From Microbacterium barkeri (GTDB lineage: Bacteria > Actinomycetota > Actinomycetes > Actinomycetales > Microbacteriaceae): a stretch of 64,000 nucleotides of DNA. The DNA lies in contig NZ_BSEJ01000001.1 of the NCBI RefSeq assembly GCF_027921765.1, positions 186,001 to 250,000 on the forward strand, written 5' to 3'. Under the pieces are notes generated by a model that was not told where the DNA came from, ran no database searches, and was given only the letters and a program-made list of their open reading frames with translations. Of this stretch, positions 1 through 64,000 are shown piece by piece (the first letter of the stretch is position 1; each line of letters begins with the position of its first letter). The position numbers and the translations under genes are program-made.

Positions 1-913
1 CCGCATCCTCGACGTCGCGGAGGACATGGCCGACACCCAGGAGCGCGAGGTCAAGAAGCTGCCGACCCTGCGCGGCCGCACGGTCGTCAACCTCTTCTTC
101 GAGGACTCGACCCGCACGCGCATCTCGTTCGAGGCCGCCGCGAAGCGCCTCTCCGCCGACGTCATCAACTTCTCGGCGAAGGGATCGAGCGTCTCGAAGG
201 GCGAGAGCCTCCAGGACACCGCGCAGACCCTGCAGGCGATGGGCGCCGACGCCGTCGTCATCCGGCACGGCGCGTCCGGAGCGCCGCGCACGCTCGCGAC
301 GAGCGGCTGGATCTCGGCCGGCGTCGTGAACGCGGGCGACGGGACGCACGAGCACCCGACGCAGGCGCTCCTGGACGCCTTCACGATGCGCAAGCGCCGG
401 TACGGGGCGGCCAGTCGCGGTCGCGACCTCGCGGGCTACCGCGTCGCGATCGTCGGCGACATCCTGCACTCGCGCGTCGCGCGGTCGAACGTCTGGCTCC
501 TCGCGACCCTCGGCGCCGAGGTCACGCTCGTCGCGCCGCCGACGCTCCTCCCGCAGGACGTGTCGCAGTGGCCCGTGACCGTGCGCTACGACCTCGACGA
601 GGCCATCGCCGCGCGGCCCGACGCGCTCATGATGCTGCGGATCCAGCTCGAGCGGATGAACGCCGCCTATTTCCCCTCGGAGCGGGAGTATTCGCGGCGC
701 TGGGGCCTCGACCCCGAGCGCTTCGCCACGCTGCCGGAGGATACGATTGTGATGCACCCCGGGCCCATGAACCGGGGACTGGAGATCTCCGCAGCCGCAG
801 CCGACTCGCCCCGGGCCACCGTGCTCGAGCAGGTGCGAGCCGGCGTGTCGGTGCGGATGGCCGTGCTCTACCTGCTGCTCGCGGGGGAGCGGGAGAGCGA
901 GGGAACGAAGTGA
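1..913 (+). CDS. pyrB: Aspartate carbamoyltransferase catalytic subunit (5' end outside window)
   Basis: Condenses carbamoyl phosphate with aspartate, the first committed step of pyrimidine synthesis, in the cytoplasm. The frame is open from base 2 with no start needed at the visible ATG at 26, so the N-terminus lies upstream of the window. The carbamoyl-phosphate loop FEDSTRTR is seen near the visible start, followed by HPTQALLD and the aspartate-binding region near HPGPMNRG at the C-terminal side. The stop TGA (911-913) overlaps the GTG start of pyrC, so the two are translationally coupled at the head of the pyr operon. Confidence 0.97.
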
Positions 914-2220
914 CCGAGTCGACATCCCTTCTCATCCGAGGAGCCGCGATCGAGGGCCGCGAGACGGCCGACATCCTCGTCGAGGACGGCCGCATCGCGG
1001 AGGTCGGCACGGACCTCAGCCGGGCCGGCGCCCGCATCATCGACGCCGCAGGGCTCATCGCGCTGCCCGGCCTGGTCGACCTCCACACCCACCTGCGCGA
1101 GCCCGGCTACGAGGCGAGCGAGACCATCCTCACCGGCACCCGCGCCGCGGCCGCCGGCGGCTTCACGGCCGTGTTCGCGATGCCCAACACCTCTCCCGTC
1201 GCGGATGTCGCGGGCGTCGTCGAGCAGGAGCTCGCGCTCGGCGAGGCGGCGGGCTACGCGACCGTGCAGCCGATCGGCGCCGTGACCGTCGGCCAGAAGG
1301 GCGAGCGCCTCGCCGAGCTCGGCGCGATGGCCGACTCGCGTGCGCGCGTGCGCGTCTTCAGCGACGACGGGTTCTGCGTGTGGGATCCGCTCATCATGCG
1401 CCGCGCGCTCGAGTACGTGAAGGCGTTCGACGGCGTCGTCGCCCAGCACGCGCAGGACCCCCGCCTCACGGAGGGCGCCCAGATGAACGAGGGCGTCGTC
1501 TCGGCCGAGCTGGGGCTCGCGGGATGGCCGGCGGTCGCCGAGGAGTCGATCATCGCGCGCGACGTGCTCCTCGCCGAGCACGTGGGCTCGCGCCTGCACG
1601 TCTGCCACCTGTCGACCGCGGGGTCGGTCGACATCATCCGATGGGCGAAGAAGCGCGGCATCGACGTGACCGCCGAGGTCACGCCGCACCACCTCCTCCT
1701 CACGGACGAGCTCGTGCGCGGGTACGACGCGCGCTTCAAGGTCAATCCGCCGCTGCGGCGCGAGGAGGACGTCCTGGCCGTGCGCGAGGGCCTCGCGGAC
1801 GGCACGATCGACATCGTCGCCACCGACCACGCGCCGCATCCCGCCGAGAGCAAGAGCTGCGAGTGGGCGGCCGCGGCCAACGGCATGGTCGGCCTCGAGA
1901 GCGCGCTGCGCGTCGTGCACGAGGCGATGGTCGCGACGGGCCTCATCGGATGGCAGGACGTCGCGCGGGTCCTGTCGAAGGCGCCCGCCCGGATCGGGCG
2001 GCTCGCGGGGCACGGCACGCCGATCGCGGCCGGCGAGCCGGCCGAGATCGCGCTCTACGACCCGCGGCCGTCCGCCCCGTTCGGCGCAGCCGACCTGCGC
2101 GGACGCAGCGCGAACTCGCCCTACCTCGGGCGCGAGCTGCCCGGTCGCGTGATGTGGACCATCCACCGCGGCTCCCTCACGCTCGCCGACGGCGAGCTCG
2201 TCGAGCGGGAGGGCGCATGA
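910..2220 (+). CDS. pyrC: Dihydroorotase
   Basis: Cyclises carbamoyl aspartate to dihydroorotate (third step of pyrimidine synthesis). 436 residues, the usual length of the class I enzyme. The metal-binding [10 protein letters not shown] is near residue 60, further metal-site histidines lie in the VTPHHLLL and CHLSTAG segments, and the catalytic aspartate is in [11 protein letters not shown] 910 was chosen because it overlaps the pyrB stop (GTGA) and gives the expected N-terminus; the longer open frame upstream only shadows pyrB. The stop overlaps the ATG of the next gene. Confidence 0.96.
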
Positions 2221-2726
2221 GCGCGTACCTCCCCGGCCTCCTCATGATGGCGGCGATCGCGGCGGTCATCCTCGGCGCGATGGCGTGGGGATGGCGCCGA
2301 CGATCCCGGCGGGACGCCGGCACCTCCGCGCCCGTGCGCGCGGCGGAGGGCGCCGAGACGGCCCGCTTCGACGGCCTCTACGTCGCCACGACCCGCCACG
2401 ACCAGCCGCTCGATCGTCTCGCCGTGCGGCACCTCGAGTTCCGGGCGAAGGCCGGCGTCACGGTGACCGACCGCGGCGTCGCCCTCGACCTCGCCGGCGT
2501 GCCCGGCATCTTCCTCCGCGCGGACGAGCTCGTCGGCGCGGGCCGCGCGACCTGGACCATCGACCGCGTCGTCGAGACGGACGGCCTCGTGCTCATCGCG
2601 TGGCGCGCCTCCGACGGCACCCTCTGCGATTCCTATGTGCGCCTTCAGGGCGGCGATCCCGACGCGCTCGTCGCGGCGATCGAAGACCTGCGCACCTCCC
2701 CGACCCCCACAGGAGCGACCTCATGA
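2217..2726 (+). CDS. PH-domain-like membrane-anchored protein of the pyr operon
   Basis: 169 residues: one N-terminal membrane segment (about residues 5-25), a basic stop-transfer stretch, then a compact globular domain (about 55-160) rich in beta-type sequence. The arrangement resembles the PH-like (bPH) protein that commonly sits between pyrC and carA in actinobacteria; this identification is from family memory. The function is unknown. ATG 2217 overlaps the pyrC stop and the gene's own TGA overlaps the carA ATG, so it is translated in line with the pathway enzymes and may act with them at the membrane. Confidence 0.8.
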
Positions 2727-3896
2727 CCTCTCTGCTCGACCGCGACCCCGCGGTCCTCGTCCTCGAAGACGGCACGCGCTTCGCCGGTTACGCCTACGGC
2801 GCGCGCGGCACGACCCTCGGCGAGGTCGTCTTCTCGACCGGCATGACCGGCTACCAGGAGACGCTCACCGACCCCTCGTACGCGGGTCAGATCGTGCTGC
2901 AGACCGCGCCGCACATCGGGAACACCGGCGTCAACACCGAGGACCCCGAGTCCCGCCGCATCTGGGTGTCGGGCTACATCGTGCGCGACCCCAGCCGGGT
3001 CGTGTCGAACTGGCGCGCGGAGGAGCCGCTCGACGCGGCGCTCGAGCGCGACGGCGTCGTCGGGATCAGCGGCATCGACACGCGCGCCGTGACCCGTCAC
3101 ATCCGCTCGGCCGGCTCGATGCGCGGCGGCGTATTCTCGGGCGAGGCCGCCGGCCTCGCCGCCGACGAGCAGCTGCGCCTCGTGACCGAGGCGCCCGCGA
3201 TGGCCGGCCGCAACCTCTCGGCCGAGGTCTCGGTCGATGTCGCCGCCGTCACGCCCGCGCAGGGCGACCGCATCGGCAGCCTCGCCGTCATCGACCTCGG
3301 CATCAAGCAGGCGACGGTGGAGAACCTCGCCCGACGCGGCTTCGAGGTGCACGTGCTGCCGCAGAGCACGACCTTCGAGGAGCTCAAGGCCATCGACCCC
3401 GTCGCGGTGTTCTACTCGAACGGCCCCGGCGACCCCGCGGCGAGCGACGCCCACGTCGCCCTCCTGCAGAGCGTGCTGCGCGACGGCCTGCCGTTCTTCG
3501 GCATCTGCTTCGGCAACCAGCTCCTCGGCCGCGCGCTCGGCCTCGGCACCTACAAGCTGCCCTTCGGCCACCGCGGCATCAACCAGCCGGTGCGCGACAA
3601 GCTCACGGGCCGCGTCGAGATCACGGCGCACAACCACGGGTTCGCCGTGGACGCCCCGATCGACGAGGTCTTCGAGAGCCCCGCCGGGTTCGGCCGCGTC
3701 GAGGTCAGCCACGTGGGCCTCAACGACGACGTCGTGGAGGGCCTGCGCGCCCTCGACATCCCGGCGTTTTCCGTCCAGTACCACCCCGAGGCCGCGGGCG
3801 GTCCGCACGACGCCAACTACCTCTTCGACCGCTTCGTCGACATGGTGCGCGACACCATCTCGGCTCGCTCCGCTCGCTCAACGTCCGAGGAAGACA

Positions 3897-3904
<8 letters not shown>
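2723..3904 (+). CDS. carA: Carbamoyl-phosphate synthase small subunit (glutaminase)
   Basis: Hydrolyses glutamine and channels ammonia to CarB. 393 residues. The N-terminal CPSase small-subunit domain is followed by a class I glutamine amidotransferase domain: the nucleophile lies in GICFGNQ (about residue 262) and the His/Glu pair in YHPEAAGG (about 354). ATG 2723 overlaps the preceding stop. The last dozen or so codons are unusual: bases 3864-3883 are an exact 20-bp copy of an intergenic repeat at 31346-31365, so the C-terminal tail ([14 protein letters not shown]) appears to be repeat-encoded. The stop overlaps the carB start. Confidence 0.96.
3864..3883 (+). repeat. REP-like short repeat, copy inside carA 3' end
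   Basis: CTCGCTCCGCTCGCTCAACG is identical to 31346-31365, and similarity continues weakly on both sides (CGxCCGxGG after it). It reads through in frame as the last part of CarA. Confidence 0.75.
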
Positions 3905-7198
<3,294 letters not shown>

Positions 7199-7199
<1 letters not shown>

Positions 7200-8050
7200 T
7201 GCCGTCGTTCGGAGAGCGGGTCCGCGCCGTCCTCGACGCGCGCGGCCCGCTCTGCGTCGGGATCGACCCGCACCTTCCGCTGCTCGCGCGGTGGGGTCTC
7301 GAGGCGGATGCCGCGGGCGCGCGGGCGTTCGGGCTGCGCGTCGTCGAGGCGGCCGCGGGGCGCGCGGGCTTCGTCAAGCCGCAGGTGTCGTTCTACGAGC
7401 GCTTCGGGTCGGCGGGGATCGCCGCTCTCGAGGACGTGCTCGCGGCGGCGCGCGCGGCCGATCTCGTGGTGATCGCGGACGCCAAGCGCGGCGACATCGG
7501 ATCGACCATGGACGCGTACGGCGCGGCGTGGCTCACGCCGGGGTCGCCGCTCGAGGCCGACGCGCTCACGGTGAGCCCGTATCTGGGCGTGGGCGCGCTC
7601 GAGGGCACGCTGGCCCTCGCGGATGAGCACGGCAAGGGCGCGTTCGTCCTCGCCGCAACGAGCAACCCCGAGGCGACCGCCCTCCAGCGTGCGACCGCCG
7701 ACGGCTCGAGCGTCGCGGCGGCGATCGTGGCCGAGGTGTCGGCGCGCAACGCGCGCGTCGCGCGCGAGGGGGAGTGGGGCAGCACGGGCTTCGTCATCGG
7801 CGCCACGGTCGACTGGCACGCGGCGGGGCTGGCGCCGTTCGCTCCGCCCGCGCCCATCCTCGCGCCAGGGTTCGGGTTCCAGGGCGCCGCCGCGGCCGCG
7901 CTGCCCGAGGTCTTCCGCGAGATGGCGCCGTGCGTCATCGCATCCGAGAGCCGCAGCATCCTCGCCGCCGGCCCGGACGGCCTCGCCCAGGCGATCGCCG
8001 ACGCCGCGGCCGCCTACCGGGGATCGTCGGAGGGAGAAGCCGATGTCTGA
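7199..8050 (+). CDS. pyrF: Orotidine 5'-phosphate decarboxylase
   Basis: Last step of UMP synthesis. 283 residues, typical of the type-2 (mycobacterial/Myxococcus-like) family. [11 protein letters not shown] is at the N-terminus, the catalytic lysine lies in [12 protein letters not shown] (about residue 97), and SPYLGVGAL follows. The start is GTG 7199, overlapping the carB stop by one base. The C-terminus overlaps the ATG of the mIHF-Gmk fusion by 8 bases, so the operon continues into purine nucleotide metabolism. Confidence 0.95.
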
Positions 8051-8966
8051 GAGCACCGCACCGGGCCGTCCGAAGCCGCCCGAGGTGGACCGCGCCGCCG
8101 CATCACGGAAGGCGGTCGCCGCGCGGCGCGCGCGGGCGAGCCTCAAGCGCGACCTCGCGACCCGCGTCGTCACGCCGCAGGAGGTCCTGCGCCGCGCCGA
8201 GGCCGACCCGCAGTCCGCGGCCGGCACGATGCGCGTGCCCGAGTTCCTCATGGCGCTCCCCGCGATCGGCGAGGGCAAGCGCGACCGCGTGCTCGAGGAG
8301 CTGGCGATCTCGCCGGTCAAGCGGCTGGGCGGCCTCGGCAGCCGGCAGCGGCACGCTCTGCGCGGCTGGCTCGACAGTCGGATGCCGGAGCCGCAGGCTC
8401 GGCCCGGCCGGAGCCGGCTCATCGTCCTCGCCGGGCCGACCGCGGTGGGCAAGGGAACGGTCGCGGCGCACATCCGCGAGCACCATCCGGAGCTCCTCAT
8501 CTCGGTCTCCGCGACCACGCGCGCGCCGCGGCCGGGGGAGGTCGACGGCCAGCACTACTACTTCGTCGACGACGCCGAGTTCGATCGGCTCATCGCGGAC
8601 GGCGAGCTGCTCGAGTACGCGGTCGTGCACAACCGGCACCGCTACGGCACGCCGCGCAAGCCGATCGAGCGGGCCCTCGCCGAGGGGCGCGCCGTGCTGC
8701 TCGAGATCGACCTGCAGGGCGCCCGTCAGGTCCGCGCGGCCGATCCGTCGGCGACGCTCGTCTTCCTCCTCCCGCCGAGCTGGGACGAGCTGACCGCGCG
8801 GCTGGTCGGGCGCGGCACCGAGGACGAGGAGGAGCGGGCCCGTCGCCTGCGCACGGCGCGCACCGAGCTCGCCGCGCAGAACGAGTTCGATTTCCGCATC
8901 GTGAACGAGTCGGTCGCCGAGGCCGCGCGCCAGGTCGTAGACTTGGTGCAGGCGTCCGCGCGCTGA
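8043..8966 (+). CDS. gmk: mIHF-guanylate kinase fusion protein
   Basis: 307 residues, about 100 longer than a usual guanylate kinase. Residues about 20-115 match the actinobacterial integration host factor (mIHF) pattern: a basic helix, [10 protein letters not shown], then a helix-hairpin-helix-like stretch with [16 protein letters not shown] and [12 protein letters not shown]. Residues about 125-307 are a complete Gmk: Walker [10 protein letters not shown], the GMP-binding [14 protein letters not shown], and the lid [12 protein letters not shown]. It phosphorylates GMP to GDP; the N-terminal part should bind DNA. In mycobacteria the two are separate neighbouring genes. No internal start splits them cleanly. 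Confidence 0.93.
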
Positions 8967-9030
8967 CACCCGCGCGCCATCCCGCCATGGTCTCGACGAG
9001 CGACCGACGTCGCCGAACAGGAGGACTGCT

Positions 9031-9285
9031 ATGAGCAGTGAGCACAAGGGCATCATCGACCCGCCCATCGACGAGCTTCTCGACAAGGTCGACTCGAAGT
9101 ACCAGCTGGTGATCTACGGCGCCAAGCGCGCGCGTCAGATCAACGACTACTACACGGACCTCCACGAGGGGAACCTGTTCGACAACGTCGGGCCCCTCGT
9201 CGACTCGTCGGTCGAGGACAAGCCGCTGACGATCGCGCTGCACGAGATCCACCAGGACAAGCTGCGCCTGCGCCCCGCGGAGTGA
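9031..9285 (+). CDS. rpoZ: RNA polymerase omega subunit
   Basis: 84-residue omega subunit, which helps assemble beta-prime into RNA polymerase. The family signature [17 protein letters not shown] and the KRARQIN helix are visible. An AGGAGGACTGCT ribosome site lies 5-10 bases before ATG 9031. The gene follows gmk by 64 bp, the conserved actinobacterial order, but the next gene is metK rather than coaBC. Confidence 0.95.
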
Positions 9286-9310
9286 CCGCGTAAGAACTCG
9301 TCACACCGAC

Positions 9311-9341
9311 AGGGCCTCCGTCACCGCGTGTCGGGGGCCCT
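9311..9341 (+). terminator. Hairpin terminator after rpoZ
   Basis: A 10-bp stem (9311-9320 with 9332-9341, one G-T pair) with an 11-nt loop lies 26 bp after the rpoZ stop. There is no T-run after it, as is common in high-GC actinobacteria. It probably ends the pyr-gmk-rpoZ transcript. Confidence 0.65.
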
Positions 9342-9402
9342 CGTCATACTGGAGGGCGCGGTGCCCGCAGGCGCCGCGCCCGCCCGATCGTCTGGAGCCG
9401 CC

Positions 9403-10593
9403 ATGAGCCTGCGCCTGTTCACGTCCGAGTCGGTCACCGAAGGACACCCCGACAAGATCTGCGACCAGATCTCGGACAGCATCCTCGACGGGCTCCTGGC
9501 GGTCGACCGCGACAGCCGCGTGGCCGTCGAGACGCTCGTGACGACCGGCCTCGTGCACGTCGCGGGCGAGATCCGCACCGACGGCTACGTCGAGATCCCC
9601 GCGATCGTCCGGCGCGTGATCAACCGCATCGGCTACACCTCGAGCGACATGGGCTTCGACGGAGACTCGTGCGGCGTGAGCGTCTCGGTCGGCGAGCAGT
9701 CGAGCGACATCGCGCACGGCGTCGACAAGGCGCTCGAGCAGCGCGAGGGCGACTCGATCGACCGCTTCGACGTGCTCGGAGCGGGAGACCAGGGCATCAT
9801 GTTCGGCTTCGCCACGAACGAGACCCCGCAGCTCATGCCGATGGCGGCATGGACGGCGCACCGGCTCGCCGAGCGCCTCACGGAGGTGCGGCGCAGCGGC
9901 GAGCTGCCGTTCCTGCGCCCCGACGGCAAGACCCAGGTCACGCTCGGCTACGAGGGATTCACCCCCCGGACGATCGACGCGGTCGTGCTCTCGACGCAGC
10001 ACCACCCGAAGATGACGCAGGAGGAGCTCCGCGACGAGGTCGAGAGGTCGGTCATCCGCCCCGTCCTCGAGCAGACCGGGCTCGACGCCGAGGGCGTCAA
10101 GCTCTACATCAACCCCGCAGGGCCGTTCGTGACGGGCGGTCCGAAGGGCGACGCGGGCCTCACGGGGCGCAAGATCATCATCGACACGTACGGCGGCGCG
10201 TCGCGCCACGGCGGCGGCGCCTTCAGCGGCAAGGACCCGTCGAAGGTCGACCGCTCGGCCGCATACGCCATGCGGTGGGTCGCGAAGAACGCCGTGGCTG
10301 CGGGACTCGCCGATCGCCTCGAGGTGCAGGTCGCGTACGCGATCGGCAAGGCGAACCCGGTGGGCCTGTACGTCGAGTCCTTCGGTACGGGCAAGGTCTC
10401 GGACGACGTGATCATCCGCGCGATCGAGCAGGTCTTCGACCTGCGCCCCGCGGCGATCATCGAGCACCTCGACCTGCTGCGCCCGATCTACGCGCAGACC
10501 GCCGCGTACGGCCACTTCGGCCGCGAGCTGCCCGACTTCACCTGGGAGCAGACCACGCGCGTCGAGGAGCTGCGGCGCGCCGCAGGGCTCTGA
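9403..10593 (+). CDS. metK: S-adenosylmethionine synthetase
   Basis: Makes SAM from methionine and ATP. 396 residues. Signature pieces are GHPDKICDQ (about residues 14-22), the GAGDQG hexapeptide (about 126) and GGGAFSGKD (about 267). ATG 9403 gives the conserved [17 protein letters not shown] start and has GGAG 8 bases before it; the in-frame extension upstream looks non-coding. No SAM riboswitch could be recognised in the 117-bp leader. The next gene, priA, starts 16 bp after the stop. Confidence 0.97.
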
Positions 10594-10609
10594 CGACGGG
10601 ACGCGGGCG

Positions 10610-12586
10610 ATGACACGCCGCATCGCGCGCGTGCAGCTCGACTCCCCGCTGCCGCAGCTCGACCGGCTCTTCGACTACGCGATCCCGCGCGAGCTCCTCG
10701 ACGACGTCGCGCAGGGCGTGCGGGTGAAGGTGCCCCTGCGGACGGCCGGGCGGGTCGTCGAGGGCTTCGTCGTCGAGATCGACGACGAGGACGACGCCGA
10801 CCGGCCGCTGTCGGAGATCGACCAGGTCGTCTCGAGCGCGCCCGTTCTGCCCGAGCGCCTCTACCGTCTCGCGCGCGCGGTCGCCGACCGTGCGGCGGGC
10901 TCCGCCGCGGACGTCCTGCGCCTCGCCGTGCCCAAGCGGATGGTGAGGGCCGAGAAGGCGTGGCTCGCGTCAGAGGCGCGCACGGCGCCGGTGGTGCTGT
11001 CGGCGGAGCGGCGGCGGGCCGAGGCGGTGCTCGAGGAGTTCCCGACGCTGCGCGAGCAGCTGCTCGCGGGGGAGCGCGTCGCGGTGGATGCGCCGCCGCG
11101 GCTCGTCGACGGCCGGCCGGCCTGGGCGCGCCTGCTCGCGGCCGCCGCCGCCACGATGCTCGCCGCCGGACGCTCGGCGATCGTCGCGGTCCCCGACCAC
11201 CGAGATCTCGACCTCCTGCAGGAGCAGCTCCTCCCGCTGGTCCCGGACGGGGCGATCATCCGCCACGATGCGGGTCAGTCCGGCCCCGAGCGCTACGCGG
11301 GATACCTGCGCACGCTCGAGGCCGCGCCGTGCATCGTGATCGGCAACCGCTCGGCCGTCTACGCACCCGTCAGCGACGCGGGGCTCGTCGCGATCTGGGA
11401 CGACGGCGACCCGCTGCTCGAGGAGCCGCTCGCGCCGTACGCCCACGCGCGCGACGTCGCTCTCGTGCGTCAGAGCATCGACGGCTGCGCGCTCCTGTTC
11501 GCCGGGCACACGCGGACGACCGACGTCGAGCGGCTCGTGTCGATCGGGTTCGTCGCGGAGGTGCAGGCGCCGCGCCGGATCGCGCCGCGCGTGGTGCTCA
11601 GCACGGCTCCCGAGCACGAGCAGGTCGCCGCGCGCATCCCGTCGGCGAGCTTCCGCGCCGTGCGCGAGGCGATCGCCGAGGGACCCGTGCTCGTCCAGGT
11701 CGCGCGTCCGGGCTATGCGCCGTCGCTCGTGTGCGCGGACTGCCGCACGCCGACGCGCTGCGCCCACTGCGGAGGACCGCTCCACGCGCGAGCGCGCGGT
11801 GCGACTCCCGTGTGCGCGTGGTGCGGGCGGTCGGCTCATGCGTGGTCCTGCCCGCAGTGCTCATCGACGCGGCTCCGGCTCGCGTCATCGGGCAGCGAGC
11901 GCACGGCCGACGAGCTCGGTCGCGCGTTCCCCGGTGCGCGGGTCGTCGTGGCCGACGGCGCGCATCCCGTCCGGGAGGTCGACGACCGGCCGGCGCTCGT
12001 CGTCGCGACGCGCGGCGCCGAGCCGCTCGCGCCGGGCGGCTACCGCGCCGTGCTCCTCCTGGACGGCGACCGCATGCTCCAGGCGCCCGACCTCAGGATC
12101 GGCGAGCACTGCCTGCGCTGGTGGTCGAACGCCGCGGCCCTCGCGGCGCCCGACGCGCCCGTGCATCTCGTCGGGGTGACGGGGCCGGTCGGCCGAGCCC
12201 TCGCGAGCTGGACGCAGCCGCACTACGCCCGGCTGGAGCTCGGCGAGCGCGCGCCCCTGCGCATGCCGCCGGCCTCGCGCGTGGCCCGGCTGGAGGGCGA
12301 CACGGCGGCCGTCGACGCGGCGCTCCGCTCGCTCGCGGAGGACGTGCCGGGGCTCCCGTTCGACGCGATCCTCGGGCCGGTGCCGATCGATCGCGACGGG
12401 TATCCGGGCTCGCGCGCGCTCATCCGCTTCGACTACGGCCGCGGACCGGCGGTGACCCGGTCGCTGCGCGCGTCGGTCGTCGCAGCGGCCATGAAGGCCC
12501 GCGGCCGCGCGAAGGACTCACGAAGCCGCAAGGCGGCCCGCAATACACTCGCAGTGCGCGTCGACATCGCCGACCCCGAGCTCTGA
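10610..12586 (+). CDS. priA: PriA-like primosomal protein N', helicase-degenerate actinobacterial form
   Basis: 658 residues. The N-terminal 3'-DNA-binding domain (about 1-100) is followed by a helicase-like core. A zinc-binding region with paired Cys-x-x-Cys motifs is present (CADC, CAHC, CAWC, CPQC around residues 370-425). Walker A is missing (AAAATMLAAGRSAIVAVPD in the expected place) and the DEAH-type box reads DDGD, so ATP-driven unwinding is unlikely. This loss is known for actinobacterial PriA, which is thought to act as a replication-restart adaptor. ATG 10610 lies 16 bp after metK. Confidence 0.9.
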   Translation: MTRRIARVQLDSPLPQLDRLFDYAIPRELLDDVAQGVRVKVPLRTAGRVVEGFVVEIDDEDDADRPLSEIDQVVSSAPVLPERLYRLARAVADRAAGSAADVLRLAVPKRMVRAEKAWLASEARTAPVVLSAERRRAEAVLEEFPTLREQLLAGERVAVDAPPRLVDGRPAWARLLAAAAATMLAAGRSAIVAVPDHRDLDLLQEQLLPLVPDGAIIRHDAGQSGPERYAGYLRTLEAAPCIVIGNRSAVYAPVSDAGLVAIWDDGDPLLEEPLAPYAHARDVALVRQSIDGCALLFAGHTRTTDVERLVSIGFVAEVQAPRRIAPRVVLSTAPEHEQVAARIPSASFRAVREAIAEGPVLVQVARPGYAPSLVCADCRTPTRCAHCGGPLHARARGATPVCAWCGRSAHAWSCPQCSSTRLRLASSGSERTADELGRAFPGARVVVADGAHPVREVDDRPALVVATRGAEPLAPGGYRAVLLLDGDRMLQAPDLRIGEHCLRWWSNAAALAAPDAPVHLVGVTGPVGRALASWTQPHYARLELGERAPLRMPPASRVARLEGDTAAVDAALRSLAEDVPGLPFDAILGPVPIDRDGYPGSRALIRFDYGRGPAVTRSLRASVVAAAMKARGRAKDSRSRKAARNTLAVRVDIADPEL

Positions 12587-12599
12587 AGGACCAGCCGTC

Positions 12600-13535
12600 A
12601 TGACCTCCCCTCGCCCGCTCCGGCTCGTGTTCGCCGGCACCCCCGACGTCGCCGTGCCCTCGCTGCGCGCCCTGCACGCGGCGGGTCACGACATCGCGGC
12701 CGTCGTCACGCGCCCCGACGCGCCGCTCGGCCGCAAGCGCGTGCTCACCCCGTCGCCCGTCGCGCAGGCGGCCGACGAGCTCGGCCTGCGCGTGATCAGG
12801 GCCGCGCGCCTCGACGCCGACGCGACCGAGGCGATCACCGCTCTGGCCCCCGAGCTCGCCGTCGTCGTCGCCTACGGCGGCCTGGTGCGCGAGCCCCTCC
12901 TGTCGGCTCCGCGGCACGGATGGATCAACCTCCACTTCTCGCTCCTGCCGCGCTGGCGCGGGTCCGCCCCCGTTCAGCACGCGCTCATCGCGGGCGACGC
13001 CGAGCTCGGGACCGCCGTGTTCCAGCTCGTGCGCGAGCTCGACGCGGGCGACGTCTACGCGCAGGAGGCCGTGCCGCTTCCCGACGACGCGACGGCGGGG
13101 GAGGCCCTCGCGGTCCTCGCCGAGGCCGGCGCGGCGCAGCTCGTCGACGTCGTGTCGACCATCGCCGCGGGGAACGCGCAGGCGAGGCCGCAGGAGGGCG
13201 ACCCGACCCCGGCACCCAAGCTCGAGCTCGCCGACGGCCTCCTCGAGTGGACCGAGCCCGCGGACCGCGTGTTCGCGCGGTACCGGGGCGTGACGCCCGA
13301 GCCGGGCGCGCACACGACGCTCGACGGCGCGCGCTTCAAGATCCTGCGGATGGCGAGGGCGGGCGCGGGCGCGCCGCTCGCGCCGGGGGAGACCGCGGCG
13401 GCGAAGGACGGCGTCCTCGTCGGCACCGGGACCGAGCCGCTTCTGCTGACCCGCGTCCAGCCGGCGGGCAAGGGGGCGATGGCCGCGGCCGACTGGTTCC
13501 GCGGGCTGCGCGAGACGGCGCGGCTGGGCGCATGA
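12600..13535 (+). CDS. fmt: Methionyl-tRNA formyltransferase
   Basis: Formylates the initiator Met-tRNA. 311 residues, standard length. The N-terminal formyltransferase domain carries FAGTPDVAVPSL and the catalytic SLLPRWRGSAPVQ (about residues 114-126). The C-terminal OB-like domain begins near residue 210. ATG 12600 is preceded by GAAGGA. The stop overlaps the rsmB ATG (ATGA). Confidence 0.96.
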   Translation: MTSPRPLRLVFAGTPDVAVPSLRALHAAGHDIAAVVTRPDAPLGRKRVLTPSPVAQAADELGLRVIRAARLDADATEAITALAPELAVVVAYGGLVREPLLSAPRHGWINLHFSLLPRWRGSAPVQHALIAGDAELGTAVFQLVRELDAGDVYAQEAVPLPDDATAGEALAVLAEAGAAQLVDVVSTIAAGNAQARPQEGDPTPAPKLELADGLLEWTEPADRVFARYRGVTPEPGAHTTLDGARFKILRMARAGAGAPLAPGETAAAKDGVLVGTGTEPLLLTRVQPAGKGAMAAADWFRGLRETARLGA

Positions 13536-14932
13536 GCGCCGCACCACGCCGCGGCGACCGCCGCACCGTCGTCCGGGTGCAGCCGGCCCGCCAGGTCGCG
13601 TTCGCCGTGCTGCGCGCGGTGTCGTCGTCCGACGCGTACGCGAACCTCCTGCTGCCGCGCGAGATCGAGCGCGCGGGCCTCACAGGACCCGACGCGGGCC
13701 TCGCGACCGAGCTCGCATACGGCACGCTCCGCCGTCTCGGAACGTACGACGCGATCATCCGCCTCGCAGCCGATCGCGAGCCGGATGCGATCGATGCGCC
13801 CGTGCTCGATGCCCTGCGCCTCGGCGCGCACCAGCTCCTCGCGACGCGCGTGGCGCCGCATGCCGCCGTCAACGAGTCGGTCCAGCTCGTGCGCGACGAG
13901 GCGGGGCCGCGCGCCGCGGGCTTCGCGAACGCCGTGCTGCGGAGGGTCGGCCAGGACGATCTCGCCACGTGGACCGACCGGGCTGCCGCGTCGGCCCGGT
14001 CCGACGACGAGCGCCTCGCGATCGCGTCGGCGCACCCGGTGTGGGTGATCCGCGCGCTGCGGCGCGCCCTCGCAGCCGAGGGGCGCGAGAGCGAGCTCGA
14101 CGCGCTGCTCGCGGCCGACAACGCCTCGCCGTCGGTGACGATGGCGGCGCTGCCCGGTCTCGCGGAGGCGCAGGGCGAGCCGACGCCGCACTCCCCGGTG
14201 GGCTTCCGCCTCGGCGGCGGCGATCCCGAGCCCCTCGTGCGCGCATCGGCCGGAGCCCTGCGCGTGCAGGACGAGGGCTCGCAGCTCGTCGCGCTCGCGC
14301 TGTCGCGCCTCGCACCGGTCGCGCCACGCGAGCGGTGGCTCGACCTGTGCGCGGGCCCGGGCGGCAAGGCCGCGCTCCTCGCCGCGGAGGCGCTCGCGGG
14401 CGGCGCGCGCCTCGAGGCGAACGAGGTCGTGCCCGCGCGGGCCGGCCTCGTGCGCAGGGCGCTCGCCCCTGTGCCGCTCGAAGTCGTCGTGCACGAGAGG
14501 GACGGGCGGGAGCTCGCGGCCGCCCAGCCCGGCTCGTTCGACCGGATCCTCGTCGACGCGCCGTGCACGGGGCTCGGCGCTCTCCGTCGGCGGCCGGAGG
14601 CGCGGTGGCGCAAGCAGCCGTCCGATGTCGCCGAGCTCGCCGCCATCCAGGCACAGCTGCTCGACGCCGCGGTCACCGCGCTCGCGCCGGGCGGCACGGT
14701 CGCGTACGTGACGTGCTCCCCGCATCTCGCGGAGACGGCGGCGATCGTGCGCGAGATCCTCGAGCGACGCGGATCCGACGTCGAGGAGCTCGACGCCCGC
14801 GCCGCGCTGCAGGCGGTCGCCCGCACGCCCCTCGACCTCCCCGCCCCGGTAGACGGGTCGGGCCACGCGCAGCTGTGGCCGCATCGGCACGGGACCGACG
14901 CGATGTTCCTCGCGCTCCTGCGGAGGCGGTGA
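13532..14932 (+). CDS. rsmB: 16S rRNA (cytosine-C5)-methyltransferase, RsmB/NusB-like
   Basis: 466 residues. The N-terminal NusB-like RNA-binding domain (about 15-150) is followed by a SAM-dependent methyltransferase. Motif I is DLCAGPGGK (about 271). The two catalytic cysteines lie in DAPCTGLGALRR (about 348) and VTCSPH (about 395). It should make m5C in 16S rRNA. It overlaps fmt by 4 bases, as in other actinobacteria, so formylation and ribosome modification are co-expressed. Confidence 0.93.
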   Translation: MSAAPRRGDRRTVVRVQPARQVAFAVLRAVSSSDAYANLLLPREIERAGLTGPDAGLATELAYGTLRRLGTYDAIIRLAADREPDAIDAPVLDALRLGAHQLLATRVAPHAAVNESVQLVRDEAGPRAAGFANAVLRRVGQDDLATWTDRAAASARSDDERLAIASAHPVWVIRALRRALAAEGRESELDALLAADNASPSVTMAALPGLAEAQGEPTPHSPVGFRLGGGDPEPLVRASAGALRVQDEGSQLVALALSRLAPVAPRERWLDLCAGPGGKAALLAAEALAGGARLEANEVVPARAGLVRRALAPVPLEVVVHERDGRELAAAQPGSFDRILVDAPCTGLGALRRRPEARWRKQPSDVAELAAIQAQLLDAAVTALAPGGTVAYVTCSPHLAETAAIVREILERRGSDVEELDARAALQAVARTPLDLPAPVDGSGHAQLWPHRHGTDAMFLALLRRR

Positions 14933-14947
14933 CCCGCCGCGACGCGC

Positions 14948-14953
14948 GATAAT
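14948..14953 (+). promoter_or_regulatory. -10 box of a leaderless rpe transcript
   Basis: GATAAT, then exactly 6 nt, then the GTG start. There is no ribosome site between the -10 and the start, so transcription should begin at the initiation codon. Confidence 0.6.
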
Positions 14954-14959
14954 GGCGGG

Positions 14960-15643
14960 GTGACACCCCCCGGCGCGCCGCGCATCAACCCGAGCATCCT
15001 GTCCGCCGACTTCGTCAACATGCAGGCCGACCTCGAGCGGATCGCGACGGCCGACTTCGTGCATGTGGACGTCATGGACAACCACTTCGTGCCGAACCTC
15101 ACGTTCGGGCCGCAGATGGTGCAGCGCATCCAGGAGACGAGCCCCGTGCCGCTCGACGTCCACCTCATGATCACGGATGCGAACCGGTGGGCGCCGGGCT
15201 ACGCCGAGCTGGGGGCGGCGTCGGTGACGTTCCACCTCGAGGCGTCGCACGACCCGGTCGCGCTCGCCCGCCGCCTGCGCGGCATCGGCGCGAGGGCCGG
15301 TGTCGCCATCAAGCCCGGCACGCCGGCCGACGCCCTCTACGAGCACCTGCACGAGTTCGACCAGATCCTCGTGATGACCGTCGAGCCCGGGTTCGGCGGC
15401 CAGTCGTTCATGCCCGAGATGATGCCCAAGCTCCGGGCCCTCGCCGAGGAGGCGCGTCGGGTCGGGGCGCCGGTGTGGTTCCAGGTGGACGGCGGCATCT
15501 CCGAGTCCACGATCGCGCAGGCCGCCGAGGCCGGCGCCGACACGTTCGTCGCGGGCTCCGCGGTGTTCGGCGCCGCGGACATCGACGTCGCGATCGCCGA
15601 CCTCCGCGCCCTCGCCGCGGAGCACGTGCACGCGAACCGGTAG
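14960..15643 (+). CDS. rpe: Ribulose-phosphate 3-epimerase
   Basis: Interconverts ribulose 5-phosphate and xylulose 5-phosphate in the pentose phosphate pathway. 227 residues forming a TIM barrel. INPSILSADF, the metal-binding HVDVMDNHFVPNLTFG, the HLMI strand, MTVEPGFGGQSF, and VDGGI are all present. GTG 14960 is the only sensible start and sits 6 nt after a -10-like GATAAT, so it is probably leaderless. The stop codon TAG is at the same time the first half of the hisE -10 box. Confidence 0.96.
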   Translation: MTPPGAPRINPSILSADFVNMQADLERIATADFVHVDVMDNHFVPNLTFGPQMVQRIQETSPVPLDVHLMITDANRWAPGYAELGAASVTFHLEASHDPVALARRLRGIGARAGVAIKPGTPADALYEHLHEFDQILVMTVEPGFGGQSFMPEMMPKLRALAEEARRVGAPVWFQVDGGISESTIAQAAEAGADTFVAGSAVFGAADIDVAIADLRALAAEHVHANR

Positions 15644-15646
15644 CCT
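15641..15646 (+). promoter_or_regulatory. -10 box of a leaderless hisE transcript
   Basis: TAGCCT, 6 nt before GTG 15653. The TAG is also the rpe stop codon. Confidence 0.55.
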
Positions 15647-15652
15647 TGACGG

Positions 15653-15916
15653 GTGAAGAACTTCGACGACCTGTTCGCCGAGCTGGCTGAGAAGGCCCAG
15701 ACGCGTCCGGAGGGCTCCGGGACCGTCAAGGAGCTCGACGCCGGCATCCACTTCATCGGCAAGAAGATCGTGGAAGAGGCCGCCGAGGTGTGGATGGCCG
15801 CGGAGTACGAGTCCGACGCCGAGGCCGCGGAGGAGATCTCGCAGCTGCTGTACCACCTCCAGGTGCTCATGCTCGCGAAGGGCCTCACCCTCGAGGACGT
15901 GTACCGACATCTGTGA
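15653..15916 (+). CDS. hisE: Phosphoribosyl-ATP pyrophosphatase
   Basis: Second step of histidine synthesis, removing pyrophosphate from PR-ATP. 87 residues, all-alpha MazG-like fold. The [14 protein letters not shown] helix and [14 protein letters not shown] carry the acidic metal-binding residues. It lies 44 bp before hisG, the usual actinobacterial hisE-hisG pair, and starts with GTG at what looks like a leaderless promoter. Confidence 0.95.
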
Positions 15917-15960
15917 GCCGCACCGCTCATCCGTCTGACACCCCGATCGAAAGACCTCGC

Positions 15961-16800
15961 ATGCTCCGCATCGCCGTTCCCAACAAGGGCTCGCTCTCCG
16001 AGACCGCCGCCGAGATGCTCGCGGAGGCCGGCTACGCCGGTCGCCGCGACTCGAAGTCGCTGCACCTCATCGACGCCGCCAACGACGTCGAGTTCTTCTA
16101 CCTGCGCCCGCGCGACATCGCCACGTACGTCTCCGCCGGTGCGCTCGACGTCGGCATCACCGGCCGCGACCTGCTCCTGGACGTGCGGATGTCCGCCCGG
16201 GAGATCGAGACGCTCGGCTTCGCGACGTCGACGTTCCGCTTCGCCGCCCCTCCCGGGCGCTTCGCGGGCGTGGCCGATCTCGACGGCGCGCGCATCGCGA
16301 CGTCGTACCCCGGGCTCGTCGACTCGTTCCTTGACAGCCACGGCGTCGCAGCCGACCTCGTGCCGCTGGACGGCGCCGTGGAGTCGGCCGTCGAGCTCGG
16401 CGTCGCCGACGCGATCGCCGACGTCGTCGAGACCGGCACGACCCTCCGGCAGGCCGGACTCGACATCTTCGGGCCCGTGATCCTCGAGTCCGAGGCCGTG
16501 CTCATCCAGGGCCCGCGCGAGCACGCGGGCATCGAGACGCTCCTGCGCCGCCTGCGCGGCGTGATGGTCGCCCGGCAGTACGTCATGCTCGACTACGACC
16601 TCCCCGCGGCGCTCGTCGACCGCGCCGTGGAGATCGCCTCCGGCATCGAGTCGCCCACCGTGTCGCCGCTGCGCGACCCCGAGTGGGTGGCCGTGCGCGT
16701 CATGGTCCCGCGCCGCGGCGTGAACCGCGTGATGGACGAGCTGTACGGCATCGGCGCGCGCGCGATCCTCGTCACGGCCATCCACAACGCGCGCCTCTGA
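15961..16800 (+). CDS. hisG: ATP phosphoribosyltransferase (long form)
   Basis: First and feedback-regulated step of histidine synthesis. 279 residues, the long form with a C-terminal regulatory domain (about 210-279) that binds histidine. [13 protein letters not shown] is at the N-terminus, and the PRPP-binding loop is around [17 protein letters not shown] 15961 gives the family N-terminus. Its TGA shares a base with the ATG of hisF. Confidence 0.95.
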
Positions 16801-17561
16801 TGAGCGTCGTCACCCGGGTCATCCCGTGCCTCGACGTGGCCGGCGGCCGCGTCGTCAAGGGCGTCAACTTCGAGAACCTCCGCGAGATGGGCGACCCCGT
16901 CGAGCTCGCCCGCCGGTACTTCGAGCAGGGCGCCGACGAGCTCACCTTCCTCGACGTCACGGCGACGGTCGACGAGCGCGCCACGACCTACGATGTCGTG
17001 CGGCGCACGGCCGAGGAGGTCTTCATCCCGCTCACGGTGGGCGGCGGCGTCCGCTCGGTCGACGACGTCGCGCGGCTCCAGGGCGTGGGCGCCGACAAGG
17101 TGGGCGTCAACTCGGCCGCGATCGCCCGCCCCGGCCTGCTGGACGAGATCGCCGACCGGTTCGGCGCGCAGGCGCTCGTCCTCTCGCTCGATGTCAAGCG
17201 CTCGCCCCGAACGCCCTCCGGGTTCGTCGTGACGACCCACGGCGGCAAGAAGGAGACCGACCTCGACGCGCTCGCGTGGGCGCGCGAGGCGATCGAGCGC
17301 GGCGCGGGCGAGCTGCTCGTGAACTCGATCGACGCCGACGGCACGAAGGCCGGCTTCGACCTCGAGCTCGTGGGGCTCATGCGCGAGCTCGCGAGCGTGC
17401 CCGTGATCGCGTCGGGCGGGGCAGGCGACGTGTCGCACTTCGCGCCCGCCGTGCGCGCGGGCGCCGACGCGGTGCTCGCGGCCAGCGTCTTCCACTCGGG
17501 CCAGATGACGATCGGCGAGGTCAAGCAGGCGCTGCGCGCCGACGGGATCGAGACGCGATGA
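16800..17561 (+). CDS. hisF: Imidazole glycerol phosphate synthase cyclase subunit
   Basis: Builds IGP and AICAR from PRFAR with ammonia supplied by HisH (not in this window). 253 residues forming a (beta/alpha)8 barrel. The catalytic aspartates lie in [14 protein letters not shown] (about residue 11) and [11 protein letters not shown] (about 175). VTVGGGVRS-like and IASGGAGD phosphate-binding loops are present. It starts inside the hisG stop (TGATG) and ends overlapping hisI. Confidence 0.96.
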
Positions 17562-17932
17562 GCGAGGTCGACGACCGCATCGCGCGCGTGGCGTTCGGCC
17601 CCGACGGGCTCGTCCCCGCGATCGTGCAGCAGTGGGACACGCGCGAGGTGCTCATGCTCGCGTGGATGGACGCCGAGGCCCTGCGCCGCACGCTGACCTC
17701 GGGACGGGTGACCTACTGGTCGAGGTCGCGGCGCGAGTACTGGCGCAAGGGCGACACGTCCGGGCACATCCAGATCGTGAAGGGCGCGAAGCTCGACTGC
17801 GACGGCGACGTCGTCCTGCTCGAGATCGACCAGATCGGGCCCGCCTGCCACACGAACACGCGCACGTGCTTCGACAGCGACACCTCCCGCCCCGAGGTGG
17901 GCGACCGCGACCTCCACCCGGTGGTCGGATGA
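17558..17932 (+). CDS. hisI: Phosphoribosyl-AMP cyclohydrolase
   Basis: Third step of histidine synthesis. 124 residues. It has [17 protein letters not shown], the [18 protein letters not shown] core, [11 protein letters not shown], and the zinc ligands in [12 protein letters not shown] 17558 overlaps the hisF stop. Its TGA overlaps the ATG of the Trp-associated membrane protein, leaving no room for the trpE that normally sits here. Confidence 0.96.
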
Positions 17933-18552
17933 CCGACGGGCGGATGGGCGCGGCGCCCGGCGAGGGGGCGCTCGCGGGGCGCGGGCGGATGATCGCGGTG
18001 CTCGCGGCGCTCTCGGGCGCGGCGCTCGCGCTGATCGGATCGACGCAGACGTGGCTCACCGCCTCGGTCGCCGGCGCGACGCTCCCGGTCGCCGGCTCCG
18101 AGGCGGTCTCGGTGCTCCAGCCGCTCTCGCTCGCGGCCCTCGCGCTGTCGCTCGTGCTCGCGATCGTGGGCCCGGTCGTCCGCTACGTCCTCGCGGCGCT
18201 CGCGGTCGCGGTCGGCGGGGGGATCGCGTGGCTGAGCGCCGCGCTCGTGGCGGCACCGCGCGCGACGGCGGCGTCGGCCGTCGTCACCGAGCACACCGGC
18301 ATCGCCGGGGAGTCGGCGATCGAGGACCTCGTGCAGGGGATGGCACTCACCCCCTGGCCGGCGGTGACCATCGTCGCGGGCGCGCTCATCGCGCTCGCGG
18401 GCCTGTGGACCCTCGGCACCGCTCACGCATGGCGGCGCGCGGGGCGCCGCTACGAGAAGCGCTCCGGCCGCACGGCCGCGGCCGACGACGCCCCGCTCGA
18501 TGCGATCGACTCGTGGGACGACCTGTCCCGCGGCGACGACCCCACCCGCTGA
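17929..18552 (+). CDS. Trp-operon-associated membrane protein
   Basis: 207 residues with four hydrophobic segments (about 21-41, 63-81, 85-108 and 143-165) and a basic, charged tail. This matches the family of four-helix membrane proteins next to trp genes in actinobacteria (Trp_oprn_chp), whose role is unknown. The conserved feature STQTWLTAS follows the first helix. It directly follows hisI by ATGA overlap. In relatives trpE precedes it; here that gene is absent. Confidence 0.85.
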
Positions 18553-18581
18553 CGGCGGCAGGGGCCAGCGCCCGGCCCCGA

Positions 18582-18587
18582 TAGACT
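18582..18587 (+). promoter_or_regulatory. -10 box upstream of the trp genes
   Basis: TAGACT, 36 bp before the ATG of the small membrane protein. It predicts a short leader carrying GGAGG (18609-18613). No attenuator-like Trp-codon leader peptide is visible. Confidence 0.45.
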
Positions 18588-18623
18588 GGACGACGTTCCC
18601 AGCAGCACGGAGGATGACACGAC

Positions 18624-18854
18624 ATGACCCACTCGATCGACGACCCCGGACACGGACACTCGCCCGCCGCCTGGAGCGCTGTGCTCATCATGCTCCTCGG
18701 GCTCTCCGTCGCCGCGGTCGCGCTGTTCCTGTGGGTGCCGTGGCTGCTCATCGCCTCGGCCGCGGTCTTCCTGATCGGACCCATCGTGGGCTTCATCCTC
18801 ACGAAGGCGGGCTACGGCGCAGGCGGATCCAAGTACCAGCCCAAGGCGCACTGA
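18624..18854 (+). CDS. Small HGxxPAAW-motif membrane protein
   Basis: 76 residues with two hydrophobic helices (about 17-37 and 41-61). The N-terminal HGHSPAAW matches the HGxxPAAW motif of a small protein found before trpC in actinobacteria. Its function is unknown. GGAGG lies 10 bases before ATG 18624, and the stop overlaps the trpC ATG. Confidence 0.85.
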   Translation: MTHSIDDPGHGHSPAAWSAVLIMLLGLSVAAVALFLWVPWLLIASAAVFLIGPIVGFILTKAGYGAGGSKYQPKAH

Positions 18855-19660
18855 TGTCGCTCCTGGCCGAGCTCACGGCCGGGGCCGTCGAGGACGCCGA
18901 GGCGCGCAGAGCCGAGCGGCCCTCGGCCGTCGTCGAGAGCGCAGCCGCCGCACAGGCGCCTGCGCTCGACGTCGTCTCCGCGCTCCGTCCCGACGCCCGG
19001 GTGAAGATCATCGCCGAGGTGAAGCGCGCGAGCCCCTCGCGCGGCGACCTCGCCGCGATCCCCGACCCCGCGCTGCAGGCGGGGCTGTACGAGCAGGGCG
19101 GAGCGTCGGCCATCTCGGTTCTCACCGAGCAGCGCCGGTTCAAGGGCAGTCTCGCCGACCTCGCGGCGGTGCGCGCCCGCGTCTCGCTCCCGGTGCTGCG
19201 CAAGGACTTCATCGCGACCCCGTACCAGGTGCTCGAGGCCCGCGCGGCCGGCGCCGACATCGTGCTGCTCATCGTGGCGGCGCTCGAGCAGCCCGTGCTC
19301 GAGGAGCTCTACCGGCTCACGATCGAGCTCGGGATGACGCCCCTCGTCGAGGCCCACTCCGCCGATGAGGTCGCGCGCGCCGCGGATCTGGGCGCCGATC
19401 TCATCGGCGTGAACGCACGCGACCTGTCGACCTTCGAGCTCGACCGCGACCTGTTCGGGCGGCTCGTCGACGGCTTCCCCGCCGGCGCGATCCGCATCGC
19501 CGAGTCGGCGGTGCTCTCTCCCGATGACGTCGCGCACTACCGCGAGGCGGGCGCGGATGTCGTGCTCGTGGGCGAAGCGCTCGTCACGGGCGACCCGGTT
19601 TCCACGCTCGGCGCGTTCCTCGCCGCCGGCGACTTCGCAGCAGGGGAGAGGCGCGCATGA
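18854..19660 (+). CDS. trpC: Indole-3-glycerol phosphate synthase
   Basis: Closes the indole ring from CdRP in tryptophan synthesis. 268 residues. [15 protein letters not shown] (catalytic lysine, about 55), [11 protein letters not shown] (catalytic lysine, about 117), [12 protein letters not shown] and [10 protein letters not shown] loops are in barrel order. The enzyme is monofunctional (no TrpF fused). Its start overlaps the preceding stop and its own stop overlaps trpB. Confidence 0.96.
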
Positions 19661-20865
19661 GCCTTCGCGAGCAGCCCGGCCCGTTCTTCGGCGACTTCGG
19701 CGGGCGCTACATGCCCGAGTCGCTCATCGCGGCGATCGACGAGCTCGCGGTCGCGCACGAGGAGGCGATGGCCGACCCCGCCTTCCACGCAGAGCTGAAC
19801 GCGCTCCTCGCGGACTACGCCGGCCGCCCGTCGGCCCTCACGGAGGTGCCGCGCTTCGCGGAGCATGCGGGCGGCGCCCGCATCTTCCTCAAGCGCGAGG
19901 ATCTCAACCACACGGGCAGCCACAAGATCAACAACGTCCTCGGCCAGGCGCTGCTCACGAGGCGGCTCGGCAAGACGCGCGTGATCGCCGAGACGGGCGC
20001 CGGCCAGCACGGCGTCGCCACGGCGACCGCGGCCGCGCTCTTCGGGCTCGAGTGCCGCATCTACATGGGCGAGGTCGACACCGAGCGCCAGGCGCTCAAC
20101 GTGGCGCGCATGCGCCTGCTGGGCGCCGAGGTCGTGGCCGTCAAGACCGGCTCGCGCACCCTCAAGGACGCGATCAACGAGGCGTACCGCGAGTGGGTGT
20201 CGAGCGTCGAGACGACGAACTACATCTTCGGCACGGCCGCGGGCCCGCACCCGTTCCCCGCGATGGTCCGCGATTTCCAGAAGATCATCTCCGACGAGGC
20301 GCGCGCGCAGCTCCTCGAGCGCGTCGGGCGCCTGCCCGACGCCGTCCTCGCGTGCGTCGGCGGCGGATCGAACGCGATCGGCATGTTCGACGCGTTCATC
20401 GACGACCCCGGCGTGCGGCTCTTCGGCGTCGAGGCGGCGGGCGACGGCGTCGACACCCCGCGTCACGCCGCGTCGATCGAGCGCGGTCGTCCGGGCGTCC
20501 TGCACGGAGCGCGCACCTTCGTGCTGCAGGACGAGGACGGCCAGACCGTCGAGTCGCACTCGATCTCCGCCGGCCTGGACTATCCGGGCGTCGGCCCCGA
20601 GCACTCGTGGCTCGCCTCGATCGGGCGCGCGGAGTACATCCCCGCGACCGACGCCGAGGCGATGGGCGCGCTGCGCCTGCTGAGCCGGACCGAGGGCATC
20701 ATCCCCGCGATCGAGTCGGCCCATGCGCTCGCCGGCGCGCTGCGGATCGGGCGCGAGCTCGGGCCGGACGCCGTGCTCGCGGTGTGCCTCTCCGGCCGCG
20801 GCGACAAGGACATGGACACGGCCGCCCGCTGGTTCGGCCTCTACGACGAGGGAGCCGACGCGTGA
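19657..20865 (+). CDS. trpB: Tryptophan synthase beta chain
   Basis: Joins indole and serine, PLP-dependent. 402 residues. The PLP lysine lies in HTGSHKINN (about residue 91), the phosphate-binding loop is GGGSNAIG (about 231), and [10 protein letters not shown] and [10 protein letters not shown] are present. This is the classical TrpB1 type. ATGA overlap with trpC and GTGA overlap with trpA ensure stoichiometric expression. Confidence 0.97.
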
Positions 20866-21668
20866 GCCGTGTCGAGGACGCGATCGCCCGGGCCGCTGCC
20901 GACGGACGAGGAGCCTTCATCGGCTACCTCCCTGTGGGGTTCCCCGACCTGCAGACGAGCATCGACGCGGCCGTCGCCCTCGCCGAGAACGGCGTCGACA
21001 TCATCGAGCTGGGCCCGCCCTACAGCGACCCCGTGATGGACGGCCCCATCATCCAGGAGGCGACGAACGCGGCGCTCGAGGCGGGCTTCCGCACCGAGCA
21101 CCTCTTCACGGCGCTGCGCGAGATCACGGCGCGCACCGATGTGCCCGTGCTCGTCATGACGTACTGGAACCTCGTCGTCCAGCGCGGCGTCGACCGCTAT
21201 GCCGACGAGGTGCGCGCCGCGGGCGGCGCGGGGCTCATCACGCCGGACATCACCCCGGACGCCGCGGCCGACTGGATCGCCGCGGCCGAGCGCACGGGAC
21301 TGGACCGCGTCTTCCTCGCGGCGCCGACCTCGACCGACGACCGGCTCGATCTCATCGTCGGCGCGACCACGGGCTTCGTCTACACCGTCTCGACCATGGG
21401 GATCACGGGGGAGCGCGCGGAGCTCGACAAGGCGGCCAGGGCGCTCGTGGGCCGCCTGCGCGCGCACGGCGCCGCACGCGCGTGCGTCGGCATCGGCGTC
21501 TCGAGCGCCGAGCACATCGCGAGCATCGTGGAGTACGCCGACGGCGCGATCGTGGGCACCGCCCTCGTGCGCGCGCTGCGGGACGGCGGGGTCGAGGGCC
21601 TCGCCGAGAAGACCCGCGAGCTCGCGGCGGGCACCGTGCGTCACGGAGCCGCACCCGAGAGGAATTAG
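20862..21668 (+). CDS. trpA: Tryptophan synthase alpha chain
   Basis: Cleaves indole-3-glycerol phosphate and passes indole to TrpB. 268 residues. The catalytic Glu is in [17 protein letters not shown] (about residue 49), with the Asp nearby. The phosphate-binding GIGVSSAEH and GTALVRAL segments are present. The start is GTG 20862, overlapping the trpB stop. Its TAG stop doubles as the start of the lgt -10 box. Confidence 0.96.
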
Positions 21669-21671
21669 ACT
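21666..21671 (+). promoter_or_regulatory. -10 box of a leaderless lgt transcript
   Basis: TAGACT, 7 nt before ATG 21679, inside the trpA stop. No ribosome site lies between the two. Confidence 0.5.
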
Positions 21672-21678
21672 CTCGATC

Positions 21679-22653
21679 ATGCTGTCCTCCGCCCTGACGA
21701 GCGTCGTCGCGAGCATCCCCAGCCCCCCGGAGTCGTTCTTCGAGATCGGCCCGCTGCGAATCCACTACTACGCCCTGTGCATCATCACGGGCATCGTCGT
21801 GGCGACGCTCATCACGAACCGCCGTCTCACGCGGCGCGGGGCGGAGCCGTGGGTCGTCATCGACATCGCGCTCCTCGCGGTGCCGCTCGCGATCGTGGGC
21901 GCGCGCGCCTACCACGTGCTCACGCACTGGGGCTTCTACTTCGGCGAGGGCGCCAACCCGTGGAACCCGCTCGAGCCCGGCTCGGTGTGGGCGATCTGGG
22001 AGGGCGGCATCGCGATCTTCGGCGCGCTGCTGGGCGGCGCGCTGGGCGCGTGGCTCGGCTGCCGGTGGACCGGCATCCGGTTCTGGACGTTCGCCGACGC
22101 GCTCGCGCCCGGCCTCCTGCTCGCGCAGGCGCTCGGCCGCTTCGGCAACTGGTTCAACCACGAGCTGTTCGGCTGGCCGACCGACCTCCCCTGGGGCCTC
22201 GAGATCGAGCCCGACAACCCCGCCTTCCCGCCGGGGCTCCCCGACGACACGCTGTTCCACCCGACCTTCCTCTACGAGATCGTCTGGAACGTCATCGGCG
22301 TCGTCCTGCTCTTCTGGCTCGGCCGGAGCCTCGCGTTCCAGTGGGGACGGCTGTTCGCGGTCTACCTCATCTGGTACGGCGCGGGCCGCGTCGTCTGGGA
22401 GACCATCCGCATCGACCCGAGCGAGATCATCCTCGGCCTGCGCACGAACGTGTGGGGCGCGATCGCGGCGATCGTCGTGGGCGCCGTCGTCCTCGTCGTG
22501 CAGGCGCGGCACACGGGCCTCGAGCCCAGCCCCTACCGACCGGGCCGCGAGCGGGCCGACGCGGACGCGCTACAATCGCAGGGCGACTTCGTCGATGTCA
22601 GCGAACCCCCCGCGTCGGAAGCCGCTCTGAAGCCGTCGCCACAAGCACCGTAG
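21679..22653 (+). CDS. lgt: Prolipoprotein diacylglyceryl transferase
   Basis: Transfers diacylglycerol from phosphatidylglycerol to the lipobox cysteine of prelipoproteins. It is an integral membrane enzyme. 324 residues with about seven hydrophobic segments. The family signature GRFGNWFNHELFGWPT (about 152-167) and the C-terminal YGAGRVVWETIR region are present. The last ~50 residues form a charged cytoplasmic tail. It follows trpA as in other actinobacteria. Confidence 0.95.
   Translation: MLSSALTSVVASIPSPPESFFEIGPLRIHYYALCIITGIVVATLITNRRLTRRGAEPWVVIDIALLAVPLAIVGARAYHVLTHWGFYFGEGANPWNPLEPGSVWAIWEGGIAIFGALLGGALGAWLGCRWTGIRFWTFADALAPGLLLAQALGRFGNWFNHELFGWPTDLPWGLEIEPDNPAFPPGLPDDTLFHPTFLYEIVWNVIGVVLLFWLGRSLAFQWGRLFAVYLIWYGAGRVVWETIRIDPSEIILGLRTNVWGAIAAIVVGAVVLVVQARHTGLEPSPYRPGRERADADALQSQGDFVDVSEPPASEAALKPSPQAP
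22571..22576 (+). promoter_or_regulatory. -10 box for gltB leader transcript
   Basis: TACAAT within the 3' end of lgt, about 200 bp before the gltB ATG. It predicts a leader of about 190 nt containing a small hairpin (22675-22691) and a 24-codon ORF. Confidence 0.5.
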
Positions 22654-22697
22654 CGATGATCCCGCCCCTCTGCTGTCCTTTCGGAAAGGGCACGAGG

Positions 22698-22772
22698 ATG
22701 ATCGAGCGCGCGAGACGGCGTCCACTGGGCCAACGTCGTCCCGCGCTACGCAACCGACCCCGAGGACGGTAG
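22698..22772 (+). CDS. Arginine-rich 24-residue leader ORF before gltB
   Basis: ATG 22698 is preceded by GGAAAGGG at good spacing and reads 24 codons to TAG 22770-22772, ending only 4 nt before the gltB ATG. Ten of the 24 residues are arginine (it begins [12 protein letters not shown]). The placement suggests translational coupling or an attenuator-type leader for nitrogen assimilation. It could also be chance, since GC-rich DNA encodes arginine easily. It has no recognisable homologue. Confidence 0.4.
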
Positions 22773-22776
22773 ACAC

Positions 22777-28801
<6,025 letters not shown>

Positions 28802-28818
28802 CTCCGACACGCGTGGAT

Positions 28819-28851
28819 GGCGGCCGGGAGCACACGATGCTCCCGGCCGCC
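28819..28851 (+). terminator. Terminator after gltBD
   Basis: Perfect 14-bp GC-rich stem (28819-28832 with 28838-28851) with a 5-nt loop, 17 bp after the gltD stop. There is only a weak GT-rich tail. Confidence 0.8.
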
Positions 28852-28886
28852 GTCGTGTGCGCGTGAATCGGATGGCCGGGTGCGCG

Positions 28887-28892
28887 TAGTGT
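28887..28892 (+). promoter_or_regulatory. -10 box for pyk
   Basis: TAGTGT, about 110 bp before the chosen pyk TTG start. It lies just 5 nt before an in-frame GTG (28898), so it could also drive a leaderless, N-terminally extended pyruvate kinase. Confidence 0.45.
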
Positions 28893-29002
28893 GGGGTGTG
28901 CATCCGGTGGAACCGCGATGGGCCTCGTGCGGAGCGCCCATCGACCCGACGGACGCGGATGCGTCCACAACAGAAGAAGCAAGCAGTGCGGAAGGCAAGC
29001 TT

Positions 29003-30448
29003 TTGAGACGTGCCAAGATCGTCGCCACGCTGGGACCCGCCACCTCGACCAAGGAGACCGTGAAGTCTCTCATCGAGGCCGGACTCGACGTGGCGCGCTT
29101 CAACCTCAGCCACGGTGACTACACCGTCCACGACAACAACTTCGCGAACGTGCGCGCGGCCGCCGAGGAGCTCGGCAAGCCGGTCGCCATCCTCGTCGAC
29201 CTGCAGGGACCCAAGATCCGGCTCGGCAAGTTCGAGAACGGCCCGCACGAGCTGGCCGAGGGCGACATCTTCAAGATCACGACCGAGGACATCCTCGGCA
29301 CCAAGGAGATCGTCGGGACGACGTTCAAGGGCCTCCCGAACGACGTGAAGCCCGGCGACTTCCTCCTCATCGACGACGGCAAGGTCCGCGTCAAGGTCCT
29401 CGAGACCGACGGCACGGTCGTGACGACCGAGGTCGTCGTCGCCGGCGCGGTCTCGAACAACAAGGGCATCAACCTGCCCGGCGTCGCGGTGAACGTGCCC
29501 GCGCTCAGCGAGAAGGACGAGGCGGACCTCCGCTACGGCCTCCGCAACGGCGCCGACATCATCGCCCTCTCGTTCGTGCGCAACGCGAAGGACGTGCAGC
29601 GCGCGCACGTGATCATGGCGGAGGAGGGGCGCCGCGTCCCGATCATCGCCAAGATCGAGAAGCCGCAGGCGGTCGACCACCTCGAGGAGATCATCGACGC
29701 GTTCGACGGCATCATGGTCGCGCGCGGCGACCTCGGCGTCGAGCTGCCGCTCGAGGCCGTGCCGATCGTGCAGAAGCACGCGGTCGAGCTCGCGCGCCGG
29801 ATGGCCAAGCCGGTCATCGTCGCGACGCAGATGCTCGAGTCCATGATCTCGAGCCCGGTGCCGACCCGCGCCGAGACGAGCGACGTCGCGAACGCGGTCC
29901 TCGACGGCGCCGACGCGGTCATGCTCTCGGGCGAGACGAGCGTGGGCGAGTACCCCGCGATCACCGTCCAGACCATGGCGCGCATCATCGAGTCGACCGA
30001 GGACCACGGTCTCGAGCGCATCGCGCCGCTCACGGCCAAGCCCCGCACGCAGGGCGGCGCCATCACGCTGGCCGCGATCGAGGTCGCCGACTTCGTCGAC
30101 GCGAAGTTCCTGTGCGTGTTCACGCAGTCGGGCGACTCGGCGCGCCGCATGTCGCGCCTGCGCTCCCCGCGGCCGATGATCGCCTTCACGCAGGACGAGG
30201 CCATCCGCCGCCGGATGGCGCTCACGTGGGGCATCCGCTCGGCTCTCGTCGAGCAGGTCGAGCACACCGACCGGATGTTCCTCCAGGTCGACGACTACCT
30301 GCTCGCGAACGACCTCGCGAAGGTCGGCGACAAGGTCATCGTCATCTCGGGATCCCCTCCCGGGATCTCGGGCTCGACCAACGACCTGCGCGTGCACCGC
30401 GTGGGCGACGCGGTGCACGGCGCCGCGCCCGTCTACAAGAACGCCTAG
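29003..30448 (+). CDS. pyk: Pyruvate kinase
   Basis: Converts PEP and ADP to pyruvate and ATP, the end of glycolysis. 481 residues. RRAKIVATLGPATS is at the N-terminus. The active-site lysine region IIAKIEKPQAVDHLEEI is near 220 and MVARGDLGVELP follows. The C-terminal effector domain begins near 350. TTG 29003 was chosen for the family N-terminus and the GGAAGG about 9 bases upstream. The frame stays open to GTG 28898, which would add 35 residues of low-complexity type, so the true start is not settled. Confidence 0.94.
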   Translation: MRRAKIVATLGPATSTKETVKSLIEAGLDVARFNLSHGDYTVHDNNFANVRAAAEELGKPVAILVDLQGPKIRLGKFENGPHELAEGDIFKITTEDILGTKEIVGTTFKGLPNDVKPGDFLLIDDGKVRVKVLETDGTVVTTEVVVAGAVSNNKGINLPGVAVNVPALSEKDEADLRYGLRNGADIIALSFVRNAKDVQRAHVIMAEEGRRVPIIAKIEKPQAVDHLEEIIDAFDGIMVARGDLGVELPLEAVPIVQKHAVELARRMAKPVIVATQMLESMISSPVPTRAETSDVANAVLDGADAVMLSGETSVGEYPAITVQTMARIIESTEDHGLERIAPLTAKPRTQGGAITLAAIEVADFVDAKFLCVFTQSGDSARRMSRLRSPRPMIAFTQDEAIRRRMALTWGIRSALVEQVEHTDRMFLQVDDYLLANDLAKVGDKVIVISGSPPGISGSTNDLRVHRVGDAVHGAAPVYKNA

Positions 30449-30463
30449 CGCGACGCGCCAGCG

Positions 30464-30492
30464 ACGGGGTCCGGTTCAGCACCGGACCCCGT
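30464..30492 (+). terminator. Intrinsic terminator after pyk
   Basis: Perfect 12-bp stem (30464-30475 with 30481-30492), TCAGC loop, followed by TT. It lies 16 bp after the pyk stop. Confidence 0.85.
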
Positions 30493-30515
30493 TTGCCGTA
30501 TCGTCGGGGATGCAT

Positions 30516-30598
30516 GCCGGTGTGGCGGAATGGCAGACGCGGAGCACTCAAAATGCTCTGTCCGAAAGGGCGTGTGGGTTCGACCCCCACCACCGGCA
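30516..30598 (+). tRNA. tRNA-Leu (anticodon CAA)
   Basis: Acceptor arms GCCGGTG (30516-30522) and CACCGGC (30591-30597) pair, with discriminator A. The anticodon stem GAGCA/TGCTC encloses loop CTCAAAA, giving anticodon CAA (reads UUG). A long variable arm, typical of leucine tRNAs, and a standard T-arm with GTTCGA follow. CCA is not encoded. No integrase gene or duplicated 3' end was seen beside it. Confidence 0.95.
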
Positions 30599-30621
30599 CG
30601 AACTCCCAGCCACGAGACCTC

Positions 30622-30627
30622 TAGGAT
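30622..30627 (+). promoter_or_regulatory. -10 box of a leaderless pdtaR transcript
   Basis: TAGGAT, 6 nt before GTG 30634. Confidence 0.55.
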
Positions 30628-30633
30628 GGAACG

Positions 30634-31251
30634 GTGACCGAAGAGCAGACCGAGAAGAGCACCGCGACGGCGCCCCGTCGTGTGGTGGTCGCCGAAGACG
30701 AGTCCCTCATCCGCCTCGACATCGTGGAGATCCTCCGCGACAACGGGTACGACGTCGTGGGCGAGGCCGGCGACGGCGAGACTGCGGTGCAGCTGGCGAC
30801 CGAGCTGCGGCCCGACCTCGTCATCATGGACGTCAAGATGCCCCAGCTCGACGGCATCAGCGCCGCGGAGAAGCTCAGCAAGAATCACATCGCGCCCGTC
30901 GTCCTGCTCACGGCCTTCAGCCAGAAGGAGCTCGTCGAGCGCGCGAGCGAGGCCGGTGCCCTCGCATACGTCGTGAAGCCGTTCACGCCCAACGACCTGC
31001 TCCCCGCGATCGAGATCGCGCTGGCCCGTCACGACCAGATCATCACGCTCGAGGCCGAGGTGAGCGATATGGTCGAGCGCTTCGAGACCCGCAAGCTCGT
31101 CGACCGCGCCAAGGGCCTCCTCAACGAGAAGATGGGGCTGTCCGAGCCCGAGGCGTTCCGCTGGATCCAGAAGGCCTCCATGGACCGCCGCCTCACGATG
31201 CAGGACGTCGCGAAGGCCATCATCGAGCAGCTCGCTCCGAAGAAGAGCTGA
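30634..31251 (+). CDS. pdtaR: ANTAR-domain response regulator, PdtaR-like
   Basis: 205 residues. The receiver domain (about 16-135) has acidic pocket AEDES, phospho-acceptor Asp in VIMDVKMPQLDG (about 66), and the switch Thr and Lys in LLTAF and VKPF. An ANTAR RNA-binding domain (about 145-200) with KGLLNEKMGLSEPEAFRWIQ follows. ANTAR regulators act by antitermination on nascent RNA. It is the likely counterpart of mycobacterial PdtaR (Rv1626), whose PdtaS kinase is not in this window. GTG start, probably leaderless. Confidence 0.9.
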   Translation: MTEEQTEKSTATAPRRVVVAEDESLIRLDIVEILRDNGYDVVGEAGDGETAVQLATELRPDLVIMDVKMPQLDGISAAEKLSKNHIAPVVLLTAFSQKELVERASEAGALAYVVKPFTPNDLLPAIEIALARHDQIITLEAEVSDMVERFETRKLVDRAKGLLNEKMGLSEPEAFRWIQKASMDRRLTMQDVAKAIIEQLAPKKS

Positions 31252-31270
31252 GCAGCAGCACACGCACGAC

Positions 31271-31298
31271 GGGCCGGACCTCCTCGGAGGTCCGGCCC
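31271..31298 (+). terminator. Terminator after pdtaR
   Basis: Long perfect palindrome, 12-13-bp stem with a 2-4-nt loop, ending CCCTT, 19 bp after the pdtaR stop. Being symmetric, it could also stop transcription of the thioesterase gene from the other side. Confidence 0.8.
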
Positions 31299-31340
31299 TT
31301 CGACGTATCGCGGGCGGTTCACGACGTCGTCTCGCGACGT

Positions 31341-31391
31341 TTCGACTCGCTCCGCTCGCTCAACGACCGGGGCTGTTCGCTTCGCTCACCG
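31341..31391. repeat. REP-like repeat between pdtaR and the thioesterase
   Basis: Contains the 20-mer at 31346-31365 that recurs in carA, plus a related second unit (TTCGCTTCGCTCACCG, 31375-31390). The second unit supplies the stop codon of the thioesterase gene on the minus strand. The half-palindromic GCGAGCGxAGCGAG pattern is typical of short dispersed repeats known from Microbacterium genomes. Confidence 0.65.
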
Positions 31392-31796
31392 ATCTTTGAT
31401 GATGTTCGTGATGCGGACGGTCGAGCAGCGCCGGCCCTCCTCGTTCGTGACGACGATCTCGTGCACGGTGAGCGTGCGCCCGAGGTGGATCGGCGTGCAC
31501 ACGCCCGTCACGCGTCCGCTCGTCGCCGAGGCGGTGTGGGTCGCGTTGATGTCGACGCCCACGGCGAGCTTGTCGGGGCCCGCGAAGAGGTTGGCGGCCA
31601 TCGATCCGAGCGACTCGCCGAGCACGACGTAGGCGCCGCCGTGCAGGAGGCCGACCGGCTGGGTGTTGCCCTCGACGGGCATCGTCGCGACCGCGCGCTC
31701 CACGGTGAACTCCGTGAACTCGATCCCCATCCGCTCGGCGAGCGCGCCCATCCCGCGCGCCTTCGCCCACGCCATCCCGTCGATCAGCTCCGTCAT
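31386..31796 (-). CDS. Hotdog-fold thioesterase (PaaI-like)
   Basis: 136 residues. The hotdog signature GNTQPVGLLHGGAYVVLGESLGS has the helix-capping HGG and a catalytic-type Glu about residue 61. It ends VTNEEGRRCSTVRITN. It is likely to hydrolyse acyl-CoA thioesters; the substrate cannot be told. GGAG lies before the ATG. It is divergent from polA, with 47 bp between the starts. Its stop lies inside a REP-like repeat. Confidence 0.88.
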   Translation of the reverse strand: MTELIDGMAWAKARGMGALAERMGIEFTEFTVERAVATMPVEGNTQPVGLLHGGAYVVLGESLGSMAANLFAGPDKLAVGVDINATHTASATSGRVTGVCTPIHLGRTLTVHEIVVTNEEGRRCSTVRITNIIKDR

Positions 31797-31831
31797 CCTG
31801 CTCCTGTCGTTCGGATGTCGCCACCCCTCGT

Positions 31832-31837
31832 TACGCT
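31832..31837 (+). promoter_or_regulatory. -10 box of a leaderless polA transcript
   Basis: TACGCT, 6 nt before GTG 31844. Confidence 0.55.
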
Positions 31838-31843
31838 GGACGG

Positions 31844-34474
31844 GTGACGGACTCCACGAAGCCTACTCTGCTCGTCGTCGACGGCCATTCGCTCGCCTTC
31901 CGGGCGTTCTTCGCCCTCCCGGTCGAGAACTTCTCCACATCCGACGGTCAGCACACGAACGCCATCCACGGCTTCCTGTCGATGTTCATCAACCTCCTGC
32001 GCGACGAGGACCCGACCCACGTCGCGGTCGCCTTCGACGTTTCCCGCGAGTCGTTCCGCACGCGGGAGTACGCGGAGTACAAGGGCACGCGCGCCGACAC
32101 GCCCGCCGAGTTCAAGGGCCAGATCCCGCTCCTGCAGGAGTGCCTGCGGGCCATGAACGTGACCGTCCTCGAGAAGCCCGACTACGAGGCGGACGACATC
32201 CTCGCGACGCTCGCGACGCGCGGCGCCGAGGCGGGCTGGAACGTGCTCGTCTGCTCGGGAGACCGCGACACCATCCAGCTCGTGAACGACGACATCACCC
32301 TGCTGTACCCCTCGGTGCAGGGCGTGTCGAAGCTCAAGCGATACGACCCCGCGGCGGTCGTCGAGAAGTACGGCCTGCCGCCGGAGATGTACCCCGACAT
32401 CGCGGCCCTCGTCGGCGAGACGAGCGACAACCTGCCCGGCGTGCCCAAGGTGGGCGAGAAGACGGCCGTCAAGTGGCTCACCCAGTTCGGCTCGCTCGAC
32501 GCGCTGCTTGAGGGAGCGGACTCGATCAAGGGCGTCGTCGGCGGCAATCTGCGCGAGCACATCGAGGACGTGCGCCGCAACCGGCGCCTCAACCGCCTGC
32601 TGCGCGACGTCGAGCTGCCCGTCGAGCTCGACGACCTGAAGCGCGACGGCATCGACGCGCAGGCCCTGCGCGACGTGTTCGCGCGGCTCGAGTTCCGCGC
32701 GCTCATGAGCCGCGTGCTGCAGGTCGCAGGAGCCCCGGCCGACGGCGTCGAGGCGGAGCCCGCTGTCGAGGTGCCCGCGCCGACCGAGATCCCCGCGGCC
32801 GAGCTCGCCGCGTGGGTCGACGCGGCGGCCGACGGCGAGGTCGGCGTCACGCTCGTGATCGCGGGCGGCCTTCCCGTGCGCGTGGGCCTCGCGACCGAGG
32901 CCTCGATCGTCGAGGCCGAGTGGAGCGACGAGGTGCGCGACGCGCTCGCGCCCTGGCTCGCGTCCGACGCCCCGAAGGTGCTCGCCGATGCGAAGCCGCA
33001 GGTCAAGGCGCTGCGGCGCGCGGGGCTCGACGTGGCGGGGCTGGCCTTCGACGTGCTGCTGGGCGGATGGCTCCTGAGGCCGAGCTTCCCCGACAAGACG
33101 CTCGCGAACCTCGTCGACACGTACCTGCAGGAGAAGCTGCCGGAAGCCGACCCCTCGCAGCTCGTGCCCGAGAACGAGGGGGCGACGCCCGGCCAGCGCT
33201 CGTGGTTCACCGTGCGCGTGGCGCAGGCCCTGCGGGCGGCGCTGCCCGAGTCGGTCGTCCCCGTCCTCACCGACATCGAGCTGCCGACCCTCCTCGCCCT
33301 CGCCGACATGGAGCTCGCGGGGGTGGCCGTCTCGCACGAGAAGCTGTCGGCGTTCTCGAGCGAGCTGGGCGCCCGCGCGCAGCAGCTCGCGCAGGACGCC
33401 TACGCCACGATCGGGCACGAGGTGAATCTCGGGTCGCCCAAGCAGCTGCAGGAGGTGCTGTTCGTCGAGCTCGACCTGCCGAAGACCCGCAAGACGAAGA
33501 CGGGGTACACGACCGACGCCGGCGCGCTCGCGGAGCTGCAGGAGAAGGCCGACCACCCGTTCCTCGGCCTCCTGCTCGCGCACCGCGAGGCGACGAAGCT
33601 CAAGCAGATCATCGACGGACTCGACCTCGCGATCGGCGACGACCACCGCGTCCACACGACCTACGTGCAGACTGGGTCGCAGACCGGCCGCCTGTCGAGC
33701 ACCGACCCGAACCTGCAGAACATCCCGGTGCGCACCGAGGAGTCGCGTCGCATCCGCTCGGCCTTCGAGGTCGGCGAGGGCTTCGACACGCTGCTGACGG
33801 CCGACTACTCGCAGATCGAGATGCGCATCATGGCGCACCTCTCGGGCGACCCCGGGCTCATCGAGGCGTTCAACGCGGGGGAGGACCTGCACCGGTTCGT
33901 CGGCGCGCGCGTCTTCGGGGTCGCCCCCGAGGAGGTCACGAGCGAGATGCGCACGAAGGTCAAGGCGATGTCGTACGGCCTCGTGTACGGCCTCTCGGCA
34001 TTCGGCCTGTCCAAGCAGCTGCGCATCGAGCAGTCCGAGGCGAAGACCCTCATGCTCGAGTACTTCGCCCGGTTCGGCGCGGTGCGCGACTACCTCCGCT
34101 CGTCGGTCGAGAAGGCCCGGGTCGACGGCTACACCGAGACGATCTTCGGCCGTCGTCGCCCGTTCCCCGACCTGACGAGCCCGAACCGCGTGCTGCGGGA
34201 GAACGCCGAGCGCGCCGCGCTCAACGCCCCCATCCAGGGCTCCGCTGCCGACATCATGAAGATCGCGCTCTTCCGCGTGCACCAGGACCTCCTCGGTCTC
34301 CGCTCGCGGCTGCTCCTGCAGATCCACGATGAGATCGTCGTCGAGGTCGCGCCGGGCGAGCGCGACGAGGTCGAGCGCATCGTGCGCGAGCGGATGGCGG
34401 GAGCCGCCGAGCTCACCGTCCCGCTCGACGTGCAGATCGGCCTCGGCGCCGACTGGAACCAGGCAGCCCACTGA
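31844..34474 (+). CDS. polA: DNA polymerase I
   Basis: Gap filling and Okazaki fragment processing. 876 residues. N-terminal 5'-3' exonuclease domain (about 1-290; DGHSLAFRAFF, YEADDILATLA). A middle 3'-5' exonuclease-like domain follows that lacks the catalytic acidic set, as usual in actinobacteria. The polymerase domain (about 460-876) has motif A DYSQIEMR, motif B RTKVKAMSYGLVYGLS and motif C QIHDEIVVEV. GTG start, probably leaderless. Confidence 0.96.
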   Translation: MTDSTKPTLLVVDGHSLAFRAFFALPVENFSTSDGQHTNAIHGFLSMFINLLRDEDPTHVAVAFDVSRESFRTREYAEYKGTRADTPAEFKGQIPLLQECLRAMNVTVLEKPDYEADDILATLATRGAEAGWNVLVCSGDRDTIQLVNDDITLLYPSVQGVSKLKRYDPAAVVEKYGLPPEMYPDIAALVGETSDNLPGVPKVGEKTAVKWLTQFGSLDALLEGADSIKGVVGGNLREHIEDVRRNRRLNRLLRDVELPVELDDLKRDGIDAQALRDVFARLEFRALMSRVLQVAGAPADGVEAEPAVEVPAPTEIPAAELAAWVDAAADGEVGVTLVIAGGLPVRVGLATEASIVEAEWSDEVRDALAPWLASDAPKVLADAKPQVKALRRAGLDVAGLAFDVLLGGWLLRPSFPDKTLANLVDTYLQEKLPEADPSQLVPENEGATPGQRSWFTVRVAQALRAALPESVVPVLTDIELPTLLALADMELAGVAVSHEKLSAFSSELGARAQQLAQDAYATIGHEVNLGSPKQLQEVLFVELDLPKTRKTKTGYTTDAGALAELQEKADHPFLGLLLAHREATKLKQIIDGLDLAIGDDHRVHTTYVQTGSQTGRLSSTDPNLQNIPVRTEESRRIRSAFEVGEGFDTLLTADYSQIEMRIMAHLSGDPGLIEAFNAGEDLHRFVGARVFGVAPEEVTSEMRTKVKAMSYGLVYGLSAFGLSKQLRIEQSEAKTLMLEYFARFGAVRDYLRSSVEKARVDGYTETIFGRRRPFPDLTSPNRVLRENAERAALNAPIQGSAADIMKIALFRVHQDLLGLRSRLLLQIHDEIVVEVAPGERDEVERIVRERMAGAAELTVPLDVQIGLGADWNQAAH

Positions 34475-34490
34475 CATGGAGGAGAACGCC

Positions 34491-36164
34491 ATGACGCCCG
34501 ACGCGCGCCCGCAGACCGAGATCGACCGCATCGCGGAGGGCTGGGTCGACACGCTCGTCGAGCTGTCGCCCATCCTCGCGACGTACATCGGGCGCGACGA
34601 GGCGAACGACCGCTACGACGACTTCAGCCCCGAGGGGGTGGAGCGTCACGCCGAAGCGGCTCGCTCGGCCCTCGCGGCCCTCGAAGCCGCCGAGCCCGTC
34701 GACGACGTCGACCGGGTCACCCGGGCAGACCTCTCGAGCGAGCTCCGACTCGGTCTCGAGCTGCACGAGGCGCGGTGGCACCTGCGCGACCTCAATGTCA
34801 TCGCGAGCGCGCCTCAGGACATCCGCCAGGTCTACGACCTCATGCCGACCGGCACGGCCGACGAGTGGGCCGTCATCGCGCGGCGCCTGAGCGCCGTGCC
34901 CGCGGCTGTCGACGGGTACATCGCGACGCTGCGCGAGGGCATCGCGCAGGGCGTGGTGCCCGCCGTGCGGCAGGTGCGCGAGGTGGCAGCGCAGATCCCG
35001 CGCTACACGGCCGCCGACGGGTTCTTCGCGGGCCTCGCATCCGACGCGACGGCCGACGGCGCCGAGCTGCCCGGCGCGCTCGCGTCCGACCTGGAGCGGG
35101 GCTCGCGCGCGGCACGCGAGGCCTACGATCGCCTCGAGCGGTTCCTGACCGCGGAGCTCGCCGGAGCGGCCGGCGAGGACGACGCCGTGGGGCGCGAGCT
35201 CTACGCCCTCAACTCGCGCCGTTTCCTGGGCGCGACGATCGACCTCGACGAGACGTACGAGTGGGGCATCGAGGAGCTCGCCCGCATGGTCGCCGAGCAG
35301 GAGTCGATCGCACGAGAGATCTTGCCGGGAGCGAGCGTCGCGGAGGCCGTCGCGTTCCTCGAGGCCGACCCGTCGCGCAAGCTCGTGGGGACCGAGGCGC
35401 TGCGGGAGTGGATGCAGGAGACGAGCGATCGCGCGGTCGCGGAGCTGGGCCGCTCGCACTTCGACATCCCCGAGGCCGTCCGACGGCTCGAGTGCATGAT
35501 CGCCCCCACCCAGGAGGGCGGCATCTACTACACGGGCCCGACGGATGACTTCTCGCGGCCCGGGCGCATGTGGTGGTCCGTGCCGGAGGGCGTCACCGAG
35601 TTCGACACGTGGCGCGAGCTGACGACCGTGTACCACGAGGGGGTCCCGGGGCATCACCTGCAGATCGGGCAGGCCGTGCACAACCGTGCCGAGCTCAACA
35701 GCTGGCGGCGACTGCTCGCCGGCACCTCGGGCCACGCGGAGGGGTGGGCGCTGTACGCCGAGCGGCTCATGGAGCAGCTGGGCTACCTCGACGATCCGGC
35801 TGACCGCCTCGGGATGCTCGACGGCCAGCGCATGCGCGCGGCGCGGGTCGTGCTCGACATCGGCGTGCACCTCGGCAAGCCGCGCCCCGACGGGGAGGGC
35901 ACGTGGGACGCCGATTTCGCGCTCGGGTTCCTGCGCGAGAACGTCAACATGTCCGACGAGTTCGTGCGGTTCGAGGTGAACCGGTACCTCGGCTGGCCCG
36001 GCCAGGCGCCCGCGTACAAGGTCGGCCAGCGCATCTGGGAGCAGGTGCGCGACGCCTATGCCGCGCAGCGCGGCGACGCGTTCTCGATCAAGGAGTTCCA
36101 CCGGCGCGCGCTCGACATGGGCGGCGTGGGCCTCGACACGCTCAAGACCGCGCTGCTCGCCTGA
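34491..36164 (+). CDS. DUF885 family putative metallopeptidase
   Basis: 557 residues, cytoplasmic (no signal peptide). The zinc-type motif YHEGVPGHHLQ (about 380-390) and downstream SGHAEGWALYAERLMEQLG (about 410) are the conserved core of the DUF885 family, which is thought to be peptidase-like. The substrate is unknown. ATG 34491 was preferred over ATG 34476 because GGAGGAG lies 6-7 bases before it. It follows polA by 16 bp, so it may share its transcript. Confidence 0.85.
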   Translation: MTPDARPQTEIDRIAEGWVDTLVELSPILATYIGRDEANDRYDDFSPEGVERHAEAARSALAALEAAEPVDDVDRVTRADLSSELRLGLELHEARWHLRDLNVIASAPQDIRQVYDLMPTGTADEWAVIARRLSAVPAAVDGYIATLREGIAQGVVPAVRQVREVAAQIPRYTAADGFFAGLASDATADGAELPGALASDLERGSRAAREAYDRLERFLTAELAGAAGEDDAVGRELYALNSRRFLGATIDLDETYEWGIEELARMVAEQESIAREILPGASVAEAVAFLEADPSRKLVGTEALREWMQETSDRAVAELGRSHFDIPEAVRRLECMIAPTQEGGIYYTGPTDDFSRPGRMWWSVPEGVTEFDTWRELTTVYHEGVPGHHLQIGQAVHNRAELNSWRRLLAGTSGHAEGWALYAERLMEQLGYLDDPADRLGMLDGQRMRAARVVLDIGVHLGKPRPDGEGTWDADFALGFLRENVNMSDEFVRFEVNRYLGWPGQAPAYKVGQRIWEQVRDAYAAQRGDAFSIKEFHRRALDMGGVGLDTLKTALLA

Positions 36165-36218
36165 GGGAATGCGGCCGCGGTCCGCGCGGTTCATGCGGAT
36201 GAATAGAGAGGATCCGAC

Positions 36219-37253
36219 ATGGACATCGAACTCGGGCTCGACACCTTCGGCGACGTCACGCGCGGCGCCGACGGCGAGCTGATCTCCCACGCCCAGACCA
36301 TCCGCAACGTCGTCGCGCAGGCGCAGCTCGCCGACGAGGTCGGGCTGCACTTCTTCGGCGTGGGCGAGCACCATCGGCGCGACTTCGCGGTCTCGAGTCC
36401 TGAGACGGTCCTCGCCGCGATCGCGGCGACCACGACCCGGATCCGGATCGGCAGCGCCGTCACGGTGCTCTCGAGCGACGACCCGGTCCGGGTGTTCGAG
36501 CGGTTCGCGACGCTCGACGCGCTCTCGAACGGTCGAGCGGAGGTCGTCGCGGGTCGCGGCTCGTTCGTCGAGTCGTTCCCGCTGTTCGGCTACGACCTGC
36601 GCGACTACGAGGCGCTCTTCGAGGAGAAGCTCGACCTCCTCGTCCGGCTGCTGCGCGAGGAGCCGGTCACCTGGACCGGCACGATGCGCCCCGCGCTCGA
36701 CAGCGCGGACGTCTTCCCCAAGACCGAGCACGGCATGCCGCTGTGGGTCGGCGTGGGCGGGTCGCCCGAGTCGGTCGTGCGGGCGGCCCGGCACGGCGCG
36801 CGGCTCATGCTCGCCATCATCGGCGGCGCGCCGCGGCGGTTCGCGCCGTTCGTCGACCTCTACCGCCGTTCGCTCGCGTCGTTCGAGAAGCCCGACCTGC
36901 CCGTCGCCGTGCACTCCCCGGGGCATGTCGCGGAGACCGACGAGCAGGCGTGGGAGGAGGCGTACCCGGGCTTCCAGGCGATGCACGACACGATCGGCGC
37001 CGAGCGCGGGTGGCCGCCATACAGCCGCATGCGGTTCCAGCACGAGGTCGGACCCGAGGGCGCCGTGTACGCGGGGTCGCCGGAGACCGTGGCCCGCAAG
37101 ATCGCCGACACCGTGCGCGCGCTGGGCGTGCAGCGCTTCGACCTGAAGTACGCGACCGGCACCATGCCGCACGAGCTCATGATGAAGAGCATCGAGCTCT
37201 ACGGCACCCGCGTGCTCCCGCGCGTGCGCGAGCTGCTGGCCGAGGCGGGCTGA
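36219..37253 (+). CDS. LLM class flavin-dependent oxidoreductase
   Basis: 344 residues forming the bacterial luciferase-like TIM barrel. FFGVGEHHRRDFAVSSP, RIRIGSAVTVLSSDDPVRVFERFATLDALSNGRAEVVAGRGSF, and a late GSPETVARKIADTV segment fit the YhbW/LLM subgroup. It probably uses FMN or F420; the substrate is unknown. GAGAGGA lies before ATG 36219. The DUF885 gene ends 54 bp upstream. Confidence 0.9.
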   Translation: MDIELGLDTFGDVTRGADGELISHAQTIRNVVAQAQLADEVGLHFFGVGEHHRRDFAVSSPETVLAAIAATTTRIRIGSAVTVLSSDDPVRVFERFATLDALSNGRAEVVAGRGSFVESFPLFGYDLRDYEALFEEKLDLLVRLLREEPVTWTGTMRPALDSADVFPKTEHGMPLWVGVGGSPESVVRAARHGARLMLAIIGGAPRRFAPFVDLYRRSLASFEKPDLPVAVHSPGHVAETDEQAWEEAYPGFQAMHDTIGAERGWPPYSRMRFQHEVGPEGAVYAGSPETVARKIADTVRALGVQRFDLKYATGTMPHELMMKSIELYGTRVLPRVRELLAEAG

Positions 37254-37256
37254 TCC

Positions 37257-38576
37257 TCAGCGCTCCCCGCGCGGCTTGTCGAGGCCCATCCGGATCCGCG
37301 TGCGCTTGCGCTCGCGGATGATGAACGCCGCCCCGACGAGCCAGATCGGGATCTGCGTGAGGAACGCGATCCGGAACGCCTCGAGCGAGTAGGCCGAGGG
37401 GTCGCTCGCGCCCTGCAGGTCGAGGGCGACGCCGATGAACAGGATCGCGAGGAGGCCGGCGAGGAAGCCTCCGACGTTCGTGATGCCCGTCGCGGTGCTC
37501 AGCTGGTGCGAGGGGTTGAAGGTCCGCGCGTGGTCGAACGCGATCATCGACGCCGGGCCGCCGAGCGCGAGCGCCACGGCGAGCAGGAGGAGCACCGCGA
37601 ACGGGGCGGGTCCGGGCCACGCGAGCACGGCGATCCACGCGATGAGCTGGATGGCGACGATCGGCAGGACGAGGAGGTGCGAGCGGCGCGTGGGGTTGCG
37701 CGAGGACAGGATGCCGATGAGCGGCCCGAACACGATGCCCATGAGCACGAAGACGCTCTGCACGGTCGACGCCTGAGCGGCCGAGAGCCCCTCGCCCGAG
37801 GTGAGGAACGGGAAGCCCCACAGCATGACGAAGGCCGTGCCCGCGAACGGGGTCGTGAAGTGCGACCAGAAGGCCAGGCGCGTGCCGGGGTTCGCCCAGG
37901 CGGCGCGGATGCCGACGCGCGTGTCGATCGCGCTCGTGACGACCCGGATCGCGCCCGTCTCGGTGTCCACGGACACATCGGCCTCGCGCTCGGGCGGGTG
38001 GTTCCGCACGAGCGCCACGATCAGGATCGTGAAGAGCACGGCGAGGCCGGCGAGGCTCCCGAACGCGATCGACCACGACGTGGCATGCAGGAGCGCGGCG
38101 AGGGGGAGGATGGCCACGAGCTGGCCCATCTGCCCGACGATGCCCGTGAGCTGCACCATGATCGGGTTGCGCTGGGCGGGGAACCACGTCGCGACGAGAC
38201 GGAGCGCGCTCGGGAAGATCGCGGCGTCGCCGGCCCCCAGCAGCATGCGCGCGAAGATCGCGACGCCGACGTTGGGGGAGACCGCCATGATGAGCTGACC
38301 GGCCGCCATCACGGCCATCCCGATCGCCATGATCGGGCGCGCGCCGAACCGGTCGAGCCAGAGGCCGATCGGGATCTGCATGAGGCCGTAGACGCCGAGC
38401 TGCAGCACCGCGAACATCGACAGCGTCGACGCGTCGGCGCTGAAGTGCTCGGCGGCATCGACGCCGACCGCGGACAGCGAGGTGCGGTTCGCGACCGAGA
38501 GCACATACGCGAGGACCGCGACGATCCAGATCGTCCACATCCACGCGGCTGACGGGGGCGCGATGCGGGCTCTCAC
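37257..38576 (-). CDS. MFS transporter
   Basis: 439 residues with about 12 hydrophobic helices. LDRFGARPIMAIG (between helices 2 and 3) is the major-facilitator motif. YVLSVANRTSLSAVGVDAAEHF at the N-terminus resembles nitrate/anion-cation symporter or multidrug-type MFS proteins; the substrate is not clear. The GTG start at 38576 has GGAGGA 6 bases upstream. It shares an 86-bp divergent promoter region with the next MFS gene. The stop is 3 bp from the end of the LLM gene (convergent). Confidence 0.88.
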   Translation of the reverse strand: MRARIAPPSAAWMWTIWIVAVLAYVLSVANRTSLSAVGVDAAEHFSADASTLSMFAVLQLGVYGLMQIPIGLWLDRFGARPIMAIGMAVMAAGQLIMAVSPNVGVAIFARMLLGAGDAAIFPSALRLVATWFPAQRNPIMVQLTGIVGQMGQLVAILPLAALLHATSWSIAFGSLAGLAVLFTILIVALVRNHPPEREADVSVDTETGAIRVVTSAIDTRVGIRAAWANPGTRLAFWSHFTTPFAGTAFVMLWGFPFLTSGEGLSAAQASTVQSVFVLMGIVFGPLIGILSSRNPTRRSHLLVLPIVAIQLIAWIAVLAWPGPAPFAVLLLLAVALALGGPASMIAFDHARTFNPSHQLSTATGITNVGGFLAGLLAILFIGVALDLQGASDPSAYSLEAFRIAFLTQIPIWLVGAAFIIRERKRTRIRMGLDKPRGER

Positions 38577-38650
38577 ATGTCCTCCGGGTGTTGGGGAAGT
38601 CGTCCTCTCAGGCTACTCCTGGCCGCGCGCGCTTCATGTCGAGGTGACAC

Positions 38651-38656
38651 TAACCT
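38651..38656 (+). promoter_or_regulatory. -10 box before the second MFS gene
   Basis: TAACCT, 6 nt before ATG 38663. GGAG also lies in this gap. Confidence 0.5.
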
Positions 38657-38662
38657 GGAGGC

Positions 38663-40012
38663 ATGGCGAACCCCTCTGCGCGTCTGGATGACCTCCCGTT
38701 CAACCGGCAGCATGCGCGGCTCCTCACGGGATCCGGCATCGGGTGGGCGCTCGACGCGATGGACGTCGGCCTCATCTCGTTCATCATCGCCGCGCTCACG
38801 GCGCAGTGGGGGATCACGGGCGCCGAGGCGGGGCTCATCACCTCGGTCGGCTTCGTCGGGATGGCCGTGGGCGCGAGCCTCGGGGGCCTGCTCGCCGACA
38901 AGCTCGGGCGCCGCCAGGTCTTCGCGCTCACCCTGCTCGTCTACGGCGTCGCGACCGGGGCCAGCGCGCTCGTCGGCGGCGTCGCGATGCTCATCGTGCT
39001 GCGGTTCTTCGTGGGGCTCGGACTCGGGTCCGAGCTGCCCGTCGCGTCGACGTACGTCGCCGAGTTCGCGCCCGCGCGCATCCGGGGGCGCCTCGTGGTC
39101 GTGCTCGAGGCGTTCTGGGCCGTCGGCTGGACGCTCGCGGCGCTCATCGGGACGTTCGTCGTCGGGGCCTCCGACGACGGATGGCGGTGGGCGTTCCTGC
39201 TTGGCGCCGTCCCGGCGGCGTACGCGCTCGTCATCCGCTGGGGGATGCCGGAGTCCCCGCGCTGGCTCGAGTCGAAGGGGCGGCACGCCGAGGCCGATGC
39301 GATCGTGCGGCGCTTCGAGGCCGCGTCGCGGCGGCCCGCACCGAGCGCCGCTCCCGCACCGAGGCCGACCCCGTACGCCGCGGCCCCGCTTCAGGGGGCA
39401 TCGGCCGTCGGCGCGCTGTGGTCGCCCGCGCTCCGCGTGCGCACGAGCGCGATCTGGCTCGTGTGGTTCTGCGTGAACTTCTCCTACTACGGCGCGTTCA
39501 TCTGGATCCCGACGATCCTCGTGCAGCAGGGCTACGACCTCGTCCGCTCGTTCGAGTTCACGCTGCTCATCACCCTCGCGCAGCTGCCCGGCTACGCGGT
39601 CGCCGCCTGGCTCATCGAGGTCTGGGGGCGCCGCATCACGCTCTCGACGTTCCTCGTCGGATCCGCGGTCGCGGCCATCCTCTACGGCACGTCGGGCGAG
39701 CTGTGGCAGATCCTCCTCTACGGCTCGCTGCTGTCGTTCTTCAACCTCGGCGCGTGGGGTGCGCTCTACGCGGTGACCCCCGAGCTCTACCCCACGAGCG
39801 TGCGGGCGACGGGCGCGGGATGGGCGGCCGGCGCCGGGCGGATCGCATCCATCATCGCCCCGCTGTTCACTCCGTGGGCGCTGACCGTCGGCGGCGCGGG
39901 CCTCGTGTTCACGGTGTTCTCGGCGTTCTTCGCGATCGCGGCGCTCGGAACCATCCCGCTCGCCGACAAGCGCGGGGAGGTGCTCGAGGCCACGCTCGCG
40001 GACGCTCGATAG
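38663..40012 (+). CDS. MFS metabolite:H+ symporter (sugar-porter/niacin-like)
   Basis: 449 residues, 12 hydrophobic helices. It carries two sugar-porter-type landmarks, LADKLGRRQVFA after helix 2 and PESPRWLESKGRHAEA in the central loop, plus RGRLVV and PTSVRATGAG. The central loop has an Ala/Pro-rich insert (about 228-250). Likely an organic acid, aromatic acid or nicotinate importer; not resolved. Its TAG stop is part of the next gene's -10 box. Confidence 0.87.
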   Translation: MANPSARLDDLPFNRQHARLLTGSGIGWALDAMDVGLISFIIAALTAQWGITGAEAGLITSVGFVGMAVGASLGGLLADKLGRRQVFALTLLVYGVATGASALVGGVAMLIVLRFFVGLGLGSELPVASTYVAEFAPARIRGRLVVVLEAFWAVGWTLAALIGTFVVGASDDGWRWAFLLGAVPAAYALVIRWGMPESPRWLESKGRHAEADAIVRRFEAASRRPAPSAAPAPRPTPYAAAPLQGASAVGALWSPALRVRTSAIWLVWFCVNFSYYGAFIWIPTILVQQGYDLVRSFEFTLLITLAQLPGYAVAAWLIEVWGRRITLSTFLVGSAVAAILYGTSGELWQILLYGSLLSFFNLGAWGALYAVTPELYPTSVRATGAGWAAGAGRIASIIAPLFTPWALTVGGAGLVFTVFSAFFAIAALGTIPLADKRGEVLEATLADAR

Positions 40013-40015
40013 CCT
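40010..40015 (+). promoter_or_regulatory. -10 box of a leaderless SGNH hydrolase transcript
   Basis: TAGCCT, 6 nt before ATG 40022; the TAG is the MFS stop codon. Confidence 0.5.
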
Positions 40016-40021
40016 GGGTGG

Positions 40022-40777
40022 ATGACGATCCGCTACGTCGCCATCGGCGACTCGTTCACAGAGGGCGTGGGAGACGAGCTGCCGGATGGCCGCCCGCGCG
40101 GGTGGGCCGACATCGCCGCCCAGGGATGGGCCGACAGCCTCGGCGAGCCGATCGAGTACGCGAACCTGGCCATCCGCGGGCGGCTCGCCTGGCCGATCGT
40201 CGAGGAGCAGCTCGAGCCGGCGCTCGCCCTGCGCCCCACGCACCTGTCGTTCAACGGGGGCGGCAACGACATGCTGCGCCCGGGCGTCGCGATCGAGAGC
40301 ATCGCGGACGCCTTCTCGCGCGTGCTCGCGCGCTGCGACGAGGAGGGCGTGCGCCTCATCCTGCTGTCGGGGGCGAATCCGTCGGCCGGGCTGCCGCTGT
40401 CGGGCCTCATCCAGCGACGCGGCGACGAGCTGTCGGCGGCGGTGCTCCGCCGGATCGAGGGGCGGGGCGACGTCATCCAGGCACTCAACTGGCCCGATCG
40501 CGTGCTGTCGCGGCCCGAGTTCTGGTCTGCCGATCGGCTGCACATGAACGTGCGCGGGCATCACCGTGTCGCAGCGCGCGTCCTCACGGCGCTCGGCGCG
40601 GACGCGCCCGAGACCTGGTGGGATCTCCCGCACGAGGGCGTCGTGCACCTCGAGCGCACGCGGTACTACCGCGAGCACGTTCTCCCGTGGGTGAAGCGCC
40701 GCTTGACGCGCCGCTCGTCGGGTGACGGACGTCAGGCGAAGTACGCGAGCTGGACGACGATCGCCCCCGCGACCTGA
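40022..40777 (+). CDS. SGNH/GDSL-family esterase
   Basis: 251 residues, no signal peptide. Block I AIGDSFTEGVGDE (catalytic Ser about 10), block III NGGGNDM, and block V DRLHMNVRGH (catalytic Asp/His about 174-177) are all present. Substrate unknown. A C-terminal basic tail (about 218-251) is not part of the fold and may come from extension past an older stop. Confidence 0.88.
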   Translation: MTIRYVAIGDSFTEGVGDELPDGRPRGWADIAAQGWADSLGEPIEYANLAIRGRLAWPIVEEQLEPALALRPTHLSFNGGGNDMLRPGVAIESIADAFSRVLARCDEEGVRLILLSGANPSAGLPLSGLIQRRGDELSAAVLRRIEGRGDVIQALNWPDRVLSRPEFWSADRLHMNVRGHHRVAARVLTALGADAPETWWDLPHEGVVHLERTRYYREHVLPWVKRRLTRRSSGDGRQAKYASWTTIAPAT

Positions 40778-40824
40778 CCTATTCAATGGAATAAAACGCG
40801 CGGCACCCGTGGTTGCATGGTGAC

Positions 40825-41847
40825 GTGAAGCGCATCGGATTCCTCTCCTTCGGCCATTGGACGCCGCACCCCGAGTCGGCGACGCGCAGCGCGGCCGACG
40901 TGCTGCTGCAGTCCATCGAGCTCGTGCAGGCGGCTGAGGACCTCGGCGCCGACGGCGCGTACTTCCGCGTCCACCACTTCGCGCGGCAGCTCGCGTCGCC
41001 CTTCCCGCTGCTCGCCGCCGCGGGCGCGAAGACGAGCCGCATCGAGCTCGGCACGGGCGTGATCGACATGCGGTACGAGAACCCGATGTACATGGTCGAG
41101 GACGCCGGAGCGGCCGACCTGATCTCGGGCGGCCGACTGCAGCTCGGCATCTCGCGCGGGTCACCCGAGCAGGTGGTCGACGGATGGCGCTACTTCGGCT
41201 ACCAGGCGGCCGAGGACGACCCGTCGGGGGCGCAGGCCGCCCGTCAGAAGACCGAGCTCCTGCTCACGCTGCTCGAGGGCCAGGGCTTCGCCGAGCCGAA
41301 CCCGCGCCCGATGTTCCCGAACCCGCCGGGGCTTCTCCGGCTCGAGCCGCACTCGGAGGGACTCCGGCAGCGGATCTGGTGGGGTGCGGGCTCGAATGCG
41401 ACGGCGGTGTGGGCGGCCCAGCACGGCATGAACCTCATGAGTTCGACGCTCAAGGACGACGAGAGCGGCGAGCCCTTCCACGTGCAGCAGGCCGCGCAGA
41501 TCCGGGCGTTCCGCGAGGAGTGGGCGCGTCACGATCACGGGTTCGAGCCGCGCGTCTCGGTCTCACGGTCGATCTTCGCGATCGTCGACGACCGAGATCG
41601 CCGCTACTTCCTGGGCAGCGGCGAGCGCGACGACCAGTTCGGCTACATCGACAGCACGCGCTCGGTCTTCGGGCGCTCGTATGCGGGCGAGCCCGACGAG
41701 CTGATCGAGGAGCTCGCGGGGGATGAGGCGATCGCCGAGGCCGACACGCTGCTCCTGACGGTGCCCAACCAGCTCGGCGTCGAGTACAACGCGCACGCGA
41801 TCGAGTCGATCCTCCGTCACGTCGCTCCGGGCCTCGGCTGGCGCTGA
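40825..41847 (+). CDS. LLM class flavin-dependent oxidoreductase
   Basis: 340 residues. RIGFLSFGHWTPHPES at the N-terminus, GADGAYFRVHHFARQLASPFPLL, RIELGTGVIDMRYENPMYM and a GGRLQLGISRGSPEQ loop mark a luciferase-like monooxygenase. It is distinct from the gene at 36219 (low overall similarity). GTG 40825 is taken as start, 6 nt after a weak -10-like TTGCAT; a TTG at 40813 would add four residues. The 47 bp before it contain an AT-rich imperfect palindrome (TATTCAATGGAATA, 40780-40793). Confidence 0.85.
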   Translation: MKRIGFLSFGHWTPHPESATRSAADVLLQSIELVQAAEDLGADGAYFRVHHFARQLASPFPLLAAAGAKTSRIELGTGVIDMRYENPMYMVEDAGAADLISGGRLQLGISRGSPEQVVDGWRYFGYQAAEDDPSGAQAARQKTELLLTLLEGQGFAEPNPRPMFPNPPGLLRLEPHSEGLRQRIWWGAGSNATAVWAAQHGMNLMSSTLKDDESGEPFHVQQAAQIRAFREEWARHDHGFEPRVSVSRSIFAIVDDRDRRYFLGSGERDDQFGYIDSTRSVFGRSYAGEPDELIEELAGDEAIAEADTLLLTVPNQLGVEYNAHAIESILRHVAPGLGWR

Positions 41848-41854
41848 GCGGCCG

Positions 41855-41860
41855 TAGTCT
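41855..41860 (+). promoter_or_regulatory. -10 box of a leaderless small-gene transcript
   Basis: TAGTCT, 6 nt before ATG 41867. Confidence 0.5.
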
Positions 41861-41866
41861 CGGATC

Positions 41867-42154
41867 ATGACGAGTCCCGAGGTCAATGCGCTCGCCTTCA
41901 ACGTGTCGATCCCCGAGCATCTCCGGTGGCGCGACGAACGGCGCGGCGAGGAGTTCGAGCTGCAGAGCATCACGGTGCGGCTGCTGCCGGACGGGTCGCT
42001 CGCCGCGAAGGCATACGGTCGGCCCACGGCCGGCGGCCGCGGGGCGTACGTGTCCTTCGCGGTCCGGCGCGACGCCGAGATCGACGCGCTCATCGATGCC
42101 GCGGCCGGCGAGGCGGCACGCCTCTGGGCCGGGCATCGCGGGCTCGACGGCTGA
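41867..42154 (+). CDS. Hypothetical protein, 95 aa
   Basis: No signal peptide or membrane segment. It looks like a small alpha/beta protein with alternating hydrophobic strands (FELQSITVRLLPDGSLAAKAYG) and an Ala-rich C-terminal helix. No family recognised. It is supported as a gene by a well-placed -10 box, coding-like composition and 12-bp/3-bp packing against its neighbours; it is convergent with the SDR gene. Confidence 0.7.
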   Translation: MTSPEVNALAFNVSIPEHLRWRDERRGEEFELQSITVRLLPDGSLAAKAYGRPTAGGRGAYVSFAVRRDAEIDALIDAAAGEAARLWAGHRGLDG

Positions 42155-42157
42155 GAG

Positions 42158-42886
42158 TCAGCGCCCGCCGGTGACGCGGATGGTCGCGCCGGCCGCGTAG
42201 GACGCGTCGGGGGAGAGCGCGAAGGCGACGACTCCGGCGACCTCCTCGGGCCGGCCGGCGCGCCCCAGGGGATGCGCGGCCGCGACGCGCGCCGGGCGCC
42301 CGGGGTCGCCCGCATCGGCGTGGATGTCGGTCTCGATCGTTCCGGGCGCGACGCCGATGACGCGGATCCCTCGCGCGGCGGCCTCGATCGCGAGGCCCTT
42401 CGTGAGGGCGTCGACGCCGGCCTTCGCGGCGGCGTAGTGGACGTACTCGCCGGGCGAGCCGGTCGTCGCCGCCCCGGACGAGATGTTCACGAGGACGCCG
42501 TCCTCGGGCAGCTGGGACACGGCGCGGCGCGCGACGAGGACCGCCGCGGTGAGGTTGAGGTCGATGACCGTCCGGATGACCTCGACCGGGGTGTCGACGA
42601 GAGGGCCGATGTGGAGCGTCGCGCCCGCGTTGTTGACGACGCCGGTGAGGCGCGCGGGATCGGCGGCCGCGAACAGCGTGTCGATGCCGGCGTCGGTGGT
42701 CACATCGGCCCGCACCACGCGGCACCGGGCGCCGAGATCCTCCATCTCGGCGCGCGTGCGCGCAGCGGCGCCCTCGTCCCGCGTGAAGCCGAGGACGAGA
42801 TCGTGGCCGTCGGATGCAAGGCGTCGCGCGATCGCGGCGCCGATCCCGCGCGTGCCTCCGGTGATCAGGGTGAGAGGGCGTGACAC
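42158..42886 (-). CDS. SDR family oxidoreductase
   Basis: 242 residues. NAD(P)-binding TGGTRGIGAAIA (about 8-19), NNAG, the catalytic Ser in NISSGAA and the YxxxK pair in YAAAKAG are all present. The sequence resembles 3-oxoacyl-ACP reductase-like SDRs. GTG 42886 was chosen because it follows a -10 box by 7 nt; an in-frame ATG 39 bases earlier lies inside the SMR gene. It forms a minus-strand operon with the two SMR genes. Confidence 0.9.
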   Translation of the reverse strand: MSRPLTLITGGTRGIGAAIARRLASDGHDLVLGFTRDEGAAARTRAEMEDLGARCRVVRADVTTDAGIDTLFAAADPARLTGVVNNAGATLHIGPLVDTPVEVIRTVIDLNLTAAVLVARRAVSQLPEDGVLVNISSGAATTGSPGEYVHYAAAKAGVDALTKGLAIEAAARGIRVIGVAPGTIETDIHADAGDPGRPARVAAAHPLGRAGRPEEVAGVVAFALSPDASYAAGATIRVTGGR

Positions 42887-42893
42887 GCCTCTC

Positions 42894-42899
42894 ACGTTA
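42894..42899 (-). promoter_or_regulatory. -10 box of a leaderless SDR transcript
   Basis: TAACGT on the minus strand, 7 nt before GTG 42886; its TAA is the stop of the upstream SMR gene. Confidence 0.5.
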
Positions 42900-43238
42900 G
42901 TCGTCGGCGGGTTCGGGACGGCCATCCGGGACGAGCTTGAGGCCCACGACCGCGAGGATGATGCCGGCGAGGAAGACGACCTTCCACAGCGACACCGGCT
43001 CGACCCCGGTGGCCATGGCCCACACGACGGTGAGCGCCGCCCCGATGCCGGTCCAGACCGCGTACGCGGTGCCGATCGGGATGCGCTTCACGGCCCAGCC
43101 GAGGCCGACCAGGCTGAGCACGGCCGTGATGGCGAAGACGAGCGTCGGGATGGGCTGCGTGAAGCCCTCGGAGAGGCCGAGTGCCGTCGCCCACACGGCC
43201 TCGAGGAGGCCGCTCGCGATGAGGACGAGCCATGCCAT
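42897..43238 (-). CDS. SMR-family efflux subunit B
   Basis: 113 residues, four hydrophobic helices. The conserved membrane-embedded Glu in LLEAVWA (about 13) and GTAYAVWTGIGAALTVVWA mark a small multidrug resistance (EmrE/SugE-like) protein. It is one base after the stop of the paired SMR gene. Paired SMRs usually form heterodimers for quaternary ammonium or guanidinium-type substrates; the exact substrate is not readable. Its stop lies in the SDR -10 box. Confidence 0.92.
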   Translation of the reverse strand: MAWLVLIASGLLEAVWATALGLSEGFTQPIPTLVFAITAVLSLVGLGWAVKRIPIGTAYAVWTGIGAALTVVWAMATGVEPVSLWKVVFLAGIILAVVGLKLVPDGRPEPADD

Positions 43239-43239
43239 G

Positions 43240-43554
43240 TCAGCTCACCGCCTTGAGACCCGCGATGCAGGCCACGAGCAGCACGAGCAGGGCGATGCGC
43301 GCGGCGCTCGCCTTCTCCTGCTTCGTCACGATCGCCCAGACGACCGTCAGCGTCGCGCCCACGCCGACCCAGACCGCGTACGCGGTGCCCGTGGGCAGCT
43401 CGTTCATCGCCCACGCGAGGCCGCAGAGGCTCAGCAGCATGGTCGCGAAGAACAGGACGGTGGGCTTCCATCGCCGGAAGCCCTTCGATGCGGCGAGCGC
43501 CGAGGCCCATACGGCCTCGAGGACGCCCGAGAGGATGAGGATGACCCAAGCCAT
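43240..43554 (-). CDS. SMR-family efflux subunit A
   Basis: 104 residues, four hydrophobic helices, Glu in VLEAVWA (about 13), GTAYAVWVGVGATLTVVWA. It starts MAWVILILSG, very close to its partner. ATG 43554 has GAAGGG before it; the long upstream open frame is a shadow. First gene of the SMR-SMR-SDR operon. Confidence 0.92.
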   Translation of the reverse strand: MAWVILILSGVLEAVWASALAASKGFRRWKPTVLFFATMLLSLCGLAWAMNELPTGTAYAVWVGVGATLTVVWAIVTKQEKASAARIALLVLLVACIAGLKAVS

Positions 43555-43652
43555 TCTCGGCCCTTCTGAGTCCGTCTTGTCGTGGTGCGGGTACGGCTCC
43601 CTCGTCCGCGGGCCGAGTGCCGGCCCCGCGTACGAGGATATCGCCCGCGTCC

Positions 43653-43707
43653 GAGCATCCGCTGGGCAGCGGATGCTCAAGGGGCGGAGATCCGTCGGAA
43701 GACGGAT
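43653..43707. promoter_or_regulatory. Two hairpins/inverted repeats between SMR and GPP34 genes
   Basis: 43653-43678 is a perfect 12-bp inverted repeat with a 2-bp centre; 43690-43707 is a perfect 7-bp inverted repeat around GGAA. They lie in the 186-bp divergent region and could be regulator operators or a leader structure for the SMR operon. They do not match the guanidine riboswitch patterns I know. Confidence 0.45.
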
Positions 43708-43728
43708 GTCCGCCGATGCAGCGCGACG

Positions 43729-43734
43729 TAGCGT
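43729..43734 (+). promoter_or_regulatory. -10 box of a leaderless GPP34 transcript
   Basis: TAGCGT, 6 nt before ATG 43741. Confidence 0.5.
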
Positions 43735-43740
43735 CGGAGC

Positions 43741-44415
43741 ATGCTGATCGTCGAGGAACTCCACCTGCTGCTCACGAACGCCGCCGGCACCCAGGAGCGC
43801 CCGGGCACGATGCGCGCCTACGGAGAGGCGGCCGCGCTCATCACGGATCTCGTGCTCGCGGGGCGTGTGAGTCTCACGGACGGGAAGAGGCCGCGGATCC
43901 GCGTGCTCTCGGACGCGCCCACCGGCCATCCCGTGCTCGACGAGGCCATGATCCGCCTGCGGGCGAAAGACGGCGCACGGCTGGAGTCGGTCATCACCTG
44001 GTCGAAGCTCGATCCCGAGCGGGAGGTCGTCGCGTCCCTCGTGCAGGCCGGGGTGCTCGAGGTCGGCGAGCGCACGTTCTGGGGGCTCGGCAAGCCGCGC
44101 ACGCCGGAGCGGGACAGCGCGCCGGAGGCGAGCCTGCGGGCGCGGCTGGCGGCCGTCCTCGACGGCGCGGCGGACCCCGGGGTCGCGGACACGACCATCC
44201 TCGCCATCCTCCAGGGGCTCGACGTGGCCCGGCACGTGCTCGCCGACGAGGCGGGCGGGCGGCGCCCGCGGGCGCTCAAGGCGCGCATCGCGGAGATCGT
44301 GGAGTCGTCGCCGGCCGGCACGGCAGTCGAGCGGGCGGTGCAGGCGATGAACGCGGCGATCATGACGGCGGCGATCATGCCCGCGATGATCGCCGGCGCG
44401 AGCGCCGCGAGCTGA
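43741..44415 (+). CDS. GPP34 (GOLPH3-like) family protein
   Basis: 224 residues, mostly alpha-helical. LLIVEELHLLLTN-type start, a LITDLVLAGRVSLTDG helix-turn and VVASLVQAGVLEVGERTFWGLGK followed by helices fit the bacterial GPP34 family, relatives of the eukaryotic phosphoinositide-binding GOLPH3. The bacterial role is unknown. The C-terminus is Ala/Met-rich and may associate with membrane. It lies 19 bp before an FGE-like gene. Confidence 0.8.
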   Translation: MLIVEELHLLLTNAAGTQERPGTMRAYGEAAALITDLVLAGRVSLTDGKRPRIRVLSDAPTGHPVLDEAMIRLRAKDGARLESVITWSKLDPEREVVASLVQAGVLEVGERTFWGLGKPRTPERDSAPEASLRARLAAVLDGAADPGVADTTILAILQGLDVARHVLADEAGGRRPRALKARIAEIVESSPAGTAVERAVQAMNAAIMTAAIMPAMIAGASAAS

Positions 44416-44422
44416 ACCCGGC

Positions 44423-44428
44423 GACAAT
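44423..44428 (+). promoter_or_regulatory. -10 box of a leaderless FGE-like transcript
   Basis: GACAAT, 6 nt before GTG 44435. Confidence 0.45.
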
Positions 44429-44434
44429 GGGGGA

Positions 44435-45184
44435 GTGAGCTCCGTCGACTTCGAGATGGCGTCGATCGCGCCCGGCACCGTCACCCTGCACGATGCGCGT
44501 CGGAAGGAGCGCCGCACGGTCGCGCTCGAGCCGTTCCGGATCGGCGTGTATCCCGTGACCGAGGAGCAGCTCGCCGAGCTCCTCGGCGTGACGGCGACGC
44601 ATCCGCGACGGCCTGCCGTGGACGTGAGCTGGCAGCGCGCCGTCCGCTTCTGCAACGCGGCATCCGAGTGGGAGGGCCTCGACCCCGTCTACACATTCGA
44701 CGGTGAAGAGGTGCACTGGGACGTCGGCGCCGACGGCTATCGCCTGCCGACGGAGGCCGAGTGGGAGTTCGCGTGCCGTGCCGGCTCGAAGGGCCCGCAC
44801 TACGGCGAGCTCTCGGACGTCGCGTGGACCGCCGCGGACGGGGTGGCCGCCCCGCAGGAGGCCGGCGGCAAGATGCCGAACCTGAACGGACTGTTCGACA
44901 CGCTCGGCAACGTCTGGGAGTGGTGCTGGGACCTGCTGGACCCCGCGCGGTACGACGACTACCGCGTGTTCCGCGGCGGCGGATTCGCCGACGACGCGTG
45001 GAGCGTGCGCGCCTCGGTGCGGCGCGGCGGCGCCCCGCGCATGCACCACGAGGATGTCGGCTTCCGCCTGGCTCGTGGCGCGTACGACGGCGACGACGCT
45101 GCCCAGGGATGGTCGGCCGCCGCCGACCGCGAACGGGCCCTCGTGGATGGGCCCCTCCCGTCCGGCTGGACGCCGCGCCGCTGA
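44435..45184 (+). CDS. Formylglycine-generating-enzyme-fold (SUMF1) protein
   Basis: 249 residues. The fold landmarks are PVTEEQLAELLG, RPAVDVSWQRAVRFCNAAS, YRLPTEAEWEFACRAG, NVWEWCWD, the FRGGGF turn, and DVGFRLAR. The paired C-terminal cysteines that bind copper in true formylglycine-generating enzymes are absent (that region reads VRRGGAPRMHHEDVG), so sulfatase activation is unlikely. It is a SUMF1-fold protein of unknown role. GTG start, probably leaderless. Confidence 0.82.
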   Translation: MSSVDFEMASIAPGTVTLHDARRKERRTVALEPFRIGVYPVTEEQLAELLGVTATHPRRPAVDVSWQRAVRFCNAASEWEGLDPVYTFDGEEVHWDVGADGYRLPTEAEWEFACRAGSKGPHYGELSDVAWTAADGVAAPQEAGGKMPNLNGLFDTLGNVWEWCWDLLDPARYDDYRVFRGGGFADDAWSVRASVRRGGAPRMHHEDVGFRLARGAYDGDDAAQGWSAAADRERALVDGPLPSGWTPRR

Positions 45185-45186
45185 CG

Positions 45187-45846
45187 TCAGGCGGGGACGA
45201 GGGTGGAGCTCACGATGACCAGCCCCTCTCCGTGGCGATCGTCGAGCTCCTCCTGGAAGCTGCCGTCATCGTGGACGACGGTGATGCCGACGGTGCCCGC
45301 GATCCCGTCGACACCGCCGCCGAGAACGCCCGGGCCGTCGATGATCTCCTGGAGGAGCGCCACGAGCTCGGCCTCCGTGCGCTCGGCACGCGTGACGCAC
45401 AGCATCCCGCCCCACAGGGCTCGGATGGACGCTTCTGCGGCGGCCGGATCGCCCGCGACGGCGACGTTGAGGATCGTGTAGCGCGGGTCGCTCAACTGCG
45501 CCTCGACGGCGGGATCCAGGGGATCCGCGCCCGCTGCCGGGTTGCGGGACATGTCCACCCAGGACGCCGCGTACCCCTCGACCGTGGAAGCGTGCGCGGT
45601 GGCGGCGTGGAAGTCGTCGAGGGAGACGCGCGACTCGTCGACGACCCGCCACCCGCCGTCCGGATCCGCGCACGGTGTCCCGATGGGCTCGTCCGAGGGG
45701 GAATCCGGCGGCTCGGGAATCTCCGCGGCCGGGACGATCTCGACCGGCGTGAACTGCCCGGCATCGGCGTCGTACGAGCCGGTGACGGCGAAGTCGCCCC
45801 ACCGCACGCCGCTCTGCTCCTCGTATTCACCGTCGAGCGAAGGTGG
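45187..45846 (-). pseudogene. 5'-truncated secreted-type protein remnant
   Basis: A GTG at 45807 allows 206 residues, but the frame is open a further 13 codons upstream to a TGA, and those codons (PPSLDGEYEEQSGVRWG) read as the continuation of a longer protein. There is no signal peptide, although the rest (acidic, one early Cys, no membrane part) looks like an exported actinobacterial protein. I infer loss of the N-terminal part, with a break near 45846. No domain named. Alternatively it is an intact short cytoplasmic gene. Confidence 0.5.
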
Positions 45847-45881
45847 TCATACTCGGGAGTGTCCCACACGACGTGTCCGTC

Positions 45882-46445
45882 TCAGGGTCGCTGCTCTCGG
45901 TCCTCCTGGAGCGGCCCGACGAAGCGATGGCGCGCCATGATGAAGCCGGCGTTGCGGGCGACGTCGAGCAGCTCGAGGTCGTATCGGCGGGGGAGGAGCG
46001 GCCGCCCCGCGCCGAGGGTCACGGGAGCGATCGACGAGATGATCTCGTCGAGCAGGCCCTCGTCGGCGAACTGCCCGACGAGATCGCCGCCGCCGACGAC
46101 CCACAGGTCCTTCCCTTCCGCGGCGTCGACCATCTCCTCGTAGACCGCGCGGACGCCGCCGGAGCGGAACCGGATGTCGGCGACGTCGACCTCGGGCAGC
46201 GCGAGTGTGCGCGAGGTCATCACCCACGCGGGCATCGTGTAGAGCCATTGCCCGGGGTGGTGCCGCACGACCCACTCGTAAGTCGTCGAGCCCATGACGA
46301 TCGCGCCGATCCCCTCGATGAAGGCGTCGTAGTCGTTGGCTCCGCCCTTGTCGAGCGGCTGCCGGAGCAGCCAGTCCAGCGAGTCGTCCGGATCTGCGAG
46401 GAATCCGTCGAGCGTGGTCGCTGTGTAGTAGACGAGCTTGGTCAT
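45882..46445 (-). CDS. Dihydrofolate reductase-like (RibD C-terminal) protein
   Basis: 187 residues. KLVYYTATTLDGFLADPDDS at the N-terminus, GAIVMGSTTYEWVV and the late WVVGGGDLVGQFADEGLLDEI are the RibD_C/DHFR landmarks. It likely reduces a pterin- or flavin-related or xenobiotic compound with NADPH; the substrate is unknown. ATG 46445 was chosen for the family N-terminus. A second, diverged paralogue lies at 55538-56089. Confidence 0.88.
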   Translation of the reverse strand: MTKLVYYTATTLDGFLADPDDSLDWLLRQPLDKGGANDYDAFIEGIGAIVMGSTTYEWVVRHHPGQWLYTMPAWVMTSRTLALPEVDVADIRFRSGGVRAVYEEMVDAAEGKDLWVVGGGDLVGQFADEGLLDEIISSIAPVTLGAGRPLLPRRYDLELLDVARNAGFIMARHRFVGPLQEDREQRP

Positions 46446-46506
46446 GTGTCCTCCCGGCGTCGATGTCCGGCCATCCTGCCCCCCACCTCCGACATCGGCA
46501 CAGCGC

Positions 46507-46905
46507 TCAGACCGCGTACGCGTGTGCGAACTCCGGTGAGGGCTCGATTGGCTGGATGACGTCGATGAGCACACCGTCCGGGCCTTCGAGGATGGCGTGC
46601 CGCTGCCCGAACGCCTCGTCGCGCAGGGGGAGCACCACGCGCACGTCGGATGGCATCTCGGCCATCACGGCGTCGACATCCGTGACCTCGAGGTTCAGGA
46701 TCACGCCCGCGGGAGGACGACCGAAGCCGCGCGGGATCGTCTCGTGCGCGTGATCGAGGATCGCAAGCTCTGCGTCACCGCGGCGGAGGCTGACGTACCA
46801 GTCGGCTTCGAACGTCACCTCGAAGCCGAGGATGCGCCGGTAGAACGCGCTCGTCGTGGCGACGTCGGTGGTCATCAGCACGGGATAGAAGCTCGTCACG
46901 GTCAT
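46507..46905 (-). CDS. VOC-family (glyoxalase/bleomycin-resistance-like) protein
   Basis: 132 residues, one VOC module pair. FYPVLMTTDVATTSAFYRRILGFEVTFEADWYVSLRRGD then AILEGPDGVLIDVIQP. Possible metal ligands include Glu/Asp near the C-terminal strand; activity cannot be assigned. It is divergent from the TetR gene, and a 19-bp operator ends 12 bp before its ATG, so it is the probable repression target. Confidence 0.88.
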   Translation of the reverse strand: MTVTSFYPVLMTTDVATTSAFYRRILGFEVTFEADWYVSLRRGDAELAILDHAHETIPRGFGRPPAGVILNLEVTDVDAVMAEMPSDVRVVLPLRDEAFGQRHAILEGPDGVLIDVIQPIEPSPEFAHAYAV

Positions 46906-46915
46906 GATGGTCCTT

Positions 46916-46934
46916 TACGTACAGTGTGTATGTA
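46916..46934. promoter_or_regulatory. TetR operator, VOC-proximal
   Basis: TACGTACA-GTG-TGTATGTA: two 8-bp half-sites with 7 of 8 bases matching across a 3-bp centre. Its centre is 33 bp from the next site. Confidence 0.7.
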
Positions 46935-46948
46935 TTGTGCGGCTAGAA

Positions 46949-46967
46949 TACATACGCCACGTACGTA
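46949..46967. promoter_or_regulatory. TetR operator, tetR-proximal
   Basis: TACATACG-CCA-CGTACGTA: 7 of 8 half-site matches. It is inverted relative to the first site, so the whole 46913-46970 stretch is itself a large inverted repeat. Its end lies 11 bp before the TetR start. Confidence 0.7.
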
Positions 46968-46978
46968 AAGGAAGGGCC

Positions 46979-47554
46979 ATGCCGAGATCATCTGCCGCCG
47001 ACGCGGCCGCCACCGCCCGGCGGATCCTCGCCGTCGCGACCCGGGCCTTCGCGGCGCACGGGTTCGCCGACGCGTCCGTGGACGACATCGCCCGCTCCGC
47101 CGACGTGACCCGCGGCGCGGTCTACCACCACTTCGCCTCGAAGCGCGGGCTGTTCGACGCGGTCGCGGCGCGGCTGCAGGAGGACGTCGCGGCTACCGTC
47201 GTCGCGGCGGCCGAAGCCGCGGGGGAGGACCCCCGCGCCCAGCTCGTCGCCGGCAGCCACGCCTTCGTCGACGCGATCACCGAGGGTGAGGCTGCGCGGG
47301 TGCTCCTCGTCGAGGCGCCCGCCGCGATGGGATGGAGCCAGTGGCGCGCGCAGGACGACGCGGCGTCGGGTGTGCACCTTCTCGACGCGCTGCGTGCCTG
47401 CGGGCTGCGTGGCCAGGAGGCCGAGGCGCTGGCGCGCCAGCTCTCCGGTGCGATGAACGAGGCGGCGCTGTGGATCGTGGAGCAGGGCGGCGGCGCCGCG
47501 ATCCGACGGCAGGCCCACCTCGCACTCGAGCGCCTGCTCGCGGCCGTCGTGTGA
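46979..47554 (+). CDS. TetR-family transcriptional regulator
   Basis: 191 residues. N-terminal HTH (about 15-60): ILAVATRAFAAHGFADASVDDIARSADVTRGAVYHHFASKRGLFDAV, followed by an alpha-helical ligand domain. ATG 46979 has AAGGAAGGG just before it; an in-frame ATG at 46904 would run through the operators and is rejected. It probably represses itself and the divergent VOC gene through the two palindromes between them. Confidence 0.92.
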   Translation: MPRSSAADAAATARRILAVATRAFAAHGFADASVDDIARSADVTRGAVYHHFASKRGLFDAVAARLQEDVAATVVAAAEAAGEDPRAQLVAGSHAFVDAITEGEAARVLLVEAPAAMGWSQWRAQDDAASGVHLLDALRACGLRGQEAEALARQLSGAMNEAALWIVEQGGGAAIRRQAHLALERLLAAVV

Positions 47555-47557
47555 GGC

Positions 47558-48025
47558 TCAGTCGTCGTCGGCGAACACGAGCTCGAAGCGCTCGCACAGC
47601 ACCGGCATGTCGGGCGAGAAGGGGCGGCCGCTCTCTCCGTGCTCGGACCAGAATCTCTCGTGGATCGCGCGCCATGCGGCGAGGGTGCGGTCGCCCTCGC
47701 CTTCGGCGTGCGCGTGCTCCGCGTCCACCTCGTCGAAGGGCACGACGCGCACGCTCGTGGTCCGGATGACCGCGCGCGGTGTCCCCGAGCCGTCCAGGAT
47801 GACGCTGAGGTCGCCCGCCTGCGGCAGGCGGTCTCCGGTCGCCTCGTAGTCCCAGAGCGCAGAGGCGGTGCCCGTCTTCACGCCGGCCAGCACGAGAGCG
47901 AGCAGGCCGTCGGCATGCTCCGGCGTCGCGCCGAACGCCCAGCTCTCGGTGGGAGCAGCGGGGAGATCCGCGACCGCCCCTCTCGCCCGCTCCCAGAACT
48001 CCTCGACGGTCGGCACTGCGCTCAT
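47558..48025 (-). CDS. ASCH-domain protein
   Basis: 155 residues. The ASCH pattern is seen in WAFGATPEHADGLLALVLAGVKTGTASALWDYEA, GDLSVILDGSGTPRAVIRTTSVRVVPFDEV, and a Trp-rich WRAIHERFW stretch. ASCH domains bind RNA or hydrolyse modified nucleosides such as N4-acetylcytidine; the exact role here is unknown. It is convergent with TetR (3 bp gap) and divergent from the GNAT gene. Confidence 0.85.
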   Translation of the reverse strand: MSAVPTVEEFWERARGAVADLPAAPTESWAFGATPEHADGLLALVLAGVKTGTASALWDYEATGDRLPQAGDLSVILDGSGTPRAVIRTTSVRVVPFDEVDAEHAHAEGEGDRTLAAWRAIHERFWSEHGESGRPFSPDMPVLCERFELVFADDD

Positions 48026-48031
48026 CCTCCG

Positions 48032-48037
48032 ACCCTA
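48032..48037 (-). promoter_or_regulatory. -10 box of a leaderless ASCH transcript
   Basis: TAGGGT on the minus strand, 6 nt before ATG 48025. Confidence 0.5.
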
Positions 48038-48074
48038 TCCGCCGTCGGCGCGCTATCCTTCCGCGCCCACGCGA

Positions 48075-48080
48075 TAGCGT
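48075..48080 (+). promoter_or_regulatory. -10 box of a leaderless GNAT transcript
   Basis: TAGCGT, 7 nt before ATG 48088. Confidence 0.5.
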
Positions 48081-48087
48081 GACCGGC

Positions 48088-48564
48088 ATGGGCGAACTCG
48101 ACCTGGACATCCGTGAGATCCGCGAAGAGGACGCGGGAGAGGTGATGACCCTGCAGCGCGCGGCATTCGTCTCGGAGGCGCAGATCTACGGAAGCGCGGA
48201 CATGCCGCCGCTCACCCAGACCCTCGACGAGGTGCGCTGGGAGCTGCGGGAGAATCTCGGCTGCGTCGCGCTGGACGGCGGGCGGATGGTCGGGGCGCTC
48301 CGCGCGCGGACCGACGGCGAGCTCCTGCTCATCGGACGGATCGCGATCGCGCCCGACATGCAGGGACATGGGATCGGGTCGCGGCTGCTCGACGCCGTCG
48401 AAGCCAGGGGAGCGTCCGCCGGCGCCCGTGAAGCGGAGCTCTTCACGGGCTCGCTGAGCGAGGCGAACATCCGGCTCTACGAGCGGCAGGGATACCGCGA
48501 GACGGAGCGGATCGACGAGGGCGACGGGACGGCCCAGGTCTTCCTCCGGAAGCGGCTGGGCTGA
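48088..48564 (+). CDS. GNAT-family acetyltransferase
   Basis: 158 residues. IREIREEDAGEVMTLQRAAF, then the acetyl-CoA loop IGRIAIAPDMQGHGIGSRLLDAVEARG, and a C-terminal NIRLYERQGYRETERI. The acceptor is unknown. ATG 48088 was chosen because it follows a -10 box by 7 nt; the in-frame GTG 48079 overlaps that box. Confidence 0.88.
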   Translation: MGELDLDIREIREEDAGEVMTLQRAAFVSEAQIYGSADMPPLTQTLDEVRWELRENLGCVALDGGRMVGALRARTDGELLLIGRIAIAPDMQGHGIGSRLLDAVEARGASAGAREAELFTGSLSEANIRLYERQGYRETERIDEGDGTAQVFLRKRLG

Positions 48565-48656
48565 CCGGGACGGAGGCGGGTCGCGACTCGAACGGAACTC
48601 AAGAACCCGCTGGCAAGACGCTGGATCGGTTTGTTATCTGTTCGTGATCTCTGCCT

Positions 48657-49510
<854 letters not shown>

Positions 49511-49520
49511 GGTGACCTAT

Positions 49521-49554
49521 CGGAGGCGCGCGGCCCCATGGCCGCGCGCCTCCG
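49521..49554. terminator. Bidirectional terminator after the Rpf-LysM gene
   Basis: Perfect 15-bp stem (49521-49535 with 49540-49554), loop CCAT, between the convergent Rpf-LysM and phosphotransferase genes. Confidence 0.85.
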
Positions 49555-49560
49555 GCGTGC

Positions 49561-50316
49561 TCAGACGGCGAGCGCACGCGTCCAGATGTCCACGTGCTCC
49601 TCGACGAAGGACGTCACGGTTCGCCAATGCCGGCCGTGGCCCTCGACATGCATCGTCGCCCACGGCTCGCGCCCGTCCGCGTGCGCCTCGGCGAGGAGGC
49701 GGTGCATGGCCGCGGCGCGAGCGGCCATCGCCTGGGGCAGCGCGTCGCGCAGATCGGCGTCGGCGCCGTACCCGTCGACGAAGGCGCGGAGGCAGGCGGC
49801 CGCCTCGAGCGGCGGCTGCGCGGCGTCGTTGAGCGTGAAGGCCTGAGCCGAGTACGCGAGGTCCCACAGGCGCGTGCTCGGGCCCGCGCCGTCCCAGTCG
49901 ATGAAGACCCATCGCTCGCCGATGACGAGATTCCAGGGAGCGAGGTCGTTGTGGCAGAGGAGATCCGCGTCCGCTGCCGGGATGAGCACATCCCAGTCGT
50001 GCGTGCCATCCATCGGGATGGTCGCGCTCGCGTCGTGGATCTCGCGAACCATGCGACCGACTCGAGCCAGCTCGGAGAGCGTGAGCGGATCGCTTTCGAG
50101 CGCGGTCGTGCCTCCGATGTACTCCAGGACCATCCGCCCCTGGTCGTCGCGCGGGAGCGGCCGGGGCGCGTCGACACCTTGCGCGCGGAGCGCGGAGAGG
50201 AACGTCGCGATGCGTGCGGAGTTCGGCGTCCAGGGCTTGCGCACCGTGTCTCCGACGCGGACGACGTCGCCGGTTGCGTTGCCGCCTGTGAGCGGCACCT
50301 CCGTGCACTCTGTCAT
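49561..50316 (-). CDS. APH-family small-molecule phosphotransferase
   Basis: 251 residues, kinase-like fold. The catalytic loop CHNDLAPWNLVI (about 120-131) and metal-binding FIDWDGAGPSTRLWDLA (about 138) are intact. TGGNATGDVVRVGDTVRKPW at the N-terminus holds the ATP-binding strands. The family includes aminoglycoside and macrolide kinases, choline and homoserine kinases; resistance cannot be inferred from this alone. ATG overlaps the methyltransferase stop (operon). Confidence 0.88.
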   Translation of the reverse strand: MTECTEVPLTGGNATGDVVRVGDTVRKPWTPNSARIATFLSALRAQGVDAPRPLPRDDQGRMVLEYIGGTTALESDPLTLSELARVGRMVREIHDASATIPMDGTHDWDVLIPAADADLLCHNDLAPWNLVIGERWVFIDWDGAGPSTRLWDLAYSAQAFTLNDAAQPPLEAAACLRAFVDGYGADADLRDALPQAMAARAAAMHRLLAEAHADGREPWATMHVEGHGRHWRTVTSFVEEHVDIWTRALAV

Positions 50317-51065
50317 GCGATCCCGGTGTCGTGCCGGTAGACGTACACCTCAGTGCCCTGGTGCAGGTCGAGGTCCGTTCGACCGCGCGTGTCCGGGTCG
50401 TGGTCGAGGATCTCCTCGAGGCGGGAGAGCATGTCGGCGCGCGTGTCCTCATCGGCCGCGCGTGCGGTGCTGACCGTCATCCATCTGGCGAGGTAGTCGT
50501 CACGCGTGATGCGCTCACTCCACGGGATCCAGGCGGACGTCACGGGGCGGAAACCGGAGAGGGGGGACATCGCGGGCGGGAGGGTCCGCTCGGAGATCTG
50601 GTCGGACCATCCTGGATGCAGCACTCGGGCGCAGGCGCGATCCCATGCGCACTCGGGGTCGTAGGTGTTCCACAGGAGGGCCAGCGCACCGCCTGGCCGG
50701 AGGACGCGCGCGATCTCGGCGCACGCGAGCGACTCATCGAACCAGTGGAACGCCTGTGCGACCGTCACGAGGTCCTGACTCCGATCGGGCGCGGGGATGT
50801 CCTCGGCGGTGCCGACGCGGACGTCGACAGCCGGCAGGATCATGCGCAGCTGGTCGAGCATCGGCTCCGAGGGGTCGACGGCGACGACGCGATCGGCCAG
50901 CGGGACGAGCTTGCGGGTGAGCTTTCCCGTCCCCGCGCCCAGATCGAGGACGTCGCCGAGACGCTCCGAGGCGAACACGGCGACCGCGTCGTCCGGGAAC
51001 CCGGGGCGGTAGCGCTCGTATTCGGCGCCCATGTCGAGGAAAGTGCGTGCGAGCTCCGGCTGCAT
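50313..51065 (-). CDS. Class I SAM-dependent methyltransferase
   Basis: 250 residues. Motif I VLDLGAGTGKLTRKLV (about 42-57), VAVDPSEPMLDQLR, and the AFHWFD and RVLRPGGALALLWN motifs give a Methyltransf_11-type fold. The substrate is unknown. ATG 51065 follows a -10-like TAGCAT by 7 nt and also has GAGGAG before it; an alternative ATG lies 9 bases upstream. It is translationally coupled to the phosphotransferase. Confidence 0.88.
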   Translation of the reverse strand: MQPELARTFLDMGAEYERYRPGFPDDAVAVFASERLGDVLDLGAGTGKLTRKLVPLADRVVAVDPSEPMLDQLRMILPAVDVRVGTAEDIPAPDRSQDLVTVAQAFHWFDESLACAEIARVLRPGGALALLWNTYDPECAWDRACARVLHPGWSDQISERTLPPAMSPLSGFRPVTSAWIPWSERITRDDYLARWMTVSTARAADEDTRADMLSRLEEILDHDPDTRGRTDLDLHQGTEVYVYRHDTGIA

Positions 51066-51072
51066 GCTCCTC

Positions 51073-51078
51073 ATGCTA
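51073..51078 (-). promoter_or_regulatory. -10 box for the methyltransferase
   Basis: TAGCAT on the minus strand, 7 nt before ATG 51065. Confidence 0.45.
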
Positions 51079-51112
51079 GGTGCGGATGCACGGCGCGGGG
51101 GAGTGCGCCGCA

Positions 51113-51118
51113 TAGGCT
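51113..51118 (+). promoter_or_regulatory. -10 box before the HAD leader ORF
   Basis: TAGGCT, 6 nt before GTG 51125, placing the transcription start at the leader ORF rather than at the HAD gene. Confidence 0.5.
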
Positions 51119-51124
51119 CGGGGC

Positions 51125-51184
51125 GTGGGCAACTGGCGAGACGACCGGGTGGGACGCGCGCTCGAGGGGCTGGCGCCGCGATGA
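51125..51184 (+). CDS. 19-residue leaderless ORF coupled to the HAD gene
   Basis: GTG 51125 follows the -10 box by 6 nt; the ORF MGNWRDDRVGRALEGLAPR ends at TGA 51182-51184, overlapping the HAD ATG (ATGA). The HAD gene has no Shine-Dalgarno of its own, so it probably depends on this ORF for ribosome delivery. The peptide resembles the first residues of a HIT-type hydrolase family as I remember it (WRxDRxGxAL), so it may be a gene remnant now serving as a leader. Confidence 0.45.
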   Translation: MGNWRDDRVGRALEGLAPR

Positions 51185-51846
51185 CCTTGCGCGGCGTGAT
51201 CTTCGACCTCGACGGCACGCTCCTCGACACGCGGTCGGCGCAGGACGCGGCCGCACGCGCCTGGGCGACGGAGCAGGGAGACACCGCCGCGGACGTCGCG
51301 GAGCGGTGGCACCTCATCGCCGAGCGCCATTACCGGCGGTACCAGCTGCGTGAGATCGGGTTCGAGGATCAGCGGCGCGAGCGCGTCCGGGAGTTCCTCG
51401 GGATGGAGCTGACCGATGCCGAGGCGTCCGAGCTGTTCTCGACCTACCTCGAGCGTTATGAGGCGGGCTGGCAGCGGTACGCGGACGCCCTTCCCGCTCT
51501 GCAGAGAGCGCGTGCGGCCTCACTGCGGATCGTCGTGCTGTCGAACGGCCAGGCGGCCCAGCAGATGCGGAAGCTCGAGCGGTTCGGGCTCGCCGAGGCC
51601 ATCGATGCGGCCGTGTTCAGCAGCGAGCTTCCGGCCGGCAAGCCTGACCCGCGGGCGTTCCATGCGGCGCTCGCGGCGATCGACGTCGACGCTCGTGACG
51701 CGTGGATGGTGGGGGACAACTGGGACGCCGACGTCTGCGGGGCACGAGGTGCGGGTGTGTTCCCGGTGTACCTCGATCGTGAGAACTCGCGGCCGACGAC
51801 CGAGTGCCGGAGGGTGACGAGTCTCGCCGAGCTCGAGTTCTCCTGA
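51181..51846 (+). CDS. HAD-family hydrolase
   Basis: 221 residues. Motif I DLDGTLLDT (about 9-17), motif II VLSNG (about 121), motif III Lys in PAGKPDPRAFHAAL (about 152), and motif IV GDNWDADVCGARGAG (about 178). The cap domain lies between motifs I and II. A phosphoglycolate-phosphatase-like subgroup, substrate unknown. The start overlaps the leader ORF stop. Confidence 0.9.
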   Translation: MTLRGVIFDLDGTLLDTRSAQDAAARAWATEQGDTAADVAERWHLIAERHYRRYQLREIGFEDQRRERVREFLGMELTDAEASELFSTYLERYEAGWQRYADALPALQRARAASLRIVVLSNGQAAQQMRKLERFGLAEAIDAAVFSSELPAGKPDPRAFHAALAAIDVDARDAWMVGDNWDADVCGARGAGVFPVYLDRENSRPTTECRRVTSLAELEFS

Positions 51847-51886
51847 GGAATGAGGAAGCGCCGGGCACGGTGCATGTGCCCATTGC

Positions 51887-51892
51887 TACGCT
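51887..51892 (+). promoter_or_regulatory. -10 box of a leaderless PLDc_N transcript
   Basis: TACGCT, 7 nt before GTG 51900. Confidence 0.5.
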
Positions 51893-51899
51893 CGGCCAG

Positions 51900-52133
51900 G
51901 TGGATCCACAACTGAACCCGCTGATCCCGGCCTGGACCGACATCGCGTGGTCCTCATGCGTCGCGGCCGCCGTGGTTCTGGCCATCCTCGCACTGGTGTC
52001 GATCGCGCGGATGCGGCGACGAGCCCCTGGCTACGGGGATCTCCTGTGGGGTGCGCTCGTCGTCATCGTGCCTGTGTTCGGAGCCATCGCGTGGTTCGTC
52101 GTGGGACGACGACGGCACATGCTTCAGCGCTGA
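51900..52133 (+). CDS. Small PLDc_N-type membrane protein
   Basis: 77 residues, two hydrophobic helices (about 15-36 and 48-67) with a basic loop RMRRRAPGYG between them and a basic C-terminus. This is the pattern of the free-standing phospholipase D N-terminal (PLDc_N) domain, including WGALVVIVPVFGAIAWFVVG. The function is unknown. GTG 51900 was chosen over the longer frame because of the -10 box 7 nt upstream. Confidence 0.8.
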   Translation: MDPQLNPLIPAWTDIAWSSCVAAAVVLAILALVSIARMRRRAPGYGDLLWGALVVIVPVFGAIAWFVVGRRRHMLQR

Positions 52134-52149
52134 CTGCCACGATGACGCC

Positions 52150-52659
52150 ATGGAGATGCTGATCCGGCGTCCGCTGCCTGCCGACGCTCCCGAGCTCGCG
52201 CAACTGCATGTGCTCACGTGGCGCGAGACGTACGGGCATCTGCTTCCAAGCGACTTCTCCGGTGACGCGCACCTGGAGATGCGTCAGACGATGTGGGAGC
52301 GCATCCTCGCGAACCCGCGACCCGAATGGACGGTGCTCACCGCCGCGTTCGGGGATGAGCTCGTCGGCTTCGTCTCCGCCGGACCGGGCAGCGAGAGCGG
52401 GACCGACTCCTCTTCACGCCAGCTGTACACGCTCTACGTGCGCTCTCGATGGCACGGAGCAGGGATCGGGCAGGCGCTCTTCGACGCCGCGGTCGGCCAC
52501 GATGCGTGTGTTCTGTGGGTGGCGAAGGAGAACCCGCGAGCCATCGCGTTCTACCGCAAGAACGGGTTCGAGTTCGATGGCCAGGAACAGGCCGATGATG
52601 CCGTTCCTGGGATCGTCGAGGCGCGGATGCGCCGCGCGTCGCGGGACGCAACGGGGTGA
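52150..52659 (+). CDS. GNAT-family acetyltransferase
   Basis: 169 residues. IRRPLPADAPELAQLHVLTWRETYG at the N-terminus, then the acetyl-CoA loop RSRWHGAGIGQALFDAAV (about 108-125) and a C-terminal NPRAIAFYRKNGFEFDG. Not closely similar to the GNAT at 48088. Acceptor unknown. It begins 16 bp after the PLDc_N gene. Confidence 0.87.
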   Translation: MEMLIRRPLPADAPELAQLHVLTWRETYGHLLPSDFSGDAHLEMRQTMWERILANPRPEWTVLTAAFGDELVGFVSAGPGSESGTDSSSRQLYTLYVRSRWHGAGIGQALFDAAVGHDACVLWVAKENPRAIAFYRKNGFEFDGQEQADDAVPGIVEARMRRASRDATG

Positions 52660-52690
52660 CATCCTCGTCGCGGCGCGACACACTCGTTCC

Positions 52691-53773
52691 ATGACTCCGG
52701 TTCCCTGGGTGCTGCACGTCGACATGGACCAGTTCATCGCCGCGGTCGAGGTGCTGCGACGTCCGGAGCTCGCCGGAAAGCCGGTCATCGTCGGCGGGCG
52801 GGGCGACCGGACTGAGCGGGCCGTCGTCTCGACGGCCTCGTACGAGGCACGGAAATTCGGGATTGGGTCGGGAATGCCGCTCAAGATCGCGGCGCGAAAG
52901 GCGCCCGAGGACGCCGTCTTCCTCCCCGTCGACCACGCTGCCTATGAAGCGGCGTCGGAGGAGGTGATGAGCACCCTTCGCGGCCTTCCGGGTGTGGTGC
53001 TCGAGGTGATCGGATGGGACGAGTGCTTCCTCGGGGTCACGAGCGATGACCCCGAGAGGGTCGCTCGAGAGGCACAGGCTGCGGTGCTCGAGGCGACATC
53101 GCTGCACTGCTCGGTAGGTATCGGCGACAACAAGGTGCGCGCGAAGATCGCAACGGAGTTCGGGAAACCGCGCGGGATGTTCCGGCTCACGGCCGAGAAC
53201 TGGTTCGAGGTGATGGGGGAGAAGCCCACCCGGGACCTCTGGGGCGTCGGACCGAAGGTGCAGAAGCGCCTCGCCGATCACGGCATCGAGACGGTGCGTC
53301 AGCTCGCCGATGCGGATCGTCAGGAGCTCGTGACGGAGTTCGGCCCGAAGATGGGCGTCTGGTATCACGAGCTCGGGTCGGGGCTCGGTCCAGCGGTGGT
53401 CGATGACACGCCCTGGATCGCGCGCAGCCACAGCCGGGAGACGACATATCAGCACAACCTGACCACGCCGGACGAGGTGGAGTCGGCGTTGCGCGAGCTC
53501 GCGGCCGAGGCGTTCGCCGACTGCGAGGCCGAAGGGCGCGCCGTGACCCGCGTGAACCTGAAGGTGCGCTACGCGCCATTCATCACGAAGACGTTCGGCC
53601 GGAAGCTGGCAGAGCCGACGCTGGATCGCGACGTCGTCGTCGCCGCGGCGGTTGCGCTCGGTGAGACGCTCGACCACGAGCGCGAGGTGCGCCTTCTCGG
53701 CGTGCGCGCTGAGATGGTCATGCCCGAGGGAGGCGACCCCGTCGAGCGGACTCCCGTCCGCGGTCGCATCTGA
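52691..53773 (+). CDS. dinB: DNA polymerase IV-like (Y-family), divergent
   Basis: 360 residues. The first catalytic acid is in VDMDQFIAAVEVLRRPELAGKPVIVGG (about 9-35). The second acidic pair is in WDECFLGVT (about 107) where DinB normally reads SxDEAxLD. SVGIGDNKVRAKIATEFGKPRG follows, then the helix-hairpin-helix LWGVGPKVQKRLADHGI and a little-finger domain. The acids are kept, so it should be an active lesion-bypass polymerase; the unusual palm loop suggests a distinct subgroup. No beta-clamp motif is obvious at the C-terminus. Confidence 0.88.
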   Translation: MTPVPWVLHVDMDQFIAAVEVLRRPELAGKPVIVGGRGDRTERAVVSTASYEARKFGIGSGMPLKIAARKAPEDAVFLPVDHAAYEAASEEVMSTLRGLPGVVLEVIGWDECFLGVTSDDPERVAREAQAAVLEATSLHCSVGIGDNKVRAKIATEFGKPRGMFRLTAENWFEVMGEKPTRDLWGVGPKVQKRLADHGIETVRQLADADRQELVTEFGPKMGVWYHELGSGLGPAVVDDTPWIARSHSRETTYQHNLTTPDEVESALRELAAEAFADCEAEGRAVTRVNLKVRYAPFITKTFGRKLAEPTLDRDVVVAAAVALGETLDHEREVRLLGVRAEMVMPEGGDPVERTPVRGRI

Positions 53774-53825
53774 CCCGTCCCGGCACACACGAACCTGCCC
53801 CTGAGATCAGCCTCTCGGCCCGCGG

Positions 53826-55409
53826 TCAAAAGGGTGGGGGTTCGTCGTCGGGTGGGGTGAAGCGGGCGACGGGTGGTGGGGTGTCGGTGTAGACGCGCCC
53901 GTTCGGGGACGTCCATTCGAGCACGCCGCCTTCTCCTTGGGTGACGGTCCATTCGGTCATCTGCTCGAGCATGTGATGCGTTTCACACAAATACTCGAGA
54001 TTCGCCACGTTCGTGGGCCCGCCCCGGGAGTGGGGATGGGTGTGGTCGACGTCGACGTAGTGCTTCCGGATGGCCTGCCGGCATCCCGGGAACCGGCACC
54101 GCTCGTCCCGCGCCTTCAGGAACCGCCGCTGCGCGGTGGTGGGGAATCTCTGATCCACGGTGAGGAGGACGCCGGTGTTCGCGTCGGTGAACGCCCGGTT
54201 CCAGATCGTCGCGTCCGCGGCGATCTGCTTGGCGTCGATGATCGGGATGGGGCCTGCTCCGGCGAGCGTGGCGCCTTCGGTGCGGTGGGTGGGGTCGGCG
54301 AGCGCCGTGGCGGGGATGGTGATGTGCACGCTCCCGCGGATCGCGCCGAGCCCGACGGGCCTCCGGGCCGGCGGTGCGGCGGGCCTCGCGGCCGGGCCGA
54401 ACGCCGACCCCGCACCGTCCATGGCGCCCGCGCCAGATGCTGAGCCCGTGACGTCCGTTGGGCTCGCTCCGAGGCCGACATCGCCTGCCTTCGGGTCGGC
54501 CGCGCCGCCCGTGCCGTCCGTGGTGGCGCCGAGTCCGACGTCGCCGGTCTTCGCGTCCGCCCCGCCCGCACGGTCGCCCTCGGGCGTCTGGGGGAAGGTG
54601 GCGCCGTAGAGGTGGTCGTGGCCGGTGGGGGTGCCGGTGAGGGTGAGGTCGGTGAAGATGTCCGCCCGGATCTCACCCAAGGTGCGGTCATCCGCGAGGG
54701 CTATGGGGTCGCCGGCGCGGCGGGCCGCGGCGCGGGCGGCGAGGACGGTCTTCGCCATCTGGTCGATGCGGTCCATCATCCCCACCCCGAGCACGTTCGC
54801 GACCTCCGCGTCGAACGCGCCCATCGCGTCCTCCCCGGGACGGAACCCCACCCGCCGCCTCCGCCTGGCCGCCTTGTGGCGGTCGCTGATCGACACCGGG
54901 TCCAGCTCCTGCGCGACCTTCCGCGCCACCTCCGCCAACGCCGCCGCGGTCATCGGCACCCGGTCCAGCCGCTCCAGCACCCGCACCTCATACGTCGCCC
55001 GCACGGCAGGGGCATCGAGCCGGTCCCCGCACAGCACGATCGTGCGCGCGTGCGGGAGCGACACCGTCCCTTCCGCGAGCCGGTCCCGCACGACCGGGAA
55101 CCGGGAGACGAGGACCGTCGCGTCGTTCATCTGCCGCTCCACCGACCGGCCCGGGGTGTGCGTGGCCGCGGCGATCTCCTCCGCGACCGCCCGATGCGCC
55201 CACGCCCGCGACGAACCCCCGGCCGCGACCTGCCGCTCATGCTGCGCCCACGCCACCTGCGACGCCGACGCCATCTGACGCGCCGCCTGCGCATGCGCGA
55301 TCACCCTGTCCGCCGCCCGGATCGCCTCGATCGCCGACTCCACCGCCGCACGCTCCCCAGGCGTCGGGGACGGACCATCCCCTTCACCCCACACAGCCCC
55401 ATCGCTCAT
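53826..55409 (-). CDS. DUF222 and HNH endonuclease-domain protein
   Basis: 527 residues. The N-terminal DUF222 helical region (about 1-260) is followed by a low-complexity Ala/Gly insert (about 270-345) with two near repeats of AxxGDVGLGA. The C-terminal HNH domain (about 455-510) has CRFPGC, the metal-site VDVDHTHPHSRGG and YLCETHH. These proteins are multicopy in actinobacteria and are often linked to mobile or repetitive DNA, but no transposase or integrase is next to it. Role unknown; probably a DNA nuclease. Confidence 0.88.
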   Translation of the reverse strand: MSDGAVWGEGDGPSPTPGERAAVESAIEAIRAADRVIAHAQAARQMASASQVAWAQHERQVAAGGSSRAWAHRAVAEEIAAATHTPGRSVERQMNDATVLVSRFPVVRDRLAEGTVSLPHARTIVLCGDRLDAPAVRATYEVRVLERLDRVPMTAAALAEVARKVAQELDPVSISDRHKAARRRRRVGFRPGEDAMGAFDAEVANVLGVGMMDRIDQMAKTVLAARAAARRAGDPIALADDRTLGEIRADIFTDLTLTGTPTGHDHLYGATFPQTPEGDRAGGADAKTGDVGLGATTDGTGGAADPKAGDVGLGASPTDVTGSASGAGAMDGAGSAFGPAARPAAPPARRPVGLGAIRGSVHITIPATALADPTHRTEGATLAGAGPIPIIDAKQIAADATIWNRAFTDANTGVLLTVDQRFPTTAQRRFLKARDERCRFPGCRQAIRKHYVDVDHTHPHSRGGPTNVANLEYLCETHHMLEQMTEWTVTQGEGGVLEWTSPNGRVYTDTPPPVARFTPPDDEPPPF

Positions 55410-55537
55410 GACACCAGTGTCCCGCCCACCACCGACATTCGAAGGCCCATACGACCCCGACAGCCACAGAAAAGGTCACAGAACGATAACGACTCTGCCT
55501 TGGTGTGACCGAGCGCAAGCGCTGGGGGAGGGGAGTG

Positions 55538-56089
55538 TCAGCGTGTCCGGCGATAGCGCTCGTAGATCACGCGGGAGTCGAACGTGCGCGTCTCGATGAG
55601 GTCGAGGGGGAGCGGTCGGGCGAGCGGGGGAAGGAACGGCGGACCACCGCCGACGATGATGGGGTACCGGAAGATCCGGATCTCGTCGATCAGGTCGAGT
55701 TCGAAGGCGTGAGCGGCGAGATCCGCGCCGCCGATCTCGACGTCCTTGGGTGTGGACTCGATGACCGCCGCGACCTCCTCGGCCAAGGTGCCCTCAGCGA
55801 GTCGGCCGTTCCCTTCGACGCCCTCGAGCGTGTGGCTGAACACGACCTTCGGAAGGGCGGTCCAGACGTCGGCGAAGGTGTTCGCATCAGGAGAGTCGCG
55901 GAACGACGGATCGGTCTCCCAGACCCGCATCGTCTCGTACAGGCGACGTCCGAGGAGTGTGGCGCCGAGTTCGCTGACCCGATCGAGGTGGAATCGGAAC
56001 AGGTCATCGCTCGGCACCGACCAGTCGAACGATCCGAAGCGGTCGGCGATGAACCCATCGACCGACACGCCCATCGAGTAGATCAGCAT
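55538..56089 (-). CDS. Dihydrofolate reductase-like (RibD C-terminal) protein
   Basis: 183 residues. LIYSMGVSVDGFIADRFGSFDW, LLGRRLYETMRVWE, VEIGGADLAAHAFELDLIDEI and the YPIIVGGGPPFLP turn are RibD_C landmarks. It is a paralogue of the protein at 45882, with different spacing. Substrate unknown. ATG 56089 overlaps the tail of the frameshifted HIT gene by 7 bases. The 128 bp after its end, up to the HNH gene, hold an AT-richer stretch (55480-55500) that may be the HNH promoter. Confidence 0.87.
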   Translation of the reverse strand: MLIYSMGVSVDGFIADRFGSFDWSVPSDDLFRFHLDRVSELGATLLGRRLYETMRVWETDPSFRDSPDANTFADVWTALPKVVFSHTLEGVEGNGRLAEGTLAEEVAAVIESTPKDVEIGGADLAAHAFELDLIDEIRIFRYPIIVGGGPPFLPPLARPLPLDLIETRTFDSRVIYERYRRTR

Positions 56090-56673
56090 GCTTGAAGGGT
56101 TCCATGGCGCCGAGGAGTGGGCAAGAGCCATTCGCACTTGTCGATGTGCGGCCATCCGCTCGCCATGATCACCGACCCGGCCGCTCGTCGAATCGCACGG
56201 GGAGCGACAGGGCCCCGCGCAGCGTGGTCGCATAGGGGGCGCGTGTCACTGTCAACCCAGGATGAATCTCGGTGGCGGAGGTACAGCTCGTCGCCGGCAT
56301 AGCGGGGGAAGACGTGGACATGCAGATGCCACACGTCCTGGTCGCCGGCGGGTTCGTTGTGCTGCCGGATCGAGGTGCCTTCGGCGCCGTAGGCGGATCG
56401 GATGGCGGTCGCCACCTGCTGCGTGAGGTCCCACACGGCGTGGCCATCCTCTGGGGCGAGGGCATAGATGCTCTCGACGTGTGCACGCGGCACCACGAGC
56501 GCAGAGCCCGCGTTGCCCGGCCACCACTTGGGTGCAATGCGCGCATAGGTCCGCTCGGTCACCGCGACGATGTCGGAGGACCGATTGTGCTCGTCCTCGA
56601 TTCCCCGCTGGAGACGACAGAACGGGCACGCGTAGCCGCCGGGCGCGTAGGACGGGGCAGGATGGCCGTTCAT
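56083..56673 (-). CDS. HIT-family hydrolase, probable 3' frameshift
   Basis: As read, 196 residues. CPFCRLQRG opens the fold. The HIT motif is intact in QDVWHLHVHVFPRYAGDELY (about 115-134), so nucleotide hydrolase or transferase chemistry is possible. After residue ~143 the frame (DTRPLCDH...) no longer resembles the family, while the neighbouring frame continues RAPYATTLRGALSLPVRFDE to a stop at 56169. A 2-base loss (or 1-base gain) near 56235-56245, in GGGGGCGCG, would explain it. Sequencing error and true mutation cannot be told apart here. Confidence 0.7.
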   Translation of the reverse strand: MNGHPAPSYAPGGYACPFCRLQRGIEDEHNRSSDIVAVTERTYARIAPKWWPGNAGSALVVPRAHVESIYALAPEDGHAVWDLTQQVATAIRSAYGAEGTSIRQHNEPAGDQDVWHLHVHVFPRYAGDELYLRHRDSSWVDSDTRPLCDHAARGPVAPRAIRRAAGSVIMASGWPHIDKCEWLLPTPRRHGTLQAC

Positions 56674-56706
56674 GCGCCGGTCCGCGCAGGCACACAGCTC
56701 ATCGAG

Positions 56707-56850
56707 TCAGGCGTTCCTGCACACATCGACGATCAGGCCGCCGGGGCCGCGGAGGTACGCCGCCTCGGTGCCCCAGTCCGTGAGCAGAGGGCCGCGCAGC
56801 AGCTCGGCTCCGGCGGCGACAGCGCGCGAGGTGGCCGCGGAATCGCATCG
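56707..56850 (-). pseudogene. C-terminal fragment of a VOC-family gene
   Basis: About 45 codons read AATSRAVAAGAELLRG then TDWGTEAAYLRGPGGLIVDVC to a stop, the typical end of a VOC/glyoxalase protein (alternate strand-helix, DPDG-like turn). The upstream part is gone: before it the frame runs antisense to the histidine-kinase remnant. It lies 34 bp before the HIT gene. Confidence 0.6.
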
Positions 56851-56892
56851 GTGAGAGCACCGACCGCTGTCGCGACGCACACAGCCAGAAGG

Positions 56893-57978
56893 ATGGCGAC
56901 GAGCGGCTGGTCGTGCAGCCAGGCCGGCGTTCCGGTCGACGCGCGTCTCGATTCGGTCGTGCTCGACAGCCTGCACCCCCTGATGATCGAACTCACGGCG
57001 CGCACGCTGCGTGAGGGGCTCACGAATGCGTCGCGCCACGCACCCGGAGCGGCCGTCCAGGTGGAGCTCTTTGCGGATGGCGCTGAGCACCTCGACCTGA
57101 AGGTGCGGTGGGGCGCGTCATCCCGGCAGGGGACGCAGGGGAGTGGGCACGGGATCCCCAGTCTCCAGCGCCGTGCGGCCCTGCTCGGCGCGTCGGTCGA
57201 GGCGGGAGCGGTCGCAGACGGCTTCGAGCTGCGGCTCCGGGCGCCCCTTCGCCCTGTGCCGCGGACGGACACGAACGACCGCGTGTGGGATGCGGCACTG
57301 ATCTCGAACTCGCAGGAGACCCGCCGACGGATCCTGCAGTCGGCTGCGGTTCCTGCGTCCGTCCTCGGGCTCGCCATCGTCGGCATCCTCGTCGTGCAGG
57401 CGGTCACCGTGACTCAGACGGCGATCCCGTCCAGCGTCTACGAGCAGATCGAACTGGGCGCCTCCCGTTCGGAGCTCGCACCTCGCTTGCCCGCGGGCAT
57501 CCCCGCGCCGCCGCCGATCGTCGTGGAGGAAGACGCGCCACCGAGCACGAGGGTCGTGATCCTCACGACCTTCGGCGAGGACGAGTACATCGAGCGCGCG
57601 CTGGGCGAGGGCGCGCTGGGCTTTCTCGTCAAGGCCGCTGATCCGCGAGAGCTCATCGCGGGCGTCCGTGCCGTCGCCGACGGGGGAGCCGATCTGTCGC
57701 CGACGATCGCCCGAAGGGTCGTCGCGCCCTACCGCGGAGGAGAGCGGATGCGCGACGCGGCCGCGCGGGAGGCGCTTGCGGGATTGACCGAGCGGGAGAA
57801 GGCGGTGCTCGCGCTGCTCGGCGCGGGCGCGTCGAATGCGGAGATCGGCGCGCAGCTGCATCTCGTCGAGGGAACGGTCAAAGGCCACGTCAGCGCGATC
57901 CTCGGCAAGCTCGGCGCGCGCAATCGTGTCGAAGCCGCGGTGATCGCGCATCGCGCGGGGCTGGTCACCGCGGAGTGA
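56893..57978 (+). pseudogene. Histidine kinase / response regulator in-frame chimera
   Basis: One open frame joins three partial pieces. Codons about 10-125 are the C-terminal ATPase part of a NarL-type kinase (TARTLREGLTNASRHAPG N-box, GSGHGIPSLQRRAALLGA G-box). Codons about 135-210 hold a membrane helix and a BamE-like start (YEQIELGASRSELAPRLP). Codons about 215-361 are a response regulator lacking its first ~60 residues, including the phospho-Asp, with an intact LuxR-type HTH (LTEREKAVLALLGAGASNAEIGAQL). I infer one deletion between kinase tail and regulator, and another removing the kinase front. ATG 56893 is a possible start. Confidence 0.7.
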
Positions 57979-58025
57979 GGGGGAGCCGCGCGCATCTCGC
58001 CACGGACCGTCCCTCAAACTCTACT

Positions 58026-58173
58026 GGTGACCCGGCGTAATCGTGACCGGCGTATTCGCTGTCGAGAATGTCCGTCCGACAATCCGCCGTTTCGGCGGGT
58101 CACGTTTCAACGTGTCGCGCACTTGATGGTCATCGTCGGCCTGGTCGCCATACACGATCGTTTCCAGCGACCG
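58026..58173 (+). repeat. Diverged direct repeat, left copy
   Basis: Its first 28 bp (58026-58053) match 62318-62345 at 25 positions. Similarity continues through TGTCGAGA, CGTCCGAC, TTTCGGCGGGTCA, GTGTCGCGC, GGTCATC and ACGATCGTTT in the same order. It is about 4.3 kb from the right copy, in the same orientation. No coding function is apparent. Confidence 0.65.
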
Positions 58174-58249
58174 CGTTGCTGACGGCGGCAGAATGCGCCG
58201 TAAACGTCAGGCGTAAGGGGTTGGTCTCGGCGTCTGGTGTCCGCCTCGC

Positions 58250-58255
58250 TATGGT
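58250..58255 (+). promoter_or_regulatory. -10 box left in front of the PHP fragment
   Basis: TATGGT, 7 nt before ATG 58263; a preserved leaderless start for a gene that has lost its body. Confidence 0.45.
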
Positions 58256-58262
58256 GTGCGGT

Positions 58263-58430
58263 ATGACTCTGACGGCAGACGCACACGTTCATAGCGAGTG
58301 GTCATGGGATGCGGGCTCGGATCCCGCATCCGCTGGAACTATGAACCGAATCTGCGAACGGGCAGTGCGCATCGGGCTCCCGGCAATCGTCTTCGCCGTC
58401 CGGCGGATCGTCGATCCATCCGATTCCTGA
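58263..58430 (+). pseudogene. 5' fragment of a PHP-domain phosphoesterase gene
   Basis: The first 45 codons read MTLTADAHVHSEWSWDAG ... CERAVRIGLPAIVF, the N-terminal metal-binding strand and helix of histidinol-phosphatase-like PHP proteins (HxHSEWSWD). After 58397 the frame continues about 10 unrelated codons to a stop. The expected next motif (TEH) is missing. The body of the enzyme has been removed at a junction near 58398. Confidence 0.65.
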
Positions 58431-58574
58431 GGGGACCGCTGCGCGCCGGGGCGTCATCCGGCCGTCGAAGACCGCACCCGATGAGTGGATGGGACGCGGT
58501 CGACGCAGCAGGAGCAGGACCGCCACGCCGCCTCGCAGCAGCCAGCCGGCGAAGCGCGAGGCGACGAGCGGCAT
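58398..58574 (-). pseudogene. 5' fragment of a small membrane-anchored protein gene
   Basis: From ATG 58574 about 59 codons look coding: a short N-terminal hydrophobic helix (GWLLRGGVAVLLLL), RPRPIHSSG, and SGIGWIDDPPDG. This resembles the start of a family I recall beside the upstream gene in actinobacteria. The open frame then continues antisense through the PHP fragment to 58302. Its start lies 2 bp after the stop of the gene at 58577, so it was the next gene of that operon before truncation. Confidence 0.45.
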
Positions 58575-58576
58575 CG

Positions 58577-59152
58577 TCAGTGCTTCCGTCGCGCCGTGCG
58601 CCGAAGAGGGGAGAGGAGCAGGACGACGGCGGCGACCCAGGGACCTGCGACGATGATCGGGTCGAGCCGCGCGTGTCGGAGATCGAGACGGCCCCTTCCG
58701 ACTCGGGATGTCACCGGCCGATGACGCGGTTCCGAGAGCACCCCCGTCTGCGTCACCGGCTCATCGGGGTGCCGGGTGAAGAACGATCGGACGTGTGCTC
58801 CGACGGATTCGGTTCTGTCGCCGAGCACGAGGATGAGCCAGCGCAGGTTCTTCGTCTCACTGAGGTGATCGTAGGCGAATCGGCGGATCCGCCCTGAGAT
58901 CCCGTGGAGCGGTTGCACGGTCCCTTAGACCGGCGTGAGCATCGCATGCTCGATGGATCGTTCCCGACGCGGATCATCGGGCTGCCGATCGGGGAAGCTC
59001 CAGTGGGCTCCGGTCGGCTCGAGGTTCTCCCGCTGTTGCCACGTGCGGCGGTGCTCCGGTGGGAGATCCGCGCCCCAGCCGGGAATCCTCGCTCGGAGGT
59101 CCTCGGCCGACGGCGCCAGATTGGGCTTCTCGGATTCGTAGGGCATGGTCAT
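58577..59152 (-). pseudogene. Membrane-anchored hypothetical gene interrupted by an in-frame TAA
   Basis: From ATG 59152 (overlapping the dehydrogenase stop) 75 codons run to TAA 58925-58927 (ending SIEHAMLTPV). The same frame then continues, coding-like, for 115 more codons to TGA 58577-58579, with a C-terminal hydrophobic helix (DPIIVAGPWVAAVVLLL). I recall intact homologues of about 190 residues with a residue in place of the stop, so this is one gene with a nonsense codon. Restart at GTG 58918 could still give the second half. Function unknown. Confidence 0.6.
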
Positions 59153-60297
59153 TCCTCTCCGACGATCACGACCGGCTTGATGCAGTCGTCGAGTTTCGCT
59201 GAGAAAACGTGGTACGCCTCGGCGATGTGCTCCAGCGGGAACCGGTGAGTGAGAAGGTCGCTCGGGCGCAGGTGCCCGTTCCGGATGTGTTCGAGCAGGC
59301 GGGGCCACTGACGTTTGACGGGCGCTTGGTTCGCGCGGACGGTCAATCCCTTGTTGACGATGTCTCCGAGCCGGACGGATGAGACGATCGGGCCGTAGGC
59401 GCCGATGACCGACACCGTGCCACCCTTCCGTGCAGAGTCGATCGCCCAGTTCACGGCCACGGGTGAGCCGCCCTGCAGCTTCAGCTTCGCGCCGGTCACG
59501 TGCTGCAGGACGCTCCCGTCCGCCTCCGCGCCGACGGCATCGATCACGACATCCGCGCCCAGGTAGTCGGTCGCCTTCTTCAGGGCGAGGACGATGTCGC
59601 CCACCTCCGACAGATGGATCGTCTCCGCGAACGCGAAGGTCTTCGCCCTCTCCAGTCGGTAGTCGATGTGGTCGACGACGATGACCCGGCCCGCGCCGAG
59701 GAACCACGCCGATCGCGCCGCGGCCAGTCCGACAGGGCCGGCGCCGAAGACGACCACCGTGTCGCGCTCGGCGATGTCGCCGAGCTGGGCACCGAAGTAA
59801 CCGGTCGAGAACGCGGCCGTCAGCATGAGCGCGTCTTCCGAGCTCAGCCATTCCGGGATCACGGAAGGTCCCACATCGGCGAAGGGAACCCGGACGAATT
59901 CCGCCTGCCCGCCGTCGTAACCGCCCGTCGTGTGCGAGTAGCCGTAGATGCCGCCGACGGCGGTGGCGTTCGGATTGACGTTGTGGCAGTTCGAGAACAA
60001 CCCGCGGCTGCAGAAGTAACAGCTACCGCAGTAGATGTTGAACGGGACCATCACGCGGTCGCCGCGCTGGAGGTTCTGCACCGACGGTCCGACCTCCTCG
60101 ACGATTCCGACGATCTCATGTCCGAAGGTGTGGCCGATGCGCGTGTCCGGCATCATGCCGTGGAACAGATGAAGATCGGAGCCGCACACCGCGGCACGTG
60201 TCACGCGGACGATGGCGTCGTGCGGATGCTGGATCTTCGGGCGCGGTTTCTCTTCGACGCGGATCTTGTACGGTCCGCGGTACGCCATGGCCTTCAT
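59149..60297 (-). CDS. Zinc-dependent alcohol dehydrogenase-family protein (MDR, FdhA-like)
   Basis: 382 residues. The catalytic zinc site starts in AAVCGSDLHLFHG (about 36-48) and GHTFGHEIVG. The structural zinc cysteines are in CGSCYFCSRGLFSNCHN (about 91-107). The Rossmann motif VVVFGAGPVGLAAA (about 182-195) binds NAD. The long loop and length fit glutathione-independent formaldehyde dehydrogenase-like members. Substrate not proven. ATG 60297 overlaps the stop of a 30-residue ORF, and the stop overlaps the next gene's ATG. Confidence 0.9.
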   Translation of the reverse strand: MKAMAYRGPYKIRVEEKPRPKIQHPHDAIVRVTRAAVCGSDLHLFHGMMPDTRIGHTFGHEIVGIVEEVGPSVQNLQRGDRVMVPFNIYCGSCYFCSRGLFSNCHNVNPNATAVGGIYGYSHTTGGYDGGQAEFVRVPFADVGPSVIPEWLSSEDALMLTAAFSTGYFGAQLGDIAERDTVVVFGAGPVGLAAARSAWFLGAGRVIVVDHIDYRLERAKTFAFAETIHLSEVGDIVLALKKATDYLGADVVIDAVGAEADGSVLQHVTGAKLKLQGGSPVAVNWAIDSARKGGTVSVIGAYGPIVSSVRLGDIVNKGLTVRANQAPVKRQWPRLLEHIRNGHLRPSDLLTHRFPLEHIAEAYHVFSAKLDDCIKPVVIVGEE

Positions 60298-60386
60298 CGG
60301 GTCACGCGCATTCTCGGGGCGCGCGGGGCGAGTCGTCGACCCGCGGGCATGGCGTTCGGGGGAGTGGGATCCGCTGCTGGGGTCAT
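60294..60386 (-). CDS. 30-residue leader ORF coupled to the dehydrogenase
   Basis: ATG 60386 has GAGGAG 6 bases upstream, and the frame runs 30 codons (begins MTPAADPTPPNAMPAGRR) to TGA 60294-60296, overlapping the dehydrogenase ATG as ATGA. The dehydrogenase lacks its own clear ribosome site, so re-initiation from this ORF is likely. The peptide itself is Pro/Arg/Ala-rich and unrecognised. The rest of the gap to 60655 holds no other gene that I can support. Confidence 0.45.
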   Translation of the reverse strand: MTPAADPTPPNAMPAGRRLAPRAPRMRVTR

Positions 60387-60608
60387 CTGCTGCTCCTCGA
60401 TCGTGGCGGGGACGGCCTCTGCTCGACCGCACTGGTCGACGGTCCGACACTGATGAGAAGTGGCGCCGCAGAAGAGGGCATTGACGATGTGGGGTCGGCG
60501 TCGTAGCTCGCGCGGCCTGTGGGCCGGGCGATGGCCGGGGGAGTGTGGACGAGGACCGGGCGATCGCAGCCCGCAGCGCACAGCCCATGGAATGTCCGAG
60601 GTCTGCTG

Positions 60609-60614
60609 TAGCGT
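60609..60614 (+). promoter_or_regulatory. -10 box for the VOC-wHTH pair
   Basis: TAGCGT, about 41 bp before ATG 60656; it predicts a short leader with GAGGAGAG (60643-60650). Confidence 0.45.
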
Positions 60615-60655
60615 GACGCCCACCGGCCATGTACTCGGCTCAGAGGAGAGTGTTC

Positions 60656-61096
60656 ATGATGCAGTTGAACGGTTTCAGCAATGTGGTTCTGCCCGCGCGA
60701 GATCTGCCCGCGAGCATCGCGGCCTGGACGGCGTTGCTCGGTCGAGAACCCGCATTCCACAGCGACGAGTTCGCCGCGTTCTCCGGAGATGGCGTGGAGA
60801 TCGGGCTGACCGCGGCGCCGTGGGTGGATCATCCGCTGGTCTTCTGGACGGTCGAGAACATCGAGCAGGCCCATCGAGCGCTCGTCGCCGCCGGGGCCAC
60901 GGCGATGACCGAGGTCGCCGACGGATCCCTCGCCGAGCTCGGCACCGCCGAGGCCGCCGAGGGTGACAACATCGATCCGGGCACCGGGATCGTCGACATG
61001 CCCGGCGCCCGTCTCGCCGTGTTGAAGGCGGCCGACGGCAACCTGATCGGTATCACGCAGGAAGTACCGATGGACTGGTTGGTCGACGAGTCGTGA
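60656..61096 (+). CDS. VOC-family protein
   Basis: 146 residues. FSNVVLPARDLPASIAAWTALLGREPAFHSDEFAAFSGDGVEIGL then AHRALVAAGATAMTEVADG and AVLKAADGNLIGI: two beta-alpha-beta VOC modules with an insert (about 96-116). Enzyme activity not assignable. GGAG lies 8 bases before ATG 60656; ATG 60659 is an alternative. The stop overlaps the next GTG (GTGA). Confidence 0.85.
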   Translation: MMQLNGFSNVVLPARDLPASIAAWTALLGREPAFHSDEFAAFSGDGVEIGLTAAPWVDHPLVFWTVENIEQAHRALVAAGATAMTEVADGSLAELGTAEAAEGDNIDPGTGIVDMPGARLAVLKAADGNLIGITQEVPMDWLVDES

Positions 61097-62196
61097 GCGC
61101 CGGTGTGCGCGCACTCACGCGGCGAGTCCTGAACCGGACGCTGCTGGAGCGGCAACTGCTGACCCGCCGCGTTTCTCGGACCCCACGGGAGGCGATCGAG
61201 CATCTCGTGGCGATGCAGGCGCAGGTGCCGAACGGACCCTATGTGGGGCTGTGGGCCCGGTTGGAGAACTTCCGGCGCGACGACCTCACGTCCCTGCTGG
61301 AGGGCCGGGACGTGGTGCACGCGACCATGTTGCGTGGGACGCAGCATCTGGCCCGCGGCGAGGACTTCGGTTGGCTGCGGGCGACGGTCGCGACGCTCGT
61401 GCGGAGCGCACTGGCCGAGCCATACTACGCGGCGCAGATCGAGGGGATCGATCCGGACGAGCTCGGCAGCGCCGGGCGGGGGATGCTGACCGGCAGGACG
61501 CTGCAGCGCCGGGAGCTCGGCGACCTGCTCGTCCACCGTTTCCCCGGCCGCAGCCCTGGCCGGCTTGCCGAGGCCTTCGAGCTGCTGGAGGCGCTGGTGC
61601 ATCCACCCCCTCACCCCATCTGGGGCGGGTGGGGGCATCGCCGTGGGACACCGGTCGCCTTGGCCGACGAGTGGCTCTCCCGACCGATCGCCGACGCATC
61701 ACAACCCGAGACGATGGTGCTGCGCTACCTCGCCGCATTCGGTCCGGCCTCTGTCATGGACGTCCAGGCCTGGTCGGGGATCACGCGACTCCGCGAGATC
61801 GTCGAAGGGCTGCGGCCGCGCCTGCGCGTCTTCCGGGATGAACAGGGAGCAGAGTTGTTCGACCTGCCCGACGCGCCGCTCGGCGAACCGGACGCTCCAG
61901 CACCCGTCCGGTTCCTGCCCGCCTTCGACAATGCTGTTCTCGGGCACCGGGACCGGACGCGGGTGATCAGCGAGGAGAATCGTCGACGTATCGCACCCCG
62001 GGCGTCCGCGGGCGTACCTCTGTTCCTCGTCGACGGCTTCGTCGAAGGAAGCTGGAGCCTGACCCGCGATCAGTTGCGCATGGCGCCCTTCCGGCCGCTG
62101 ACGGATGCCGAGACAGCAGCTGTGCGGGACGAGGCCACCCACCTGGCCCGATTCGTCGCGCCGGACGGCACGGAGCCGGCGATCATCATGACGTGA
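61093..62196 (+). CDS. Winged-helix DNA-binding domain protein (HTH_42-like)
   Basis: 367 residues. ALTRRVLNRTLLERQLLTRR, EAIEHLVAMQAQVPNGPYVGLWARLENF and ATMLRGTQHLARGEDF are typical of the DNA-binding winged-helix family that includes YcaQ-type glycosylases. A later FLPAFDNAVLGHRDRTRV and LVDGFVEGSW block is also conserved in the family. Some members unhook DNA crosslinks; that role here is inference. GTG 61093 overlaps the VOC stop, so the two are co-translated. Confidence 0.82.
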   Translation: MSAGVRALTRRVLNRTLLERQLLTRRVSRTPREAIEHLVAMQAQVPNGPYVGLWARLENFRRDDLTSLLEGRDVVHATMLRGTQHLARGEDFGWLRATVATLVRSALAEPYYAAQIEGIDPDELGSAGRGMLTGRTLQRRELGDLLVHRFPGRSPGRLAEAFELLEALVHPPPHPIWGGWGHRRGTPVALADEWLSRPIADASQPETMVLRYLAAFGPASVMDVQAWSGITRLREIVEGLRPRLRVFRDEQGAELFDLPDAPLGEPDAPAPVRFLPAFDNAVLGHRDRTRVISEENRRRIAPRASAGVPLFLVDGFVEGSWSLTRDQLRMAPFRPLTDAETAAVRDEATHLARFVAPDGTEPAIIMT

Positions 62197-62317
62197 ACGT
62201 GGTCGGCGTCGAGCCTGCTCGTCGCGGTCGGGAACGGCTGTCATCACGCCTGAGGAGGGTGCCACCTGCACTGAGGGCAGATGCGGGGGAGCGCACCCGG
62301 GTTTTCGATTACCGACC

Positions 62318-62510
62318 GGTGACTCGGCGTACTCGTGACGGGCGTTCTGATTGTCGAGAGCGCTCGTCCGACTCTGCGCCGAATGCGTACCACACGCGTT
62401 TCGGCGCCGTGAGGTTTCGGCGGTGGGTTTCGGCGGGTCAAGGTCGGCGTGTCGCGCGCATGAAGGTCATCACCGGCCGGATTGCCGTAAACGATCGTTT
62501 TCGGTCGGTC
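62318..62510 (+). repeat. Diverged direct repeat, right copy
   Basis: Pairs with 58026-58173; it has an extra ~47 bp in the middle. It contains a perfect 12-bp palindrome AAACGATCGTTT (62489-62500), and a related AAACGATCGT recurs at 62737-62746. The 350-bp gap between the wHTH gene (62196) and 62547 holds this repeat and no gene I can support. Confidence 0.65.
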
Positions 62511-62546
62511 AACTATGCGCTGTACCGGCGGACGCCGCCGCGCGAC

Positions 62547-62651
62547 TCAATGTCGCGCTGCACGCCGCTTACGCTGGCTCGGCAGGAAGCCGAGCGCCAC
62601 CGGAACAATGATCCCGAGGGCACAGACGATGGCGAGGATCGGAGTGCTCAT
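62547..62651 (-). CDS. 34-residue single-helix membrane peptide
   Basis: ATG 62651 to TGA 62547-62549. The N-terminal two thirds form one hydrophobic helix (TPILAIVCALGIIVPVALGF), followed by a basic end (SQRKRRAARH), an arrangement that would place the C-terminus in the cytoplasm. Only a poor ribosome site is visible. It may be a real small membrane protein or a chance frame; its composition is clearly membrane-like. Confidence 0.4.
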   Translation of the reverse strand: MSTPILAIVCALGIIVPVALGFLPSQRKRRAARH

Positions 62652-62795
62652 ACAACCGATGGTCCCATGGATGGCGCGTCACGGGTACCGCAACGATGCG
62701 ACGACGTCTTCGGCGATCACGAGGCGGCTCCACCGCAAACGATCGTCACCGGCGGGCCTACCCGCGCCAGGGTGGGAGAGCGCACCGGCGCAGAC

Positions 62796-62828
62796 ATGTC
62801 AGCTTCAAACTGACATAATGTGCATTAT
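62796..62828. promoter_or_regulatory. AT-rich double palindrome
   Basis: ATGTCAG-cttcaaa-CTGACAT (62796-62816) is followed by ATAATG-TG-CATTAT (62815-62828). They lie in an otherwise gene-free 205-bp stretch, downstream of the flavin-reductase-like gene and upstream of the 34-residue ORF. Operator- or terminator-like; no regulator gene is adjacent. Confidence 0.4.
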
Positions 62829-62856
62829 CGGATGATCCCGAGCGCGCGGGCTGCCC

Positions 62857-63315
62857 TCAGATCAGCCACTCGCCATCCGACATGAGCATCCGTCCGGGGA
62901 ACTCGTCCACTTCGCGCCAGGACTGGATGCGCGTCGGGCACAGCACGAGGAACACGTAGCCTGCGAGGCCGCGCGGGTCCCAGTCCGCCTGCGCGGCATA
63001 CGCGTGTCCGGTGCTCTCGACGTCGTCGACGCCGTGCGTCGCGTCGAGCGACGCGTCGATCAGGACGACATCTCTCGTCTGGCCGACACCGAGCCGCGCG
63101 ACGCCGGAGGACGCGATATTCCGCGCCGTGAGAGACGAGCCCTCGAGCGCGATGACAATGCGATCGTCCACCCACGCGATCGACAGCGGCACGAGATGGG
63201 GTCGCCCGTCGGGCGACGCCGTCGCCACCCATGCGTCCGCCGCAGGCGCGGTCAGCTGGCGGAGCGCATCGGCCTTGCGCGTCGCGCGGTCGCGCGGCGG
63301 TGCGGCGTCGCTCAC
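62857..63315 (-). CDS. Pyridoxamine-5'-phosphate-oxidase-like flavin/F420-binding protein
   Basis: 152 residues, split-barrel fold: AWVATASPDGRPHLVPLSIAWVDDRIVIALEGSSLTARNIASSGVARLGVG. Members bind FMN or F420 and reduce small molecules; the presence of LLM enzymes in this genome makes F420 plausible. GTG 63315 lies 4 bp after the UvrA-like stop, so it is co-transcribed with it. The frame upstream of GTG overlaps that gene and is rejected. Confidence 0.85.
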   Translation of the reverse strand: MSDAAPPRDRATRKADALRQLTAPAADAWVATASPDGRPHLVPLSIAWVDDRIVIALEGSSLTARNIASSGVARLGVGQTRDVVLIDASLDATHGVDDVESTGHAYAAQADWDPRGLAGYVFLVLCPTRIQSWREVDEFPGRMLMSDGEWLI

Positions 63316-63319
63316 CGGG

Positions 63320-64000
63320 TCAGCCTGCTTCCGTGACAGCCGGAGCGCCGACGTACTGCGCCAGGTGCTCGCCGGTGAGCGTCGACCTCGCGGCGACGAG
63401 CTCGGCCGGCGTGCCCTCGAAGACGATGCGCCCGCCGTCGTGACCGGCCCCGGGCCCGAGATCGATGATCCAGTCCGCATGAGCCATCACCGCCTGGTGG
63501 TGCTCGATCACGATCACGGTCTTGCCGGCGTCGACGAGCCGATCCAGCAGCCCGAGGAGGTTCTCGACGTCGGCAAGGTGGAGACCCGTCGTCGGCTCGT
63601 CGAGCACGTAGACCTCGGCCTTCTCCCCCATCTCGTTCGCGAGCTTGATCCGCTGACGCTCGCCGCCCGACAGCGTCGAGAGCGGCTGGCCGAGCGTCAG
63701 GTAGCCGAGACCGACGTCCTCGAGCCTGCCCAGGATGGCCGCGGCCGCGGGGATCCGCGCTTCGCCCTCGGAGAAGAACGCGCGTGCCTCCGCGACGGGA
63801 AGGTCGAGCACCTCGGTGATGTCGCGCCCGCCGAGCTTGTATTCGAGCACGCCCGCCTGGAACCGCTTGCCGCCGCAGTCCTCGCACGGCGTCTCGACGG
63901 TCTCCATGAACCCCAGTTCAGTGACGATGACGCCAGCGCCCTTGCACGTCGGGCATGCGCCCTCGGAGTTCGCGCTGAAGAGCGCGGGCTTGACGCCGTT
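63320..64000 (-). CDS. UvrA-like excision/ABC ATPase, C-terminal part (5' end outside window)
   Basis: 226 residues visible, in frame to the window edge. CPTCKGAG and, further on, CEDCGGKRF form the zinc finger. The second ABC signature STLSGGERQRIKLANEM, Walker B VYVLDEPTTGLHLADVENLL, and the H-loop VIVIEHHQAVMAHADWIIDLGPGAG are complete. It could be UvrA itself or a shorter UvrA2/DrrC-type drug-resistance paralogue. The ending EFEGTP-like FEGTPAELVAARSTLTGEHL, and linkage to a flavin-reductase-like gene, favour the paralogue. Confidence 0.88.
   Translation of the reverse strand, partial: NGVKPALFSANSEGACPTCKGAGVIVTELGFMETVETPCEDCGGKRFQAGVLEYKLGGRDITEVLDLPVAEARAFFSEGEARIPAAAAILGRLEDVGLGYLTLGQPLSTLSGGERQRIKLANEMGEKAEVYVLDEPTTGLHLADVENLLGLLDRLVDAGKTVIVIEHHQAVMAHADWIIDLGPGAGHDGGRIVFEGTPAELVAARSTLTGEHLAQYVGAPAVTEAG

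Follow-up and report, generated by a model that had tools for sequence, protein, structure and literature searches.

Two diverged repeats of Microbacterium barkeri are probably attI-like sites of an integron-like cassette system with a small serine recombinase

A 64,000-nt stretch of the Microbacterium barkeri genome (contig NZ_BSEJ01000001.1, positions 186,001 to 250,000; hereafter the window) contains two diverged direct repeats flanking a 4.3-kb block, which raises the question of what the repeats are and whether they moved the DNA between them. The ordered, same-orientation similarity of the two copies proposed by a sequence-only reading was borne out by two collinear blocks, one of 75 bp (58089-58163 versus 62427-62500; 80% identity, E = 1.6e-11 in a whole-genome search) and one of 67 bp (58023-58089 versus 62315-62381; 76% identity, E = 5e-8 in a small set of fetched loci). 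An ungapped 53-nt core of the two copies was 81% identical, and the similarity is far above chance. Approximately 45 bp between the collinear blocks are missing from the left copy, in agreement with the decay suggested earlier. Our search of the whole genome returned no third copy of comparable score (the remaining matches were 16-28 bp, E 0.3-0.6), and copies were found in relatives: the right copy had matches at E ≤ 1e-3 in 39 of 149 genomes of the genus, its own included. The exact 12-mer of the core was present in 46 of the 149 genomes and the same pattern read backwards in none of the 149. These copies support an undescribed repeat tied to mobile DNA. The palindrome noticed in the right copy, AAACGATCGTTT, is indeed present and is the functional end of the repeat, a role that the sequence-only reading overlooked.

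Comparison with the near relative G177 separated the block from the repeats. Window positions 58387-62501 were 98.25% identical in G177, with the right copy and without the left copy, and positions 62484-62831 were 98.3% identical. Exactly between the core copies (window position 62489), G177 carries 2,021 bp of extra DNA comprising two cassettes; this DNA, whether added or lost, starts at the right copy's palindrome and lies on its far side as seen from the block. On this alignment, the window and G177 form a natural before/after pair for cassette gain or loss. The earlier proposal that copies of a mobile-element end delivered the block, or trapped it between them, had the two flanking direct copies in its favor; both features of G177 argue against it, and we regard it as extremely improbable. 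The block was also rejected as a cassette, since comparison of 58164-62488 with other arrays gave no matching segment over 300 bp and its left border is absent from G177. Its dehydrogenase stretch has relatives of 71-82% identity in scores of genomes. The activity sits outside the block, at 62489-62748, adjoining a dif-like site (Table 1).

Table 1. Features of the repeat-bearing part of the window, with positions numbered from its first nucleotide
Feature	Position	Strand	Remarks
Left attI-like copy, decayed	58022..58163	+	core ACACGATCGTTT at 58152-58163; 70 bits with the attI model, of which it is itself a seed
Remnant adjoining the left copy	58164..58386	.	weak inverted attC-like stretch and first part of a gene
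Ordinary chromosomal segment	58387..62314	.	common to G177, 98.25%
ADH-type dehydrogenase	59149-60297	-	
VOC/glyoxalase-fold protein	60629-61096	+	
AlkZ-like protein	61093-62196	+	
Right attI-like copy, better preserved platform, recombinase gene lost	62315..62504	+	105 bits with the attI model, of which it is itself a seed
Three direct GTTTCGGC repeats, putative accessory recombinase sites	62398-62405, 62414-62421, 62427-62434	+	
Crossover core GCCGTAAACGATCGTTTTCGGT	62484..62505	.	palindrome 62489-62500; exchange predicted at the central AT
Remaining short cassette-like segment	62501..62736	.	
Degenerate distal core AAACGATCGTCA	62737..62748	.	2 mismatches
dif-like site, landmark adjoining the array and outside it	62806..62833 (core 62811-62829)	-	

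In the window, the platform next to dif no longer has its recombinase gene and is almost devoid of cassettes; the left copy represents another platform, in decay. The attC-like stretch beside the left copy scored 20 bits, below the threshold of 33, and 29 bits when the model included the stretch; the gene at 58241-58398, which we take to be PHP-like from our own reading without a family search, shares 75-90% identity with DNA of several other genomes. In a survey of relatives of the window segments, in which two candidates per genome were scored, the relative of the short cassette-like segment lay between two cores in G292 and beside one core in G177, G049 and G095, and had no core nearby in G350. 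The dif-like core pattern gave one site in the genome; we presume this site to be dif from the actinobacterial motif and its single-copy conservation. A lone core of G001 lies 72 kb from the dif-like site.

The sites fell into types sharing a near-palindromic core, CCGnAAACG-AT-CGTTTnCGG, for which 39 non-redundant sites gave the consensus CGCCGnAAACGATCGTTTnCGGc. The attI-like site combines this core with three half-site repeats of the kind found in the right copy; in the attC-like site, the core is preceded at 43-44 bp by a second pair of half-sites, which is wider. Of 166 called sites, 45 were bare cores without recognizable accessory sites, and all three non-attI sites of G015 were of this kind. 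The site models were hand-seeded with 17 attC and 15 attI windows chosen by eye; the attI seeds included both window copies, and the models were subsequently applied to these same data. We chose the thresholds, 33 and 45 bits, once the scores of 400 control windows were known, in which the attC model reached a maximum of 27 bits and the attI model a 99th percentile of 20 bits and a maximum of 72.6 bits in one window, which presumably overlaps a real attI. Counted only in arrays whose attI point in one direction, 44 of 51 attC-like sites were oriented as the attI and 7 were opposite. Up to five attC-like sites in one direction follow one attI, and 71 core-to-core segments were found in one survey; loci L126-L243 were fetched by the core motif and hence contain it by construction. 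The window-type attI has an outer part of ~85 bp that is conserved in several species, which we counted against the cassette model.

Cassette arrays of this type occur across the genus. On the side of the core opposite the recombinase gene are cassettes of ~0.6-10.5 kb, many of which carry attC-like sites of their own. Whole cassettes up to 100% identical were found beside different neighbors from one species to another, and also in a second genus of the family (G642, 98.9-100% identity). A second before/after pair was provided by G146, in which a 2,319-bp cassette abuts a 5,603-bp cassette; 760- and 751/759-bp cassettes lie between these two in G001, G065 and G642. In both pairs, the gain and loss of whole cassettes were site-specific. 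We compared 51 full-length cassette pairs, which are not independent and represent about ten cassette families. Where the neighbors differ, identity over 36 left junctions rose from 0.28 at position -1 to 0.86 at core position 2 and was complete (1.0) from position 3 to 11; over 36 right junctions it was 1.0 at positions 0-8 and fell to 0.89 at position 9 and 0.36 at position 12 (0-based). These profiles place the exchange inside CGATCG, mapped to these 6 bp and not down to 2 bp. Inverted cassettes occur; since the core is palindromic, cassettes can also enter backwards. The large shared cassettes contain several genes with their own regulators, and the cargo includes metal-resistance, phage-defence and other genes. 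Cassette genes were our own GC3-based ORF picks, of which the longest 100 of 164 clusters were searched in Pfam and PADLOC, and the protein annotation is based on the best 25 of 106 (Pfam) and 25 of 46 (PADLOC) families.

At nine loci of relatives, a small serine recombinase gene starts 136-137 bp from a core and reads outward. The adjoining site scored as attI at eight of the nine and was a bare core in G485; the gene of G059 is frame-shifted, and the core beside an Aeromicrobium recombinase gene is bare. The recombinase contains the catalytic domain PF00239 (E = 2.9e-34) and the serine motif Y-x-R-V-S, present as VGYARVS, and its nearest solved relative is the DNA invertase 4m6f (E = 3.7e-28), which we take to be Gin. 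The clade has DRLAG, DRLGG or DRIAG for DRLGR and R-V for E-R or E-H, at the conserved residues R71 and R119 in gamma-delta numbering; DRLGR and E-R or E-H are kept in the L111, L112, L267-L271, L273, L281 and L340 types, and L266 is intermediate. These alterations raise the possibility that the chemistry of the clade differs from that of the other types. In our recombinase tree, the clustering of the platform label partly reflects near copies.

A search with the core as its sole criterion retrieved at least 118 loci; in 14 of the 118, a small serine recombinase gene starts within 300 bp of the core and reads away from it, versus 19 of 2,360 positions drawn at random from these loci. Gluconobacter and Acetobacter genes, 35% identical and 116-117 bp from the core, are among the 14; the seven Acetobacteraceae-type loci may be one element. 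Several of the cores in distant phyla lie at a fixed distance from a serine recombinase gene. An open recombinase gene lay beside the site in three (L100, L341 and L342) of 46 loci with an attI call, and a search of the window's own genome returned no relative at E ≤ 1e-8; therefore, recent exchange would need a recombinase in trans or past activity. Relatives of 66-78% identity elsewhere in the genus (L248-L251, L253-L261) had no such core within 400 bp upstream.

We put the probability that the repeats are attI-like sites of an integron-like cassette system using a small serine recombinase (resolvase/invertase family) at roughly 0.8. The system is integron-like in its working and not an integron by descent. 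From the sites, the exchange at the core, the before/after pairs and the recombinase genes beside cores, as read in the sequences, we propose the following mechanism. A complete platform consists of the recombinase gene, the attI-like site and then the cassettes, which mostly run head to tail and in many cases terminate in an attC-like site. A dimer of this recombinase would bind each core, the accessory repeats would help to pair two cores, and the halves would be exchanged after a cut at the central AT. Recombination of attI with attC would join a circular cassette to the platform, and the reverse reaction would excise it, leaving a circle whose junction would read ...CCGnAAACGATCGTTTnCGG.... 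On this reading, the window platform has shed its recombinase and nearly all of its cassettes, with the left copy as the more decayed second platform.

A true tyrosine-integrase integron or CALIN array, its sites being divergent attC hairpins and its IntI unseen, would show the same layout of a platform site, shared and mostly head-to-tail cassettes, and ~90-110 bp sites of two half-site pairs. However, none of 24 array-bearing genomes had an integron integrase over the TIGR02249 cut-off, and G001, which has two arrays, had only two PF00589 matches in all, presumably XerC and XerD. The core is a strict palindrome, by eye not the RYYYAAC/GTTRRRY of integron attC boxes, and the inverted cassettes and the serine recombinase genes adjoining cores also make this reading improbable. 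A tyrosine integrase had been considered as the engine and was rejected: PF00589 matches occurred in all 24 genomes, but among the cores listed only two matches, in G098 and G146, were less than 5 kb from an array. The hairpin reading of attC was dropped after serine recombinases were found at the platforms. Slightly more doubtful still are Xer-driven modules like the pdif modules of Acinetobacter, despite the array of the window adjoining dif and, in the window, G177, G132 and G221, a dif-like core 61-63 bp past the distal core. The arrays of G001, G015, G098 and G125 are separated from the dif-like site by 1.0-1.8 Mb (contig coordinates), and a tie of array clusters to dif was rejected on this ground; the core consensus, compared by eye with dif-like sites, did not match the XerC/XerD arms, and the mapping of the exchange to CGATCG also speaks against Xer modules.

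More plausible than either, and still unlikely, is that the sites are relic plasmid or transposon res sites, at which occasional resolvase exchange of modules and homologous recombination would have acted without a dedicated cassette system. Recombinase relatives occur on actinobacterial plasmids (54-79% among the matches listed), in Gluconobacter and Acetobacter the same core, bare and in one copy, precedes distant serine recombinases, and resolvase-mediated module exchange at res sites, including CinH-RS2, is described in the literature. A 2001 study by Kholodii reportedly concerns such exchange. Against this stand the two site types in a fixed layout, attI at the recombinase and attC on the cassettes, together with the co-directed runs and numerous core-to-core segments given above; homologous recombination is disfavored because the exchange maps to 6 bp, which is too short. 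Transposases are not absent, one ISL3 transposase family match being found among the best 25 of 106 families from 100 cassette proteins.

Integrons are the textbook cassette-capture system. The serine recombinase arrays share with them a recombinase gene at one end that reads away, an adjoining platform site, cassettes that are mostly head-to-tail, carry sites of their own and are common to several species and genera, and arrays without a recombinase, like CALIN. They differ in having a serine recombinase instead of the tyrosine IntI, a palindromic core with a predicted AT exchange, cassettes that are sometimes inverted, and large shared cassettes that are multi-gene with their own regulators. 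A small serine recombinase, and the layout of a crossover core with putative accessory half-sites over ~140 bp just upstream of its gene, are shared with resolvase/res systems (Tn3, gamma-delta, Sin) and module shuffling including CinH-RS2, whereas altered conserved residues, and arrays in which cassettes carry many sites of a second type, set the present system apart. DNA invertases (Gin, Hin) provide the closest solved sequence, and the palindromic core permits inversion; here, however, there are cassette arrays and exchange between genomes, not a two-state switch. Short site-specific recombination sites likewise delimit the gene modules known as pdif modules on Acinetobacter plasmids, where identical genes recur from plasmid to plasmid; these modules are thought to use XerC/XerD and dif-like sites (PMC9501444).

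Integrons are nearly absent from Actinobacteria, with complete ones reported lacking and the reasons called unclear (PMC9024848). No published description of arrays such as ours was found in titles and abstracts of the open-access literature (subscription papers and preprints were outside the scope). It seems likely, if less so than the identity of the sites, that the arrays form a separately evolved class of cassette capture, in which a dedicated small serine recombinase with a rearranged active site, attI and attC sites, and multi-gene cassettes captured, shuffled and inverted across Microbacteriaceae and other Micrococcales fill the niche left by tyrosine integrons in Actinobacteria. If true, this serine counterpart would represent convergent evolution of cassette capture, would account for intact metal-resistance and phage-defence modules moving between environmental actinobacteria, and would turn the absence of integrons from Actinobacteria into a testable question; the cassettes would be minable by one short site motif, and the system would be a new multi-gene recombination tool. 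Recombinase relatives of 60-80% identity are held by 24 plasmid records. Plasmids as carriers of the cassettes were considered and rejected: our plasmid search with the 2,319-bp cassette gave a best match of 74% over 82% of its length, and one record fell in the 80-90% band over less length.

The two direct repeats in the window, which lies in a 3.5-Mb Microbacterium draft genome, proved to be real: two blocks align in one orientation, at 76% over 67 bp and at 80% over 75 bp, and approximately 45 bp between them are absent from the left copy. The sequence-only reading had proposed a 4.3-kb block delivered by, or trapped between, diverged repeats; the observation was confirmed and this interpretation was borne out in part. 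We now read the repeats (probability about 0.8) as platforms at which the cassettes of a serine-recombinase system attach. A search of the whole window genome revealed no third comparable copy. The right-copy repeat was matched in 39 of 149 genus genomes, including its own (E<=1e-3), and the part matched most frequently in this set comprised approximately 107 bp with the palindrome at its end. The exact 12-mer AAACGATCGTTT was found in 46 of the 149 genomes, often several times per few kilobases, and the reversed pattern in none.

Positions of features in the window and in compared genomes (G) and retrieved loci (L), with shared cassettes and their identities
Feature	Position	Remark
ORF	window 56272-57978	
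Left copy, attI-like	window 58022-58163	
Right copy, attI-like	window 62315-62504	
Repeat block 1	window 58023-58089, 62315-62381	
Repeat block 2	window 58089-58163, 62427-62500	
Distal core	window 62737-62748	degenerate
Dif-like site	window 62811-62829	GATAATGCACATTATGTCA; single in genome (core-pattern search)
Parts matching G177	window 58387-62501, 62484-62831	98.25%, 98.3%
Cores bounding G177 extra cassettes	11994, 13203, 14015	reverse complement of L324
G177 extra cassette		GNAT-family gene; inverted
G177 extra cassette		109-aa protein, no family
2,319-bp MerR-SulP cassette		G001, G146, G065, G642 (99.9-100%); G033 (93%)
5,603-bp cassette		G077, G001, G146, G642 (99.8-100%); G280 (98%)
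4,187-bp P-type-ATPase cassette		G146, G148, G234, G036 (98-99.9%); G147 (94%)
7,504-bp cassette		G033, G036, G147 (97-99%)
Inserted DNA, G440	L378, about 6094-7731	
Facing attI-like sites	L101 (G082 C1), locus position 8075	
Distant recombinase gene, G001	L340 (C5:2113681-2114319)	
Genes 136-137 bp from core		G082 (two platforms), G115, G059 (frame-shifted), G440, L134 (Microbacterium sp. CH12i), L171 (M. oleivorans P10), L242 (M. oxydans BEL163), G485
Genes 116-117 bp from core		L149, L156, L165, L203 (records named Gluconobacter or Acetobacter), L227, L232, L239

Two site types were derived from the core flanks in 20, then 40, array regions. The attI-like (platform) site consists of the core, a gap of approximately 30 bp, CGGCGTGTCGCGC and three direct GTTTCGGC repeats, and this is the window repeat. 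The attC-like site, borne by the cassette, has the half-site pair CTGCCGaaag..ggTtcCG..g..CGTTTnCGGC, whose spacing, read by eye, is approximately 10 bp wider than that of the core half-sites; at 31 of the 39 non-redundant sites its right half begins 43-44 bp ahead of the core, the other 8 being anchored elsewhere. One survey of loci called 166 sites in 67 loci from 51 genomes, with 48 attI-like and 81 attC-like flanks (two on some sites) and 45 bare cores. Within arrays whose attI sites all face one way, 44 of the 51 attC-like sites were oriented as attI and 7 oppositely. Conservation of the window-type attI extends approximately 85 bp outward; in G147, G132, G221, G179 and the left copy it ends at nearly the same position, at GTCACCAGTA or a similar sequence, and this edge may border either a mobile unit or a functional region. 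At one G082 locus (L101), two attI-like sites face each other over one core with nothing between, accompanied by a recombinase fragment; judged by its layout, this is an empty double platform.

Core-to-core segments in one survey (n=71) measured 0.6-10.5 kb, in addition to two of 135 bp. Many cassettes recur at full length in other species beside different neighbours, and the 4,187-bp cassette is inverted relative to attI in G147. Sharing with Microbacterium genomes extends to G642, a different genus of the same family, and a third genus, G440, carries the 5,603-bp cassette at 99.9%, split by an insertion of approximately 1.6 kb, the platform being intact in other respects. At junctions with differing neighbours, identity is complete from core position 3 (0-based) on the left and ends past position 8 on the right, which places the exchange in CGATCG; the mapping used 51 cassette pairs that, coming from about ten cassette families, are non-independent.

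Two sets of genomes read as natural before/after pairs when aligned. In the near relative G177 (one contig, 3.04 Mb), two additional cassettes lie between the parts matching the window; the window has a single core there, its left flank being the G177 attI side and its right flank the G177 distal side. Similarly, the 2,319-bp cassette directly abuts the 5,603-bp cassette in G146, and cassettes of 760 bp and 751/759 bp lie between them, with exact core junctions, in G001, G642 and G065, the 5,603-bp cassette of the last extending beyond the retrieved stretch.

No recombinase relative was found in the window genome (E<=1e-8). Elsewhere, small serine recombinase genes sit at cores. In nine loci the VGYARVS codons of such a gene are 136-137 bp away from a core, with the gene pointing away; in four of these (both G082 platforms, G440 and G485), further sites nearby place the array on the opposite side of the core from the gene. 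In Aeromicrobium camelliae (L130) gene and core are 161 bp apart, and in G042, where the gene carries a stop codon, approximately 143 bp. Broken remnants adjoin attI in G077, G098, G280, G145 and a third G082 site, and recombinase, attI and attC co-occur in G082 (twice) and G440. The platform recombinase belongs to PF00239 (E 2.9e-34), and its closest solved structure by sequence is the DNA invertase 4m6f (E 3.7e-28). A 38-sequence tree placed the platform genes in one 11-member clade (support 88/91), nine beside a core and two with a similar upstream region; the platform label required 3 changes, whereas shuffled labels averaged 9.5 and none of 500 shuffles came as low, a difference to which near copies contribute. 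A wider clade (e.g., L244 and L248-L261) has DRLAG, DRLGG or DRIAG in place of the DRLGR of the other types aligned, and R-V in place of their E-R or E-H; it may be a subfamily whose active site is rearranged. The Aeromicrobium and G001 genes lie outside the 11-member clade; the latter, a distant serine recombinase (37%) located 129 bp from an exact core, suggests a second, independent recruitment.

The system works in the manner of an integron, but differs from one in both enzyme and site; PF00589 matches are generally not at platforms, and G001 has two in total. The titles and abstracts searched yielded no description of serine-recombinase cassette arrays. PMC9501444 covers both CinH-RS2 and the exchange that resolvases mediate at res sites; Kholodii 2001 is cited in it and in PMC12217951.

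Of 299 family genomes, 12 carried the 18-base core pattern, as did 9 of 85 genera, including the window's own. Among the matches listed, attI- or attC-scoring sites were also present in Pseudoclavibacter, Demequina, Sanguibacter and Pseudolysinimonas records, and the named records from more distant phyla carried bare cores by the site models, except one named Acidobacteria UBA2994 (L163), which has an attC-like site (70 bits) and is probably a mis-binned actinobacterial contig. Some distant-phylum cores are probably due to chance; those adjoining serine recombinases at a fixed distance are not. Among the matches listed, 14 of 118 core-retrieved loci have a small serine recombinase gene that begins no more than 300 bp from the core and points away from it, as against 19 of 2,360 positions drawn at random from these loci, and seven of the 14 have a 35%-identical gene 116-117 bp from an exact core. 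The core therefore accompanies serine recombinases well outside the platform clade; in those seven loci it may be a related site that serves the resolvase of a plasmid or transposon.

Among 100 representative cassette proteins, the families named from the matches listed include P-type ATPase, SulP transporter, VIT1, ArsP permease, DUF305, MFS and TIR domains, together with a Thoeris ThsB match, a retron/DRT-kind reverse transcriptase, sigma factors, resolvases and one ISL3 transposase. Since cassettes hold candidate phage-defence proteins, namely reverse transcriptase, Thoeris ThsB and TIR proteins, the arrays may double as defence islands. Large shared cassettes bring their own regulators, MerR by family test and, in our reading, putative ArsR, CsoR and two-component regulators.

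Past the right core of the window lie a 236-bp segment, the degenerate distal core and a dif-like site. A relative of the segment is located between two cores in G292 and adjoins one core in G049 and G095. The dif-like site, which we take to mark the chromosome terminus, lies 61-63 bp from the distal core in the window (62 bp), G177, G132 and G221; its pattern was matched in 144 of 149 genus genomes, twice in a few, and some genomes have arrays far from it. On the other side of the repeats, the ORF continues into a C-terminal half receiver (E 2.6e-5) and an HTH of LuxR type (E 3e-16); decay seems to have fused a histidine kinase with a response regulator here.
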